A DNA stretch of 52,264 bases, from contig JACPPF010000051.1 of NCBI GenBank assembly GCA_016191165.1, positions 1 to 52,264 on the forward strand, read 5' to 3'. Position 1 is the first letter of the stretch. The number at the start of each line of letters is the position of its first letter. Made by a program: the position numbers and the translations under genes. Positions 1-52,264 of the stretch are shown here, piece after piece. The notes beneath the pieces are model-generated. The model was not told where the DNA came from. It did no database searches and saw only the letters and a program-made list of their open reading frames with translations. This stretch comes from Planctomycetota bacterium (GTDB taxonomy: Bacteria > Planctomycetota > Planctomycetia > Gemmatales > Gemmataceae).

Positions 1-10
1 TCGAACTTCT

Positions 11-25
11 CAGCCGAACCGGCTG
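11..25. repeat. Short hairpin at the window edge
   Basis: Perfect 6-bp inverted repeat CAGCCG-AAC-CGGCTG with a 3-nt loop. No T-tract follows, so it is either the end of a transcript entering from outside the window or a REP-like palindrome. The rest of 1-242 shows no convincing gene. Confidence 0.4.
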
Positions 26-242
26 ACACTCGCAATGCCACTCTTGCCGTACAATCTCCTGTGCCGCGTCCTCTTGCTCGCCGGTGATTTTGTCGCTGAG
101 CCCGCTTGAGTTACGGCCTGAAATCTGCGAAACTCGAACTTAGAAGTATCCGGTTTCGTTCGCCAAATCGGAGTGGCGTCACAACAAGGTTTGATTATGA
201 TGGACGCGTAGCCAAAATCAAGCACGAATGGAGACTTTGGGA

Positions 243-2555
243 ATGTGGCGCTGGCTGAAGATTTTCCTGACCATCGGGTTCGGCCCCGCGGTAGGCGCCG
301 CTCAAACCCCTTCACGCGCGGACCTCGACTTCTTCGAAAGCAAGGTCCGTCCGCTCGTTGTCAAACGTTGCCACGAGTGCCATTCGACCCAGGCGAAAAA
401 ACAGCGCGGCGGCCTGTCACTCGACAATCGGGCGGCCATCCTCGCCGGCGGCGATACCGGTCCCGCGGTGGTGCCTGGCCACCCCGAGAAAAGCCTGCTC
501 ATTCAGGCTGTGCGTCAAAGCAATTCCAAGCTGCAAATGCCCCGCAATGGCAAGCTCACGCCGAAGGAAATCAATCTGCTTGAGGACTGGGTCCGCCGCG
601 GCGCACCCTATCCCGGGCCAGAGGTCAAGGTTTCCCACAAGAACGGCATCGATTGGAAAAACGCTCGCAAGTTCTGGTCGTTTCAACCCCCTGCCGTGCA
701 GAAGTTGCCTGGAGTCAAACACAAGGCGTGGCCGCAAAATCGCATCGATCATTTCCTGCTGGCCCAGATGGAAAAACGCGACCTGGCGCCAACCAGGCCC
801 GCGGATCGCCGCGTGCTGATCCGGCGGGCGACGTTCGACTTGATCGGTCTACCGCCGACGCCGGACGAGGTGGACGCCTTCCTCAAGGACCGTCGGCCCG
901 ACGCCTACGCCCTGCTCGTCGATCGACTTTTGGCATCGCAACAATACGGCGAACGCTGGGCGCGGTTTTGGCTCGACCTCGCGCGCTATTGCGACATCGG
1001 AGAACCGTGGGCGGAATACAAGGGACAGCCCTGGCTTTACCGCGACTGGGTGGTGCGGGCATTCCAGAACGATTTGCCATTCGATCAATTCGTGCAGAAA
1101 CAACTCGCCGCGGACTTGATGCCGAACGCTCAACCGCGCGATCGGGCCGCTCTGGGTTTCATTGGCCTGAGTCCGCAATATTGGAAAGAGTTGCTGCTGG
1201 ACAAGGACGTGATCAAGGGGGTCGTCGCCGAGGAATGGGAGGAGCGCATCTACACGGTCGGCAGCACGTTCCTGGGCCTGACAATCGCTTGCGCGCGGTG
1301 CCACGATCACAAGTTTGATCCTATCAGCACGCAAGATTACTATGCGCTGGCCGGCGTTTTCGCGAGCAGTCGGCCGGCTGATGTTTCGTTGCTTTCCGAA
1401 GTCGAGACCCGTGCGGTGAAGGACGCCCAGGCCAAAATTCAAGACCTCCAGGGACGGATCAAAAAAGCGAGCAAGACGAAAGAATCCGCAAAAATCGCCG
1501 CCTGGAATGCCGAGATCGAGAAAATCAAAGCAGCGACGCCGGCTTTCGCGCGCGCGCTGACTCCGGGCGTGATTGAGAGCAGCCTATTTGTGAAGGCCGA
1601 CGGGCCCAACCGCACCAAGCTCGAATACAAGCCGGGCACGGCACGCGATGTCTCGTTGCAAATCCGTGGCAATCCCGCCACGCCAGGTCCTGTGGTTCCG
1701 CGCCGTTTTTTGACTGTCCTTTCCCCGGATGGTAAGCCGAAGCCATTCACGCAAGGCAGCGGGCGGCTAGAACTGGCGCGTGCCATCGTCACCGAGGGCG
1801 CACCGCTTTCGGCGCGCGTCATCGTCAATCGCGTTTGGCAACAGCATTTCGGAGCGGGTCTGGTTGCGACGCCAAGCGATTTCGGAACCCAGGGCGCCCG
1901 ACCCTCGCACCCCGAGCTTCTCGACGATCTGACCGGGCGCTTTTTGCAAAACCGATGGTCGATCAAATGGCTCCATCGCGAAATCATGCTGTCGGCGGCC
2001 TATCAACAGGCAAGCGATTACGATGCCAAGAAGCAGGCCGTGGATCCCGATAACCACCTGTTGTGGCGCATGAACCGGCGCCGGCTTGACGTGGAAGCCT
2101 GGCGCGATGCGATGCTGGCGGTCGCGGGCAACCTGGACCTCAAGCAAGGCGGGCCGCCGGTGGAGTTGAACGACCCCAAGAATAACAGGCGGACGTTATA
2201 TGGGAAGGTCAAACGCCGCGAACTTCCGGACCTCCTGCGTTTGTTCGATTTTCCCGATCCAACGACGCACAGCGCGACACGCGTGCCGACGGCGACGCCG
2301 CTGCAGCAACTCTTCACACTGAACAGCCCGTTCCTGCAGCAGCAGGCCAGCGCACTCGTGAAGCGCCTGAAGGCGGAAGTAACCAACCAGGACGCGCGCA
2401 TTCGCCGGGCCCACGAGCTGCTTTTCGGGCGCATGGCAACCGACCAGGAGTTTCGTCTGGCCCGCGAATTCCTGGGCAATCCGCCGAGCGAGCAAGCGTG
2501 GCTGCAATATGCTCACGTGCTGCTGGGGAGTAACGAGTTTGCGTTTGTTGATTAA
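243..2555 (+). CDS. DUF1549/DUF1553 (PSCyt/PSD1) exported cytochrome-like protein
   Basis: About 770 residues. Domain order seen: a signal peptide (WRWLKIFLTIGFG...), a PSCyt1 region with a CxxCH heme-type motif (CHECH, about residues 43-47), DUF1549 with its signature CARCHDHKFDP near residue 350, a short Lys/Glu-rich helical linker near 400-430, then DUF1553 from about 480 to the end (SARVIVNRVWQQHFG). This architecture is typical of Planctomycetota; the role is not established but is thought to involve surface or periplasmic redox or polymer breakdown. I chose ATG 243 because GGAG lies about 9 nt upstream; an in-frame ATG at 228 has no ribosome site. A DUF1501 gene starts 22 bp after the stop, the usual partner. 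Confidence 0.9.
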   Translation: MWRWLKIFLTIGFGPAVGAAQTPSRADLDFFESKVRPLVVKRCHECHSTQAKKQRGGLSLDNRAAILAGGDTGPAVVPGHPEKSLLIQAVRQSNSKLQMPRNGKLTPKEINLLEDWVRRGAPYPGPEVKVSHKNGIDWKNARKFWSFQPPAVQKLPGVKHKAWPQNRIDHFLLAQMEKRDLAPTRPADRRVLIRRATFDLIGLPPTPDEVDAFLKDRRPDAYALLVDRLLASQQYGERWARFWLDLARYCDIGEPWAEYKGQPWLYRDWVVRAFQNDLPFDQFVQKQLAADLMPNAQPRDRAALGFIGLSPQYWKELLLDKDVIKGVVAEEWEERIYTVGSTFLGLTIACARCHDHKFDPISTQDYYALAGVFASSRPADVSLLSEVETRAVKDAQAKIQDLQGRIKKASKTKESAKIAAWNAEIEKIKAATPAFARALTPGVIESSLFVKADGPNRTKLEYKPGTARDVSLQIRGNPATPGPVVPRRFLTVLSPDGKPKPFTQGSGRLELARAIVTEGAPLSARVIVNRVWQQHFGAGLVATPSDFGTQGARPSHPELLDDLTGRFLQNRWSIKWLHREIMLSAAYQQASDYDAKKQAVDPDNHLLWRMNRRRLDVEAWRDAMLAVAGNLDLKQGGPPVELNDPKNNRRTLYGKVKRRELPDLLRLFDFPDPTTHSATRVPTATPLQQLFTLNSPFLQQQASALVKRLKAEVTNQDARIRRAHELLFGRMATDQEFRLAREFLGNPPSEQAWLQYAHVLLGSNEFAFVD

Positions 2556-2577
2556 GAAGTCGAACGTCATCGGAAAC

Positions 2578-3933
2578 ATGATTATGCAATCGACCATCAC
2601 ACGCCGCGAAATGATCCAGCGTCTCGGCGGCGGCCTGGGCGCTGTGGGCCTGGCGCACCTGCTCGGAACCCCGGCGAACGCGGCGCCACACTTTGCGCCG
2701 CGCGCCAGGCGCGTGATTCACCTGTTCATGAACGGTGGACCTTTCGGTCCGGATCTTTTGGATCCCAAGCCGGCGCTTCATCGCTACGCCGGGCAACGGC
2801 CCGCCGAGGCCAACCTGCGAACCGAACGCCCCACCGCCGGGTTGATGCCTTCTCCATTTCGTTACCAGCGCCGCGGGCAGAGTGGTGTCGAGGTGAGCGA
2901 GTTGCTGCCCCACCTGGGAACGCGCATCGATGACATCTGTGTCCTGCGTTCCGTCTACACCGACAACCCGAATCACGGGCCAGCCTTATACATGATGAAC
3001 AACGGCAGCCAGACCCCGACACGCCCGAGTCTGGGCGCCTGGCTCAGCTATGGGCTGGGAACGGAGAATGCTGAGTTGCCGGGCTACGTCGTGTTGTGTC
3101 CCGGTCGGCCGGTGCGTTTCGCGGAATTATGGACCAGCGGGTTCTTGCCGTCCGAACATCAAGGAACCTACATCAACCACACCGACCTCGACCCACAGCG
3201 AATGATTCCGTTCCTGCGTAACAACTCGCTGACACCCGACGCACAGCGGCGCGAATTGAACTTGATGCGGCGCCTGAACGAAGCACATCGCGTCCAGCGT
3301 GGTCCTGATGCCGCCCTGGAGGCACGCATCCGCACGATGGAAACCGCGTACCGCATGCAGTCGGCGGCAAGCGATGCCTTCGACATCCGCCATGAGCCGA
3401 CGCGCACCCGCGAACGCTATGGCACGACCCATTTCGCCAACGCCTGCCTGCTCGCACGCCGTCTGGCCGAGCGCGGCGTGCGCTTCACCCAGATCTACTA
3501 CGGCAACGGCCAGCCGTGGGACACGCATAACAACCATAACGAGCAAGTGCGCCGGCTGGCGCTCGACATCGATCGGCCCATCGCCGCCCTCCTGACCGAT
3601 CTCAAACAGCGGGGCCTCCTGGATGACACGCTCGTCATCTGGGGCGGGGAATTCGGCCGAACGCCAACCTCCGAGAGCGGTAACGGGCGCGATCACAATC
3701 ACTGGGGTTTCACCATGTGGCTCGCCGGCGGTGGCGTCAAGGGGGGCATGACCCATGGCGCGTCCGACAACTTCGGCTTCCGCGCCGCCACCGATCGCGT
3801 TCACATCCATGACCTGCACGCCACCATCCTGCACCTTTTGGGCTTTGACCACGAGCGCCTGACCTATCGCCACGCCGGACGCGACTTCCGCCTGACGGAT
3901 GTCGAGGGCCAGATCGTGACCCCAATTCTCTGA
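2578..3933 (+). CDS. DUF1501 domain protein, Tat-type leader
   Basis: About 451 residues. The N-terminus has a twin-arginine-like leader (TRREMIQRLGGG followed by a hydrophobic stretch ending ANAAP). The body is a DUF1501 domain, a sulfatase/alkaline-phosphatase-fold family: HLFMNGGP near the start, GLMPSPF, and the late GGEFGRTP and DHNHWGF motifs that carry the presumed metal ligands. The start is ATG 2578 or ATG 2584; the frame also extends to 2509, inside the previous gene, but without leader character. It follows the DUF1549/DUF1553 gene by 22 bp, so the two are almost certainly co-transcribed and act as a pair outside the cytoplasm. Substrate unknown. Confidence 0.9.
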   Translation: MIMQSTITRREMIQRLGGGLGAVGLAHLLGTPANAAPHFAPRARRVIHLFMNGGPFGPDLLDPKPALHRYAGQRPAEANLRTERPTAGLMPSPFRYQRRGQSGVEVSELLPHLGTRIDDICVLRSVYTDNPNHGPALYMMNNGSQTPTRPSLGAWLSYGLGTENAELPGYVVLCPGRPVRFAELWTSGFLPSEHQGTYINHTDLDPQRMIPFLRNNSLTPDAQRRELNLMRRLNEAHRVQRGPDAALEARIRTMETAYRMQSAASDAFDIRHEPTRTRERYGTTHFANACLLARRLAERGVRFTQIYYGNGQPWDTHNNHNEQVRRLALDIDRPIAALLTDLKQRGLLDDTLVIWGGEFGRTPTSESGNGRDHNHWGFTMWLAGGGVKGGMTHGASDNFGFRAATDRVHIHDLHATILHLLGFDHERLTYRHAGRDFRLTDVEGQIVTPIL

Positions 3934-3948
3934 TCGCCAGGCTTACGT

Positions 3949-3980
3949 TTAGCGCTCGCAAGGCCCCGCAAGCGCGCTAA
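3949..3980. terminator. Inverted repeat between convergent genes
   Basis: Arms TTAGCGC and GCGCTAA (7 bp, perfect) separated by 18 nt, in the gap between the DUF1501 gene and the convergent minus-strand gene. No clear T-run, so a weak bidirectional terminator or a REP-like repeat. Confidence 0.35.
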
Positions 3981-3988
3981 TCGCAAGC

Positions 3989-4684
3989 TCAGTACGCGGT
4001 ACGCAACGGATAAACACAAACCTCGCTCACCATGGCCGCCATTTCGTGCGCCAGCGCGCGGTTACGACCACGGTACAGAATCACCGCCGCAATCCCGCGG
4101 TCTTTCGTCAGGGCGACTTGATGGATCGGTTCATTGAAAACCAGGAACCACCACACCATTCCAGGCAGAAGGCAAAGCGAGAACAGCCAGATGAGCGCGA
4201 TCCAGTCGATGGCATCGTGCTCGATCTCCTCGCGCACGCCGACCGTTTCAAATTCCCGCAGCGGAATCTTGATGGTGCTCCACGGAAAAAAACAGCAATG
4301 CCAGGTCTTGGACAGCGTCACCTTGCCGCGATAATCACGCTGAAGGTCCACGCATGGGACGGTTCCAAAGATGAATGCAGCCAGAATCATGATCGGAGTC
4401 AGAAGAGACACGAGCGCAACCCAGGAGGTATTCGTCGTCAACCCCGTGACCGTGCCAAGGACGGCCAGGCCGGCGGAATAAGCCACGAACCAGCCGAGCC
4501 GCGTTCGCAGCGGCGGGTGCGCGTCAAAGTGCCGCTTCATCGGATTCAGGTCGCGCACGGCGTTTTCTTCCGCTTCGCGATCGAACCCGCAGGCCGGGCA
4601 GGCGGTGGACCCGGCGACGAGCGTTGCCGTGCACCGCGAGCAGGTCGGCAAAGCCGCCGACATTTCGTAGGGATGGTCTTCCAT
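3989..4684 (-). CDS. Zinc-ribbon membrane protein of unknown function
   Basis: 231 residues. An N-terminal zinc ribbon has two CxxC knuckles (Cys15/18 and Cys29/32), followed by two predicted transmembrane helices (about 65-110) and a further hydrophobic stretch near 165-185 (IDWIALIWLFSLCLLPGMVW). The middle part (LREFETVGVREE) resembles a PH-like sheet region, but I cannot assign a family firmly. The start is well placed, with GAGAGGA about 7 nt upstream. The next minus-strand gene upstream begins far away at 6283 and ends 57 bp before this start, so the two could share a transcript. Function unknown. Confidence 0.75.
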   Translation of the reverse strand: MEDHPYEMSAALPTCSRCTATLVAGSTACPACGFDREAEENAVRDLNPMKRHFDAHPPLRTRLGWFVAYSAGLAVLGTVTGLTTNTSWVALVSLLTPIMILAAFIFGTVPCVDLQRDYRGKVTLSKTWHCCFFPWSTIKIPLREFETVGVREEIEHDAIDWIALIWLFSLCLLPGMVWWFLVFNEPIHQVALTKDRGIAAVILYRGRNRALAHEMAAMVSEVCVYPLRTAY

Positions 4685-4741
4685 GTGTGGTCCTCTCGAT
4701 GAGGCCAGCCTGGAGCAAACTCCGCGGCTAAATGACTTTGC

Positions 4742-6283
4742 TTACGTGTGGCGCGTGGCGGCAACATAGGTCGAACGCCCGGCTTGCCTGCCTGTGCGCG
4801 CCAGCCAGCCTTCCGAGGTCAGCGCCAGCAGCGGCATGACGAATAGGCGCGGCTCGGCGTTCAAGCCACGGTCCCCCACGGCCAATCTTAGCGATTCGAC
4901 ATCGCGCGCATCGGCAAAGAAACCTTCCGCCAGGAGTTCCAATAGCGCGATACGAATTGCCCGCTCCGATTGGCGACGCCGCCGGGCGGCGTTGACGCAG
5001 CGTTGCCATCCCCGCTTGCGCCGGCGCGGCCGTTTCCGGGCTTGTGTGCCGCTCACGGTCGCGTCGGCCGAAGCATCGTGATCGGTTTCTCGCAATGCCG
5101 ACGGCGCGATCCGCTCCAGGGCGCGAACGATCGCAGCGCGCAAAACTGGATCGCAGACCTTCAAAAGGCATTTGAGGGAATCAACGGCTGCGCAAGCGCC
5201 CGGCCCGATTTGCGCCAGGGCATCGGCGGCGGCCAGGCGCAAACCGTACTCCCCCAGCCAAACAGCGTCCGCGAGCTCCAAGACCGCCCAGCGTGCCGAA
5301 GGACCAAGTCGGCCCAGGGCCCGGGCGGCCTCGATCCGCACCAGGGGGTCCGGATCGCGAAGCGCGTGCCTCAATGCAAAGACCGCGCCGCCGGCATCCA
5401 CACCGCTGTCGCCCAACCCCGCCGCGGCGCCGCGGCGGACCTGGGCGTCGGCATCGTCCAGCAGCCGAGTCAGCTCGTCGATGCTCAGGCCCCAGGTTCG
5501 GCAGGCGGTCACGCGCCAAAGGAGCGCGAGCCGAGCCATCCAGACGCCCGCCGCCAGCCGAAACAGAAACCCAGCGCCGCTTGCCAGCCCGCTCGATTCG
5601 ACACCGTGAAGCTGCCAGCCAAAGACCTGAAGAATATCGCCGACATCCGCCACACGCAAGAGCTGGTCCAGCGGCCAGAGAACCCAGTCCCTTCCGCGAA
5701 GTTGCAGACCGATTCCCAGGACCACGAAAAGGACAATCGTGGCCAGAAGCCAGCCGAACTCGCGCCGGCCCTGTTGCAGGCGCGTCTCACGCGGTGTTTC
5801 ATGCCAGAATCGCTGCGCCCAGCGCAGGAGCAACCCGATCAAGGACACGTCGACGCCGAGGTGCATCGCCACCAGGAGCAAACCCGATGTCGTGCTGGCG
5901 TGGGAGATGGTCTGGATGGCCCATCCGTAGTCGTCCAGCGCATCCAGAACATCGGCGGCACGCACGACGTGAGCGGCGGTGAACTCGATCCAATCGATAA
6001 CGCCCGGTTCGCGATCACAGCGATAATGATCCGCCCCATAAGCGCAATAGAGTTGAAAATGAAGAACGCCAAACAATACGATTTGCAGCCAGTTGAGCCC
6101 GATCAAAACGCGGCGAGTTCTCGACAGAGTCCAGATTGACCAACCCGCGTTGACGGCAATGACGCTGACCGAACCCCAGAACGCCACCGGCATGAAGCGC
6201 AGGGCCGGCACAAAGGCCAGCCACGCCAGCCAGAGAAGGGAATCAACGATGAGCAAGCGCTCGACGAACAGGTATCGCCGCAT
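4742..6283 (-). CDS. Membrane protein with HEAT repeats and C-terminal winged-helix-like module
   Basis: 513 residues in three parts. Residues 1-265 hold several transmembrane helices. Residues about 270-400 hold three to four HEAT-type repeats (VRRGAAAGLGDSG, VRIEAARALGRLG, LRLAAADALAQIG). A very basic linker (RKRPRRRKRG, near 415) leads to a C-terminal block from about 437 (RAIRIALLELLAEGFF... PLLALTSEGWLAR... YVAA) that reads like a winged helix-turn-helix. HEAT repeats usually mediate protein contacts; a membrane-HEAT-wHTH order is unusual. The start is supported by GAGGTGG 5 nt upstream. Real gene; function unknown. Confidence 0.75.
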   Translation of the reverse strand: MRRYLFVERLLIVDSLLWLAWLAFVPALRFMPVAFWGSVSVIAVNAGWSIWTLSRTRRVLIGLNWLQIVLFGVLHFQLYCAYGADHYRCDREPGVIDWIEFTAAHVVRAADVLDALDDYGWAIQTISHASTTSGLLLVAMHLGVDVSLIGLLLRWAQRFWHETPRETRLQQGRREFGWLLATIVLFVVLGIGLQLRGRDWVLWPLDQLLRVADVGDILQVFGWQLHGVESSGLASGAGFLFRLAAGVWMARLALLWRVTACRTWGLSIDELTRLLDDADAQVRRGAAAGLGDSGVDAGGAVFALRHALRDPDPLVRIEAARALGRLGPSARWAVLELADAVWLGEYGLRLAAADALAQIGPGACAAVDSLKCLLKVCDPVLRAAIVRALERIAPSALRETDHDASADATVSGTQARKRPRRRKRGWQRCVNAARRRRQSERAIRIALLELLAEGFFADARDVESLRLAVGDRGLNAEPRLFVMPLLALTSEGWLARTGRQAGRSTYVAATRHT

Positions 6284-6375
6284 GATCCACCTCGGGAAAC
6301 CATTGGGGTGGATTCGGCGTGTTTCTCGGCTCCGGATTTGTTACGAACGTGACGGCGACTTTGTTTGAAAAAAAC

Positions 6376-6416
6376 GTCCCGGACGACAACCCGCCCGTCG
6401 AGGTCGTCGTTTTTTC
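6376..6416. terminator. Possible terminator hairpin with T/A runs on both sides
   Basis: Arms GACGAC (6383-6388) and GTCGTC (6404-6409) with a 15-nt loop; T6 follows on the plus strand and an A7 run precedes (T7 on the minus strand). It lies downstream of the small minus-strand gene at 6571-6777 and could end it. Short stem, so modest confidence. Confidence 0.35.
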
Positions 6417-6570
6417 GCGGGGTAGGCGTCTAGCCTGCCAAATTTTCCCGACCAGGGAAGGTTGGCCGCCCTCCCCACAGCCAAAGATCCCAATCGGGCG
6501 ACGTGACAGATTTCTTCATGGCCAATTGGTGTTGCTTAATCAGGGAGGCGCGTTTCCCGCCTGGGGTCGC

Positions 6571-6777
6571 TCAGGCGTGAACGAGGTCGCCGGCCGCGTG
6601 TTGGCTTTCCATCTCGTTGCGAACGCGCTCGGTCATCTTCAGGACGAACGCGATGTCGCGCAGCATTGCCTTGACCTCTTCCGCACTGCGTACCCTCGAC
6701 GCCAAGGGCCGGGCGCGATCCTGGCGATGATTGATTTTCAACGAACCGTGAGCCGCGTGACTGAGAACGTGTGACAT
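6571..6777 (-). CDS. Small hypothetical protein (68 aa)
   Basis: A short hydrophilic protein, starting MSHVLSHAAHG and ending in a helix-prone stretch (EEVKAMLRDIAFVLKMTERVRNEME). The start is supported by AAAGGGA 7-8 nt before the ATG at 6777; the frame stays open further upstream (to 6897) but that part does not look coding. No family recognised. It stands alone between the lipoprotein gene upstream and a hairpin downstream. It could be spurious. Confidence 0.45.
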   Translation of the reverse strand: MSHVLSHAAHGSLKINHRQDRARPLASRVRSAEEVKAMLRDIAFVLKMTERVRNEMESQHAAGDLVHA

Positions 6778-6877
6778 GGTTATTTCCCTTTGCAAAGACA
6801 TGTTTTTTTTATACCCACTCGACGGAATGAGTAAAAGCACAGGCCGTGCCAAAACGTTCCGGCAGGGAAAGAATGAA

Positions 6878-6906
6878 CGCAAGCGATTGTTTTTCAATCG
6901 CTTGCG
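6878..6906 (-). terminator. Long perfect hairpin, probable terminator
   Basis: A 12-bp perfect inverted repeat (CGCAAGCGATTG / CAATCGCTTGCG) with a 5-nt loop of T on the plus strand. On the minus strand it is followed by the T-rich stretch TTCATTCTTTCC. It lies about 130 nt past the stop of the lipoprotein gene and is the best candidate for its terminator. Confidence 0.5.
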
Positions 6907-7035
6907 GAATAGCGAGCCTGGGTAATAGCGGAAATGTAGTAGTGTACAAAATGTAACTTATGCAAGCGGCGGGCGGAGATTTGTACAATCCACAGGTTCG
7001 ATTGCACCGCGCAGCGGCACCCGCCCGGACCGGTA

Positions 7036-8418
7036 TCATTTCGCAAGCGTCACGTCGTAGCGAATGTTGTAAAAGGCCACCTTCTCTAGCCCGCGCGGCG
7101 CGGCGCCACGAAGGATGGCGGTTCGGGCTTCCAGCCGGTAGCCAAACGGCTGACCGGATATCGGATCAACCGGCAATGGCAGTTTGACTTCGGCGAGCTT
7201 TGCAGGGAATTTCCCATTGTGTTCCGCAGCATGGAGGCGAAGCGCCTCGACGCATCGAAGCAGAGCGAAGGATTGTTCCGTGCGTGCTTGCGACTGCCGC
7301 ACCTTACCGAAAAACGGCACGATGCGAGATAGGAGCAGCGAATCGTCCTTGGCTGGGTTGGCGTCACCGAGTGCTTGCACCTGCCAGTAGGGGAGTAGCA
7401 ACCCTTTGAGGGCATTGTCGCGTCGCTCCTCGTAAGCCATTTTATCGTCCAGCAGCAAAACTTGGGTAGCAGGGAATGACTTGACGACGTCGTCAGCGAG
7501 GCCGCGTTCGACCAGGCGCCTTCTTATCGCGGTAACCTTGGCCTTATCGCTCGTACGGATTGCCAGCCATTTGCGCACGTCTTGCTTGGGTTCAACGCGG
7601 AAACCGTTCAATAAAGATTGAAATGATTGAATGGCCTTCTCAACTTGAGCCTTGGTCATGGGTTCTTTGTCGTCCACCGTACCGATTGCATTGATCAACG
7701 CGGTGCGATCGCCTTGCAGTGCCAGGCGAAGACTCACAAGCGGGCTGGGTAGATCGGTCAGCGCCCAGAACAGATTTGGACAACCGGGCTGTTGAACCAG
7801 TTCTTCAAATGGTTCGATAACCAAGGACGCGACGGCGTTGGCGACGAGAAAACCCACCGCTGAAGGATGTTCACCCATGTGCCTGGACATTGCGAAAAGC
7901 GTTTTGGTGGTTACGATCGCGTCGTCAAAACGGCGGTCGGCAACCTCGCCGCGCAGGCGAACCTGAAGCGCGTATGCAATCATGCGCATCTGCTGGAGAT
8001 CAGGCACAAGCAGCTCAATTCCCTCGGTTTTCAACTTCAGCAAGATTTGCCAATCGGCGCTGTCGAGGCGGGCGGCGTAATCGGCTTGGCGTAGCGCCAG
8101 GCCTCCGTAGCCGCGTAGTTCCTTTACGGGGAGATCCTTGAGCGGCATGGTAGCCCACTTGTCTCGTTTTTCGTTCGCCGCCTTGTTGAAGAAAAAAAAT
8201 TGTTGCTCCGAGAAGCATTTGTGGTATCCCTGAATGGCGTTGCCTGGGTTCATTTCGTGCAGTTCCGGCAACAACTGGTATTTTAGAACCGGCCGAGGCG
8301 CGCGCGCTGGCTGTACTTTCAGGCGGATGATCGTTTCGGTCGCCTTGGCTTTTTCGCCAGCTACTCCAGGACAGGCCGACACCAATAGGACGGCGCACAC
8401 GAGGATGATTCGGATCAT
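7036..8418 (-). CDS. Predicted lipoprotein of unknown function, sigma-factor operon
   Basis: 460 residues. The N-terminus is a lipoprotein signal: a hydrophobic stretch with lipobox V-S-A-C and Cys16. The mature part is soluble, rich in helices, with no family I can name (LPELHEMNPGNAIQGYHK; later AEHNGKFPAKLAEVKLPLPVDPISGQPF, a C-terminal motif seen in planctomycete proteins of this size). AAGGA lies about 8 nt before the ATG. It follows the sigma factor and its overlapping membrane protein at a gap of 31 bp, so it is probably the third gene of that operon and may be controlled by, or report to, the sigma factor. Confidence 0.8.
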   Translation of the reverse strand: MIRIILVCAVLLVSACPGVAGEKAKATETIIRLKVQPARAPRPVLKYQLLPELHEMNPGNAIQGYHKCFSEQQFFFFNKAANEKRDKWATMPLKDLPVKELRGYGGLALRQADYAARLDSADWQILLKLKTEGIELLVPDLQQMRMIAYALQVRLRGEVADRRFDDAIVTTKTLFAMSRHMGEHPSAVGFLVANAVASLVIEPFEELVQQPGCPNLFWALTDLPSPLVSLRLALQGDRTALINAIGTVDDKEPMTKAQVEKAIQSFQSLLNGFRVEPKQDVRKWLAIRTSDKAKVTAIRRRLVERGLADDVVKSFPATQVLLLDDKMAYEERRDNALKGLLLPYWQVQALGDANPAKDDSLLLSRIVPFFGKVRQSQARTEQSFALLRCVEALRLHAAEHNGKFPAKLAEVKLPLPVDPISGQPFGYRLEARTAILRGAAPRGLEKVAFYNIRYDVTLAK

Positions 8419-8449
8419 GTTTTTTTTCCTTGCTTGAAAGACAACGGCG

Positions 8450-8851
8450 TCATTGCAGAAGGTCAGCGGGTAACGGTCCGAATGCGCGCAAGGGCGGTTG
8501 CGCGGGAATCATCGGTTCGACAAGGATGTTCGGGAACATCTTGTTGTCCGCGCCGAAATTTGATTCCCGGTCTGTCCACATCCCGGCCTGGTCCCCAACG
8601 CGGGGCGACGGCGTCTCGGCTGCCACAGTCGGCGTTGCATCCGGCACGGGTGCCACGTGCGGAGGCGGAGGCCAAAACAAAAATGCCAACGTCACACCCT
8701 GGGTCAATATCAAGGCGCCGATCAGCGCGATCCATTTCCGGCTCAACCGAACGGACGCACGCCCGGCGGCAAAAAACAGTCCGTCGCGGTCCAAACCTGC
8801 GCCGTCCGGCGTGAACTGGCTCAAGCGTTTGGCAAGCGGGTCGTCGAACAT
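8450..8851 (-). CDS. One-pass membrane protein overlapping the sigma gene, anti-sigma candidate
   Basis: 133 residues: a cytoplasmic N-terminus of about 40 residues, one transmembrane helix (WIALIGALILTQGVTLAFLFW), then a Pro-rich outer part. The start overlaps the last 31 nt of the ECF sigma gene and has AGGAG about 10 nt upstream inside it. Small membrane proteins translationally coupled to an ECF sigma factor are often anti-sigma factors. The N-terminal part is too short for a classical zinc anti-sigma domain and has no HxxxCxxC motif, so the assignment rests on context only. Confidence 0.7.
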   Translation of the reverse strand: MFDDPLAKRLSQFTPDGAGLDRDGLFFAAGRASVRLSRKWIALIGALILTQGVTLAFLFWPPPPHVAPVPDATPTVAAETPSPRVGDQAGMWTDRESNFGADNKMFPNILVEPMIPAQPPLRAFGPLPADLLQ

Positions 8852-9318
8852 GGCAATCCCAACTCCTGGCGCAAGGCGTCAATCCCCGCGCTGAACCAGC
8901 GAAACGCAGTGCTGGCGGAACAGTCCGCCACCTCCGCGATTTCCTCAAAGGTCAAGCCTCCCCACAACCTGGCGACGATCACCTCGCGCTGCTCGATCGG
9001 CAGGCGCTGCATCGCCGCGACGGCTGCCTCCGCGTCCAGGCCGTCCACTTCCACCTCGATAAACCAACGCGCCGGCGGCAACGCTGCTGCCTCGCGCCGC
9101 TGACGATTTCGGTCCGTGCGGGCCGCATCGATGGCGCCGTTGCGGACCACCCGGTACAACCACCCGACGATCTTGTGTGGGGCTTGTCGTACCGAAATCA
9201 GTTTGAGAAAGGCGTCCTGCACCACATCTTCGGGCGTATCGCACCACTGCCGCGCGTACAAGATCAACGGCGGGCCATGCTCATCCAACAGCCGTACGAA
9301 ATCGAGCGGGGGCATCAT
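8821..9318 (-). CDS. RNA polymerase ECF-type sigma factor
   Basis: 165 residues, the usual size of a minimal ECF sigma factor. Region 2 spans about residues 8-72 (DTPEDVVQDAFLKL, then GWLYRVVRNGAIDAAR). Region 4 spans about 105-155 (RLPIEQREVIVARLWGGLTFEEIAEVADCSASTAFRWFSAGIDALR), a standard helix-turn-helix that reads the -35 element. The start has only a weak ribosome site. It is the first gene of a likely three-gene operon with the overlapping membrane protein and the lipoprotein. The signal it responds to is not visible from the sequence. Confidence 0.9.
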   Translation of the reverse strand: MMPPLDFVRLLDEHGPPLILYARQWCDTPEDVVQDAFLKLISVRQAPHKIVGWLYRVVRNGAIDAARTDRNRQRREAAALPPARWFIEVEVDGLDAEAAVAAMQRLPIEQREVIVARLWGGLTFEEIAEVADCSASTAFRWFSAGIDALRQELGLPCSTTRLPNA

Positions 9319-9389
9319 GAATCAAGACGATATGAAAGCAGGTTCATTCCAAAAAAATTTGGCCGCGCTACAATTCGGGGATGGCCATA

Positions 9390-10103
9390 TCACATCCGAA
9401 ACCCCCGCCACTTCCCGGCCGCATCCAAGACCTGGTTCGGCGTAAACGTCGCCTTGTATTCCAGCGAGCGGCAGCCGGCCACGTAATAGCCGAGGTAGAG
9501 GTGTTCCAGGCCAGCGCGGGCACATTCCCGCAACAGGCACATCACGTTATAGGTGCCCAGCGAGCGCGGACGCATTTCAGGATCGTAGAAGAAGTAGATC
9601 GCCGACATGCTGTGCGGCAAGCGGTCCGCGTAGCCGACGCCGACGAGTTTGCCTTGTAGGTAAAAACACCACTCCTCGGTGAAGGCTGGGTTGTGGACAT
9701 ACGACTCGCGGTAGCTGGCGGCGTCCTTGGGGGGATGCTCCGGCCAGCCCTTGAAATCGGCATGGAAGGCGTGGAAGCGATCATAAAGGTCGAGCCGGGC
9801 ACGCGAGATTTTCGGCGGGCCGATGCGCACCTCGATATCGTCCTGGTTCTTGCGGGCGGCCCGAATTTGGCTCCGCGAGGGCGCAAACTTCAACACTTCA
9901 ACGCGGATCGGCTGACATGCCTGGCACGCCGGGCATTGCGGATGAAACATCATCGCCCCGAAGCGGCGCCAGCCCTTTTCAAGCCGATCCTCGTACTCGG
10001 CAGCCGAAAGGTTAGACACCATCTCGTATTCCAGGCTCCACCGCTGGTCAGGCAGATACCCGCACGGGCTTGGAGGAGCGGTGTAGCGGAATAGGGAGTT
10101 CAT
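9390..10103 (-). CDS. bpt: Aspartate/glutamate leucyltransferase (Bpt family)
   Basis: 237 residues, full family length. Recognised from the start (LFRYTAPPSPCGYLPDQ), the Cys cluster CPACQACQPIRV, and the C-terminal half with SMSAIYFFYDP, SLGTYN and YLGYYVAGCRSLEYKA. The enzyme transfers Leu from Leu-tRNA to N-terminal Asp or Glu of proteins, a step of the N-degron pathway that sends proteins to ClpAP; it is cytoplasmic. The start is fixed by family alignment, but there is no Shine-Dalgarno site: a 7-bp tandem repeat ends 7 nt before the ATG. Sits upstream of the sigma operon on the same strand. Confidence 0.93.
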   Translation of the reverse strand: MNSLFRYTAPPSPCGYLPDQRWSLEYEMVSNLSAAEYEDRLEKGWRRFGAMMFHPQCPACQACQPIRVEVLKFAPSRSQIRAARKNQDDIEVRIGPPKISRARLDLYDRFHAFHADFKGWPEHPPKDAASYRESYVHNPAFTEEWCFYLQGKLVGVGYADRLPHSMSAIYFFYDPEMRPRSLGTYNVMCLLRECARAGLEHLYLGYYVAGCRSLEYKATFTPNQVLDAAGKWRGFRM

Positions 10104-10110
10104 GTCAGGG

Positions 10111-10159
10111 GTGAGTGGTTAGTGGTGAGTGGTGAGTGGTTAGTGGTGAGTGGTTAGGG
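10111..10159. repeat. 7-bp tandem repeat at the start of bpt
   Basis: Seven head-to-tail heptamers: GTGAGTG or GTTAGTG on the plus strand, the last degenerate (GTTAGGG). On the minus strand this reads CCACTCA/CCACTAA and ends 7 nt before the bpt ATG, where a ribosome site would be expected. Confidence 0.85.
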
Positions 10160-10164
10160 GGCAC

Positions 10165-10392
10165 TTAGTGGTCGGAGTTTTTCGTTTTTTCCCATGGCGC
10201 AAGGCTGTTATCCAGGGCTCCGGCTGGAGGCTCCTTTTGCAAACGACCTGCTGGCGGCCGCGGACGGTGGTAATCGCTATTATCGTCGTCCCCTGCGTTT
10301 TCGCCAGGACTGTTTTGCGCCGCGTGGCCAGACTTTTTTTGGGAGGAATCCTCTCCTTCTCGCCTGGCGTGGCGGTCATGGGTCGCGGCCAT
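10165..10392 (-). CDS. Small hydrophilic protein (75 aa), hypothetical
   Basis: Very polar and low in hydrophobic residues (DRHARREGEDSSQKK, GENAGDDDNSDYH, RPRPPAGR); probably disordered. The start at 10392 has a good ribosome site, AAAGGGAG, about 8 nt upstream, which is the main reason to call it. A longer frame in another phase (10140-10454) has no such support. It lies divergently from the repeat protein at 10469 and upstream of bpt. Function unknown. Confidence 0.45.
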   Translation of the reverse strand: MAATHDRHARREGEDSSQKKSGHAAQNSPGENAGDDDNSDYHRPRPPAGRLQKEPPAGALDNSLAPWEKTKNSDH

Positions 10393-10468
10393 CGGGTAAA
10401 CTCCCTTTGAGGAGGCTCATGGAAACCTCCGCGATGGAACGAACCCACCTGCAATAGGAAGCACCGCT

Positions 10469-11926
10469 ATGAAAGCGATCCTTCGCTGGGGCGCGGGCCT
10501 ATTTGGCCTGTTTCTCCTTGGCGCCGTCTCCCCTGGTTATGAATGGGTCACGCCGGTCTTCAAGACGCCGTACCCGACCGCGCCCAACACCTACAATTCA
10601 GGTTTCTACTACAGGGATTGCTGGGGTCGGGTGAGCGGGCCGCACTGGTATTTGGTGCCGCCGACCGGGCCGTTCAACGGCATGTTGCCCGGGCCGATTG
10701 GTCAGGCGATCCAGTCAGGCTATTTGCCGCACACATTGCTGATGGACAAGAAGGCGATGACGATCGGCGATGCGCCGCTGCTGGGCCAAAGAAAGAAGCC
10801 AGGCAGCGCGGGCGCGCCCCAGGGAATGGGCCAACCGGGATATGGCAGTGGGCCGATGCCAGCGCAGTATGGCGGCGGGCAGATGCCTGGGCCGTATCGT
10901 GGCCCAATGCCCGGGCAGTACGGCGGCCCGATGCCCGGTCAGTACAGTGGTGCTCCTCCCATGCCGTATCCGATTGGGAATCCGAACATGCAATCGCCGT
11001 ATGGCCAGCTTCCGGGCACGCCGTTCCCCATGCAACCGCCGTATGTCAACCCGACGCCGATGCCGTATCCGGGCGGCGGCGGGATGCCGTATGGCGCGAT
11101 GCCATACCCGGGCGCGGGCGGCGCGCCGTATGGCGCGATGCCGTATCCTGGCGCGGGCGGCGTGCCGTATGGCGCGATGCCATACCCGGGCGCGGGCGGC
11201 GCGCCGTATGGCGCGATGCCGTCTGGCGCGGGCGGCGTGCCGTATGGCGCGATGCCATACCCGGGCGCGGGCGGCGCGCCGTATGGCGCGATGCCGTATC
11301 CTGGCGCGGGCGGCGTGCCGTATGGCGCGATGCCATACCCGGGCGCGGGCGGCGCGCCGTATGGCGCGATGCCATACCCGGGCGCGGGCGGCGCGCCGTA
11401 TGGTGCGATGCCGTATCCCGGCGTGGGTGGAGTGCCGAATGGTGCGATGCCGTATCCCGGCGTGGGTGGAGTGCCGAATGGTGCGATGCCGTATCCCGGC
11501 GTGGGTGGAGTGCCGAATGGCGCGATGCCGTATCCCGGCGTGGGTGGAGTGCCGAATGGTGCGATGCCGTATCCCGGCGTAGGTCCTGGCGCTCCGTTCG
11601 GCGCGATGCCGTACCCGGGGCCAGGTGGCATGCCGCCGGGATCGCAAAACGGTTTCGGCCAGTTCGGCCAGGCGCAGCCGTTTCAGCCGTTTGGTCAATA
11701 TCAACAGTTCGGCCCGAGCGGGCAGTTTCAGCAATTCGGCCAGTTTCAGCAGTTCAGCCCGCTGCAATTGCCACGCATGGGCTACGTCCCGCCACAACCT
11801 GTTCAGGCCGGGGGCAACATGTTTCCCACGCATCCATTCACGCGCAGTCCTCGCGATTTCTTCATGTGGGGTGAAAGCATGGAAGACGAGCGCGCTCGCG
11901 GCAATCGGCCGTTCCCGGTGCCATGA
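10469..11926 (+). CDS. Secreted Pro/Gly/Met-rich repeat protein
   Basis: 485 residues. Signal peptide ([20 protein letters not shown]), a unique N-terminal part to about residue 110 with an aromatic-rich start ([20 protein letters not shown]), then a low-complexity region with fifteen copies of a 13-residue unit ([13 protein letters not shown] and variants), then a Gln/Phe-rich tail (QFGQFQQF). Regular Pro-Tyr-Gly repeats suggest a structural, extended or assembly-prone surface protein. AGGAAG sits upstream of the ATG. Because the repeat unit is 39 bp, other frames of both strands are also open here; they are shadows. No enzyme domain seen. Confidence 0.85.
11060..11644 (+). repeat. 39-bp coding minisatellite, 15 units
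   Basis: Tandem 39-bp units encoding MPYPGxGGxPxGA. Copies 1-9 carry the A-PYGA type; four consecutive copies (about 11405-11560) are near-identical GVGGVPNGA type, a sign of recent local amplification. Unit 5 is 36 bp: an in-frame 3-bp deletion turned MPYPG into MPSG. The last two units are degenerate. Confidence 0.9.
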
Positions 11927-11956
11927 GCGGTGAACGCCACGATACAAGCGGCGCGG

Positions 11957-12397
11957 TCAACTACGCGCCTCCAGCGCCTTGATTGCCGCCACCAGCGCCG
12001 CCGGCAGGGCGGCCTTGGCGCCGAGATGGTGGTTGTAGCCGACAATCAGCCCATCGCCGATGGTGACCACGGTATCCTGCGCTTCGCTCACGATGTTGTG
12101 TTCGATGCTGAAACGATCGTCCTTCAACTCCACGAGTCGCGTGCCGATGTGAATTGTGTCCGGGTAGGTGAGCGCCCGGCGAAAGCGCGCTTGCGTGGAG
12201 GCCAGGATCGGGCCGACCTTGGTCGCCTCCTCGATTTGGAACCAGCCGATGCGGCGGAAATACTCGAGCCGGCCGTTCTCGAAGTAGCGGAAGTAGACGA
12301 CGTTGTTGACGTGTTCGTAGGCGTCCATGTCGCCCCAGACGACGTTCTGGGTGACCACGACGGGAAAGGCTCGAAAAAGTTCCTCTTTGGCGGACAT
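11957..12397 (-). CDS. Acyl-CoA thioesterase, 4HBT (YbgC-like) family
   Basis: 146 residues from the ATG at 12397 (preceded by GTGGGGA); the frame extends ten residues further to 12427. The 4-hydroxybenzoyl-CoA thioesterase hot-dog fold is shown by WGDMDAYEHVNNVVYFRYFE, with the catalytic Asp and the long helix, followed by the sheet strands (TIHIGTRLVELKDDRFSIEH). It would hydrolyse acyl-CoA thioesters in the cytoplasm; the exact acyl substrate cannot be read. Lies convergent to the repeat protein and downstream of pepT on the same strand. Confidence 0.88.
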   Translation of the reverse strand: MSAKEELFRAFPVVVTQNVVWGDMDAYEHVNNVVYFRYFENGRLEYFRRIGWFQIEEATKVGPILASTQARFRRALTYPDTIHIGTRLVELKDDRFSIEHNIVSEAQDTVVTIGDGLIVGYNHHLGAKAALPAALVAAIKALEARS

Positions 12398-12419
12398 TGT
12401 TTTCCCCACGCCCACGGGT

Positions 12420-12470
12420 GAGCGCAAGCGAACCCCTGGGATCAGCGTCTTTCACCCCTGGGCTTCACCC
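12420..12470. repeat. REP-like repeat overlapping the 3' end of pepT
   Basis: Contains GAGCGCAAGCGAACCCC and then CCCCTGGGCTTC. The same words, arranged as a hairpin, occur at 47809-47843. Here the second part supplies the last codons and stop of pepT (minus strand GAAGCCCAGGGGTGA). Confidence 0.5.
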
Positions 12471-13681
12471 CAAATTTGCGCCAGCTCCACCAAAACGCGA
12501 ACCGCGATTTCCATTTCCTCCAGGCAGGTCCACTCCAGCGGCGAATGCAGGTTGTGCTCGCCGCACGATAGGTTCGGCGTCGGCAATCCCAGTTCCGTGA
12601 GGCGCGAGCCGTCCGTGCCGCCGCGGACGACGGTGCGCCGTGGCTTCAAACCGATGCGCTTCATCGCGGCTTCCGCGAAGTCGATGGCCCGCGGTTCCCT
12701 GGCCAACCCGTCGGCCATGTTGCGGTACTGGGGCGTGACCTTCACGTCGATCTTCGAGCCGGGGTGTTCGACAGCCAGCAAGAAGGCGATATTTTGCAAC
12801 AGCCTGGCCTTCTCGGCCAACTTGGCAGTTTCAAAATCCCGCAACAGGATTCGCAAGGTCACCGAGGCGACGCCCCCCTCGACACGATAGGGGTGCAGGA
12901 ATCCTTCGCGTTCATCGGTCGTCTCAGGCGATAGCGCCTGCCAGGGCATGCGTTCCAGGAAAGCGCCGGCGAGACGAACGGCGTTGATCATCCGGCCCTT
13001 GGCGATGGCGGGATGGATGTTGACGCCCGTGAACGTGATCACCGCAAGGTCGGCGGAAAACGTTTCGCCATCGATCTCGGCGACGCCGCCGCCGTCGAGC
13101 GTGTAGCCGACGTGAGCGCCGAGTTTTTGCAAATCGACATGATCGACTCCCCGGCCAATCTCCTCGTCGCATGTGAAGCAGATGCGAATCGCGCCACGGG
13201 GGATCTCCGGATGCGCCAGCAGGTATTCCGCGGCCTGCATGATGACGGCGATGCCCGCCTTGTCGTCGGCGCCGAGAAGCGTGGTGCCATCGGTGGTGAC
13301 GAGGGTCTTGCCCAGGCACGTCAACAACTCGGGATGATCGGCGACGCGAATGACCTTGGTCGGCTCGCCCGGCAAGGCGATGTCGTCGCCGCGGTAATCG
13401 CGATGCACGATCGGGTTGACGCCGTGGGCGGTGGTTTCAGGCGAAGTATCGACGTGAGCGATCCAGGCGATGACGGGGGAGTTTTTGCTCTGGGTGGCGG
13501 GCAGCGTGGCCCAGACGATGCCGTGCTCATCCTGTACGGCGTCGCCCGCGCCGATGGCGTGCAGTTCCTGAACGAGGAGCCTGCCCATTGCCAGTTGCCC
13601 TGGCGTGGAGGGGTAGCTCGTCGAGGCCTCGTTGGCCTGCGAGTCAATGCGAACGTAACGTAGAAAGCGTTCAAGCAACAT
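12452..13681 (-). CDS. pepT: Peptidase T (tripeptide aminopeptidase)
   Basis: 409 residues, the normal length for PepT (M20B metallopeptidase). Two-zinc ligand motifs are present: AHVDTSPE (His and Asp of site 1), GADDKAGIA (bridging Asp), CFTCDEEIGRG (catalytic Glu-Glu), and the closing RGGTDGSRL and HNLHSPLE (last His). The enzyme removes the N-terminal residue of tripeptides in the cytoplasm. The C-terminus GEAQG is encoded within a REP-like repeat, so it may differ from relatives. The start lacks a strong ribosome site, but the N-terminus (MLLERFLRYVRIDSQ) matches the family. Confidence 0.93.
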   Translation of the reverse strand: MLLERFLRYVRIDSQANEASTSYPSTPGQLAMGRLLVQELHAIGAGDAVQDEHGIVWATLPATQSKNSPVIAWIAHVDTSPETTAHGVNPIVHRDYRGDDIALPGEPTKVIRVADHPELLTCLGKTLVTTDGTTLLGADDKAGIAVIMQAAEYLLAHPEIPRGAIRICFTCDEEIGRGVDHVDLQKLGAHVGYTLDGGGVAEIDGETFSADLAVITFTGVNIHPAIAKGRMINAVRLAGAFLERMPWQALSPETTDEREGFLHPYRVEGGVASVTLRILLRDFETAKLAEKARLLQNIAFLLAVEHPGSKIDVKVTPQYRNMADGLAREPRAIDFAEAAMKRIGLKPRRTVVRGGTDGSRLTELGLPTPNLSCGEHNLHSPLEWTCLEEMEIAVRVLVELAQIWGEAQG

Positions 13682-13723
13682 AATCGGTAAGCGACGCTTC
13701 GAAGAGGCCTCGCCAGGGGAAAG

Positions 13724-14035
13724 TTATCCACGAATGATTTCGATCCTGGTGTTCTCATCCACCGCCACGCTCGACATTTCCTGGTTGTCCTTGGTGAAAT
13801 GAACGACGGGAATCACAATATCGTCCTGGCGCAGCCGATCGGTCGCCAGGCCAGTGGCCAGCGAGCTGACCCGGCGGAACGCGCCTTCAACGGTGAGCGT
13901 CCACGTCCTGGTGCTGCCGACCTTGACCAGCTGGGTGATTCGAACGCGCTGGCCTGGCTGAAGCTGGTCGACGGTGGCCAGCACTTCGGGCGGGATGGGC
14001 CGGGTGGTGAAGGGAAAGTTGCTCGTCGCAGTCAT
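13724..14035 (-). CDS. Conserved hypothetical protein downstream of ilvN
   Basis: 103 residues. An all-beta pattern (QRVRITQLVKVGSTRTWTLTVEGAFRRV, then IVIPVVHFTKDN, TRIEII) suggests a small barrel, but I do not recognise the family with certainty. Its ATG overlaps the ilvN stop by 4 nt (ATGA), so it is translationally coupled to the acetolactate synthase small subunit. No membrane segment or signal peptide. Probably cytoplasmic, function unknown. Confidence 0.75.
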   Translation of the reverse strand: MTATSNFPFTTRPIPPEVLATVDQLQPGQRVRITQLVKVGSTRTWTLTVEGAFRRVSSLATGLATDRLRQDDIVIPVVHFTKDNQEMSSVAVDENTRIEIIRG

Positions 14036-14529
14036 GTGGCGCCTCCTTGCACGGATCGTCCGCGCACCAGGGCGATTCGTCCCGTGCGTGCCAGTTCGAT
14101 GATGCCATAGGGGCGCATGAGGTCGATGAAGGCTTCGATCTTCTGTTCTTGTCCGGAGATTTCAATCATGAGGCTTTCGGGACCGATATCGACCACGCGC
14201 GCGCGAAACATTTCGACCAGCAGGGCGATCTCGGTCCGCTTTTCCGCCGGGGCGATGACGTTGATGAGCATGAGGTCGCGCTCGACGAAATTCTCGCTGG
14301 AAATGTCGTTTACGCGCACCACCGAGACGATCTTGTCGAGTTGCTTGCGCACCTGGTCCAGCGTGGTATCATCGCCGTGGACGACGAAGGTCATGCGCGA
14401 AAGCTGGGCGTTTTCTGTTTCGCCGACGGCCAGACTATCGATGTTGAATCCGCGCGAGGCGAGCATGCCGGACACCTGGGCCAGCACGCCGGCCTGATTG
14501 TGGACCAGAGCGGACAAAACATGACGCAT
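14032..14529 (-). CDS. ilvN: Acetolactate synthase small (regulatory) subunit
   Basis: 165 residues. The ACT domain is at the start (RHVLSALVHNQAGVLAQVSGMLASRGFNIDSLAVGETE), followed by the typical RMTFVVHGDD and the C-terminal IlvN domain with RDLMLINV and VDIGPESLMIEISG. It binds valine and activates the catalytic subunit of branched-chain amino acid synthesis. ATG 14529 is set by family alignment; the frame is open upstream. The large subunit is not adjacent, so ilvB must lie elsewhere. Coupled to the next gene by a 4-bp overlap. Confidence 0.95.
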   Translation of the reverse strand: MRHVLSALVHNQAGVLAQVSGMLASRGFNIDSLAVGETENAQLSRMTFVVHGDDTTLDQVRKQLDKIVSVVRVNDISSENFVERDLMLINVIAPAEKRTEIALLVEMFRARVVDIGPESLMIEISGQEQKIEAFIDLMRPYGIIELARTGRIALVRGRSVQGGAT

Positions 14530-14632
14530 GAAACGATTCCTTGCGCGATCTCCGTTACCACGGTTTGTGATATGAGCGAGAGGCGGTGAATGCCAGACCG
14601 GGAGGTATCCAACTCGCCAGGTTTCGGATAGA

Positions 14633-15451
14633 ATGAGCGAGGCCATGAATTTGCAAAAGGACACACCGCCTGACGTGGAACGCCTGCAGGCCGATATCTA
14701 TCGCAAGATGCCTTTCGGCGCGAAGGCCGGTCTCGTGCGAAACGCCTGGACCCGGGCCCGCGATTTGCACGCGGCCGGAGTTCGGCTTCGTCGCGCCGAT
14801 GCGGGGGCGGCGGAGATTCATGCCGATTGGCTCAAGGTCCTCTTTGGCCCCGCGGCTCCATCCCCCCGAGGCGCGCCCGTGGAAGAAAATGCCGACCTCT
14901 GGACGCTGGTCTTTGATTTGGTCCACATCCTTGAACGGTTTGACATCCGTGTCGCCCTGGGTGGATCCATGGCGAGTTCCATTTTTGGGAAGCCACGCTT
15001 CACGGAGGATGCCGACCTGACCGTCGAGCCGTTCCCGGGCAAGGAAGAAGCGTTCGGCGCCGCCCTTGACGCTGCCTATTATGTGAGCCTGGACACGGTC
15101 AAGCGAGCAAATCGAGAAAGCGGCTCCTTCAATATCATCCACACGACCAGCGGTTTCAAGATTGACGTTTTTGTCAAAAAGAACGCGCCGTTTGAAGAAT
15201 CCGCCTTCGGGCGGAGACGCCGCGTTCTCCTGGCCAATGACACGATTCAGGTATTTTCGCCGGAAGACATCATCCTCTTCAAATTGGCTTGGTTTCGTTT
15301 GGGAGGCCAGGTCTCCGATCGGCAATGGGGCGACATTCTCGGGGTGTTGCAGGTTCAACGGGACCAACTGGACTATGCCTATTTGGAGCAGTGGGCGGCC
15401 CAGTTGGGCCTGGCAGAACTTTTGCGGGAAGCACGCAAGACCGCAAGTTGA
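14633..15451 (+). CDS. Nucleotidyltransferase-fold protein (AbiEii/DUF6036-like)
   Basis: 272 residues. The core has the nucleotidyltransferase pattern GGSMASSIFGKPRFTEDADL (Gly-Gly-Ser loop then D-x-D, about residues 115-135), then TSGFKIDVF (third Asp) and SPEDIILFKLAWFR, a motif typical of DUF1814/AbiEii-like and related proteins. Relatives include toxins of type IV toxin-antitoxin systems, but no antitoxin gene lies beside it, so a toxin role is not supported. Start at ATG 14633 or 14645 (the second has GAGG close by). Divergent from ilvN. Confidence 0.75.
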   Translation: MSEAMNLQKDTPPDVERLQADIYRKMPFGAKAGLVRNAWTRARDLHAAGVRLRRADAGAAEIHADWLKVLFGPAAPSPRGAPVEENADLWTLVFDLVHILERFDIRVALGGSMASSIFGKPRFTEDADLTVEPFPGKEEAFGAALDAAYYVSLDTVKRANRESGSFNIIHTTSGFKIDVFVKKNAPFEESAFGRRRRVLLANDTIQVFSPEDIILFKLAWFRLGGQVSDRQWGDILGVLQVQRDQLDYAYLEQWAAQLGLAELLREARKTAS

Positions 15452-15485
15452 AGAATAAACTGGTAAGGGTACGATTTGAAGTAGT

Positions 15486-15503
15486 TCAGGCATTCGTGCC
15501 TGA
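15486..15503. repeat. Perfect hairpin with TTCG loop
   Basis: TCAGGCA-TTCG-TGCCTGA: 7-bp perfect stem with the stable UUCG tetraloop, 35 nt after the stop of the nucleotidyltransferase gene. No T-run. Either an RNA-stabilising 3' hairpin or a REP-like element. Confidence 0.5.
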
Positions 15504-15638
15504 CAGAAGCCGCGAAACGCCAGGCGGGAAAGCTGGCCGATGGCGTGCGCAAACAACCTCAATAGGTTTGCCTTGCCAACCCAACGTTGGTATTCCAACG
15601 AGAGACTGTCAGGGCAACCAGAACCAGGAGAAAAAGCC

Positions 15639-16511
15639 ATGCTCAACTTGACGCGCCGCCAATTCCTGCACACCACCGGCATCGCCGTGGGCGCCGCGGC
15701 GCTGCCGACCTTGGCGCATGGCGCCGCCGTCCGGCAGAACAACGACCCGCTCGGTGGCTTCACCGTTGGCGTGCAGAGCTACAGTTACCGCCGGTTCAAT
15801 CTGGAAAAGGCCCTGGGAGAAATCCAAAAGCTCGGCCTGCGCTATGTCGAACTTTACAACGGGCATGTGCCCTTGACGGCGACCGCCGCTCAGCTCAAGG
15901 CGGTCCGCAACATCCTTGAGAAACATCGCATCACCCCCATTGCCTTCGGTGTCGAACGTTTCACCAAGGATCACGCCGCCAATCGGCGGAAATTCGAATT
16001 CGCGCGGCGCCTGGGCGTGCGCTACCTCAGCGCCGATCCGGACCCCGATAGTTTCGGCAGCCTCGATAAGCTCGTCGCCGAGTTCAACATCGGTATTGCC
16101 ATTCATCCGCACGGGCCGTCGGGCAAGCAGTTGCACCGCTGGTACTCGGCCGAGGAAATCATGAAGTCAGTCGGCACGCACCATCGCCTCATCGGTTCGT
16201 GTCTCGACACGGGACACCTGATTCGCTGCGCGCAGAACCCGTTCAACCGTAAGCTCGACCCCGCTCAGCAGATTCGCCACATGGCGGCGCGCAACTTCGG
16301 CCTGCATCTGAAAGATCACGACAACAAACGGCGCACCGATGTCATTTTTGGCCGCGGCGTGCTCAACGTCGGCAATGTGCTGCGTGCACTGCGCGAGGTG
16401 AAATTCGCGGGCTACATTTCGATCGAGTACGAAGCGAATCCCGGCAACCCGACGCCGGACATCAGCGCCTGCATGGACGTGTTTCGCGCCGCGGTGCGCA
16501 AGTTGAGCTAA
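15639..16511 (+). CDS. Tat-exported sugar phosphate isomerase/epimerase-type TIM barrel
   Basis: 290 residues from ATG 15639, preceded by AGGAG. A clear twin-arginine leader (LTRRQFLHTTGIAVGAAALP) is followed by an AP-endonuclease-2/xylose-isomerase-like barrel: VGVQSYSYRRF, LGLRYVELYNGHV, GSCLDTGHLIRC, LHLKDHDNKR, and the closing YISIEYEANPGNPTPDI. These carry the usual metal-binding Glu, Asp and His positions. The family isomerises or epimerises sugars; exported members are very common in Planctomycetota and their substrates are largely unknown. Confidence 0.88.
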   Translation: MLNLTRRQFLHTTGIAVGAAALPTLAHGAAVRQNNDPLGGFTVGVQSYSYRRFNLEKALGEIQKLGLRYVELYNGHVPLTATAAQLKAVRNILEKHRITPIAFGVERFTKDHAANRRKFEFARRLGVRYLSADPDPDSFGSLDKLVAEFNIGIAIHPHGPSGKQLHRWYSAEEIMKSVGTHHRLIGSCLDTGHLIRCAQNPFNRKLDPAQQIRHMAARNFGLHLKDHDNKRRTDVIFGRGVLNVGNVLRALREVKFAGYISIEYEANPGNPTPDISACMDVFRAAVRKLS

Positions 16512-16527
16512 GCGGTTCGGGAACCGC
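16512..16527 (+). terminator. Hairpin directly after a stop codon
   Basis: GCGGTTC-GG-GAACCGC starts at the nucleotide after the stop of the TIM-barrel gene. No T-tract follows, so it may protect the 3' end rather than terminate efficiently. Confidence 0.4.
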
Positions 16528-16546
16528 AGGCGGCGTTGCCGCGCGG

Positions 16547-16576
16547 TTGTCATCCCGCCATGCTTTTTGGTACAAT
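16547..16576 (+). promoter_or_regulatory. Putative housekeeping promoter for the ferredoxin-NADP reductase
   Basis: TTGTCA, 18 nt, TACAAT: five of six matches to each sigma-70 box, ending 33 nt before the ATG at 16610. Sequence match only. Confidence 0.45.
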
Positions 16577-16609
16577 AACGCGCCGTATTCAAACCGATTG
16601 GAAGAAACG

Positions 16610-17539
16610 ATGACCACGGATGAGATCGCCGAACTGCAACGGAAAAACTATAACGCGACGGTGGCGTCGCTGCGATTCCCCAATCCCGAGCTGATGATCG
16701 TTCGCATCAAGCCCGACGCGCCGGTCGCCAGCCACCGGGCGGGCCAGTATTCAACGCTCGGCCTGGGGCACTGGGAGCCGCGCGCGCCGGACTGCCAGGA
16801 AGAAAACCCCAAACCTGGCGATGAAAAAAAATTGATTCGCCGGGCCTATTCGATCAGCTGTTCCATACTCGACGATCAGGGCAACCTGCCGGCGCAGGCC
16901 AACGCGGAATGGCTGGAATTCTATATCGTCCTGGTGCGCAAAGCTGAGAAGGCTCCCCCAGCGCTGACGCCGCGCCTGTTCATGCTCAGGGAAGGTGCAC
17001 GCATCTTCCTGGGCGAGAAGATTGCGGGGCATTTCACGCTCGAACCGGTCAAGCCGACCGACAATGTAATATTCCTATCCACTGGTACGGGCGAGGCACC
17101 GCATAACTACATGCTCTGGGAACTTCTCGCGAAAGGCCACCAGGGCAAGATCCTCGCCGCCTGCTGCGTGCGCTACAAGCAGGACCTCGGCTACGCCGGC
17201 ATTCACGACGAACTGCAAACGCGCTATCCCAATTATACTTACCTCAAGCTGACCACGCGCGAGTCCGATACCGTCAATCAGAAAGTCTACATCCAGGACC
17301 TCATCACCAGCGGGCAACTCGAAGAACGCCTGGCCGATTCGCTCGATCCGGCACGCACGCATGTTTACTTGTGCGGCAATCCCAAAATGATCGGCGCGGC
17401 CGAGATCGACAAGGCCAGCGGCGCGACGGTTTTCCCGCAACCGCCGGGCGTTATCGAAATACTTTCAAAACGCGGCTTTCAGGCCGACCAGCCGAGCCTA
17501 AAATTAAAGGGGAACATTCACGTCGAGGAGTACTGGTGA
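16610..17539 (+). CDS. fpr: Ferredoxin--NADP(+) reductase
   Basis: 309 residues. FAD-binding barrel first: AGQYSTLGLG, then RRAYSIS (R-x-Y-S binds FAD). The NADP domain follows: STGTGEAPHNYMLWEL, VYLCGNPKMIGA. The protein ends VEEYW, the C-terminal aromatic residue that stacks on FAD in bacterial Fpr proteins. It passes electrons between NADPH and ferredoxin or flavodoxin in the cytoplasm. Compared with standard Fpr it has short insertions in the FAD domain (about residues 60-75 and 85-100) around the FAD motif. ATG 16610 is chosen because the N-terminus then fits; a sigma-70-like promoter lies just upstream. Confidence 0.9.
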   Translation: MTTDEIAELQRKNYNATVASLRFPNPELMIVRIKPDAPVASHRAGQYSTLGLGHWEPRAPDCQEENPKPGDEKKLIRRAYSISCSILDDQGNLPAQANAEWLEFYIVLVRKAEKAPPALTPRLFMLREGARIFLGEKIAGHFTLEPVKPTDNVIFLSTGTGEAPHNYMLWELLAKGHQGKILAACCVRYKQDLGYAGIHDELQTRYPNYTYLKLTTRESDTVNQKVYIQDLITSGQLEERLADSLDPARTHVYLCGNPKMIGAAEIDKASGATVFPQPPGVIEILSKRGFQADQPSLKLKGNIHVEEYW

Positions 17540-17620
17540 TTTCTCGGCCAACCTGTGGGGACGGCGATCCCAGAGGTTCGCTGTGCTCGCCTCTGGGCTT
17601 TGCGGATTTTCGGGGCCAAC

Positions 17621-18478
17621 ATGGCAGACGACATTCTGGGCAACTATCGCCTGGTCAAGTGCATCCTGACGGGACAGACAACCCAGGTCTGGGAAGTGGT
17701 CGAAACGTCCAGCCATCGCCATTTCGCCATGAAGCAACTCCTGCCCGACAAGCTCAGCGACAGCGACGCCATGAACGCCCTGCATCACGAGGCCAAAGTC
17801 GGTCTGGAGATGACTCACCCCAACGTCATCCGCATCGTTTACGTCTCCAACGAAAAGCTGCACCACTATTTCGTCATGGAGTTTTTCCCCTCGGGCAGCC
17901 TCAAGAATCGCCTCGTGCAAAAAAATTACGATTTCCTGCGCGAACACGCTCACAGCATCTTCAAGCAGGCCGCCACCGGTCTGGCCTACATGAACGCCAG
18001 CGGCTGGGTGCATCGCGATATCAAGCCCGATAACCTGCTCGTCAACAGCAAGGGGGAGTTGCGCATCATCGACTTCGCGATTGCCGAGCGGATTCAGACG
18101 CCGAACTTTTTCAATCGCTTTTTCCGCCGCAACAAGAGGGTGGTGCAAGGGACGCGCAGTTACATGTCGCCGGAGCAGATTCGCGGCGAAATCCTGGACG
18201 GCCGGGCGGACATCTACAGTTTCGGCGCGACCATTCATGAATTGACGACGTATCGCCCGCCCTTTCGCGGGGCCACCCAGCAGGAGTTGCTGCAAAAACA
18301 CATCCTCGAGAAACCCGCCTCGCTTTTGTCTTACTGCCCGGACCTGACTCAGGAATTCAGCGACCTGGTGCTGCGCTGCCTGGCGAAAAAACGGGACGAT
18401 CGCCCCGAGAGCTTCCACGAGGTGCTCAAGATTCTAAATCAGATCCGCATTTACAAAAGCGACCCCGTGCGGAGTTAG
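17621..18478 (+). CDS. Serine/threonine protein kinase with DFA in place of DFG
   Basis: 285 residues, a bare kinase domain without membrane segment or sensor. Seen: the ATP-anchoring Lys in HFAMKQL, helix-C Glu in HHEAKVG, HRDIKPDNLL catalytic loop, IIDFAIAER at the DFG position, GTRSYMSPEQ activation loop, and DIYSFGATIHEL. The Gly-rich loop is poor (CILTGQTTQVWEV) and DFG reads DFA, so metal binding still has its Asp but loop dynamics may be altered. Probably cytoplasmic. ATG 17621 fits the domain start; the ORF extends to 17555. Targets unknown. Confidence 0.9.
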   Translation: MADDILGNYRLVKCILTGQTTQVWEVVETSSHRHFAMKQLLPDKLSDSDAMNALHHEAKVGLEMTHPNVIRIVYVSNEKLHHYFVMEFFPSGSLKNRLVQKNYDFLREHAHSIFKQAATGLAYMNASGWVHRDIKPDNLLVNSKGELRIIDFAIAERIQTPNFFNRFFRRNKRVVQGTRSYMSPEQIRGEILDGRADIYSFGATIHELTTYRPPFRGATQQELLQKHILEKPASLLSYCPDLTQEFSDLVLRCLAKKRDDRPESFHEVLKILNQIRIYKSDPVRS

Positions 18479-18537
18479 CGCGGACAGATTCAAGGATCGC
18501 CGCCGCAACCCCGGCGGATGTTCCGCGCGAACCAATC

Positions 18538-19539
18538 ATGCCATGCGACGTACTTCGACTGAATGCCGACTCGCCCGAGGCAGATGCCATCGCCCGAGCG
18601 AGTCGCATCCTTTTAGCGGGCGGTTTGGTCGCGTTTCCCACTGAGACCGTGTATGGCCTTGGCGCCAACGCGCTGGATTCGGTCGCAGTTGGGAGAATTT
18701 TCTCCGCCAAAGGCCGGCCGGCTCTCAACCCCATCATCGTTCATGTTGCCGCCAAACCCGACGCGAAAAAGCTGGTCACGGATTGGCCCGCACAGGCGGA
18801 AAAGCTGGCTGACCAATTTTGGCCCGGCCCACTGACCCTGGTATTGCCCAAGGCGGCGTGCGTGCCCGACCTGGTGACGGCGGGAGGCCCGACCGTGGCC
18901 GTGCGGGTTCCCGCCCATCCCGTGGCACTGGCCTTGCTGCGAAAATGCGATGTGCCGCTGGCGGCGCCGAGCGCGAACCGCTCTACCGAATTGTCTCCCA
19001 CGCGTGCCGAGCACGTCATGCAGGGCCTGGCGGGTCGAATCGATCTGGTGCTCGACGCTGGCCCGACGTTGGGCGGGCTGGAATCAACCGTGCTGGACCT
19101 GACCACCGATCCGCCGCGCTTACTGCGTCCGGGGCTGGTGACGGCCGGCCAAATCCAGGCCGTGATCGGTGCAATCGTTTCTGGCGGGTCGATTGGAAAT
19201 GGCGCCGGTCCGCTGCGCTCGCCTGGCCAGATGGTGCGGCATTACGCGCCGAAAACCCCGCTGGAGGTGCTGACCGATAGCCGGAGACGTGTTGCCGACT
19301 TGCGCCAGCAGGGCCTGCAAGTCGGCTGGCTAACGTGGCGGGATTTCGCCGACGCCCCCGCTGGCGCCACGCTCATGATTTTGCCGGGCGATGCGGCAGG
19401 ATATTCCACTGGCCTGTATGCCGCCTTGCACCAGCTCGACCAGATCGGACCGGATCAGATCGTTGTCGAAACACCGCCCAACGGGGAGGAGTGGCTCGCC
19501 GTCCACGATCGCCTGCGCCGGGCGACGACGCGATCCTGA
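18538..19539 (+). CDS. L-threonylcarbamoyladenylate synthase (Sua5 type)
   Basis: 333 residues, the length of Sua5 rather than short TsaC. The YrdC/Sua5 domain is clear: GGLVAFPTETVYGLGANA, FSAKGRPALNPIIVHV, FWPGPLTLVLP, VPLAAPSANRSTELSPT, and GGLESTVLDLT. A C-terminal Sua5 domain follows a linker (GQMVRHYAPKTPLEVL). The enzyme makes threonylcarbamoyl-AMP from Thr, bicarbonate and ATP for the t6A modification of ANN-decoding tRNAs. Convergent with the next gene; a GC-rich hairpin separates them. Confidence 0.93.
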   Translation: MPCDVLRLNADSPEADAIARASRILLAGGLVAFPTETVYGLGANALDSVAVGRIFSAKGRPALNPIIVHVAAKPDAKKLVTDWPAQAEKLADQFWPGPLTLVLPKAACVPDLVTAGGPTVAVRVPAHPVALALLRKCDVPLAAPSANRSTELSPTRAEHVMQGLAGRIDLVLDAGPTLGGLESTVLDLTTDPPRLLRPGLVTAGQIQAVIGAIVSGGSIGNGAGPLRSPGQMVRHYAPKTPLEVLTDSRRRVADLRQQGLQVGWLTWRDFADAPAGATLMILPGDAAGYSTGLYAALHQLDQIGPDQIVVETPPNGEEWLAVHDRLRRATTRS

Positions 19540-19546
19540 CGAACGG

Positions 19547-19563
19547 GCTCGCCAAAGGCGAGC
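19547..19563. terminator. Hairpin between convergent genes
   Basis: GCTCGCC-AAA-GGCGAGC: 7-bp perfect GC-rich stem in the 31-bp gap between the Sua5 gene and the convergent hydrolase-like gene. Probably a bidirectional terminator, though T-runs are weak. Confidence 0.45.
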
Positions 19564-19570
19564 GGTTAAA

Positions 19571-22024
19571 CTATTTGATGTTGATGTCAAACTTCGCCAC
19601 GAAGAGGCGCTGGCGATCACCGGTTTGATACAGTTGGTCCAGCATTAGCTCAAGGCTTGGCGCGATCGGGCGCATGCCGCCGACGGGCTGGCCGTTGACG
19701 TTGAGCGAGAGCGGCTTGGTCAGGTCCATGATGGTGCCGTGGGGAATCCACAGGGTGATCTGCTTGACGCCATGAACGCGCAGGCTGGCGTGGTTCCATA
19801 TCTTGGCGCCTCCCTGGGCAAGCTTGTTGCCAATCGACAGGCTCGCCTGGAAAGACGCGGGCTTGAAGTTGTTGCGCCATTTGAGATCGCCGTGATCGCC
19901 CTGGCAGCGATCCTCGATCGCCTGGGTGGAAAGCCAGTAGAAGCGATTGTCGCCGGAGCGCGTCGATTGAAATTCCTCCCCGGCGCCGCCGATGCCGCGA
20001 CGGCCGACCTCGCGCAGCGGGCTATGGCGTTTCTTGTGGCTCATCCACGTCATGATCCTGCCGACTTCGAGGCTGTACCATTCGGACGCGCGATCCTTGT
20101 ATTCGACATAGATCGAGGCGAACGGCTCATGGCTCCAGTGGTTTTTGAAGAGTTCGCGCAAATACTTCGCGTTGGCGCCGTTGCGCTGTCCCTCGACGAC
20201 GTAGAACGGCAGATACTGGGCATTGGGCCAATAGAAGCGGCGCGTGAAGGTAGGTAAGTATCCGCACATCGGCGCGGCGCCGGCGAAGAGGTCGGGCTGA
20301 GAAAGGGCGAGATCGAATGCCAACGTGGCGCCTTCCTGGAAGCCGAACAGGAACACGCGATCCGAATCGATGTTGAAGCGGCGGCGCAGGTCGCGCAGGG
20401 TGTCGAGTACGATGGTTTGATCGCGCACCGTTGGATGGCGACGTGCCTTGACGAGGTTCCCTCCCGTCCACTTGGGCGCGGCCAGGATGAACCCCTGCTT
20501 GGCCGCGTCGGCGCTGAAGCGCGTGAGCGTCTCCTCCGCGCCGTCGCCGCCGCCGTGAAGGACCAGTAGCACGGGATAGGAACGCAGGTGGTGGTAATCG
20601 GGCGGCAGCTGAACAACGTAGGAACCGCCGTCGCCAATTTTCATTTCAATCGTTTGCGGCTTCGTGTTGATCTTTTTGGCGTCATGGGCGTGTGCGGGCG
20701 GAATCATGCGCACGAGCCGGATGAGCACGTCCAGCCCCAGGTCGGCGTCCTTTTTGAACGAGCTAATTTGATTGACGCGGGTTGAGTCGTCGTCGTCTCG
20801 CAAATACTTCAACAGGAAAGTCCGGGCGCGCACCAACTTGAGGGCGTTCGGCACGTCCGCGAGAGCCGACGAATCGCCCTGAAGCCAGCCCGAGGCCGCC
20901 AGCGCCAGCACCTGCTCGGCGCCTTGCTGCTGCTTCTTGTTCGCCTTGCGATTGGTCTGGAACTGCTCGGCGAACAACAGGAAAGTCTCGAGCCGGCCGA
21001 TCGTGTCGTGATTCAAATCCGCGCGGATCAGGCTGCAAATGCCGGCCCAGGTTTTCTTGTTGCTGCTTACCAGGTCGGGGAATTCGGTCAGATACTTTTG
21101 CGCCTGTTCGATGTCGGTCTTCGATTTGGCGTACTTTGCTTTCAGATCGAGGATTTTCAGGCGCGAGGCCGGCGCGACGAGTTTTTCAGCCCCCTGGCGC
21201 TCGAAGATGGCAAGGCGTTCGAGTGCGTCGCCGTGCTGCCCGACGCTGGCGGCTTTCTCGATGCGCTCCACCGCCGCCTCCGCCCGTTGTTTGTGCAGCC
21301 TGGTCAGCATCTCCGCAGCCACTTTCCGCTCGGAGGGAAACGACGCGGTGATGGCGACCAGTTCCTTTTCGGCCTGCTCGAACCAGCCAGCCTCCTGCAT
21401 GAAGGCGGCGAGGCGCATGTATTTTCCCGAATCCCCCATTCGTTTGAACTCCGGCACCTCCCGGAATACCTGAAGGAGGATCTTGCGCATGGTCGCGGGG
21501 TCAATCTCTTGGGGATAAAACATCGGGGTCATGCGAAAGTCGCCGCTGATAGCCCCCAGATAGCGGGGTGAAAGCAAGCCGAGCCGCTGCGTCAGCGTGT
21601 AGGTGGCGGTTCCTTTGCGCACCTGGACGGAGCGTTCCCCTTTTTCGTCGAATTTGGAGACGTCGTCGCAAACCCAGGTCGGCAGGAATTCGTGGGTTTG
21701 GCGGCGCGCCTTGATGCGCACGATCGGCGCCGCTTCCTTGACCTCGCTGGCCTTGAGCTGAATGACCTTTTGCACCTGGCCAGGGCTGAATCGAATCTGG
21801 CGAACCTGATCGTCGATGAAAAAATCACCCGAAAGGACGGGAAACGCCCGGCCGCTGCCGCGGTCGTAGATCACTTCGCCGACCTGCTCGGTAATCTTGC
21901 CCTGGATGTAGAAACCGTCCTTGTAGATGACGATGGCATCGCGTTTTTTTTGCGCCTGAGCCAGGCCGACACAGGGCAGGGCGGTCAGGATCGAAGCAAC
22001 CATCCACCAGCGATTGCAATTCAT
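19571..22024 (-). CDS. Secreted protein with degenerate alpha/beta-hydrolase domain
   Basis: 817 residues from ATG 22024 (GAGG 6 nt upstream; a GTG at 22036 is also in frame). Signal peptide (MVASILTALPCVGLAQAQ), a long helical N-terminal half with tetratricopeptide-like character (about 150-400), then an esterase-like domain from about 460: YPVLLVLHGGGDGAEETL (oxyanion loop) and DSDRVFLFGFQEGATLAFDLAL. The nucleophile elbow is G-F-Q-E-G instead of G-x-S-x-G, so the catalytic Ser is missing. A C-terminal region (about 700 on) continues beyond the hydrolase fold. Probably a binding or structural protein outside the cytoplasm. Confidence 0.85.
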   Translation of the reverse strand: MNCNRWWMVASILTALPCVGLAQAQKKRDAIVIYKDGFYIQGKITEQVGEVIYDRGSGRAFPVLSGDFFIDDQVRQIRFSPGQVQKVIQLKASEVKEAAPIVRIKARRQTHEFLPTWVCDDVSKFDEKGERSVQVRKGTATYTLTQRLGLLSPRYLGAISGDFRMTPMFYPQEIDPATMRKILLQVFREVPEFKRMGDSGKYMRLAAFMQEAGWFEQAEKELVAITASFPSERKVAAEMLTRLHKQRAEAAVERIEKAASVGQHGDALERLAIFERQGAEKLVAPASRLKILDLKAKYAKSKTDIEQAQKYLTEFPDLVSSNKKTWAGICSLIRADLNHDTIGRLETFLLFAEQFQTNRKANKKQQQGAEQVLALAASGWLQGDSSALADVPNALKLVRARTFLLKYLRDDDDSTRVNQISSFKKDADLGLDVLIRLVRMIPPAHAHDAKKINTKPQTIEMKIGDGGSYVVQLPPDYHHLRSYPVLLVLHGGGDGAEETLTRFSADAAKQGFILAAPKWTGGNLVKARRHPTVRDQTIVLDTLRDLRRRFNIDSDRVFLFGFQEGATLAFDLALSQPDLFAGAAPMCGYLPTFTRRFYWPNAQYLPFYVVEGQRNGANAKYLRELFKNHWSHEPFASIYVEYKDRASEWYSLEVGRIMTWMSHKKRHSPLREVGRRGIGGAGEEFQSTRSGDNRFYWLSTQAIEDRCQGDHGDLKWRNNFKPASFQASLSIGNKLAQGGAKIWNHASLRVHGVKQITLWIPHGTIMDLTKPLSLNVNGQPVGGMRPIAPSLELMLDQLYQTGDRQRLFVAKFDINIK

Positions 22025-22362
22025 GGCAGGCCTCACCGCAGGTTCTCATCCGTTTAGCCGCGATACGGTTCGTCAAGCGGAGCGAATCCAGCCCCACGCG
22101 CAAGTGCGGGGGGGGCCAGTCTCCCAAAGCCCCCCAGCTTGCGCTGGGGGCTAGTCAAGGGTTCTTTGAAGAACGGTGTCGCGGCCAAACCTTGTACATT
22201 CCCTGATTTTCGCCGATTCAACGCCGACATGCAAGGTGGTTGTTGAAAGGAAAGGGCATTTGCCTGAAAATAGGAGGGAGTCGATTTCTCAGCTATCACC
22301 CGCCAGCATTCTCGGATTGCTCGTGCTGATGGCTGATAACTGACCGCTGATCGAGGCCGGGT
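22025..22362. other. Intergenic region with MITE-like element and degenerate repeats
   Basis: No gene seen. It holds MITE-like copy A (22057-22185) and, near 22326-22352, an imperfect run of GCTGAT/ACTGAC words just before the zinc-ribbon gene. Confidence 0.6.
22057..22185. repeat. MITE-like element, copy A (129 bp)
   Basis: Terminal inverted repeats: left GCCGCGATACGGTTCGTC, right the complement of GCCGCGACACCGTTCTTC (15 of 18 match). Inside are two palindromic stems built on CGCAAG loops (CCCCACGCGCAAG... and CCCCCAGCTTGCGCTGGGGG). A second copy with the same order of parts lies at 45765-45884. Confidence 0.7.
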
Positions 22363-22881
22363 ATGCCAATTCGATTTCGCTGTGCGTATTGCAGTCAGTT
22401 GATGGGGATTTCGCGGCGCAAGGCCGGTACCGTGGTGCGATGCCCGAAGTGCGCGGGCGAGATCATTGTTCCGGGAGGCGAGGAACCGGAACCGCCGGAA
22501 TCGCCTGCCGAGCAACAGGCGGGGCCGCAGGCCTTTGACGACCCGAATATCGGCCAGGTCTTCGAGCAATCCGCCAGTGTTGAAACACCCGCGGTCGCGG
22601 ATTTCACGCCGCGGCAGGCGCCGATCGCCGCGATGCCGCCGGAGACGGCGCCGCCGTCGCTTGAATCCCCGCCTCCGCCGAAACGCGCGGGATTGTTCAT
22701 CCCGATGGGCATGTTGGTCGTTTCCCTCGGCGTGATCGTGTTGCTGCTCATCTTGATGTTCGTCATCGGGCTGATCATCGGGCGGGCCACCATGATTCCG
22801 CCGGAAAGGAAATCGGCGGCGGCGTCTTATCCGTGCCGGTCTTTCTCCGGCAACGTCAGGAATCCCCAGCACAGCGCCTGA
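22363..22881 (+). CDS. Zinc-ribbon, single-pass membrane protein
   Basis: 172 residues. The N-terminal zinc ribbon has CAYC near residue 8 and CPKC near residue 28, the pattern of planctomycete proteins beginning MPIRFRC. A Pro/Glu/Ala-rich disordered linker (about 38-110) leads to one strong transmembrane helix (MLVVSLGVIVLLLILMFVIG). The last 18 or so codons overlap antisense with the end of the DUF6513 gene by 55 bp, so the natural tail may be short and unconserved. GAGG lies about 7 nt before the ATG. Function unknown. Confidence 0.75.
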   Translation: MPIRFRCAYCSQLMGISRRKAGTVVRCPKCAGEIIVPGGEEPEPPESPAEQQAGPQAFDDPNIGQVFEQSASVETPAVADFTPRQAPIAAMPPETAPPSLESPPPPKRAGLFIPMGMLVVSLGVIVLLLILMFVIGLIIGRATMIPPERKSAAASYPCRSFSGNVRNPQHSA

Positions 22882-24185
22882 TCTTGCACGTAGTTTTTGC
22901 CAAGCGTCAGCGCGGTCAGCGCCTTGGCCAGTTCGTACCCAAGGTAGAACGCGTGGGCCGGGTCGATATCGGCACGCTGTTGCATCTGAGCGAACAACTC
23001 GAACGGATCGGTTCCCTGCAACCACATCGCGCCGTTGATGACGTGCAACTTGCCGCGCTCGGCGAAGAGGCGGAAGTTGCGATCGCTCACGCTCGCGGCC
23101 AACTCCCGCAGACCTGCCTCGCCATGCTCGCGGAGTTTGGGATCGCGCAGCAGGATCAAGTTTGGCTCGCGGCGTTTGGGCAACTGATGCTCCTGGCAGG
23201 CGAAATGTATGAGCCGGCGCGCCAGATCCAGTTCGCGTACGCTGCTCTGGGCCCAGTTGATGACCTCGGTCGTAAGTACGCTGTGAATGCTCAACTCCTG
23301 ACAAAAGCCGGCGAGCAAGACGTTGATGCCCGCGGAGTCGGCGTCGGTCAACTCGGTCAAGTTGCCGACGCCCATCATCATCTCCACCTGGGGATACTTC
23401 TTCCGCGTTTCGAGGTAACGGCCCAGCGACTCGGCAAAGCCGAAAGCAATCGGTTCAAGCACCGGGTCGATGCGAAAGGGAACGTTCTTGCTGTGTAGGT
23501 AATCGACCGTATCCGCCAGACCCGTGCAACCGGCGGGCGTGTCGGGGATTGCGACCACCTCGCAGCCCCAGTCAGCCGCGGCCACGCGATTGACGCGGTT
23601 GACACTAAGAATCAACTCGGCCCCAGCCCTGGCTCCAGCGGCAGCCTCGTGCGGATCGAAGGTGTCCAGCGAAACACGCAAGCCCTCGTCGCGGAGCGCC
23701 TTCACGGTATCGGCGATCCCGGCCCAGCGTGTGCCCGGATCGCAGCCGAGGTCGATGACGTCGGCGCCGTCCGAGCGGGCCTTGCGCGCGCGGGTCAGCA
23801 AGTCCGACCGCGAATGCCGCGGCGCGTGGTTGATCTCGGCCAGAATCTCGATGTCATGGCCGCCGTAAACGGCGTCGTCTTTTTCGGCGCCGAAAAAGTC
23901 GGGCAGATCGCGCAGGTCGTTAGGTCCTTTTTCGATAAGCAGATTGCCCCATACTTGCTGAAGGACGTCGATCGAACCGTGGCACAGGCCGGGCAGAATC
24001 ATGCGATCGACCCCCGCGGGCGGTGTGAAGTGAGTCGCGATCCACGGCGTCGTCGCCAGGGCCGCGACGGTGATGGGCAGGACACCGACCGTGTACTCAA
24101 ACCCGGCGCGCGGCGCCAGTTCCATCAGCGTTCGCCGCAGCGCCGGCTCCGCAAGCTTGCCAGTCAAAAAGAGCAGGTGGGGCAT
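22827..24185 (-). CDS. DUF6513 / dihydropteroate-synthase-like protein
   Basis: 452 residues. The N-terminal third (LFLTGKLAEPALRRTL, then GVLPITVAAL) is the DUF6513 region; the central part has the pterin-binding barrel signatures DVIDLGCDPG, LRVSLDTFDP, ELILSVN and VVAIPD. Homologues occur in organisms with tetrahydromethanopterin-linked C1 metabolism, including Planctomycetota and methylotrophs, where a role in methanopterin synthesis is suspected. It ends the polysaccharide gene run, 29 bp after the last glycosyltransferase, which is probably chance linkage. No folate-type partner genes nearby. Confidence 0.85.
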   Translation of the reverse strand: MPHLLFLTGKLAEPALRRTLMELAPRAGFEYTVGVLPITVAALATTPWIATHFTPPAGVDRMILPGLCHGSIDVLQQVWGNLLIEKGPNDLRDLPDFFGAEKDDAVYGGHDIEILAEINHAPRHSRSDLLTRARKARSDGADVIDLGCDPGTRWAGIADTVKALRDEGLRVSLDTFDPHEAAAGARAGAELILSVNRVNRVAAADWGCEVVAIPDTPAGCTGLADTVDYLHSKNVPFRIDPVLEPIAFGFAESLGRYLETRKKYPQVEMMMGVGNLTELTDADSAGINVLLAGFCQELSIHSVLTTEVINWAQSSVRELDLARRLIHFACQEHQLPKRREPNLILLRDPKLREHGEAGLRELAASVSDRNFRLFAERGKLHVINGAMWLQGTDPFELFAQMQQRADIDPAHAFYLGYELAKALTALTLGKNYVQDQALCWGFLTLPEKDRHG

Positions 24186-24214
24186 GAGGATGAATGTTCC
24201 GAGATTGCAGGCCG

Positions 24215-25282
24215 CTATTCAACGTATAACGCTTCATATTGCGCCATCATCTTGCGAATGTCGAAGCAATTCTCGACGCGCCGCCTCCCGGCGAGCCCCA
24301 TGTCCCGGCCGCGCTGGGGTTCGGTGAGCAGGCTCGCGATCGCCTGCGCCAGAGCCTGGGGAAAGTGGGCGGGAACCAAAAGACCTGTTTCGTTCGCGGC
24401 CACGACCTCCGGATTGCCGCCCACCGCCGTGGTGACGACGGGCAAGCCGCGCGCCATGGCTTCGAGTAGCGTCAGGGAGATGCCTTCCGATAACGATGGC
24501 AGCACGAACAACCGCGCGCGGGCCAGGAGCGCGGGGATGTCGCGCACCTCGCCGTGAAAGATCACCGACCCGGTCAGCTTGAGTTGCTCACGCAAGCGCA
24601 ACAAATCGTCCTGGAGTGAACCCGCCCCGGCAATTTCAAATCGCGCCGTCGGGTGAAGTGCCACCACCTGCGCCGCGGCACGCAGCAGAGTGGCGATGTC
24701 CTTTTCAGGACTTAGCCGCGCGACCGTTACGATCGGCCCATCGTCACATGGCCCGGAAAAGGCGAAACGCGCCAGGTCGATGCCGTTCCACAGCGTGCTC
24801 ACGCGCTCGGCGGCGACGCCTTGCGCGATCATGTAGCGCGCGCTGTCGTGCGACACGCATACGAATTTTTGAGCATGACGCGATGCCAACCGCATCAACA
24901 GCCGTTGACGCCAATGGACGTGTTCGAGCCGGCCATGATGGTGTGTGTGGATGCGGCGCGACACGCCCGCCCACCAAGCGGCTGGCATTCCGTAAAGCAG
25001 CGGGCGATCGTCGTGCGTGTGAACGATGTCGAAACGTTCCGCGCGGAACAGCTTACTCAATCGCCGCCACAGGCCAGGCCGAAACCCGCCAGGCGCATCC
25101 AGGGCGACGACGCGAACTCCAAGCGATTCCATGAGGTCGGCCAGCGAACCCCGGCCAGCCAGCGCGATCACGGTCCAGTCGAACCGGGCGGTATCGCGAT
25201 GCCGGGCCATCTCGACCAGCAAGCGCTCCTGCCCGCCGATATCAAGGCTCAGAGTGACCTGGGCAACGCGCAAGGCTGTCAT
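24215..25282 (-). CDS. Glycosyltransferase family 4
   Basis: 355 residues, GT-B fold. N-terminal domain: VTLSLDIGGQERLLVEMAR and DIVHTHDDRPLLYG. C-terminal donor-binding domain: GPIVTVARLSPEKDIATLL, FHGEVRDIPALLARARLFVLPSLSEGISLTLLEAMARGLPVV with the E-x7-E-type motif, then GGNPEVV. It should add a sugar from a nucleotide-sugar donor to the growing polysaccharide at the inner membrane. Its ATG overlaps the stop of the upstream glycosyltransferase by 4 nt. Confidence 0.92.
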   Translation of the reverse strand: MTALRVAQVTLSLDIGGQERLLVEMARHRDTARFDWTVIALAGRGSLADLMESLGVRVVALDAPGGFRPGLWRRLSKLFRAERFDIVHTHDDRPLLYGMPAAWWAGVSRRIHTHHHGRLEHVHWRQRLLMRLASRHAQKFVCVSHDSARYMIAQGVAAERVSTLWNGIDLARFAFSGPCDDGPIVTVARLSPEKDIATLLRAAAQVVALHPTARFEIAGAGSLQDDLLRLREQLKLTGSVIFHGEVRDIPALLARARLFVLPSLSEGISLTLLEAMARGLPVVTTAVGGNPEVVAANETGLLVPAHFPQALAQAIASLLTEPQRGRDMGLAGRRRVENCFDIRKMMAQYEALYVE

Positions 25283-26502
25283 GGCTGCACCGCGGGATCA
25301 GAAGTAGTACATCGCTGGAGACACTCGGCGAATCGCTGCGCCATGCGCTCGCGCGTAAACTGCTGGAGGGCGGCCGGTTCGGGCACCGCGGGAAGCCCGG
25401 CCTTGATCTCGCCTGTCAGTTCCACGAGCGCCTGCTTGATACGCTCCACGTCGGTCGGTGGAGCAATGCGATGAAGAACCTTGCTCGTGCGCAGCGCCCA
25501 GGCAATGTCCCCTTCGGGTTCCGCCAGGGCAAGGATCGGCCTGCCCGCGCCGAGGTATTCGTATAGCTTGGCAGGCACGCCGAGGGGATGGCCGGCCGCT
25601 TGCAGAAGCAGCAAGATGTCGGCGCCCAACATGCGCTGAATCGCCTGAGTGTAGGGCATCTGCCCGTGGATGCTGACGCAATCCTCAAGAACGCGCGTGC
25701 GGATCTCCTCTGCGAGGTCGAATGTCCCCTCCGTCGCCCGGCCGACGAAATCGATCTGCAACGGCAGGCGCTCGGGTCCCGACTGCAAGATTTTCAGGGC
25801 ATCCAGCAGAGGGCGCGGGTCGCGGCCATAGTACAATTCTCCTGCATGAAGCATCGTAGGAATATTATCCGATTTTCGCACCGTCGGCACGCCGACAAAT
25901 CGTTCCGGATCGAAACCGTTGGGGATCGTGACGATTTTCGCGGCGAATTCCGGAAACGCCTTGGCCCAGCCAGCCTGGTTGAGCGGCGTGTTGGCGACCA
26001 GAACGCTGGCCTGTTTCATCGCGCGCCGTTCCAGCCACGCATCGCAGGGCCCGAGCTTGCAAACCTCCGACGGCGGGCGATTGGTCACCCACGGATCGCG
26101 AAAGTCAGCGATCCAGGGTAGCCCAAAGCGTTTGCTAAGCCGCATGCCGAGTACGTGTACGCATCCCGGCGGGCTGCTCGTGATGATCGCCGCGGGTTGT
26201 TGGGCGCGGATCATGCGGACGGCGGGCCCGCGCGCCTTGCCGAGCCAGTGGGCCTCGGGCGCGATGCGCCGAGTAATCTTGCCGAAAAAACCTGATGCGA
26301 ACGGTACCCGCTCCACCGGCGTCCCTGGCGGAATCTGCGCCAACAGCGACGTGTCCTCCGGCTCCCAGGGCACGCGGGGCGGCGCGATCACCGTCGGTTG
26401 CCAGCCGAGCGCAGGCAAGTACCGCGTCAGCCCCAACATGCGATACACTGCCACCGCACCCGATGGCGGAAAATGATAGGTGATCAACAGAATTTTTCGC
26501 AA
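25279..26502 (-). CDS. Glycosyltransferase (GT4-like)
   Basis: About 407 residues. N-terminus KILLITYHFPPSGAVAVYRMLGLTRYLPALGW is typical of GT4 enzymes of polysaccharide loci; the donor domain has LYEYLGAGRPILALAEPEGD. I prefer the TTG start at 26502, preceded by GAGGGAAAAG, which gives a family-like MRKILLITYHF; another TTG in frame lies at 26538. The first part has the Ser/Gly-Pro motif for the acceptor side. It overlaps the next gene by 4 bp, so the two act in sequence on one polymer. Confidence 0.88.
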   Translation of the reverse strand: MRKILLITYHFPPSGAVAVYRMLGLTRYLPALGWQPTVIAPPRVPWEPEDTSLLAQIPPGTPVERVPFASGFFGKITRRIAPEAHWLGKARGPAVRMIRAQQPAAIITSSPPGCVHVLGMRLSKRFGLPWIADFRDPWVTNRPPSEVCKLGPCDAWLERRAMKQASVLVANTPLNQAGWAKAFPEFAAKIVTIPNGFDPERFVGVPTVRKSDNIPTMLHAGELYYGRDPRPLLDALKILQSGPERLPLQIDFVGRATEGTFDLAEEIRTRVLEDCVSIHGQMPYTQAIQRMLGADILLLLQAAGHPLGVPAKLYEYLGAGRPILALAEPEGDIAWALRTSKVLHRIAPPTDVERIKQALVELTGEIKAGLPAVPEPAALQQFTRERMAQRFAECLQRCTTSDPAVQP

Positions 26503-26565
26503 CGTTCTTTTCCCTCGACGCTGCTTGCGGCGTGGCAACTTTCTCGACTGCGTTGCCGCAAACGA

Positions 26566-27828
26566 CTAGCTCGGTTCAAAACACCATTGCGAGGGAGCGA
26601 TGCACACCCCGCGATGATGTCCGCGACCGGATCCGAACAACTCACCCTCGGTCACCGTGAATCGCACACCCCGCTCGATCTCGTCAATCTCGTCCGGGAC
26701 GCCGGCGAAGCCGAGCTTGATCCAGTATTCCCCCGGCGCCAGCGGTAGCGCTTCGACGATGCAATCCAAAGTGCCCGGCTGTTGCAAGCGCGGCAGCACC
26801 GGGTTTGTCAACGGCGTTTGCAAGCTCAGCAAGCGCTGGCCGATCTGGTCGTCGATGCCCAGGGTCACGACGGGCGATTCCACGGGCACCGGCGCATCCA
26901 GCACGAGACGAATATGGAAGCGGCCGCCCACCTGCAAGAAATTCGTCGGTTGCCCCTTTTCATCCAGCAGCGTCGCAGACCGAAAGACCTTGTAAACGCG
27001 CGATGGCAGTTCGAGACTACGAAGGTCAGTCACGACCTCGCCCGGTCCGCTCAGGACGCGACGGTGGTACTCTTGAACGATCTGCCCGACCCCGCCGTCA
27101 AGCGCCACCTTGCCATGATCGAGCAGAATCGCGCGCGTACACAGCGATTCGATTGCCGGCATATTGTGGCTCACGAACAAGATGGTCGTGCCCGATCGGC
27201 CAACCTCGCGCATCCGCCCCATGCACTTGCGCTGAAACGCGATATCGCCGACCGCCAGCACTTCATCCACGATCAAAATCTCAGGCTCCAGATGGGCGGC
27301 GACGGCGAATGCCAGCCGGACGTACATTCCGCTGGAGTATCGCTTCACGGGCGTGTCCAGGAATTGCGTGATCTCGGCAAATTCGACGATCTGGTCGAAT
27401 TTCTTGAGAATCTCGTGCCGGCGCATGCCAAGGATGGCGCCGTTGAGGAAGATATTTTCGCGCCCGGTGAGTTCGGGATGAAACCCGGTGCCGACCTCAA
27501 GCAGGCTGCCGACGCGGCCACGCAGGCGGATTTCGCCGAGCGTCGGCTTGGTGATGCGCGAGAGGATTTTGAGCAGGGTCGATTTGCCGGCGCCGTTATG
27601 CCCGATGATGCCGACGACATCCCCCTGATTCACGCTGAATGAAACCTCACGGAGCGCCCAGAAGTCCTGGGGCGGCAATCCGGCGTCGCGCCTGAACCAG
27701 CGCAGCGGCGCTTTCAGCCAGGCCATGACGTCATCGCGCAAGGTCCGATAACCGAAGTGCGTGCGCGGTCCGGCGTTCGCCATCATGCGGTACGACTTGC
27801 CCAGGTTTTCGACGGTCAGAACGGACAT
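26566..27828 (-). CDS. Polysaccharide ABC transporter, ATP-binding subunit (Wzt-like)
   Basis: 420 residues from ATG 27828; the frame is open to 28086 inside the permease gene. The ATPase has Walker A GHNGAGKSTLLK, signature YSSGMYVRLAFA (S-G-M-x), Walker B EILIVDEVLAVGD and the H-loop FVSHNM. After about residue 250 comes a C-terminal extension (VEEYHRRV..., beta-rich to the end) like the Wzt C-domain that reads the polymer end. It pairs with the permease 71 bp upstream to export a lipid-linked polysaccharide from the cytoplasm. Confidence 0.92.
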   Translation of the reverse strand: MSVLTVENLGKSYRMMANAGPRTHFGYRTLRDDVMAWLKAPLRWFRRDAGLPPQDFWALREVSFSVNQGDVVGIIGHNGAGKSTLLKILSRITKPTLGEIRLRGRVGSLLEVGTGFHPELTGRENIFLNGAILGMRRHEILKKFDQIVEFAEITQFLDTPVKRYSSGMYVRLAFAVAAHLEPEILIVDEVLAVGDIAFQRKCMGRMREVGRSGTTILFVSHNMPAIESLCTRAILLDHGKVALDGGVGQIVQEYHRRVLSGPGEVVTDLRSLELPSRVYKVFRSATLLDEKGQPTNFLQVGGRFHIRLVLDAPVPVESPVVTLGIDDQIGQRLLSLQTPLTNPVLPRLQQPGTLDCIVEALPLAPGEYWIKLGFAGVPDEIDEIERGVRFTVTEGELFGSGRGHHRGVCIAPSQWCFEPS

Positions 27829-27899
27829 TTTTTCTTTCAAGCCGTTTGCGGCCTGGTGGTCCCCGGTCGCCTCGAAAACGCCAGGCCCAATGGTACGTT

Positions 27900-28763
27900 T
27901 CAAATCACATCCGCAAACGAGTCTTCCATGCGACGGAAATAAAAACAACCTACGAGAAAGAACAACACCGCCATCAGCGCCGAGAATCCAAGCATGGGCC
28001 ACGGAATCGGTTCGTTCAGGAGCGCGGCACGGAATGACGCGATCAATCCCGTGAGAGGATTGAGCGGCAGCAAGTCTTGGACCCACGGATATTTCGAGGC
28101 GGGATTCGACGGCGCCAGCTCAATGTAGATCGTCGGCGTCGCATACATCCACAGCTGGACCATGAAAGGGATGATATAACGAAAGTCTCGATAAGCGACA
28201 TTGAGCGCCGCCAGCAACGTGCCCACACCTGCCGCACAAACCACAAACAACGCGAAGATGATTGGCAACATCAAGATGTTCCAGCCGGGAACTTCGCCGT
28301 AACAAACGAAAAGAATCAACAGGAGCGGCAACGCCACGCAAAAATCAACGATCGACGCCGCCACCGTCGCGAACGGCACCGCCAGACGCGGAAAGTAGAT
28401 CTTCGTGATCAGCCGTTCCGAGCCAATCACGCTGTTCCCGGCGTTGGCGATGGCAGTCGCGAAAAATGTCCACGGCAATAGTGCGGAAAAGACGAAAAGC
28501 GGATAGGGTCGTTCGCCCTGGTAGGTATGCGTGACCACCGTGAAGATGATGTAAAAGATCGACATCATCAACGCCGGCTGCAGGACCGCCCAGGCGACCC
28601 CCAGCAGCGTTTGTTTGTAGCGCACCTTGACGTCGCGCCACGCCAGGAAATAAAGCAGGTCCCGGAAGTGCCAGAGTTCCGCGAAGTTGATGAGTTGCCA
28701 GCCGCGCGGGGGACGAATCACGGTGACGGCAGGCACGGCGTCGGAGTCAATTCCTTGTGACAT
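27900..28763 (-). CDS. Polysaccharide ABC transporter permease (Wzm-like, ABC-2)
   Basis: 287 residues with six predicted membrane helices. Family signature at the start: LLYFLAWRDVKVRYKQTLLGVAWAVLQP, then the loop with RLITKIYFPRLAVPFA and LNVAYRDFRYIIPFMVQLWMYATP. Together with the ATPase encoded next it forms an O-antigen/capsule-type exporter. GGAG about 6 nt upstream supports the ATG. An imperfect inverted repeat separates it from the ligase-like gene upstream. Confidence 0.93.
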   Translation of the reverse strand: MSQGIDSDAVPAVTVIRPPRGWQLINFAELWHFRDLLYFLAWRDVKVRYKQTLLGVAWAVLQPALMMSIFYIIFTVVTHTYQGERPYPLFVFSALLPWTFFATAIANAGNSVIGSERLITKIYFPRLAVPFATVAASIVDFCVALPLLLILFVCYGEVPGWNILMLPIIFALFVVCAAGVGTLLAALNVAYRDFRYIIPFMVQLWMYATPTIYIELAPSNPASKYPWVQDLLPLNPLTGLIASFRAALLNEPIPWPMLGFSALMAVLFFLVGCFYFRRMEDSFADVI

Positions 28764-28773
28764 GTTTTCTCCG

Positions 28774-28836
28774 AACCAACCCCGGGCGCAAGCGCTTAGG
28801 ATGGCAGGAACCCCTCGCCTGGGCTCGGGGCTGGTT
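28774..28836. repeat. Imperfect inverted repeat between polysaccharide genes
   Basis: Arms AACCAACCCCGGGC and GCTCGGGGCTGGTT match at 12 of 14 positions. It fills the 74-bp gap between the ligase-like gene and the permease gene and contains the CGCAAGCG word found in the MITE-like elements. Confidence 0.55.
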
Positions 28837-28837
28837 G

Positions 28838-30166
28838 TTACGCCAAGAATCGCACAAAGACATAGATACTAAACAAAGTGAAAACGCCAGCTGCGCCAAT
28901 CCTGCCCACCTGGGGAAGATCAAAACGCAACGGCGCCGGCGCGGACAGGGCCGAGCGCTGCGCCATCCGCGTGTAGGCCACCGTGAGAGCCAGCATGAGG
29001 TAGGTTGGGATCATGTAGCAGATCGACAGCGACGCCATCCCCAGTCCATAGGCCGCCAAACTGGCGAGCAGGAAGGGTTGCACGTCTTTGAGCTCGTGCT
29101 GCTGGATCAGACTGTCCTTGGCATTGAACCGATAGACCGACCATCCGGCCAGCATGAATGCGCCGACAAACAGGCAGCCGCCGATGAAGCCCAAATCGGC
29201 AAAGCTTTGAATATAGGAATTGTGGGCGAGGTGCTTTTTTCCCAGATCGGGTCGCTTGGTTTGCGGGTCCTCCTCGGGCCTCAAGGTCATGCCAGTGCCG
29301 AACGCTGGGTTTTCCTTGAAGACGGTCAGCCATTCGCGCCACAGGCCGACGCGCGTGGATGCGGTGTTGGTCCCGGTGCTGAGTTCGGTCTGTCGGCCCG
29401 CGAAGAGAATGAAGAGGACCGGCAATCCGATGGCGGAAAGCAAGGCGGTCTTTTTCCAGCCGAACCGCGTCCACGCCAGGGCGCCGAGTCCGCCGACGAA
29501 CGCCAGGAACCCCCCGCGTGAGCCCGTCAGCATGACGGCGTACCCGAATAGCGGCACGGACGCCAGGCACATGCCGCGCACCAAAAGATTCTTGCTCCAG
29601 ACCAAGAAATACAACGACAGAGGAATCATGGCCGCGAGCAAAACGCATAGCTCGTTCGGATCATGGAAGATACCGGTCCCTTGTAACCGCTTGACCGTGA
29701 TCGTATCGCCGTACTGCCCGTCGCGCACATCCAGCAACGGCTTGATCGTCTCCAGGTGAATCAGGTCGTGAAAGCGCAGCACGGCCAAGATGGTCACGCA
29801 GCCACAGAATGCCAACATGCAAATCAGCAAGGTTTGCAAACGCGCCGCCGTGGTCACCAGACTCACGAACAGGATGTAATAGACAATCACTTTCGCGAAG
29901 AAAAAGCTGGTGCGCCACGTCTCGGCGGCGTCAGTGTTCACGGCCGAGGAGGCGAAGATGGCCACCAGCAACCCGAAGACGCACAACGTGATGGGCTGGG
30001 TGTCCAGAGATTGCGCGGTGAAATAGCGCAGCACGTCAGGCAGCGCGACGGCGAAACAAGTGACGATCAGGTAGAAGTAGACCTCCCACGCCTGCCAGGC
30101 CGGCACGATTTCCGCGGGCCGAATAAATAGCGCCGCGTTGACCAGAATAAAAAGGAAGTAGGCCAT
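28838..30166 (-). CDS. O-antigen ligase / polymerase-like membrane protein
   Basis: 442 residues with about ten membrane helices (WaaL/Wzy type). The large loop and the motif region GTGIFHDPNELCVLLAAMIPL, AVMLTGSRGGFLAFVGGLGAL and the late LGKKHLAHNSYIQSFADLG (conserved His/Asn-Ser-Y stretch of the family) support the call. It would join or polymerise lipid-linked glycan on the outer face of the inner membrane. Having both an ABC exporter and such an enzyme points to a ligation step. The next gene upstream is the initiating sugar transferase. Confidence 0.85.
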   Translation of the reverse strand: MAYFLFILVNAALFIRPAEIVPAWQAWEVYFYLIVTCFAVALPDVLRYFTAQSLDTQPITLCVFGLLVAIFASSAVNTDAAETWRTSFFFAKVIVYYILFVSLVTTAARLQTLLICMLAFCGCVTILAVLRFHDLIHLETIKPLLDVRDGQYGDTITVKRLQGTGIFHDPNELCVLLAAMIPLSLYFLVWSKNLLVRGMCLASVPLFGYAVMLTGSRGGFLAFVGGLGALAWTRFGWKKTALLSAIGLPVLFILFAGRQTELSTGTNTASTRVGLWREWLTVFKENPAFGTGMTLRPEEDPQTKRPDLGKKHLAHNSYIQSFADLGFIGGCLFVGAFMLAGWSVYRFNAKDSLIQQHELKDVQPFLLASLAAYGLGMASLSICYMIPTYLMLALTVAYTRMAQRSALSAPAPLRFDLPQVGRIGAAGVFTLFSIYVFVRFLA

Positions 30167-30234
30167 GTTTCATGTGCATGCCGCTTGCGGCCAAGCATCC
30201 GCGCGGCAACGCGCGAACGCCAGGGGGCGCGTGG

Positions 30235-30996
30235 CTAGGTTTTCGGTTCGATCGAAGTCGTCGTCAACCGGCGGTAGGCGTCATCCACCTGACCGCTTTC
30301 TGGGAATCGGCACAAGGCACGGATCCCGGCGAACGAAAGGCCAAGCAATTTGCCCATCGTGCCCAGGTAAATCATCACGTCGAACCAGAGGCCGACGTTC
30401 AAGACATAATGCAGATCGTAGGCGAGTTTGATGCGAACGCTTTCAAGATCGGTATCAGGCGGCAACTGGATCTGCGCGAAACCCGTCACCCCGGGGCGAA
30501 CTTGCAAGCGTTCGCGATAAAGCGGGATCGCCTGCTCGAGTTGCGGTACGAATTCGGGACGTTCCGGCCTCGGGCCGATCAGACTCATGTCGCCCTTGAG
30601 CACGTTCCATAACTGGGGCAGTTCGTCGAGGTGCGTCTTTCGCAGCCAGCGGCCGACGCGGGTGATGCGGCTATCCCCAGGCTTGGACCACTGGGCGCCG
30701 GTCAGGCTTTCGCAGTTGTTCGCCATGGTGCGGAGTTTGTAGATGGTGAACGGCTTGCCGCCGCGGCCGACGCGCGTTTGCGTATAAATGGCTGGACCGG
30801 GCGAGGTCAATTTAACGAGGATGATGGCGAACAACAGGAGCGGCGCGGTGAGAATCAGCAACACCAGGGCCAGGGCCGAATCAACGACGATTTTCGTCGT
30901 GGCGTACCACCCCGGCGTCGCCGGCAGGGCGACCTCCGGCGGGGTAGCCGGCCGGCTTTCTCGTAGCAGATTCTCGGAATCCACGAACATCGACAT
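30235..30996 (-). CDS. Initiating sugar transferase (bacterial polyprenyl-phosphate glycosyltransferase)
   Basis: 253 residues from ATG 30996 (GGAG 8 nt upstream; the frame runs on to 31089). One membrane helix (SALALVLLILTAPLLLFAIIL) is followed by the catalytic core: TRVGRGGKPFTIYKLRTM, LRKTHLDELPQLWNVLKGDMSLIGPRPERPEF and RPGVTGFAQI. It moves a sugar-1-phosphate from a nucleotide sugar to undecaprenyl phosphate, starting the repeat unit. The shorter form without the upper membrane domain is typical of exopolysaccharide loci with exosortases. Confidence 0.93.
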   Translation of the reverse strand: MSMFVDSENLLRESRPATPPEVALPATPGWYATTKIVVDSALALVLLILTAPLLLFAIILVKLTSPGPAIYTQTRVGRGGKPFTIYKLRTMANNCESLTGAQWSKPGDSRITRVGRWLRKTHLDELPQLWNVLKGDMSLIGPRPERPEFVPQLEQAIPLYRERLQVRPGVTGFAQIQLPPDTDLESVRIKLAYDLHYVLNVGLWFDVMIYLGTMGKLLGLSFAGIRALCRFPESGQVDDAYRRLTTTSIEPKT

Positions 30997-31066
30997 ACGC
31001 CAAACTCCATCTCGCCGCTTGTGGCGTTGCATTCGCGCGGCGCCAGGCGAAAACAGAACAATCAAG

Positions 31067-31714
31067 TCACGACGCCCTCTCGCTCCCAAAGAGCGTGCGA
31101 TTCACCACGGGTAGAAACTCGCGCAAAAACTGAGCCGCCGGATCGTTTGTGGGCGCGACGCCGGGGCCAGGCTCGAGTCCGCGTGAGACATAAAGTTTGT
31201 ACAGGAGTGGTTCGCCGAGAAATTGCCAGCGTGGCACCGTGGAGGCCTTCCATTCACCGCGTGCGTTCCACGCCCAGAATAGCCGCAGGTGCTGAACGGC
31301 GCCGCCGGGCTTGGCGAAGTGCGCGGTCCAGAAACGATCCGCACCATCAGCCGTAAACGCAACCGCCGCCGGCGTCTCACGCAATTCATAGCCGGCGCCC
31401 CCATAGCAAATCTCGGGCGTATGCACCGCCATCTTCCCGGAGCGGCCCGTCATCAGGATCACCAACACCTCCGTCTTCGTTTTTCGATTCTCGTAAACCC
31501 GCATCCAGTAGGCGTTGGCCCCGGCCTGAGCAAACGCGGCATGATCAGTGGTCACGTCCCGAGCGTCCCAGTCGCCGACCACGGTTGGCACCTGAGCGAC
31601 GCGCGTCGCCGCGTTATTCAATTCAGCGGAGTCACGTGCCAGGGCATGGTAAAGAGCCCCAGACGCCAGCAACGTCACGGCTGCGATCAGGACGGCTCGG
31701 GTTCGCGGATTCAC
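31067..31714 (-). CDS. Exosortase-associated EpsI family protein
   Basis: 215 residues. N-terminal signal anchor (AVLIAAVTLLASGALYHALA), then an outer domain with the family hallmark HTPEICYGGAGYE. The C-terminal half (RLFWAWNARGEWKA) matches the same family. In many genomes this domain is fused to the exosortase; here it is separate, two genes downstream of the exosortase with the tyrosine kinase between. Its exact role is unknown; it is thought to assist surface polymer or protein anchoring. Confidence 0.88.
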   Translation of the reverse strand: MNPRTRAVLIAAVTLLASGALYHALARDSAELNNAATRVAQVPTVVGDWDARDVTTDHAAFAQAGANAYWMRVYENRKTKTEVLVILMTGRSGKMAVHTPEICYGGAGYELRETPAAVAFTADGADRFWTAHFAKPGGAVQHLRLFWAWNARGEWKASTVPRWQFLGEPLLYKLYVSRGLEPGPGVAPTNDPAAQFLREFLPVVNRTLFGSERAS

Positions 31715-31822
31715 GCCATTCTCCCCTGAAAAAAAACTCTGCCCTTACGTTTCGCGACCGAGGCGGAGTCGAAACTCGCCCGACGGTTTCGCGCGTTCGA
31801 CCCCGTCACCGTAACCGCTCAC

Positions 31823-34075
31823 TCATTGCTTCGCGAAAGAGTTCACGGCGAAACGGTAGTTCTGGTCCGTGAACTCGGGTTCGGTGCCGAGCACGACGGC
31901 GCCCAGAGTCGGTACGCCGAGCGGCTCGAGCTTTTGCTGGGCGGCGTGAATCGCCGGCGCCCGGCTGACCTCGCGCAACACGGTGAACAGGATGCCGTCC
32001 ACGTGCTGGCCAAGCAGCAGCGCGTCGGTCACAGGCAGCACCGGCGGCGCGTCGATGATAATGAAGTCGTACTGCTGCTTGAACTGTTCGAAGAGCGTGC
32101 GAAGGTTGTCCTGGGCCATGGCCTGGATCGCATGGGCATCGCCGTTGCCCGCGGGCAGGACCCACAGCCGGCTGAACGGAGTGGCCCGGACCGCGTCGCC
32201 TGGCTCGACCTCGCCGCGCAGCACCTCGGCCAGGCCGGGTTCCTGCGGCACGTCGAAAAGCAGGTGCGCGCCGGGATGGCGCAAATCGCCATCGATGACA
32301 AGTGTCCGCTTCCAGGCGCGGGCCAGGCTGGCGGCCAGTTGCGTCGCCAGGGTCGTCTTGCCCTCGCCGCTGTTGGCGCTGGCGATCATGATGACGTGCA
32401 ACGCCTCAGTACGTGCCTGGTGCAAAAGGACCGTGCGAATCGCGTCCATCGATTCTTGAAGCTGATTGTGCCAAAGCTGTTCGCCCGCGGAATTCGATTG
32501 CCCCGCCTTCTTGGGACGGACCGGCATCGCGGGAACCGTGCCCAGCACCTTGAGCCCTAGCCCGCTGGCCACCTCATCCGCCTCGCCAATCTTGCGCGAG
32601 CGGAATTCCAGAAACGCAACGCCAAACAGCGCGACGACAAAGATGCCCAGTCCGCCCGCGCCGGCGATCTTCGTCTGCTGGCTGCGATCTCGGTCCAGCG
32701 GCACCGCGGCCCGTTCCAGCAACTGAATGCGCGACCCGGGCACTTCGAGATCGACCTCGCTGATCTTGGCTGAGGTTTGTTCCAGCGCTTTCTTGGCCAG
32801 CTCGATCTTGTCCTCGGTTTCTTGAATAATCCGCGGCCTGGCTTTACCGCCGGGGCCGGACTCCTTGACCTTGCGTTCCAACTCCAGCGTTTCCTTGACG
32901 AAGCTTTCGCGTCGGCGCAGGAAGCCTTCGCGTTTCTCCTCGGCAACGCTGATCTGCGTTTCCAGAATCTTGCGCACGGCGGTGCGCCAGCGCAGGGTAA
33001 TGGCTGGCCTGATCTGCTTTTCCCTCGCCGCTTTCAGATCGGTGACCTCGATCTTGGCATGTTTCAGAGGCACCGCCTTCTGGGTTGCGAACGGTTCGTT
33101 GTACTCGCGATACATCCGCGCGATGGCGTCCTCAAGATCTCCAATCGCCTTGATGTAGCCCTGGATGGTCGGGTCCTTGAGGTATTCTTCGTAGAGCACG
33201 TCATCCGGAACCTCGTGTTTGTCAAGACTCTTCAAACGAGCGCTGGCGACGACGATCTCGTTGTCGGCCTTGATGTATTCCTCCTCGTTGATGCGCCGCG
33301 ACGCCTCGGCCGCCCCGAGCTTGTTGAGCCATTGCTGCTGCGTGACCTGCATCGCCTCGCGGTCCTTGACGTCCAGCGTTTTCATCTGGCTTTCCCAGAG
33401 CTTGCGCAGCGAACTCAGGTCGGCCTCGACGATTTCCTTGCGGGCGCGCAGTTCCACCAGGCGTTGTTGCTTCTTCGCTCGTTCCATTTCCGCATATTCG
33501 TGCAGGAACGCCCGGGCAACCGCGTTGAGCAATTCGGCCGCCTCCTCGGGCTGGTCCGCTGCCAGCGTCACGCGCAGGACTTCCGGGCCGAGCTTGAAAT
33601 CGGTCTTGAGCGCCTTCTCCATCCATTCGATGACGCCCATGCCTTTGCTACGGACCAGTTCCAGGTCCTTGATGTCCCGGCCATCTTTGGTCTTTTCGTT
33701 GAGGGCTGCGTTGAGGACGAGCGGACTCTTGACCATCGCTTCCATGTTGGCCGTGAAAATGAAGTGATTGCTTTCTTCGACGCCGGCCTGCCTAGCAACG
33801 CGGACACGCATCTGCACGTTGTACTTGGGGGGCAGGAGTTGAAAGACACCAAAAACTGTGCCGACCGACGCAACCAGGGCCACGGTCAGCGCCAACATCC
33901 AGCGCCGCTTGAGTGCTTGCACCAGCGCGGACAGGGTCGGCGTTGCCGACAACCCCGGCGGGCCCGTTGGCCGTTCGCCTTGCGCGTTCGCCATCATCAA
34001 CAGCGACGATTGCAAGAACTGGCTGTCCGCACCGGAAAGGCCAGGAGACTTGGGGGCTGCTTGATTCGTTTCCAT
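31823..34075 (-). CDS. Chain-length determinant with bacterial tyrosine kinase domain (Wzz/Wzc-like)
   Basis: 750 residues. A first membrane helix near 55-77, a long periplasmic coiled-coil (about 150-450, Glu/Lys/Arg rich), a second helix (GGLGIFVVALFGVAFLEF), then a BY-kinase domain from about 540: ASANSGEGKTTLATQLA (Walker A), TLVIDGDLRHP (A-prime), YDFIIIDAPPVLPVTDA (Walker B). The protein ends SFAKQ without the Tyr cluster found in Wzc, so autophosphorylation at that tail is not possible. GTAGGAG supports the ATG. It should control polymer length and export. Confidence 0.92.
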   Translation of the reverse strand: METNQAAPKSPGLSGADSQFLQSSLLMMANAQGERPTGPPGLSATPTLSALVQALKRRWMLALTVALVASVGTVFGVFQLLPPKYNVQMRVRVARQAGVEESNHFIFTANMEAMVKSPLVLNAALNEKTKDGRDIKDLELVRSKGMGVIEWMEKALKTDFKLGPEVLRVTLAADQPEEAAELLNAVARAFLHEYAEMERAKKQQRLVELRARKEIVEADLSSLRKLWESQMKTLDVKDREAMQVTQQQWLNKLGAAEASRRINEEEYIKADNEIVVASARLKSLDKHEVPDDVLYEEYLKDPTIQGYIKAIGDLEDAIARMYREYNEPFATQKAVPLKHAKIEVTDLKAAREKQIRPAITLRWRTAVRKILETQISVAEEKREGFLRRRESFVKETLELERKVKESGPGGKARPRIIQETEDKIELAKKALEQTSAKISEVDLEVPGSRIQLLERAAVPLDRDRSQQTKIAGAGGLGIFVVALFGVAFLEFRSRKIGEADEVASGLGLKVLGTVPAMPVRPKKAGQSNSAGEQLWHNQLQESMDAIRTVLLHQARTEALHVIMIASANSGEGKTTLATQLAASLARAWKRTLVIDGDLRHPGAHLLFDVPQEPGLAEVLRGEVEPGDAVRATPFSRLWVLPAGNGDAHAIQAMAQDNLRTLFEQFKQQYDFIIIDAPPVLPVTDALLLGQHVDGILFTVLREVSRAPAIHAAQQKLEPLGVPTLGAVVLGTEPEFTDQNYRFAVNSFAKQ

Positions 34076-34157
34076 GGGGACTCCTACTTCGTTTCGTTTC
34101 CAGGCGAACTCCGTGCAGGCGAGTTGCCCGCGCCCCGGAGGGGTCGCCGTCGCGCGG

Positions 34158-35135
34158 CTATGACTTCACTTCCTTCGGCAAGGTCTTGGGCAACTCGATC
34201 GCAAACTCGGAACGTTTCGGCATCGTCAACGGCAAAGGCGCCGGATCGGATTGGTCGATGAACAAGTGGGCGAGAAACTGCAACTCCAACCACAGCATCG
34301 CCAGGGCTAGCGGCATCATCAACCAGCCGGCAAGGTCGTGATAGATCAGCCTGGCCAGTTCGCTGTCCGGTCCGGCCAGGTGATACGCAAGGCCGGTGGC
34401 CGTGATGCGGATGACATTCGCCAAAACCGCGATGGGCACCGCACTGGCAATCAGCACCATTCGATCGTGCCAGGGAGCGTTGACCACCATCGCCAGCGCC
34501 GTTGCCAGGGCGAAGAACGTCAGCAGCATACCCAAACCGCTGCAAGCGTGTTCGACGCCCAGCGGGATGTCGTCAACCAAAATCACGTTCCCCTCCGAAA
34601 GCGCCGGGCAACCGAGAGTTTGCAGCGCGTAGGTGCTCATGATTGTGGCGATACGACGCAACGGCAGGGCCAGAGCAGTTTCCATGAAGTACGGCAACGG
34701 CATCATGAAGCCGAGGAACGCGAGCGCCGGCCACGACCACCGCAACACCGACAGACCGCCGACCAGGAGCACCAGACCGAAAATGCTCGGAAGCAACGAA
34801 AGCGTATCCAGCGCCTCGAAGTCGATCCAGGCCGCGACGCCGCGCATGGCCAGGCCGATTGCCAGGAAGGGGCAGCCAATCCAGGTCGGTGTCCAGGCGA
34901 CTTGCTTGAGCATCGCCCGGCGCGACCATAGAACAACCGCCGCGAACAAGGGCACGATGAAGCCATGCGAATATTGCGGATCGTTGCTCCAGCGGTCCAC
35001 CAGGTGGCCCATCGTCGCCCAGTGGGTGCCCAGCAACAAAAGGAACAGCCCCAGGGCCGTCAGCGCCGCCGCGCGTGCAGGGCGGACGGGCGAATGACTG
35101 GGGCCAGAATCCACATGGGATGCCAAACCGTGCAT
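34158..35135 (-). CDS. Exosortase
   Basis: 325 residues from ATG 35135 (AGGAA 9 nt upstream; the frame extends to 35225). Eight or so membrane helices and the three catalytic signatures: the Cys in EHACSGLGMLL, Arg in LANVIRITATG, and His in YHDLAGWL. Exosortases cut PEP-CTERM-like tails and anchor those proteins to the surface. First gene of the polysaccharide run. No PEP-CTERM substrate is visible in this window. The tail after the last helix (about 35 residues, Pro-rich) is cytoplasmic. Confidence 0.93.
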   Translation of the reverse strand: MHGLASHVDSGPSHSPVRPARAAALTALGLFLLLLGTHWATMGHLVDRWSNDPQYSHGFIVPLFAAVVLWSRRAMLKQVAWTPTWIGCPFLAIGLAMRGVAAWIDFEALDTLSLLPSIFGLVLLVGGLSVLRWSWPALAFLGFMMPLPYFMETALALPLRRIATIMSTYALQTLGCPALSEGNVILVDDIPLGVEHACSGLGMLLTFFALATALAMVVNAPWHDRMVLIASAVPIAVLANVIRITATGLAYHLAGPDSELARLIYHDLAGWLMMPLALAMLWLELQFLAHLFIDQSDPAPLPLTMPKRSEFAIELPKTLPKEVKS

Positions 35136-35494
35136 GGTTTCAATTCCTGGCGCAGCGCCTTCCTGACCGGCGTGCGGGGCGATACGATCCCGCGGAATCC
35201 GCGGAGAATTCTTCCACCCAAGCATAGGTCACAATCCCCGGCGGCGCGGCCGGGTGGATAAAAAAGTTAGCGCTTTTCGGGGTCGCAACGAGTCTTCCGC
35301 GCGCGCCGGTTGACAGGCCGTTTGGCCGGGAAATCGACGTAAGTGCTTTTGAAGAAATTGGTTCGGTCTTGCCGACGGATGAAGTGAACACAACGCGGAA
35401 TGCACCGTCAGCTGGAAGGTGCAATGGGATTGGATTACCACGGTGAACGACAGAACGTCCAGCGTCCAAAGTTCGATTCGAGCGCGGCCCCCGG
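35136..35494. other. Intergenic region upstream of the exosortase operon
   Basis: No gene seen. As the only long gap before the polysaccharide run it probably holds the operon's promoter, but I cannot pick clear boxes. It contains the palindrome at 35190-35204. Confidence 0.5.
35190..35204. promoter_or_regulatory. 15-bp palindrome, possible operator
   Basis: CCGCGGA-A-TCCGCGG: perfect 7-bp half-sites around one base, 55 bp upstream of the exosortase ATG. Without a loop it cannot be an RNA hairpin of normal form, so a dimeric regulator site is more likely. Inference only. Confidence 0.35.
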
Positions 35495-38400
35495 TCATTT
35501 TCGCTCGTTTAACGGCTGACCGGAACGCAGATACGCGAAAAGGTCGCGCACTTCTTGATCGGTCATGCCGCTCAGCAACCCCTCCGGCATTAGCGAAATG
35601 CCGCTCACGGTCAGGGTCTCAATCTCGTTTTTGGGAAGCACGATGCGCTGCCCCTCGGAGGTGCGCAGAACGACCACGCGCGCGTCCTTTTCGATGACGA
35701 TGCCCGTCAGCGTCCGGCCGCTCTCGGTGATGATGATCGAGCTTTCGTAGCCTTCGCGAATCTCGGCGTTCGGGTTGACAATATGCAACAGCATGGCCGG
35801 CACGTCGTCGCGCTTGAAGGGAGTCAGGTCCGGGCCGACGATGCCGCCGCGCGCGTGCAGCAGGTGGCAGCTGGCGCACTTCGCGGTGAAGATTTTCTTG
35901 CCTGGATACGGATCGCCTTTTCCCGCGTTGATGACGCTGACGAGCCGATCGACTTCCTTGCGCATTTGTTCGGTCGTCGCGCCCTTGATTTCACCCCAGT
36001 GCTTCTTGACCAGCTTGGAAATCTGATCGTCGCGATGCAAAAGAAGCTTGCGCAGCGTCGGCAACGCAATCGATTTCGGCGCAATTGCGCCGGCATCCAC
36101 TGCTGCCAAAAACTGCCGGCTCCAGGCGCGCCGGCCAACCAGAAGCGATTCGGCGACCTCACGTACCTCGCCCGTCAGGGTGGGAAATGCCTTGACGACC
36201 TCAGCGCCGATCCTGTCGTCTGGATACGCCTGCAGCGCCCCCAGGGCGATCTTCTTGACCGCGTCCGATTCCTTGGCCGCGACCAACATCAGCAACGGCG
36301 GCACGCAGCGCGGTTGCCTGGCTTCGCCGAACAGCTCAATTAACTCAAGCCGCTGCTGGGCTGATGTCTTGGGATTCGCGATCATCGTCAGCGCCTGCGT
36401 GATCGCGGCTTCCTTGCCCTGCCGAACGCCGAACGCCACCGACCCGCCGCCGAGCTTGGCGATCTGAGTGATGAGGTCGTTCGGCAATCCCGCGATCGAA
36501 CGGCCCTTGAACGCCTCCTCGAAACCCTTGAGCAGGATTTGGCCATGCTTTTTCTCCGGCGCCAGGCGGAATAACTCGACGCACGTTTGAAAATCCTTCT
36601 GCGAGCCGGCCATCGCGAAGCGTTTCATCAGGCGAGGCAGGATCGTGTTTTCAACCATCCTGTGCCGCCACAGCGACGACTCGCGAAACATGTCGAGCAC
36701 CTTGTCTCGATCCTTCGCGCAATGAACCTCAATCGCCCACCACAGGAGCAAGGGAACATGAATGTCGCTGGCGTCTTCATCGCGCGTCAGCAAGCTTTGC
36801 ACGAGCGGAAGGCCCTCGATGGCGTTGAGCCTCTTGGCGCTGGCGGCGAACTGGCTGCGCGCAAAAAGGCTTGGCTCGTTGCGTGCGATATCGATCATCT
36901 TGCTGGCGATTTTCGCCCCGAGGCGATGGTCATCGCCGAGTAACCGTATCGTCCACAGGCGAACTTGCGGTTCGGGATGCGCCAGCGTTTTCTCCGCCAG
37001 CGCCTGGTCGAACGCGCCAGTCTGGTGGATCGCCCAGAGTGTTTCCAGCGCGAGCTGGCTCTTGCTTGCGAAGAGTTGCTTCGTCAGCATCGGCAGGACG
37101 GTCTTGTCCTTGCGGTCGCCCAGCAGCCGATTCGCCATTTGCCGGGTCCAGCGATTGTCCGATTTCAACAGGTCCACCAACTCCGTGGAGGATTTCTTCC
37201 CAAGATCGACCGGTTTGGGGAATTTTGCGTTCCTTGCGGCGAGACGATAGACGCGCCCGGTGTCGCGGTCGATGACGCCGTCATTGTGACCAAGGTGGGC
37301 GATCTTCGCCTCGTACATGTCGGCGATGAAGAGAGAGCCGTCGGGCGCCGGTTTGATGTCGACGGGACGAAACCAGGTGTCGCTCGACGTGACCACGCCG
37401 CCCAGGTCCTTCGTTTCAAACGACGAACGGTCGGGGCTGACTTCACTGAGCATGACCCGGCCCTGCAACGGCTCGACCGCGAAGATCTTGCCACGGTATT
37501 TGGCGGGTAGCCCGTCGGCTTCGTTGAGCACCCAGGTATGGCTGAAGCGTTGCGACTTGTTCGCCTTCATCGCTTCGAAGAAGCCGTAGGAGTAGGGATT
37601 TGCGAGTACGCCATGCTTCTCGAAGCCCTTGCGATAGGATGCGCCCTGGACGTAGTGGAACCCGCGCGTGTTGCCGCCGTTATGCCCGGAATAGAGTCGG
37701 CCTTGCGAGTCGATTTCGACGCCGAAGGCGTTGCCGCCTCCCTCGGCGTAGATCTCGAAACGCCTCTTTTCGGGATGGTAGCGCCACATGTGCTGGCCGA
37801 TCATCTGGATTGGGGTTTCTTTGATGCCAGGCCGCGTCACGTGAGCGGAGACGGTGCTGCCATGCGTGGCGTACAGCCAGCCGTCGGGACCCCAGCGTAG
37901 ACTATTGGCGCATGAGTGCGTGTCTTCCAGGCCAAAACCTTGCAGATGCACGATGGGATCGCTTACGGGTCGGTCGTTCTTCATCGGATAGAAAAGCAGG
38001 TAGGGCGGATTGAGAACCCACAGCCCGCCGCGGCCCGTGACGACCGAGGTGACGATGTTCATGCCCTCGAGCACGCGCGTGTGCTTGTCGTAGATGCCGT
38101 CGCCGTCGGTGTCTTCGTGAACGGAAACGATGTCTTTGCCACGGAAATGGTTGGGCGGCGGCGGCGGAACCTTGTCATAGACGACGCGCCAGAACATGTC
38201 CCGGCTCAATATTTTCAACCCCGCCGGATGCGGATATTGAATGTACTGCACCACCCACAGCCGGCCGCGTTCGTCGAAGCTCAGCGAAATTGGCTGCTTG
38301 ACGACTGGCTCGCTGAGCACTTGGTCCATACGAAAATCGTCGGGGATTTTGAACGATTTGGCCGCGGCGGCGGGCGTGAGTTTCGGCGCGCCAGGTTTTG

Positions 38401-38506
38401 TGCCTTTGCCCGCTTGTTCGGCGCTTGGCAACAGGTTGCCATGAACCAAGATCAAAACGGCGGCCGCGCCGGCAAGAAACGGCCCGGAAAGCCAAATCCT
38501 ATTCAT
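35495..38506 (-). CDS. PVC-type heme-binding protein: beta-propeller, HEAT repeats, cytochrome c
   Basis: 1003 residues. Signal peptide (LSGPFLAGAAAVLILVHG), then a membrane-bound-dehydrogenase-like beta-propeller (about 50-420: ISLSFDERGRLWVVQYIQYP, VSVHEDTDGDGIYDKHT, LRWGPDGWLYATHGS), HEAT-type repeats (about 440-840), and a C-terminal cytochrome c domain with CASCH near residue 876 and a distal-ligand region (GPDLTPF... MPEGL). This large family is a hallmark of Planctomycetota and Verrucomicrobia; a sugar or polymer oxidation role is suspected. GAGGCGG lies about 6 nt before the ATG. Confidence 0.92.
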   Translation of the reverse strand: MNRIWLSGPFLAGAAAVLILVHGNLLPSAEQAGKGTKPGAPKLTPAAAAKSFKIPDDFRMDQVLSEPVVKQPISLSFDERGRLWVVQYIQYPHPAGLKILSRDMFWRVVYDKVPPPPPNHFRGKDIVSVHEDTDGDGIYDKHTRVLEGMNIVTSVVTGRGGLWVLNPPYLLFYPMKNDRPVSDPIVHLQGFGLEDTHSCANSLRWGPDGWLYATHGSTVSAHVTRPGIKETPIQMIGQHMWRYHPEKRRFEIYAEGGGNAFGVEIDSQGRLYSGHNGGNTRGFHYVQGASYRKGFEKHGVLANPYSYGFFEAMKANKSQRFSHTWVLNEADGLPAKYRGKIFAVEPLQGRVMLSEVSPDRSSFETKDLGGVVTSSDTWFRPVDIKPAPDGSLFIADMYEAKIAHLGHNDGVIDRDTGRVYRLAARNAKFPKPVDLGKKSSTELVDLLKSDNRWTRQMANRLLGDRKDKTVLPMLTKQLFASKSQLALETLWAIHQTGAFDQALAEKTLAHPEPQVRLWTIRLLGDDHRLGAKIASKMIDIARNEPSLFARSQFAASAKRLNAIEGLPLVQSLLTRDEDASDIHVPLLLWWAIEVHCAKDRDKVLDMFRESSLWRHRMVENTILPRLMKRFAMAGSQKDFQTCVELFRLAPEKKHGQILLKGFEEAFKGRSIAGLPNDLITQIAKLGGGSVAFGVRQGKEAAITQALTMIANPKTSAQQRLELIELFGEARQPRCVPPLLMLVAAKESDAVKKIALGALQAYPDDRIGAEVVKAFPTLTGEVREVAESLLVGRRAWSRQFLAAVDAGAIAPKSIALPTLRKLLLHRDDQISKLVKKHWGEIKGATTEQMRKEVDRLVSVINAGKGDPYPGKKIFTAKCASCHLLHARGGIVGPDLTPFKRDDVPAMLLHIVNPNAEIREGYESSIIITESGRTLTGIVIEKDARVVVLRTSEGQRIVLPKNEIETLTVSGISLMPEGLLSGMTDQEVRDLFAYLRSGQPLNERK

Positions 38507-38535
38507 CGTTGAACCGCCTCACCAAACAACACCCA

Positions 38536-39190
38536 GGCACCGAAGGTGCCAAATGTTAAAGCCCAGGGCAAAGCCCTGGGAACTGAATCAAGACTGTCGA
38601 TGCCAAGCCCCAACGGGGCGGCGTCAACGTTTAATCCCAAACATACCGCTCGTCAAAAGCGATCTCGTATCGATTCAGGAACTCGCGAAATTCCTCTTGA
38701 AAGGTCCTGGTACGGTGATGTTCCTTTTGGTTCGCAATGTACTTCTTGACGCCGCCGATACCCGATTGACCAATCGAAAAAGCTCCGTAGCCGGATTGCC
38801 AGTAGAAATCGTGGTATTCGGCGCCTTTTGTTTTGATCCACTTCGAGGAACCGGCCTTTACCTTTTCGACGATTTTCGCCACATCAATTTTTCGGCCCAG
38901 TCGAAAGAGGACATGTACATGATCTTCCGTGCCCCCGGTGCAAAGCAGCGGTGAATCAAGGTTACGCAATATCCCCGCATGATACATGTGCAATTCTTCC
39001 TCAAGCTCGGGCCGAATCAGGGGGGCGCGGTTTTTCGTGCTGAAGATCAGGTGGATGTAAATCGCAGCCAAAGATTGCGGCATGACTAACCTCCGACTCA
39101 TCGCGCCCCGTTGGGGCTTGGAACGGGAGTAACTGCGGTGTCCTCCCAGGGCTTCGCCCTGGGCTTTAACATTTTGGCACCGTTGGTGCA
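38536..39190 (-). mobile_element. RAYT/REP element (REPtron) with ~85-bp inverted arms
   Basis: A transposase gene between inverted arms 38536-38619 and 39105-39190. Each arm has, from outside in, three palindromes: GGCACC-N3-GGTGCC (last base changed on the right), CCCAGGGC-N3-GCCCTGGG and GCCCC-N3-GGGGC. All three are conserved with different loop bases (AAA/TTC on the middle one). Confidence 0.8.
38631..39083 (-). CDS. REP-associated tyrosine transposase (IS200-like, Y1)
   Basis: 150 residues. N-terminus AAIYIHLIFSTKNRAPLI, the HUH metal site EDHVHVLFRL, WIKTKG, then SGYGAFSIGQSGIGGVKKYIANQKEHHR, which holds the nucleophilic Tyr. This is the single-strand transposase family that mobilises REP palindromes. 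The CDS start is ATG 39083 with CGGAGG 6-7 nt upstream; the ORF continues through the right arm, which is not coding. Length is complete and no frameshift is seen, so it may be active. Confidence 0.92.
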   Translation of the reverse strand: MPQSLAAIYIHLIFSTKNRAPLIRPELEEELHMYHAGILRNLDSPLLCTGGTEDHVHVLFRLGRKIDVAKIVEKVKAGSSKWIKTKGAEYHDFYWQSGYGAFSIGQSGIGGVKKYIANQKEHHRTRTFQEEFREFLNRYEIAFDERYVWD

Positions 39191-39299
39191 AAGAAAACGC
39201 ATCCCCTTTCCCCGATGCGATTCACGGAAACCATTGCCGACATTTGACTATTTTGCGAAGAAAAGTACAAGCATCCATTTGCAACTCGGAGAGAAAGCC

Positions 39300-40322
39300 A
39301 TGCGTAGACGTATCCTGGGCAAAACGAGCATCGAAGTCAGCGAGCTCGGCTTCGGCAGCCTGTTCACTTCCTCGCTTGGCGTGGGTTTCGCCGAAAACAA
39401 GGCCGCGGTTCACAAGGCCCTCGATCTTGGCATCAACTACTTCGACACGGCGCCGGCCTACGCCAACAGCGAGGAAGTTCTTGGCCAGATCATCGCCGAC
39501 ATCAAGACGCCGTTCATTCTATCGACCAAGCTGGGCGGGCGGCCGAAACCGTTCGATCCACGCAACAAACGGCAACTGCTCGAATCGGCCAAGGAAAGTC
39601 TGCGGCTTCTTCATCGCGAGGTCATCGACATTCTATTTGTCCACGAGGCGGATCGTCCGCTGCAATACGACTGGTGGACTGATCCCGAGGGCGTTGACGG
39701 CCCGGTCATCGAGGCGCTCGATCAGCTAAAAAAGGAAGGCGTCATCCGCTTCACCGGACTGGGCGGCACGACGGTTACCGAGATGGCGCACTTGATCCGC
39801 TCGGATCGCTTCGATGTCGTATTGACGGCGTTCAATTACAGCGCGTTGTTCCGCGAGGCAGCGCACGAGGTCCTTCCTGAGGCCAGGGCCCGAAACATGG
39901 GTGTGGTTCTTGGCTCGCTCTTGCATCAGGGCAGCCTGGGGCGCCGCTACGATGAGGTAGTGCGCGCCAGGCCGGCCTGGCTGTCAAAAAGACGGCAGGA
40001 GCAATTGCTAGCCTTTTACGATTTGCTCGATGAATGCGGCCTATCGATCGTCGAGCTGTGCTTGCGTTTTGGGATTTCCGGTGCCGACGCGCATTCGTCG
40101 CTGATCGGCCCCAAGACGGCGGAGCAGGTCGAGGAAGCGGTTCGTGTCATCGAGAAGGGGCCGTTGCCCGGCGACATCGTCAAGCAACTGGATCAAATCG
40201 CGGCCATGCTGCCCTATCGGCCTTTCGAGGAACCGATGATCCTGCCGTTCAATCGGCCCAGGGATTACTGGGGGCCGGGCATGGCGAACATCGGCGCCGG
40301 GGCAGCGGTTGGAAAGCTGTAA
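39300..40322 (+). CDS. Aldo/keto reductase
   Basis: 340 residues from ATG 39300 (GGAGAG 6 nt upstream). TIM-barrel catalytic residues: Asp and Tyr in NYFDTAPAYANSEEVLG, Lys in LSTKLGGRP, His in ILFVHEAD. Cofactor end: SSLIGPKTAEQVEEAV. It should reduce aldehydes or oxidise sugars with NADP(H), like D-threo-aldose dehydrogenase relatives. No signal peptide, so cytoplasmic. The start of the ORF upstream of 39300 lies in the RAYT repeat arm and is not coding. Confidence 0.9.
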   Translation: MRRRILGKTSIEVSELGFGSLFTSSLGVGFAENKAAVHKALDLGINYFDTAPAYANSEEVLGQIIADIKTPFILSTKLGGRPKPFDPRNKRQLLESAKESLRLLHREVIDILFVHEADRPLQYDWWTDPEGVDGPVIEALDQLKKEGVIRFTGLGGTTVTEMAHLIRSDRFDVVLTAFNYSALFREAAHEVLPEARARNMGVVLGSLLHQGSLGRRYDEVVRARPAWLSKRRQEQLLAFYDLLDECGLSIVELCLRFGISGADAHSSLIGPKTAEQVEEAVRVIEKGPLPGDIVKQLDQIAAMLPYRPFEEPMILPFNRPRDYWGPGMANIGAGAAVGKL

Positions 40323-40339
40323 ACCCGGCGCCGGATCAA

Positions 40340-41899
40340 TCAGCGCGCTTGCGGAATGTAATTCAGCGTATAATACGCGACATTGTGCAAGAGGGGCAAG
40401 CCATCGGCGGAACGCAGGCCGGGCGCGGTGAGCTGGTGGATGTGCCCTTCTTGTAATTTGCTGACCCAGATGCGGACGCTCTTGTTGTCGGATCCGACCG
40501 TGACCTTGTCGATGGTCGGATGGGTGCGATCGACTTCGGGGCTGCCGTAATTCGCCTGGTAAATGTACGTATAGGTTTCCATCTTATACGATGTCTTGTC
40601 GCCGGCGGTCTTGGGGTCGATCGGTTTGGTGAAGTGGAGGGTGAAGCCGTCGGATTCCGCCTTCATCTGGTGAATCTCGAAAGGGACCTTACCGGTCCAG
40701 ACGAGTCGTTCGATGGAGAACGGCTTGTTGCCGCGCGAGCCCCAGCCGCGGTTTGTGCCGCCGGCGATGAGCGAGCCATCGGGAGCGAAACGCGTGGGAA
40801 CGATGCCGGAGCCGAAGCCCTGACGGAAGGGATAGCAGGCGCCTTGATACTTGCCGTTAATTTTTTCGAGCGAGACGCGCATGATGGTGCTGTGCGTTTG
40901 GTCGCCGACGAAGAGTTGCTTCTCGAACGGGCCGAACTTGCCGCCGGAGAGATCGCAATCGATACCGCTGGCGGATTGGCCCATCTTGCCATAGGGGAAC
41001 AGGATTGAGGTGGGGTTGAACTCGGGGATTTTCTTGGCTTCGGTCATGATTCGGCTGCCGCTTTTGGGAACGAGCGGGGCGGCGCCGAGGTACTTTGCTT
41101 CCGGTTCGGAATACCACTTATAGCCGCCGGGGTGGCCGACGAAACCGCCGACGGTGATGTGTTTCAGGCCGCACGTGCCGTTCCAGGGCCCCTGGTTGTC
41201 GGTGTAGAAGACTTCCCCTTCCGCATTGAAGCCAACGCCGCCGGGCGAGCGCACGCCGCTCGTGGTGGGAACGAACGCCCATGTCTCCCCTCTCCCCTTG
41301 GGAGAGGGGCCTGGGGTGAGGGTGACCTTGCCTGCCCAGCCGCGGAATTTGCTGTTGGAGTTGAACGACCCGGTCAGGCAAAGGGTGATCCAGATGTTGC
41401 CGTTCTTGTCGAAGCGCGAGCCGAAGGCGTATTCGTGGTAATCGCCATTGATTTCCCAGCCATCGGCGACCACTTCAAAGGTGTCGGCGCGCCCCTTGCC
41501 CTTGCTGTCTTTCACGCGCGTGACGTCGCAGCGCTGGGTGACGTAAAGCCAGCCGTCTTTTGGACTGCTGGCAAGGCCGAGGATCTCGTGCATCCCGTGG
41601 GCGAAGCGTTTGAACTTGGCGTCCTTGGGATCGTCGGTCAGGCCGTTCTCGATGATCCAGATTTCGCCGCGGCGTGTGCCGAGGGCGATCTTGCCGCCGG
41701 GCAGGATTTCGAGAGCGCCGGCTTCGAGCACCTCGCCCTCAGGCGGGGTGTAGCGCAGCAGCTTGTAATAGTCGTTTTCATCGCCGCTTGGTTTCTGGGC
41801 GACGGGCGCTTTTTTTTTCTTCTTTTTTTGCGCCGCGGCCGGGTCGGCGGGAATCAAGGCCAGGGCCAGGGCGGTCAACAGAACGAAAACGTATCGCAT
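40340..41899 (-). CDS. Exported beta-propeller protein with an in-frame palindromic repeat
   Basis: 519 residues. Signal peptide ending AAAQ, a Lys-rich linker (KKKKKK), then a beta-propeller of the sugar-dehydrogenase/membrane-bound-dehydrogenase type ([95 protein letters not shown]). No CxxCH. Residues about 192-205 ([13 protein letters not shown]) are encoded by a dispersed palindromic repeat and are not part of the fold. AGGGG lies near the ATG. The multi-heme cytochrome gene upstream is the likely electron partner. Confidence 0.88.
41284..41324. repeat. Palindromic repeat inserted in frame in a gene
   Basis: CCCCTCTCCC-CTT-GGGAGAGGGG: perfect 10-bp stem with 3-nt loop (41287-41309), then CCTGGGGTGAGGGTG. 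On the minus strand it encodes [13 protein letters not shown], a peptide recognised in many unrelated bacterial proteins as a translated repeat. Confidence 0.8.
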
Positions 41900-41941
41900 G
41901 GATTACCCCTATTTATTTCGTGCTTGGTTTACGAAGTACGG

Positions 41942-42577
41942 TTATTCGCTGTCCACATCGGCCTGGGCGGCGGCGTCCAGGATCGTCTGGAACGGCAGCT
42001 TGAAGCCTGACAGAAGCTTGGTCGTGACGGTGTTGTCCGGGCCGAGCCGCTTCTCGATCCAGTCTGATTTACCGCGGCGAAGGACAACGATCTGCTCTCG
42101 CTTGGCGTCGACGATCCAGTATTCCTTGATGCCCAGAGTAAAGTACTCTTCGCGTTTTTCGATGTAGTCGCGATCGACGGAACGCTCGGAGACGACCTCG
42201 ATGGCGAGATCGGGAAACCACCGCCGCCAAACGGTGTCGTCCTTCGGCCCCTTGGGTTTCGCAAGATAGATCGCGATATCGGGATGGCGTTCACTTTCCC
42301 AGTCGGGAATCAGAAGTTTGCATTCCGCGGCCCCAAGGATGGCGAAAATCACGTCGGTATGCGCCAGACGATATGCCCCCAGGTGATCGCGCAAGGCGGC
42401 GATGATCAACGCATGATAAAGCTTGGCGACTTGCGACACGGTGATATACCCACGTGAAAGCTCGTAGTGATAGCCTTCCTCGGTCTTGGCGAACTCGAAG
42501 TCCTTGAGGGACATTTTTCGGCCATGATCCTTCGGGCCGACCTCGCCTTTCGTCTTGCGTTTGGGGATGGTGAGCAT
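41942..42577 (-). CDS. Uma2 family (DUF820) PD-(D/E)XK nuclease-like protein
   Basis: 211 residues from ATG 42577 (the frame runs to 42625). The fold's core is visible: HPDIAIYL, FPDLAIEVVSERSVDRDYIEKREEYFTLGIKEYWIVDAKREQIVVL, i.e. Asp, Glu-V-V-S and the Lys-rich helix of the Uma2 nuclease family, in which catalytic D-E-K residues are kept. These genes occur in many copies in cyanobacteria and Planctomycetota; their biological role is unknown. It sits between the multi-heme cytochrome and propeller genes, same strand. Confidence 0.88.
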   Translation of the reverse strand: MLTIPKRKTKGEVGPKDHGRKMSLKDFEFAKTEEGYHYELSRGYITVSQVAKLYHALIIAALRDHLGAYRLAHTDVIFAILGAAECKLLIPDWESERHPDIAIYLAKPKGPKDDTVWRRWFPDLAIEVVSERSVDRDYIEKREEYFTLGIKEYWIVDAKREQIVVLRRGKSDWIEKRLGPDNTVTTKLLSGFKLPFQTILDAAAQADVDSE

Positions 42578-42628
42578 AATGCATTCCAGTCGTGGCGGGT
42601 TTCGCACATGGGTTGTGGGGCCCAAGGC

Positions 42629-45376
42629 CTACCATGCGTATTCCTGCACAATTTTGGCGCTGTTCCCCTTGAACCGCACCGGCACCAGTAACTCCATCTT
42701 CGATCCCGCCTGGCGAATCACCGGCGTCGCCTCGCTCTCGATCCGCATCCGCCAGTTGTCGATGCGGAACCAGCCGTCTTTCTCGGCGGTGATCCTATCG
42801 GCGACCGCGGCGCGGTAGAACAGTTTGTCGATCGGGTTGTCGGTCGTGATGGTGAACGTTCGGCGGATGCCCGGGTTGCCCTTCGTGGTGATGGCGTTGG
42901 GCGCATCCTCGATCTTGATTTCATGGAACGAGTAAAGGAAAGTTGGTCGTTGGTCGTCGGTCAGGCGATAGCCGCGGAACTTGTAACCGATTTCTTTGGC
43001 GGGCTTGGCAGGCCAGGCTTCATCTTGTTTGGCCAGGATGTAAAACCCGGCGCCGGTTTGCGGTTTGAGAATGTTTTCGCCGGCGGGGGGTTCATAGCCG
43101 ACGCCGCGGCCGGTCCAGTGGCGGTGGGCGTCGATGAAGGCGCCCTGCCAGATCATCGCCAGGCGTATGTCGTTGGCATCGAAGGCGAGATGAGCGCCTT
43201 CAGGGAAGCCGACGCCAATGGCCCGAGCCCCGGCGCCCTGAATGAAGTTGCGATAAATGATCGCCTCCGCCACCGGGATGAGCGGAGTCGATTTCGTGTT
43301 CAGGCCAATTGGCGGCGACGCGGCTTTGCCGTCTGCCAGATACGTCCAGATGGCTTCGATCTGCGTGTCGGCCTTGCCATCGAGCACCTTTTTCAACAGC
43401 GTCATGCCGTCGGGGAATGACGAGGGCATGCGCGTACCCGGGCGGTACTTGCTCGGGTTGATCATGTAGTTGTGATACCAGTCCTTCTTGAGGCGCTGAG
43501 TCAGAAGGGTGAGGTCGATGCCCTGAACGCCTTCCGCCTTGGCGCCCGCGAAGGTGTGGCACTTGACGCAGCCGAATGCTTGCGGCCCGACCATGTGTCG
43601 GCCGGCGGCCTTGATCTTCGCGATCGGCTGATCGAATGTGACGTTGGGTCCTTTCTTGGGGGCATCCATCTTGGCGAACAGGTCGGACAGGTGGCCGACA
43701 CTCGTGCCAAACTTCGGCATGCGCGTGTGCATGTAGGGCCGATCGTGGGAGCCGTTCTCGAATATCTTTTCGAGATAGGTGACATTGAGTTTGGCGCCGA
43801 CGCCGGTGAGCGAGGGTGGGATGCGGCCTTCGTCACCCATTTCGGGCATGACGGTGAGGAAGAGCTTGTTGACATCGTCCTCGACGCCGCCGATTCGGTC
43901 GCGATCGTGACAGGCATAACAGTTGAAAGCCGTCAGCGTCGTCTTGACGACATCGCGAACGTCGTTTTTGTCAGGGCGAGGCTTTTCCAGGGCAACGCGC
44001 AGGGCCTTTTGCTGAATGCCGCTCAAGTTGAACCACGGCACGCCCTTTTTCGGCGCGGCGGCGAGGCAGCCGGCGTCCCCCTTCAATTTGGCCTCCGCCG
44101 GCGCCGCGAGGCGATTTTTTTCGCCTTGCATTTGATGACAGTTCGCGCAGCCGATCGAACCGAACAGCTCCTTGCCCTTGGCAGCGAGCTCCCGCTGCAC
44201 GGGGAAGTAGTCTGGGTCGCCCTTGGCAATTTTCGCGGGCTCGATGTTCTCGCTGAGGTGGACCAGTGCTCCGAGCGGTTGTCGGCCCACGCCGGGCCCC
44301 TCGACGTCGGCTTTCAACTCGAACCCGCCGCCGCCGTTGAAGACGGCCAGGACCAGCTTGTGCATACCTTTGGTCAGCTTGGTTTTGCCTGATTTGGTCG
44401 TCGGCGGATGGATGCCGTCGTTGTTGACGACGAGTTTATTGTCGAGCCACAGCCGGCTGCCATCGTCGCTCGTCAGGTGGAAGGTGTAGGTGCCGGCCAC
44501 GTCAATCTTCAGAAAGCCCTCGAAACGCAGTGCGACGTTATTGACGCGGCGCGCGACGGACAACTCAAAGTCGGCAGCTTCCCCCTGAGCCTTCGGCTTC
44601 AGCTTGGCGAAATCAGGAAGATTCTTCCAGGCGCCTTCGTAGTAGGCGTATTTCATGTTGTTGGCGGCCGCGCCCGGGATCGTGCCCTGCAACAGGTAGT
44701 TGGCTACGTCAGACGCCTCTTTGCCCGCCAGGATGCCCGGCATTCGGCCCAGGGGGCGGGTCTGATGCGGGTTGGCGAGAAACTCGCTTAGCCCGGCCAG
44801 CGTGTACTTGGCCTTGATGTTGCCAAGCGGGACGGAAGTAGCAAAGACTTTTTCCTGATCGCCTTTGCCATCGCGCGTGCCGTGACAGGCAACGCAGCCG
44901 ACGCGCGAAAACAGGTCACGCCCCAGGCTGATCCCCTTGCGATCGGGCCGCGGCTGGGTTGGCTTGCCGGTCGAGGCCAGGTAATGCGCCAGCGCCTCCA
45001 CCTTCGTGGTCTTCTCGGCCTCCTCCATGCCCGCGAAAAGATTCGGCATCGTTGTGCCCGGCTTGACGGCGTGCGGGTCGAGGAGGAATTTTTTCAGATA
45101 GGCATGCTTGACGCGCGAACCGATGCCATCGAGGATCGGGGCCGACTTGGTTGCCGCATCCGCGGACGGTTTGTTCGACGCATGGCACTGGTTGCAGTTC
45201 AACGATGTAAAAAGCAGATGCCCGCCCTCGGCGGAAGGCGCCTTGGCGTCCGCGTAAAAGCGCGTGAAGCCGGGAACGGCGGGCGCCTGAGCAAACGATC
45301 TGCCCGGGGCGATGCTCCCAAAGACCAAAGCGACAAGAACTGGCAGCCCAGCAAAAAATTTACGCAGGTTCAACAT
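42629..45376 (-). CDS. Exported multi-heme cytochrome c with PA14 domain
   Basis: 915 residues from ATG 45376. Signal peptide (LPVLVALVFGSIAPGRSFA). Five CxxCH heme sites: CNQCH (61), CVACH (~160), CANCH (~407), CYACH (~487), CVKCH (~605). Between the second and third, residues about 240-370 form a PA14-like domain (YYEGAWKNLPDF, FEGFLKIDVAGTYTFHLTSDDGSRLWLDNKLVVNN), which usually binds carbohydrate. The rest (700 on) is unassigned. A carbohydrate-binding electron carrier in the periplasm is the natural reading. The propeller protein encoded two genes on may be its partner. Confidence 0.9.
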   Translation of the reverse strand: MLNLRKFFAGLPVLVALVFGSIAPGRSFAQAPAVPGFTRFYADAKAPSAEGGHLLFTSLNCNQCHASNKPSADAATKSAPILDGIGSRVKHAYLKKFLLDPHAVKPGTTMPNLFAGMEEAEKTTKVEALAHYLASTGKPTQPRPDRKGISLGRDLFSRVGCVACHGTRDGKGDQEKVFATSVPLGNIKAKYTLAGLSEFLANPHQTRPLGRMPGILAGKEASDVANYLLQGTIPGAAANNMKYAYYEGAWKNLPDFAKLKPKAQGEAADFELSVARRVNNVALRFEGFLKIDVAGTYTFHLTSDDGSRLWLDNKLVVNNDGIHPPTTKSGKTKLTKGMHKLVLAVFNGGGGFELKADVEGPGVGRQPLGALVHLSENIEPAKIAKGDPDYFPVQRELAAKGKELFGSIGCANCHQMQGEKNRLAAPAEAKLKGDAGCLAAAPKKGVPWFNLSGIQQKALRVALEKPRPDKNDVRDVVKTTLTAFNCYACHDRDRIGGVEDDVNKLFLTVMPEMGDEGRIPPSLTGVGAKLNVTYLEKIFENGSHDRPYMHTRMPKFGTSVGHLSDLFAKMDAPKKGPNVTFDQPIAKIKAAGRHMVGPQAFGCVKCHTFAGAKAEGVQGIDLTLLTQRLKKDWYHNYMINPSKYRPGTRMPSSFPDGMTLLKKVLDGKADTQIEAIWTYLADGKAASPPIGLNTKSTPLIPVAEAIIYRNFIQGAGARAIGVGFPEGAHLAFDANDIRLAMIWQGAFIDAHRHWTGRGVGYEPPAGENILKPQTGAGFYILAKQDEAWPAKPAKEIGYKFRGYRLTDDQRPTFLYSFHEIKIEDAPNAITTKGNPGIRRTFTITTDNPIDKLFYRAAVADRITAEKDGWFRIDNWRMRIESEATPVIRQAGSKMELLVPVRFKGNSAKIVQEYAW

Positions 45377-45924
45377 CGATCGACTTCTCCAGTGCAACGC
45401 AGTGTCACCGTGGGCAACGGCCGCGAATGGGAATGAGGCAGGAACGATCCGGTCATCAATCGTGGAAGGCGACGGTAGCCAAGAAGTGTTTTATCAGGGC
45501 AGGGCACGCAACGCAAGAAAGTTGTGGTGATTTATTGGGCACGCAACGAAAGACACGTTTGACCGCGACCCGAAGGGGAGTGCGGTCTCCCGCCCTCCCA
45601 AGCGTCGACAAAAGTCCGAACGTCAAAGTACGAAAAGCGAAGTACGAAACAACGGCATTGACCCCTTCGCACTTCCTACCTGCCCTTTCTTCGCCAGGAT
45701 CGGAAGTGCGCCCAGCCGGGCGCCAGGTTCGCCGTCTCAATCGCCTTTCCCTAGGTTAGCCGCAATACCGTTCGTCAGACGAAACGATACCAGCCCCACG
45801 CGCAAGCGTGGGGTTTGGGTAGCCTCGCACAACCCCCAGCTTGCGCTGGGGGCTGGTCAAGTGCTCTTCGACGAACGGTATTGAGGTTAGCCGCATTCCT
45901 TGAATTCCTTCGGAGGGCTTCACC
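45377..45924. other. Intergenic region with repeats, no gene
   Basis: Divergent gap between the cytochrome (minus) and SDR (plus). It carries a small REP-like hairpin (GACCGC at 45561, GCGGTC at 45582), a stretch with the CAAAGTACGAA word repeated, and MITE-like copy B. Small ORFs here do not look coding. Confidence 0.6.
45765..45884. repeat. MITE-like element, copy B (about 120 bp)
   Basis: Perfect 12-bp terminal inverted repeats ATACCGTTCGTC / GACGAACGGTAT, two internal CGCAAG-type stems in the same order as copy A, and an 11-bp direct repeat GGTTAGCCGCA on both sides (45754-45764 and 45885-45895) that may be a target-site duplication. Confidence 0.7.
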
Positions 45925-46689
45925 ATGTTTCCTGCCATGTTCAACCTCACCGGCAAGGTCGCCCTGGTCACGGGCGGCAGCAAAGGGCTCGGCAAGGCGA
46001 TGGCGCGCTGCTTCGCCGAAGCCGGCGCCGACATTGTCATTTCCAGCCGGCATGAAAACGAGCTAAAACCCGCGCTTGCCGAGATCCTGACAGGGACCGA
46101 TCGCAAGGGCGCTTACCTGGTCGCCGACATGGGCAAGCGCGACGACGTTGCCAAACTCGCGGCTTTTGCCCTGGAGAAGTTGGGCAAGGTGGACATCCTC
46201 GTCAACAATGCCGGCACCAATGTGCCGCAGGCGGTCGATGCCATCACCGATGTCGAATGGGATCGCATCATGGAGATCAATCTGAACTCCGTGATGGCGT
46301 TGACCCGTGCCCTGGTCCCGCAGATGAAGACGCGCAAGTGGGGCCGCGTCATCCATATCTCGTCGATCATGGCGTTTGTCTCCAACAACGGGCGCAACAT
46401 TTACTCGGCGACGAAGGCGGCGCTGGTTGGTATGGCCCGGGCCAGCGCCCTCGATCTGGGTTCGTTTGGCGTCACGGTCAACTGCATCGCGCCAGGCCCA
46501 TTTTTGACTGATCTGCCCGCGAGCGTGTTGTCCAAGGACGAACAGGATCGCTTTGCCAAGATGACCGCCCTGGGCCGCTGGGGCGACCCCAAGGAACTGG
46601 TCGGGACTGCCCTGCTGCTGGCAAGTGACGCGGGCAGTTATATCACCGGCTCCACGTTCATCGTGGATGGCGGTTTCACGGCACGGTAA
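45925..46689 (+). CDS. Short-chain dehydrogenase/reductase
   Basis: 254 residues, classical SDR. NAD(P) loop TGGSKGLGKA, LVNNAGTN, active-site Ser in IHISSIMAF and Tyr/Lys in YSATKAALVGMA, then NCIAPGPFLTDL, and the end YITGSTFIVDGGFTA. Close in type to 3-oxoacyl-ACP reductases and gluconate 5-dehydrogenases; the substrate is open. GGAGGG about 7 nt before the ATG. It begins 30 bp after the right end of MITE-like copy B. Confidence 0.93.
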   Translation: MFPAMFNLTGKVALVTGGSKGLGKAMARCFAEAGADIVISSRHENELKPALAEILTGTDRKGAYLVADMGKRDDVAKLAAFALEKLGKVDILVNNAGTNVPQAVDAITDVEWDRIMEINLNSVMALTRALVPQMKTRKWGRVIHISSIMAFVSNNGRNIYSATKAALVGMARASALDLGSFGVTVNCIAPGPFLTDLPASVLSKDEQDRFAKMTALGRWGDPKELVGTALLLASDAGSYITGSTFIVDGGFTAR

Positions 46690-46700
46690 TGGATATTTCC

Positions 46701-46729
46701 CTGGCTATGGTCTATGGTTTGCCTATAAT
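46701..46729 (+). promoter_or_regulatory. Putative promoter for the transglutaminase-like gene
   Basis: A perfect TATAAT (46724-46729) with a weak -35 (CTGGCT) 17 nt upstream, 58 nt before the ATG at 46788. Confidence 0.35.
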
Positions 46730-46787
46730 GGAACGTGATGGATTTACATCACGGTCCTTTTTGCGCTCCTCCCGAGGAGAACTTGTC

Positions 46788-47804
46788 ATGGGCATGCCAT
46801 TAGCACGAATCCTTGCCAGTTTTGCGTTGAGTGGATTGGTCGCGGGCGTGATCTTCGCCCAAGGTTCGTCGCGCACCGGCGGCGCCAAGACCACTGCGGG
46901 CAAACAGCGGCATTTTCTTTTCACCTATGGCGGCGCGGTAAAGGGGCTCACCCCGGGGACCGCCGCGAGGGTCTGGCTCCCCGTGGCAGTGGCGGGGCCC
47001 GAGCAGGTTGTTGCCATCCACTCCAAAAACCTGCCGGCGAAGGCGAAGGTTCACCATGAAAAACAGTACGGCAATGCCATGATCTATTTTCAGGCCAAGG
47101 CCAACGCCAAGGGGGAGATTCCCTTCGAGATCGTCTACGATGTCCGTCGCAAGGAAGTGAAGACCGACCTTGCCGCCAACGCCGTGCTAAAACCGTCGGC
47201 GAAGGAAAACGTGACGCGATTCTTGCAACCCGATAGCAAGGTGCCGATCGCCGGCAAACCCCTGGACCTTCTCAAAGACAAGAAGCTGCCTGGCGACCAG
47301 TTCGCCGCCGCCAGGGTGCTCTATGATGTCGTCAATGGCCACATGAAATACAGCAAGGTCGGCAAGGGCTGGGGCCGCGGCGATTCGGTCTGGGCCTGCG
47401 ACAGCAAGTTCGGCAATTGCTCGGACTTCCACAGCCTGTTCATCTCGATGGCCCGCGGCAACGCGATTCCCGCCAAGTTCGAGATGGGCTTTCCCCTTCC
47501 TTCCAAACGCGGCGAAGGCCCGATCGGCGGTTATCATTGCTGGGCGTGGTTCTTGCCGAACCAAAAGGGCTGGGTTCCTGTCGATATTTCCGAGGCCAAT
47601 CGGCATCCGGATTTGAAGGAATACTATTTCGGCAACCTGACGGAGGACCGCGTCCGCTTTACCACGGGCCGCGACATCAATCTGCAACCGCCGCAAGAGG
47701 CCGGGCCGCTCAATTTCTTCATCTACCCGTATGTCGAAGTGGCCGGCAAGACGTATCCGCAAGAGAGCATCACGCGGAGGTTTGCGTATCGGGATGTGAA
47801 GTAG
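46788..47804 (+). CDS. Exported transglutaminase-like protein
   Basis: 338 residues from ATG 46788 (GAGGAGA 7 nt upstream). Signal peptide (LASFALSGLVAGVIFAQ), a beta-rich N-terminal domain, then a transglutaminase-like core with the Cys-His-Asp triad visible: FGNCSDFHSLFISMAR, GGYHCWAWFLP and WVPVDISEA. Members act as proteases or cross-linking enzymes outside the cytoplasm; target unknown. It converges on the selenoprotein gene, separated by a hairpin. Confidence 0.9.
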   Translation: MGMPLARILASFALSGLVAGVIFAQGSSRTGGAKTTAGKQRHFLFTYGGAVKGLTPGTAARVWLPVAVAGPEQVVAIHSKNLPAKAKVHHEKQYGNAMIYFQAKANAKGEIPFEIVYDVRRKEVKTDLAANAVLKPSAKENVTRFLQPDSKVPIAGKPLDLLKDKKLPGDQFAAARVLYDVVNGHMKYSKVGKGWGRGDSVWACDSKFGNCSDFHSLFISMARGNAIPAKFEMGFPLPSKRGEGPIGGYHCWAWFLPNQKGWVPVDISEANRHPDLKEYYFGNLTEDRVRFTTGRDINLQPPQEAGPLNFFIYPYVEVAGKTYPQESITRRFAYRDVK

Positions 47805-47808
47805 CCGC

Positions 47809-47843
47809 AAGCCCAGGGATGAGCGCAGCGAACCCCTGGGCTT
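47809..47843. terminator. Hairpin between convergent genes, REP-like
   Basis: Perfect 10-bp arms AAGCCCAGGG / CCCTGGGCTT with a 15-nt loop, filling the 40-bp gap between the transglutaminase-like gene and the selenoprotein. The stem matches the middle palindrome of the RAYT element and the word at pepT. Probable bidirectional terminator derived from a REP. Confidence 0.6.
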
Positions 47844-47844
47844 C

Positions 47845-48516
47845 CTACTTCTTTTTGAAATTGGTCTGCAACCACTTCTCCACTTCGTTGACGCGGAAGC
47901 CGCGCGGGCCGGGGCCGCCCTGGTAGGCGATTTTCCCGTCGATGCCAATGATGTAGAGTCGATCCGGCCAGGCGCCGTAGGCGGCGTTGACGCGATTGTC
48001 CTCGCGGTCCAGGAGCGTGGGCATCGTCATCTTGAGCGTGGCCATGCACTGCTGGGCGTTTTCAGCGCGCTCGGTGACGGTCTGGGTTTGCTTGACCTTG
48101 AGCAGCTTCTTCTCCCCTTTTTTGAGCGTGAGCAAGATCGAATCGGGGTGGGCCTCGCGAATGTAAACGAGGAAAAACTCGGCTCGATCTTTGTAGGTTT
48201 GGTAAACTTTTTCGAGGTAGCCAGACTGGCTACGAAAGGGCGGTCAGGTGTAGCTGCCAAAGATCAGCACCACCGGTTTCTTGCCGCGGAAGCTGGAAAG
48301 CTTCACTTCCGTGGATTTTTTCAGGTCCGGCAGCGTGAAATCGACGGCCGGGTCGCCGGGGCGAAGGGTGGTGGATTTGCGTTCCCCTTTCGCGGCCGGC
48401 GTGTTGATTTCACCGTTTTTTCCCTTCTTCTTTTTCTGTGCCCGGCCATCCGCCGGGAAGGCTAGCGCCAGGGTCAAGCAGGCCAAAAAGGTTACAGGCC
48501 GAGAGTAAAAGTGCAT
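47845..48516 (-). CDS. Iodothyronine deiodinase-like selenoprotein (in-frame TGA = Sec91)
   Basis: 223 residues if TGA 48244-48246 is read as selenocysteine. Signal peptide (VTFLACLTLALAFPADGRAQ), Lys-rich linker, then a thioredoxin-fold deiodinase domain: PAVDFTLPDL, KPVVLIFGSYT-Sec91-PPF, FFLVYIREAH (His123), and WPDRLYIIGIDGKIAYQGG with RVNEVEKWL at the end. In the vertebrate enzymes the same places read FGSCT-Sec-PSF, YIEEAH and LPERLYII, so TGA sits exactly at the catalytic position. No frameshift; both halves share one frame. GAGGTG lies 6 nt before ATG 48516. A SECIS-like hairpin follows the TGA. The natural substrate in bacteria is unknown; it could be a dehalogenase or a thiol peroxidase. 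The selA/B/C/D genes are not in the window. The alternative is a nonsense mutation of a Cys codon. Confidence 0.88.
48217..48233 (-). promoter_or_regulatory. Putative bacterial SECIS hairpin
   Basis: On the minus strand GTAGCCA-GTC-TGGCTAC: a perfect 7-bp stem whose loop starts with G, 17 nt after the TGA. CUUU upstream can pair with AAAG downstream to extend it. The geometry (apical loop 16-37 nt after UGA, G in its first two positions) agrees with the bacterial SECIS rule, and AGUCU at the tip resembles the GGUCU tip of E. coli fdhF. Confidence 0.7.
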
Positions 48517-48891
48517 CGTTTCACCTCGTTTTCGTGGCCAACGGTGAGCGTTCGCCGCGGTCGTGTTTTCCCTATCGGATCATCTTAGCACGCTTGCCCC
48601 GGCACCGATATTGGAAAGTCGGCGCGGTTCGGACTAATCGTCATGGTCACAGGATGGGTCGTTTCGGAATCGAGGAAAACCGGTGAAGGCTGGGAAGCCA
48701 GTGGCCGAACCAATGGAGTAGGAGAAAGCAAACCCGCGACTCCGGTAGGACAAACCGGGGAGCCTGTCGGGGCGCGGTTCTCGTTTCGTTAAGAACAAGG
48801 CGCAGGCGCAAAGGCAACGACTAGGGGGCGTTCCCCAAATTCCAAGGATGCCGAACCTGGGCCAGACCTTTTCCCAAATGGAGGAATCCTC
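48517..48891. other. Divergent intergenic region, selenoprotein / Cys-rich gene
   Basis: No gene seen in 375 bp; short ORFs on the minus strand are antisense to the Cys-rich gene. It should contain both promoters; I see no confident boxes. Confidence 0.5.
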
Positions 48892-49542
48892 GTGAATGCT
48901 GCGTTCTTGCTGATGACTTCGGCCCTCTTGGTTGGGCAGGGTGGGGACAAGAAGACCACGCCTCCCGCAGCCACGCCTGCCGTCTCGTCCAGTTGTGGCC
49001 AAGACCCGTGTGGCTGCGATCGCTTCGGGCACAGGTTGCGCGAAAAGCTGCGGGGCCTATTCAGTCGTGATTGCAATGATTCTTGTGCGACACCGAAGGC
49101 CTGTTGCGGCACGGCCCACGCCCGCACGCCTCTGTTCCGTTCGCGTTGCCACGAGGCCTGCCAGCCCAAGATCTGGAACTGGCAGCCGCCGTGCCGCCAA
49201 CCGCGTTGCCATCAAACCTGCGCGCCGGCGGCGTGCAACGACCCGTGCGCTCGTGGCGGGTTCAATCTGCTGGAGCGTCTGCGCGGCGCCTTCCGGCGCG
49301 GCGATAGCTGCTGCTCCGGCGGTTGCAGCTCGGGCGCGGCGACGACCGGCGAAAAGGTCGATCCGCCCAAGAACATGCCCAAGGGCGGCACGAAGCAGCC
49401 CGAAGAGGTCCGCGTTGTCCCACAGCCGGCCCCCTTCACGCCCAGCGTAGCGCCGGTGGCGCCCAATGTCCCCGGCCTGGAAATCGCACCGGTTCCAGTG
49501 CCGACGCCGCGCATCGAGGGAGGCCGCCGCGACCCGTTCTAA
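48892..49542 (+). CDS. Cys-rich exported hypothetical protein
   Basis: 216 residues from a GTG start with GGAGGA 7 nt upstream. A short hydrophobic N-terminus (AAFLLMTSALLVGQ), about 17 Cys between residues 35 and 152 in pairs and CxxxC patterns (CGQDPCGC, CNDSCATPKACC, CHEACQ, CHQTCAPAACNDPC, SCCSGGC), two RLRxxLRGLF/RLRGAF basic stretches just before Cys clusters, and a Pro-rich tail. No family I can name; similar Cys/Pro-rich proteins are common in Planctomycetota and may be structural or metal-binding. Followed by a strong terminator. Confidence 0.78.
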   Translation: MNAAFLLMTSALLVGQGGDKKTTPPAATPAVSSSCGQDPCGCDRFGHRLREKLRGLFSRDCNDSCATPKACCGTAHARTPLFRSRCHEACQPKIWNWQPPCRQPRCHQTCAPAACNDPCARGGFNLLERLRGAFRRGDSCCSGGCSSGAATTGEKVDPPKNMPKGGTKQPEEVRVVPQPAPFTPSVAPVAPNVPGLEIAPVPVPTPRIEGGRRDPF

Positions 49543-49574
49543 GACGCCCGCTACGCCGCCTCGCCGTCCCTCGA

Positions 49575-49612
49575 CCCCGTGCGACCGCCCCGTCGCGCGG
49601 GGTTTTTTTTTT
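49575..49612 (+). terminator. Strong intrinsic terminator
   Basis: 11-bp stem CCCCGTGCGAC / GTCGCGCGGGG with one T-G pair, a 6-nt loop and a run of ten T directly after. It ends the Cys-rich gene, 33 nt past its stop. Confidence 0.9.
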
Positions 49613-49682
49613 GGCCACCAAGCGTTGCATTTGCTGGCGCCGCGTGCTCACGGTTCCCGGCTCGTACCCCCAGTTCCCAGTT

Positions 49683-50420
49683 TCATCGTTTTTCGTTCCA
49701 CTCAGCGGCGCCGTACTTTTCCTTGGCCAGTTCTTGGATGTTGGCACGCTCGGCATCCGTCCATGGCTCGGCCTCAAGGCGCCAGCCGGTTTCCCGGCGA
49801 AATGCGTCTGCGGTCGCCAGCGCGATCTGCGTCGCTGTCAGCGTGATACCGGTCAACTCCCGAATCCCAGGCAGGCTTGGCGTGAAGTCACTTTGGCAAA
49901 GCAGGATGGAACCGTGCTGCATCAAAGCCTGCCGGTATTTGCGCTGGGCGCTGCCAACGACTTTCTTGCCGGCACTCAGGAGATCGCCTGGGGTGAACTG
50001 GTGAAAGCACAAAGCGTTGTCGTGTCGTGTCGTGGCCACCTGGACGGATTCAAGTGATCCCGCGCGGCCCAGGTCGCCAAGCGCCCGCGCGATGACGCGG
50101 TGCATTCGAGGCATCCACGACTCGCCTCCTTGCCACGGCGGCCCAGGCGGCATCGCCAGGCAATAGGTCAACTCGTGATGGTGAACCAGCGTCGCGCCGC
50201 CCGAGGGACGACGGACCCACGCAAGCGATATGAGAACGGAATCCAACAAGCGAACCGCCGAGGGCTGAAAATAACCGAGACTGACCGTCGGCTCGCTCCA
50301 GCCGTAAAACCGCAGCGATGCCACGCCGCGGGCCGCCGATTGAACGAGGGTCTCGTCGGCAGCCATGTTGATCGCGCCGCTGGCGATCGAATAAGGCAGA
50401 AGTCGGATTACGCCTTCCAC
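49683..50420 (-). CDS. Lipoate--protein ligase A family protein
   Basis: 245 residues. The biotin/lipoate-ligase fold is shown by MAADETLVQSAA, LRFYGWSEPTVSLGYFQ, RRPSGGATLVHHHELTYC and GKKVVGSAQRKYRQALMQHGSILL, which carries the acyl-binding Lys. It could be LplA-like (ligates lipoate) or LipM-like (moves octanoate from ACP); I cannot separate these. Its start overlaps the end of gcvPB by 13 bp, so it is coupled to glycine cleavage, whose H protein needs lipoyl groups. Confidence 0.88.
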   Translation of the reverse strand: MEGVIRLLPYSIASGAINMAADETLVQSAARGVASLRFYGWSEPTVSLGYFQPSAVRLLDSVLISLAWVRRPSGGATLVHHHELTYCLAMPPGPPWQGGESWMPRMHRVIARALGDLGRAGSLESVQVATTRHDNALCFHQFTPGDLLSAGKKVVGSAQRKYRQALMQHGSILLCQSDFTPSLPGIRELTGITLTATQIALATADAFRRETGWRLEAEPWTDAERANIQELAKEKYGAAEWNEKR

Positions 50421-51892
50421 CGCAGGATCGGCTCCTTGAACGCCCTGGTTTCATTGGGCCGACTGATCGGCGTCGTGTGCGGGGCGTCACGCAGGAAGTC
50501 GGCGTCCTCGTCAATGATCTTGAGCAAGGTGGCCGCGAAGGCATCCAGTGTCTCCTTCGATTCGGTCTCGGTCGGCTCGATCATCAACGCCTCGGGAACG
50601 ACCAGCGGAAAGTAAATGGTCGGCGCGTGGTAGCCAAAATCAAGTAGGCGTTTGGCGATTTCCATCGCGCTGATGCGTTTGCTTCGCTTGAGCCTGGCTG
50701 CGCTGGCGACGAATTCGTGCATGCAGCGATTGCCGTTGGGCACGTCCAGAGCGTGCTGTACGAGGGCGAGGAGGTAATTGGCGTTGAGCACGGCGTTCTC
50801 CGTCATCTCGCGCAGGCCCCTGGCGCCCAGAGTGCGGATGTAGCAGTAGCCGCGCAGAAGGATCCCGACATTGCCGAAGAAGCTGCGCACCCGGCCAATC
50901 GTTTTGGGACGGTTGAAATCAAGCGCGTACCATTCTCCGCGCGCCCCTTGCGGGAGAGGGGTTGGGGCTGAGGGGGATTTGACCACGATCGGTGTCGGCA
51001 GGAAAGGCGCGAGGTTGGCGCGCACGGCAATGGGCCCGGAACCAGGACCGCCGGCGCCGTGCGGCCCGGTGAACGTCTTGTGAACGTTGTAGTGCATCAT
51101 GTCCGCGCCGAAATCGCCCGGGCGCGTCACGCCCACGATGGCGTTCATGTTGGCGCCGTCGAGATAAACCAGGCCGCCGGCGTCGTGGATCAGCTTCGTG
51201 ATCTCGCCGATCTGCGATTCAAAAAGCCCGATCGTGTTCGGGTTGGTAATCATGAACACGGCCGTTTTTTCATCGAGCTTCGATCTGAGGTCGGCCAGAT
51301 CGACGAGCCCCTTGTCGGTGCTCTTGATCGACACCGTGTCGAAGCCCGCGATGGCGGCACTGGCCGGATTGGTTCCATGAGCGCTATCCGGTATCAACAC
51401 GCGCTTGCGAGCATGTTCCTTGCGGTCGCGGTAGTAGGCCTCGGCCACGAGAAGCGCGGTCAGCTCGCCCTGGGCGCCCGCCGCCGGCTGGAGCGACACC
51501 GCGTCCAGGCCCGCAATCTCGGCGAGGATGTTTTGCATCGACCACAGCATCGCCAGCATGCCCTGGCACGATTCGTCACTTTGCAGCGGATGCAGGTTCG
51601 CAAGGCCCGGCAACGCCGCCATACGCTCATGCCGTTTCGGGTTGTACTTCATCGTACACGAGCCGAGCGGGTAGAAGTTCGTATCGATCGACATGTTCCG
51701 CTTGGACAGGTTCACGAAATGGCGGATCAAATCGATCTCGCCAAGTTCCGGCAACGGCGGCGGAGCATCAGCGAGCGAATCCTTGGGTACAAGGCCCTCG
51801 CGCGCGGGCACATCGCATTCCGGCAAGCGATGGCAACGCCGCCCGGGGTGGCTGATTTCGAACAGGAGGTCGGTCGATTGGTTGTTGGTCAT
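50408..51892 (-). CDS. gcvPB: Glycine dehydrogenase (decarboxylating) subunit 2
   Basis: 494 residues. The PLP-enzyme core is clear: NFYPLGSCTMKYNP, LQPAAGAQGELTAL, DSAHGTNPASAAIAGF, YLDGANMNAI and HYNVHKTFTGPHGAGGPG with the PLP Lys. It decarboxylates glycine and loads the aminomethyl group on the lipoyl H protein, with the GcvPA subunit, which is not in this window (it may lie upstream, past the edge). About residues 302-319 (KSPSAPTPLPQGARGE) come from a palindromic repeat inserted in frame between conserved blocks and are not expected in relatives. Confidence 0.94.
   Translation of the reverse strand: MTNNQSTDLLFEISHPGRRCHRLPECDVPAREGLVPKDSLADAPPPLPELGEIDLIRHFVNLSKRNMSIDTNFYPLGSCTMKYNPKRHERMAALPGLANLHPLQSDESCQGMLAMLWSMQNILAEIAGLDAVSLQPAAGAQGELTALLVAEAYYRDRKEHARKRVLIPDSAHGTNPASAAIAGFDTVSIKSTDKGLVDLADLRSKLDEKTAVFMITNPNTIGLFESQIGEITKLIHDAGGLVYLDGANMNAIVGVTRPGDFGADMMHYNVHKTFTGPHGAGGPGSGPIAVRANLAPFLPTPIVVKSPSAPTPLPQGARGEWYALDFNRPKTIGRVRSFFGNVGILLRGYCYIRTLGARGLREMTENAVLNANYLLALVQHALDVPNGNRCMHEFVASAARLKRSKRISAMEIAKRLLDFGYHAPTIYFPLVVPEALMIEPTETESKETLDAFAATLLKIIDEDADFLRDAPHTTPISRPNETRAFKEPILRWKA
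50931..50983. repeat. Palindromic repeat inserted in frame in gcvPB
   Basis: Minus strand CCCTCAGCCCCAACCCC, TCTCCCGC, AAGGG, then GCGCGGAGA: an imperfect stem, the same repeat class as at 41284-41324 but more diverged. It encodes SPSAPTPLPQGARGE. Confidence 0.7.
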
Positions 51893-51904
51893 TGTTTGAA
51901 TCCG

Positions 51905-52162
51905 TCAATAATCCCGGCCGCGCGACACCGATTGGATTTCCTCTACCGAAACAGGACTCCAGACTCCACCGTGCCATTTGAAACCAGCACCGCAATTCTC
52001 GCACCCATGGTACGACCACGAATCTGGTGCTCGTTTGCCATCATCCGCAATCGTGGCACGAATGAACCCGACACATTTCAAACGGCGTTTCCCACAGGCG
52101 CCGCATTTCCCTCGCCATACGGTGGCTAGTGTTCTTGAACCGCGAAACTCATGGCGATTGAG
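51905..52162 (-). pseudogene. Zinc-ribbon protein remnant, start codon missing
   Basis: An open frame of 85 codons with no ATG, GTG or TTG start. It reads WRGKCGACGKRRLKC (positions ~52114-52070), then WSYHGCENCGAGFKWHG and WSPVSVEEIQ, a believable four-Cys zinc ribbon with protein-like composition. An ATG at 52152 is in another frame: a one-base shift would join it. Just upstream lies a 25-bp inverted repeat that may have cut the gene. The stop is 12 nt before gcvPB, same strand. Confidence 0.45.
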
Positions 52163-52171
52163 TCAAGTTTG

Positions 52172-52242
52172 CATACTAGCCCGAAGCGTTAGCGAGGTTT
52201 TCCGTTGCACGCGATCCCTCGCTTACGCTTCGGGCTAGTATG
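52172..52242. repeat. 25-bp inverted repeat hairpin
   Basis: Arms 52172-52196 and 52218-52242 (starting CATACTAGCCCGAAGCG) match at 24 of 25 positions, with a 21-nt loop. No gene inside. Looks like a dispersed palindromic repeat. Confidence 0.75.
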
Positions 52243-52264
52243 CGTGTGTTGTTTTGGTCTGAGG

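Follow-up and report, generated by a model that had tools for sequence, protein, structure and literature searches.

A deiodinase-like selenoprotein of the Planctomycetota with a candidate resolving cysteine

Within the 52,264-nucleotide stretch of Planctomycetota DNA analysed here (the window), positions 47845..48516 hold, on the minus strand (read 48516→47845), a gene that almost certainly encodes a selenoprotein with selenocysteine (Sec) at an in-frame UGA, codon 91. The protein belongs to the family of bacterial deiodinase-like selenoproteins, known since 2005; this membership, the capacity of the genome to decode Sec, conservation and selection are shown by computation. The assignment follows from several lines of evidence taken together: homology that crosses the UGA, Sec machinery in the genome, a SECIS-like hairpin past the UGA in which one base pair has been exchanged in a compensatory way, retention of the UGA among orthologues, purifying selection acting before and after it, and natural exchange of Sec and Cys. 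As to what the protein does, we consider it probable overall that it is an exported thioredoxin-fold selenoenzyme of Pfam family PF00837, in which Sec91 would carry out the redox chemistry and Cys157 would resolve it. Animal deiodinases control thyroid hormone, hence the interest in the chemistry of their bacterial relatives.

A single gene divided by ORF calling

When TGA is translated as U, the gene runs from an ATG start through 223 codons to a TAG stop and contains exactly one TGA (48246..48244, minus strand), with no further stop and no frameshift. The motif GSYT-U-PPF around this codon and the segments VVLIF, VYIREAH and WPDRLYII all lie in this one frame, as an earlier sequence-only reading had proposed. 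Its coordinates were likewise correct, and to these we add the strand, which had not been given. Its expectation that gene callers would break the gene up is also borne out, since plain ORF calling yields two unconnected ORFs, a truncated one of 90 aa (48244..48516) and another of 96 aa (47845..48135).

Read from the sequence, a ribosome-binding-site-like GAGGTG (48522..48527, minus strand) stands 5 nt ahead of the ATG, and residues about 1-26 (48439..48516, minus strand) form a hydrophobic stretch that resembles a signal peptide. It is solely from this apparent signal peptide that we infer export. The mature protein would then have U91 as its single Sec and C157 (codon 48046..48048, minus strand) as its single Cys, the sole one past the signal peptide, and no other chalcogen residues except methionines. 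Divergent from the selenoprotein gene, positions 48892-49542 (plus strand) encode a small Cys-rich protein without a Pfam match, which seems to carry a signal peptide and is kept beside the selenoprotein gene in three congeners at 48-56% identity.

Homology across the UGA

The best Pfam match of the joined protein is to T4_deiodinase (PF00837), with an E-value of 2e-30 and a score of 106.3 bits against a curated cut-off of 27; weaker matches are to AhpC-TSA (PF00578, 7.8e-13) and Redoxin (PF08534, 1.8e-12). The nearest solved structures are those of mouse DIO3 (7.6e-22) and mouse DIO2 (5.4e-21), both crystallised as mutants with Cys at the catalytic Sec site, and identity to the two is about 33% over the domain. 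In each of these three cases, PF00837, DIO3 and DIO2, a single alignment crosses the UGA; with DIO3 and DIO2 it does so unshifted and places the UGA on the catalytic residue, which upholds the earlier claim of deiodinase-like homology on both sides of the TGA without a shift. These matches, together with the presence of UGA at the same column in orthologues and other homologues, argue that the homology is not due to chance. The protein consists of one thioredoxin-fold domain after the N-terminal hydrophobic stretch, with a fold related to ResA/TlpA.

Decoding of the UGA

The host genome assembly (7.2 Mb in 183 contigs, 95% complete) has as its closest named relative the Gemmataceae MAG Baikal-deep-G160, the only close relative among the named genomes searched. 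It contains selA (E-value 5.9e-142), a selB (361.6 bits) that carries the winged-helix SelB-wing_3 domain and a tRNA-Sec with anticodon UCA (73 bits). These three genes lie on separate contigs of the assembly (C39, C139 and C125 of G000). A search for the sel genes had been proposed at the outset; selA, selB and tRNA-Sec are present, and selD was not found in the 95%-complete assembly, where the three matches were ThiL-, HypE- and PurM-like, as named from their sequences and scores. Searching the host genome with the fused SelD of a congener yielded nothing better. Since all six congeners have selD, a gap in the assembly is the simplest reading of its absence, although an unproven one. In three of the congeners (L028, L029 and L030) selD itself has one in-frame TGA, and SelD appears to be a selenoprotein there; in the other three it lies in long open frames (760-809 aa), one of which (L031) is fused to an NADH-dehydrogenase-like part. 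General reassignment of UGA is ruled out, as TGA terminates 9 of the 24 main ORFs in the window.

A bacterial SECIS-type hairpin is predicted just 3' of the UGA (48217..48233, minus strand). The sequence GTAGCCA-GTC-TGGCTAC would form a perfect 7-bp stem with loop GTC and spans nt 14-30, counting the U of the UGA as 1. An A-T pair of the hairpin in L001 and L006 is C-G in L007 and L009; such a compensatory exchange, made despite the alteration of both amino acids (S96R and Y100D), is as expected of selection on the RNA. All seven pairs in the nt 14-30 register are found in 19 of 107 Sec homologues, whereas re-dealing the 3' arms 500 times gives 0.9 such sequences on average and never more than 4. 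A second group of 28 sequences has a 6-bp stem at nt 19-34, against 6.1 expected (maximum 12). Both counts are inflated relative to the independent events behind them, because related sequences share hairpins by descent. The family has at least two SECIS registers, and a single register for all 107 sequences is ruled out.

Conservation of the UGA and its distribution in the phylum

The UGA is retained in three syntenic congeneric orthologues (L006/L035, L007 and L009) and stands at the identical alignment column in these and 103 further homologues. As far as each contig reaches, the orthologues share their neighbours with the window: a transglutaminase-like protein and the Cys-rich exported protein in all three, and the SDR, LplA and GcvP2 genes in full in L035. 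Comparison of the orthologues gives dN of about 0.11-0.25 before the UGA and 0.11-0.16 after it, with dS of about 0.8-1.7; the low dN relative to dS past the UGA indicates that the downstream part is under purifying selection.

These data bear on the possibility that the gene is a pseudogene, or the product of a sequencing error, in which translation ends at the UGA and yields no more than a 90-residue fragment. The missing selD would fit such a case, but the same codon is UGA in 106 other genes, the reading frame past it shows low dN/dS and neither a second stop nor a frameshift, and selA, selB and tRNA-Sec are in the genome. We regard this possibility as having next to no probability, and the conserved UGA and low dN/dS on both sides rule it out.

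Of the 392 Planctomycetota genomes sampled, 115 contain a gene that scores above the PF00837 cut-off, and in 96 the gene carries TGA. SelA is found in 89 of these 96 genomes as against 152 of the 296 others (Fisher p 8e-15, uncorrected for phylogeny); the seven UGA-form genomes without a SelA match at the threshold used are draft assemblies, 67-92% complete. Genes of this sort are split or dropped in automatic annotation, so that a selenoprotein present in about a quarter of the sampled genomes can go unnoticed. Among 118 aligned Planctomycetota homologues, 107 have Sec and 11 have Cys at the catalytic site, and the tree needs three changes to account for the Cys forms. L130 and L131, both Cys forms, fall with the clade of the window's gene at moderate support (94), and their genomes have no SelA match at the threshold. 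A comparison of residue 91 among homologues had been proposed at the outset, with the concern that sel genes might be lacking or that close relatives might have only Cys beside disabling mutations; the close homologues are in fact Sec forms, and sel genes are present. The proposal of a deiodinase-like selenoprotein made by read-through of UGA is thus sustained by all lines of evidence named above.

Two further kinds of homologue were seen in the survey. Six homologues (L010, L039, L048, L055, L064 and L067), which include Sec and Cys forms, have what look by eye like EF-hand-like acidic repeats ahead of the deiodinase-like domain. In addition, the same genus has a second deiodinase-like selenoprotein (L004, L005 and L008) with GSCTUPPF, as in DIO3, and without C157; one genome (G005) contains both types.

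The active site compared with that of the animal enzymes

The catalytic and relay residues of deiodinases are kept in part: Sec91, S88, T90, Y118, E121 and the first His, H123, are all present, and Y118 and H123 are invariant (118 of 118 homologues). The residues that handle thyronine in DIO2 and DIO3, whose roles in the relay, loop-D, clamp and gate have been described (PMC11592359), are replaced. The second relay His (Dio2 His182) is T144, with Pro at this position in 105 of 118; the loop-D Trp167 corresponds to L128, a position where 50 of 118 homologues have Trp; P202 stands in for the Arg275/Lys241 clamp, and 46 of 118 have Arg there; and P184, a Pro in all 118, takes the place of the Phe258 gate. 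In a profile alignment P184 falls on the Pro before the last strands of the thioredoxin-family structure 3kcm, and it is probably the cis-Pro of the fold.

An iodothyronine deiodinase is therefore unlikely. A broader variant would make the protein a genuine reductive deiodinase or dehalogenase, acting by the DIO mechanism on iodinated or other halogenated aromatics of the environment. The active site and proton relay retain Sec, Ser88, Thr90, Tyr118, Glu121 and His123, which speaks for this, as does the position of DIO3 and DIO2 as nearest solved structures; but the thyronine features are gone, the named congener comes from a freshwater setting, deep Lake Baikal, and the authors of the 2005 description likewise expected a different function (PMC1088965). 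We consider this variant unlikely as well. The fold and the missing thyronine features suggest instead reduction of peroxide or a related redox step.

Cys157 and a proposed mechanism

Of particular interest is Cys157. Its column holds Cys in 102 of 118 homologues, or in 108 of 118 when one column of displacement is allowed. In human DIO1, Sec is recycled through a selenenylsulfide by way of a Cys two residues upstream (PMC9141512). Five bacterial members have a Cys at this -2 position from the nucleophile, and none of the five has C157, although the mutual exclusion corresponds to just 6 and 4 changes on the tree, too few for significance. Five others (L042, L043, L106, L134 and L146) have neither residue. 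The conservation of C157, the precedent of DIO1 and the absence of C157 where Cys-2 occurs suggest C157 as a candidate resolving residue for Sec91. A low-confidence AlphaFold2 model (single sequence, pLDDT 38.6) places C157 in a helix; a PDB profile search intended to align it with the resolving Cys of thiol peroxidases gave matches that covered the N-terminal part only.

The mechanism that we propose would begin with SelB and tRNA-Sec decoding UGA-91 as Sec, steered by the hairpin just downstream, and the selenoprotein would act outside the cytoplasm. Sec91 would attack an oxidised substrate, for which a peroxide or other electrophile is the likeliest candidate and an aryl halide a less likely one, and would itself be oxidised. 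Cys157 would then pair with the oxidised Sec91 to give a selenenylsulfide, which an external thiol reductant would reopen. We give a peroxidase or oxidoreductase function with Cys157 as resolving residue about an even chance, and we know of no peroxidase activity for any bacterial member of the family.

The protein might instead be an exported thiol-disulfide or selenol reductase that acts on proteins, for instance on the product of the divergent Cys-rich gene. The thioredoxin fold related to ResA/TlpA would suit such a role, and the Cys-rich neighbour is kept alongside in three congeners. However, there is no CxxC or UxxC motif, hence no adjacent resolving residue, and the linkage is unspecific, as the whole block with SDR, transglutaminase, LplA and GcvP2 is conserved. 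We think such a reductase quite improbable, and return to the selenoenzyme with Sec91 and Cys157 as the preferred reading.

More tentatively, the Planctomycetota proteins may form a distinct branch, in which Sec is recycled through the helix-borne Cys157 rather than the proximal Cys of DIO1 and DIO3, and Pro is fixed at the site of the thyronine-gate Phe. If so, these enzymes would represent the type of redox enzyme that could have given rise to the animal hormone enzymes. The hormone-free chemistry of the fold could be probed with direct mutants and natural variants, as suggested by Cys157, the lost residues of the thyronine site and the Sec/Cys exchanges that occur in nature.

Comparison with known systems

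Bacterial deiodinase-like selenoproteins, in Sec and Cys forms, were first described in 2005 from Sargasso Sea data (Zhang, Fomenko and Gladyshev, PMC1088965), and the family was met again in the GOS survey (PMC2398784). The novelty that the sequence-only reading attached to the gene was in this respect overrated. With these proteins the one described here shares PF00837, Sec or Cys at the same site, a bacterial SECIS and a presumed redox function; what is added is the scale, with the UGA form in 96 of 392 genomes, and the anatomy of the active site. Reviews of 2022 and 2026 that list the family (PMC9312934, PMC13188914) give its motif as UxxC, whereas the motif here is U-P-P-F, and Cys at +3 occurs in 1 of the 118 Planctomycetota homologues. 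Gemmata obscuriglobus and Isosphaera pallida are reported to have Sec machinery, and two other Planctomycetes to have selenoproteins (PMC4807772); none of the papers found in the library searched names Planctomycetota as a host of the family, a negative that is not firm. The NCBIfam model NF038285 (deiodinase_rel) matches the domain with 180 bits, below the model cut-off of 250, and the match covers only positions 179-340 of its 347.

Peroxiredoxins and thiol peroxidases (AhpC/TSA, Redoxin) belong to the same fold family, and it is by analogy with them that the mechanism is proposed. They differ in that the best match here is PF00837, the nucleophile is Sec and there is an insertion at the place of the deiodinase loop-D. 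With animal DIO1-3 the protein shares the catalytic Sec in GSxT-U-PPF and the YxxEAH relay segment. Unlike them, it has what looks like a signal peptide rather than a membrane anchor, and it lacks the second relay His, the loop-D Trp, the Arg/Lys clamp and the Phe gate; DIO1 and DIO3 have a proximal Cys, in place of which the Planctomycete protein has Cys157.

Follow-up and report, generated by a model that had tools for sequence, protein, structure and literature searches.

The first report of prokaryotic deiodinase-like selenoproteins with a bacterial SECIS dates from 2005 and concerns the Sargasso Sea (PMC1088965); a 2026 review lists them too, with UxxC as the family motif (PMC13188914). 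The limits given there for bacterial SECIS elements (bSECIS) are an apical loop of 3-9 nt, an upper stem of 4-16 bp, an energy of -7.5 kcal/mol or lower and 16-37 nt between the UGA and the apical loop, with a G within the first two loop positions (mostly G, then G or U). A paper of 2006 describes SECIS-like remnants that follow Cys codons (PMC1794560). Full Sec-insertion gene sets are known in Planctomycetes, i.e., in Gemmata obscuriglobus, Isosphaera pallida and Porphyra isolates, according to the available part of PMC4807772.

The gene considered here resembles those of the Sargasso Sea (PMC1088965): it is a deiodinase homologue, it has Sec and Cys forms and it carries a predicted bacterial SECIS. 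It belongs to Gemmataceae (Planctomycetes) and its motif is UxxR, whereas the PF00837 family of PMC13188914 has UxxC. It comes from the phylum with full Sec-insertion gene sets, but it is not reported in the available part of PMC4807772. Compared with bSECIS in general (PMC13188914), the site in the coding region just after the UGA, the 3-nt loop starting with GU, the 7-bp stem, the 17-nt spacing and the energy limit are alike. No difference in kind is observed; the stem sequence is particular to the gene family, as is usual for bSECIS. The mechanism and the type of selenoprotein are already known; the present comparison adds a clear record of covariation and loss for one such element.

The hairpin at positions 48233-48217 (minus strand) of the window, i.e., the whole stretch of 52,264 nucleotides that was analysed, is predicted with a probability of about 95% to be the bacterial SECIS of a deiodinase-like (PF00837) selenoprotein gene (Table 1). 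It is the comparison across homologues, and not the single sequence, that settles this identity.

Table 1. Predicted features of the deiodinase-like gene and of its hairpin (positions of the window).
Feature	Position	Strand	Basis
Putative deiodinase-like selenoprotein gene, 223 aa, Sec as residue 91 (SYT-U-PPFR)	47845..48516	-	translation with TGA read as Sec
In-frame TGA, predicted Sec codon	48244..48246	-	TGA in 42 homologues, Cys in 43
10-nt spacer from TGA to stem, CCGCCCTTTC	48234..48243	-	sequence
5' arm of predicted SECIS stem, GUAGCCA	48227..48233	-	covariation with 3' arm; fold
Apical loop GUC, first position G	48224..48226	-	sequence; loop rule of PMC13188914
3' arm of predicted SECIS stem, UGGCUAC	48217..48223	-	covariation with 5' arm; fold

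The reading frame goes from an ATG at 48516 to a stop at 47845 and contains a single in-frame TGA. The encoded protein matches PF00837 (T4_deiodinase, iodothyronine deiodinase, thioredoxin-fold) with an E-value of 2e-30 and 106 bits, i.e., far above the gathering cut-off of 27; the AhpC-TSA and Redoxin profiles match it too, more weakly than PF00837. The nearest solved structures by sequence (phmmer) are a type III deiodinase (4tr3, E 7.6e-22) and a type II deiodinase (9h48, E 5.4e-21). Against NF038285 (NCBIfam deiodinase family protein) the score is 180 bits, below the curated cut-off of 250, and by these profile scores the predicted selenoprotein is related to that family but outside it. 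The N-terminal 26 residues or so look like a signal peptide and the protein is probably secreted. This bacterial deiodinase-like protein would have a redox role. A transglutaminase-core gene (46776-47804, plus strand, PF01841, E 1.8e-18) is convergent to the selenoprotein gene; it also adjoins it in L016, L017, L018 and L084 (68-76% identity).

On the minus strand the TGA is followed, in this order, by CCGCCCTTTC, GTAGCCA, GTC and TGGCTAC. The hairpin coordinates and base pairs proposed by the sequence-only reading are right for that strand. Its distance of 16-17 nt after the TGA holds for the apical loop, which lies at 17 nt, but not for the stem, which starts at 10 nt. The claim that the distance and loop rule of bSECIS are respected is borne out, and the hairpin lies within all five published criteria: (i) a loop of 3 nt, GUC; (ii) a stem of 7 Watson-Crick pairs; (iii) a G at the start of the loop, the closing pair being A-U; (iv) 17 nt from UGA to loop; (v) an energy of -8.5 kcal/mol for the hairpin alone and -10.3 for the 53-nt fold. 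When this 53-nt stretch is folded as RNA the stem is formed (MFE -10.3 kcal/mol, z -2.07), and 7 of 200 shuffled sequences fold equally well. A scan of Rfam at a permissive threshold gave no match to the hairpin; Rfam may hold no general bacterial SECIS model.

Chance hairpins of such quality had been held to be unlikely, which is too strong for one sequence. With the loose bSECIS rule, 5.1% of the 30,000 positions sampled in the window have a hairpin of at least equal stability (-8.5 kcal/mol), as have 75 of 1446 TGA trinucleotides. Precisely the observed combination of 7 Watson-Crick pairs, a 3-nt G-first loop and 17 nt was met at 1 position in 30,000. Given the background of 5%, the hairpin of one sequence cannot be called improbable by itself, and the evidence from the single sequence is moderate. 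As independent support for Sec decoding the hairpin of one sequence is thus not strong, while the comparative evidence is.

Homologues were searched across the family, the order and the class, and 85 distinct ones were kept after removal of duplicates. At the TGA site 42 have TGA and 43 have a Cys codon, i.e., the predicted Sec aligns with the Cys of the non-seleno homologues. When the contigs were scanned with the protein of the window, the one useful near relative was L084, which duplicates L016 here; the other matches were two distant redoxins. Covariation was calculated on a gap-free alignment of 31 TGA homologues chosen for a shared register. In these 31, 95.4% of stem cells are paired, a percentage favoured by the choice; the values are 84% for all 42 TGA homologues and 35% for the 43 Cys homologues. 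When the partner is slid by 1-3 columns, pairing among the 31 falls to 34-49%. Three of the 7 pairs are changed on both sides, in 36 cells (mean of 16.3 for shuffles; 0 of 500 reach 36), and the covariation score is 0.446 vs. 0.140 for shuffles. Two other counts for these 31 homologues do not exceed those of shuffles: the 3 pairs with any two-sided change, and the 10 pair types. RNAalifold, used unguided, predicts exactly the GUAGCCA/UGGCUAC stem.

Since the shuffle test is inflated by relatedness, the tree was relied on as well. At the third pair, L015 and L016 (A-U, Ser..Tyr) are nested with strong support in L017 and L018 (C-G, Arg..Asp). Within the genus of the window a C-G pair became A-U, with Arg..Asp changed to Ser..Tyr. 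L019 is also A-U at this pair, outside the supported clade of that genus. Each switch between C-G and A-U needs two amino acid changes and keeps one base pair.

Of the 42 TGA codons, 31 are followed by a SECIS-like hairpin that reaches -7.5 kcal/mol, vs. 5 of the 43 Cys codons (Mann-Whitney p of about 1e-9, rows not being phylogenetically independent). The covariation in UGA forms and the loss in Cys forms by which a bacterial SECIS is recognized are both found. The sequence-only reading had exposed itself on these points, i.e., a stem not conserved among TGA homologues or equally common after Cys codons would have told against it. Neither is the case: the stem is conserved with compensating changes in the TGA homologues, and pairing is much lower after Cys codons.

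Among the 11 TGA homologues that fail the simple contiguous-stem energy rule, three are bulged (a bulged form of the stem is seen in the Sec homologues L045, L025 and L049) and others are in another hairpin register. In most Sec homologues the loop of the stem (GUC, GUU or GGC) is at 17 nt. Eight Sec rows form a supported clade, L027 and seven others (L028, L029, L031, L032, L038, L050 and L089), and in these seven the best SECIS-like hairpin has its loop at 21 nt, i.e., 4 nt further downstream. The loop of these shifted hairpins has 5 nt, mostly GGTCA, and the whole is mostly CTCGGTC-GGTCA-GATCGAG. The chances are evenly balanced that the SECIS moved within the gene family, being rebuilt at a new register (17 to 21 nt) without loss of Sec. 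This shift is a lead and not a result, because the global fold of L028 differs from the shifted hairpin. In L088 the stem is weaker and a TAG lies in frame in addition to the TGA; this gene may be decaying, or its assembly may be wrong.

The predicted decay of the stem upon replacement of Sec by Cys is seen in L023, L053, L095 and L040. One Cys homologue is found among the closest relatives, L023 (58% identity, genome G050): its codon is TGC, 5 of 7 pairs remain and its best SECIS-like energy is -4.8. In G050 (95% complete) there is no SelB over threshold, no tRNA-Sec match and no SelD over cut-off. In genome G040, which has SelB, two neighbouring paralogues of contig C49 can be compared: the stem of L054 (TGA) is intact, that of L053 (TGC) keeps 3 of 7 pairs, and the tree puts L053 inside the Sec forms. 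Neighbouring pairs of homologues are also found in G043 (contig C39) and G093 (contig C31). Two more Cys forms that the tree puts close to or inside Sec clades, L095 (5 pairs) and L040 (4 pairs), have no SECIS-like hairpin over the limit.

Codon usage was compared between the stem and the rest of the same genes in 11 close TGA homologues. The Arg codon of the stem is CGT in 11 of 11 (13 of 112 elsewhere) and its Ser codon is TCT for all 10 serines (0 of 70 elsewhere), while the Pro, Leu and Glu codons immediately outside the stem vary. When the same peptide is recoded synonymously, -8.5 kcal/mol is reached in 16 of 20,000 trials, so that the codon choice, and not the peptide alone, makes the stem. 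Most close homologues give 1-4 of 3000 (61 of 3000 for L087). These results bear on the best surviving alternative, i.e., that conservation of the protein (R-x-Q-S-G) produced the hairpin incidentally and that the SECIS is another structure downstream, the TGA still encoding Sec. The peptide around the stem is indeed conserved, and about 5% of positions have a comparable hairpin by chance. Nevertheless this explanation is very improbable: besides the rarity of the stem under recoding and the TCT and CGT codons frozen inside the stem only, the paired amino acid changes (S..Y, R..D) preserve the base pair and the stem is not kept in Cys homologues.

The identification as a SECIS is in agreement with the content of the genomes. 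Of the components by which a Sec-decoding genome is recognized, tRNA-Sec (73 bits, anticodon UCA), SelA (560 bits) and SelB (362 bits) are present in that of the window. For SelD, no match over cut-off was found in the assembly (95% complete, 183 contigs); since it is present in 6 of 6 congeners, a gap in the assembly is the likely cause. The selD gene of several congeners itself carries a TGA in frame. The partial SelD-like match L105 is not taken as SelD: its 58 bits are below the cut-off of 125, and matches of similar size occur in nearly every genome searched, beside true SelD where present. It looks like another member of the SelD superfamily, perhaps a thiamine-monophosphate kinase. The TGA form occurs in 26 genomes of the order; SelB is found in all of them and tRNA-Sec, with a strict filter, in 23.

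It is less probable still, and hardly credible, that the TGA really ends the protein, or that it arose by a sequencing error or as a pseudogene lesion, the hairpin having no recoding role. The genome is a draft assembly and L088, with its additional in-frame TAG, may be decaying. The same TGA is however found in 42 homologues and in 26 genomes of the order, and the deiodinase domain (PF00837) is completed by the part 3' of the TGA. The dN/dS vs. L016 is 0.04 downstream of the TGA and 0.13 upstream, and vs. L018 it is 0.05 for the downstream codons, values which point to purifying selection on the coding sequence on either side of the TGA. A standard gene caller would stop such a gene at the TGA or begin past it, hence a risk of mis-annotation.

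Stem-loops behind stop codons can raise readthrough, and the hairpin could be a general readthrough or pausing stem with the TGA decoded by a non-Sec tRNA (e.g., Trp or Cys); this is just as hard to credit, since the codon alternates with Cys codons only among the aligned homologues, tRNA-Sec(UCA), SelA and SelB are present in the genome of the window, and neither SelB nor tRNA-Sec was found in the close Cys genome G050.

With the hairpin read as a bacterial SECIS, and by analogy with the known mechanism of E. coli for both the binding of SelB and the insertion of Sec, translation would proceed as follows: (i) the ribosome would arrive at the UGA (48246-48244); (ii) the stem-loop just ahead in the mRNA would hold SelB with GTP and Sec-tRNA-Sec(UCA); (iii) SelB would deliver selenocysteine at the UGA instead of release factor 2; (iv) the ribosome would then unwind the stem and translate it as coding sequence (RSQSGY).

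For the gene family, G050 amounts to a natural experiment, as a genome in which no Sec machinery was found and whose homologue has TGC with a broken stem. The comparison of sequences alone shows that the predicted SECIS is selected as RNA inside a coding region, the cost being paired amino acid changes.
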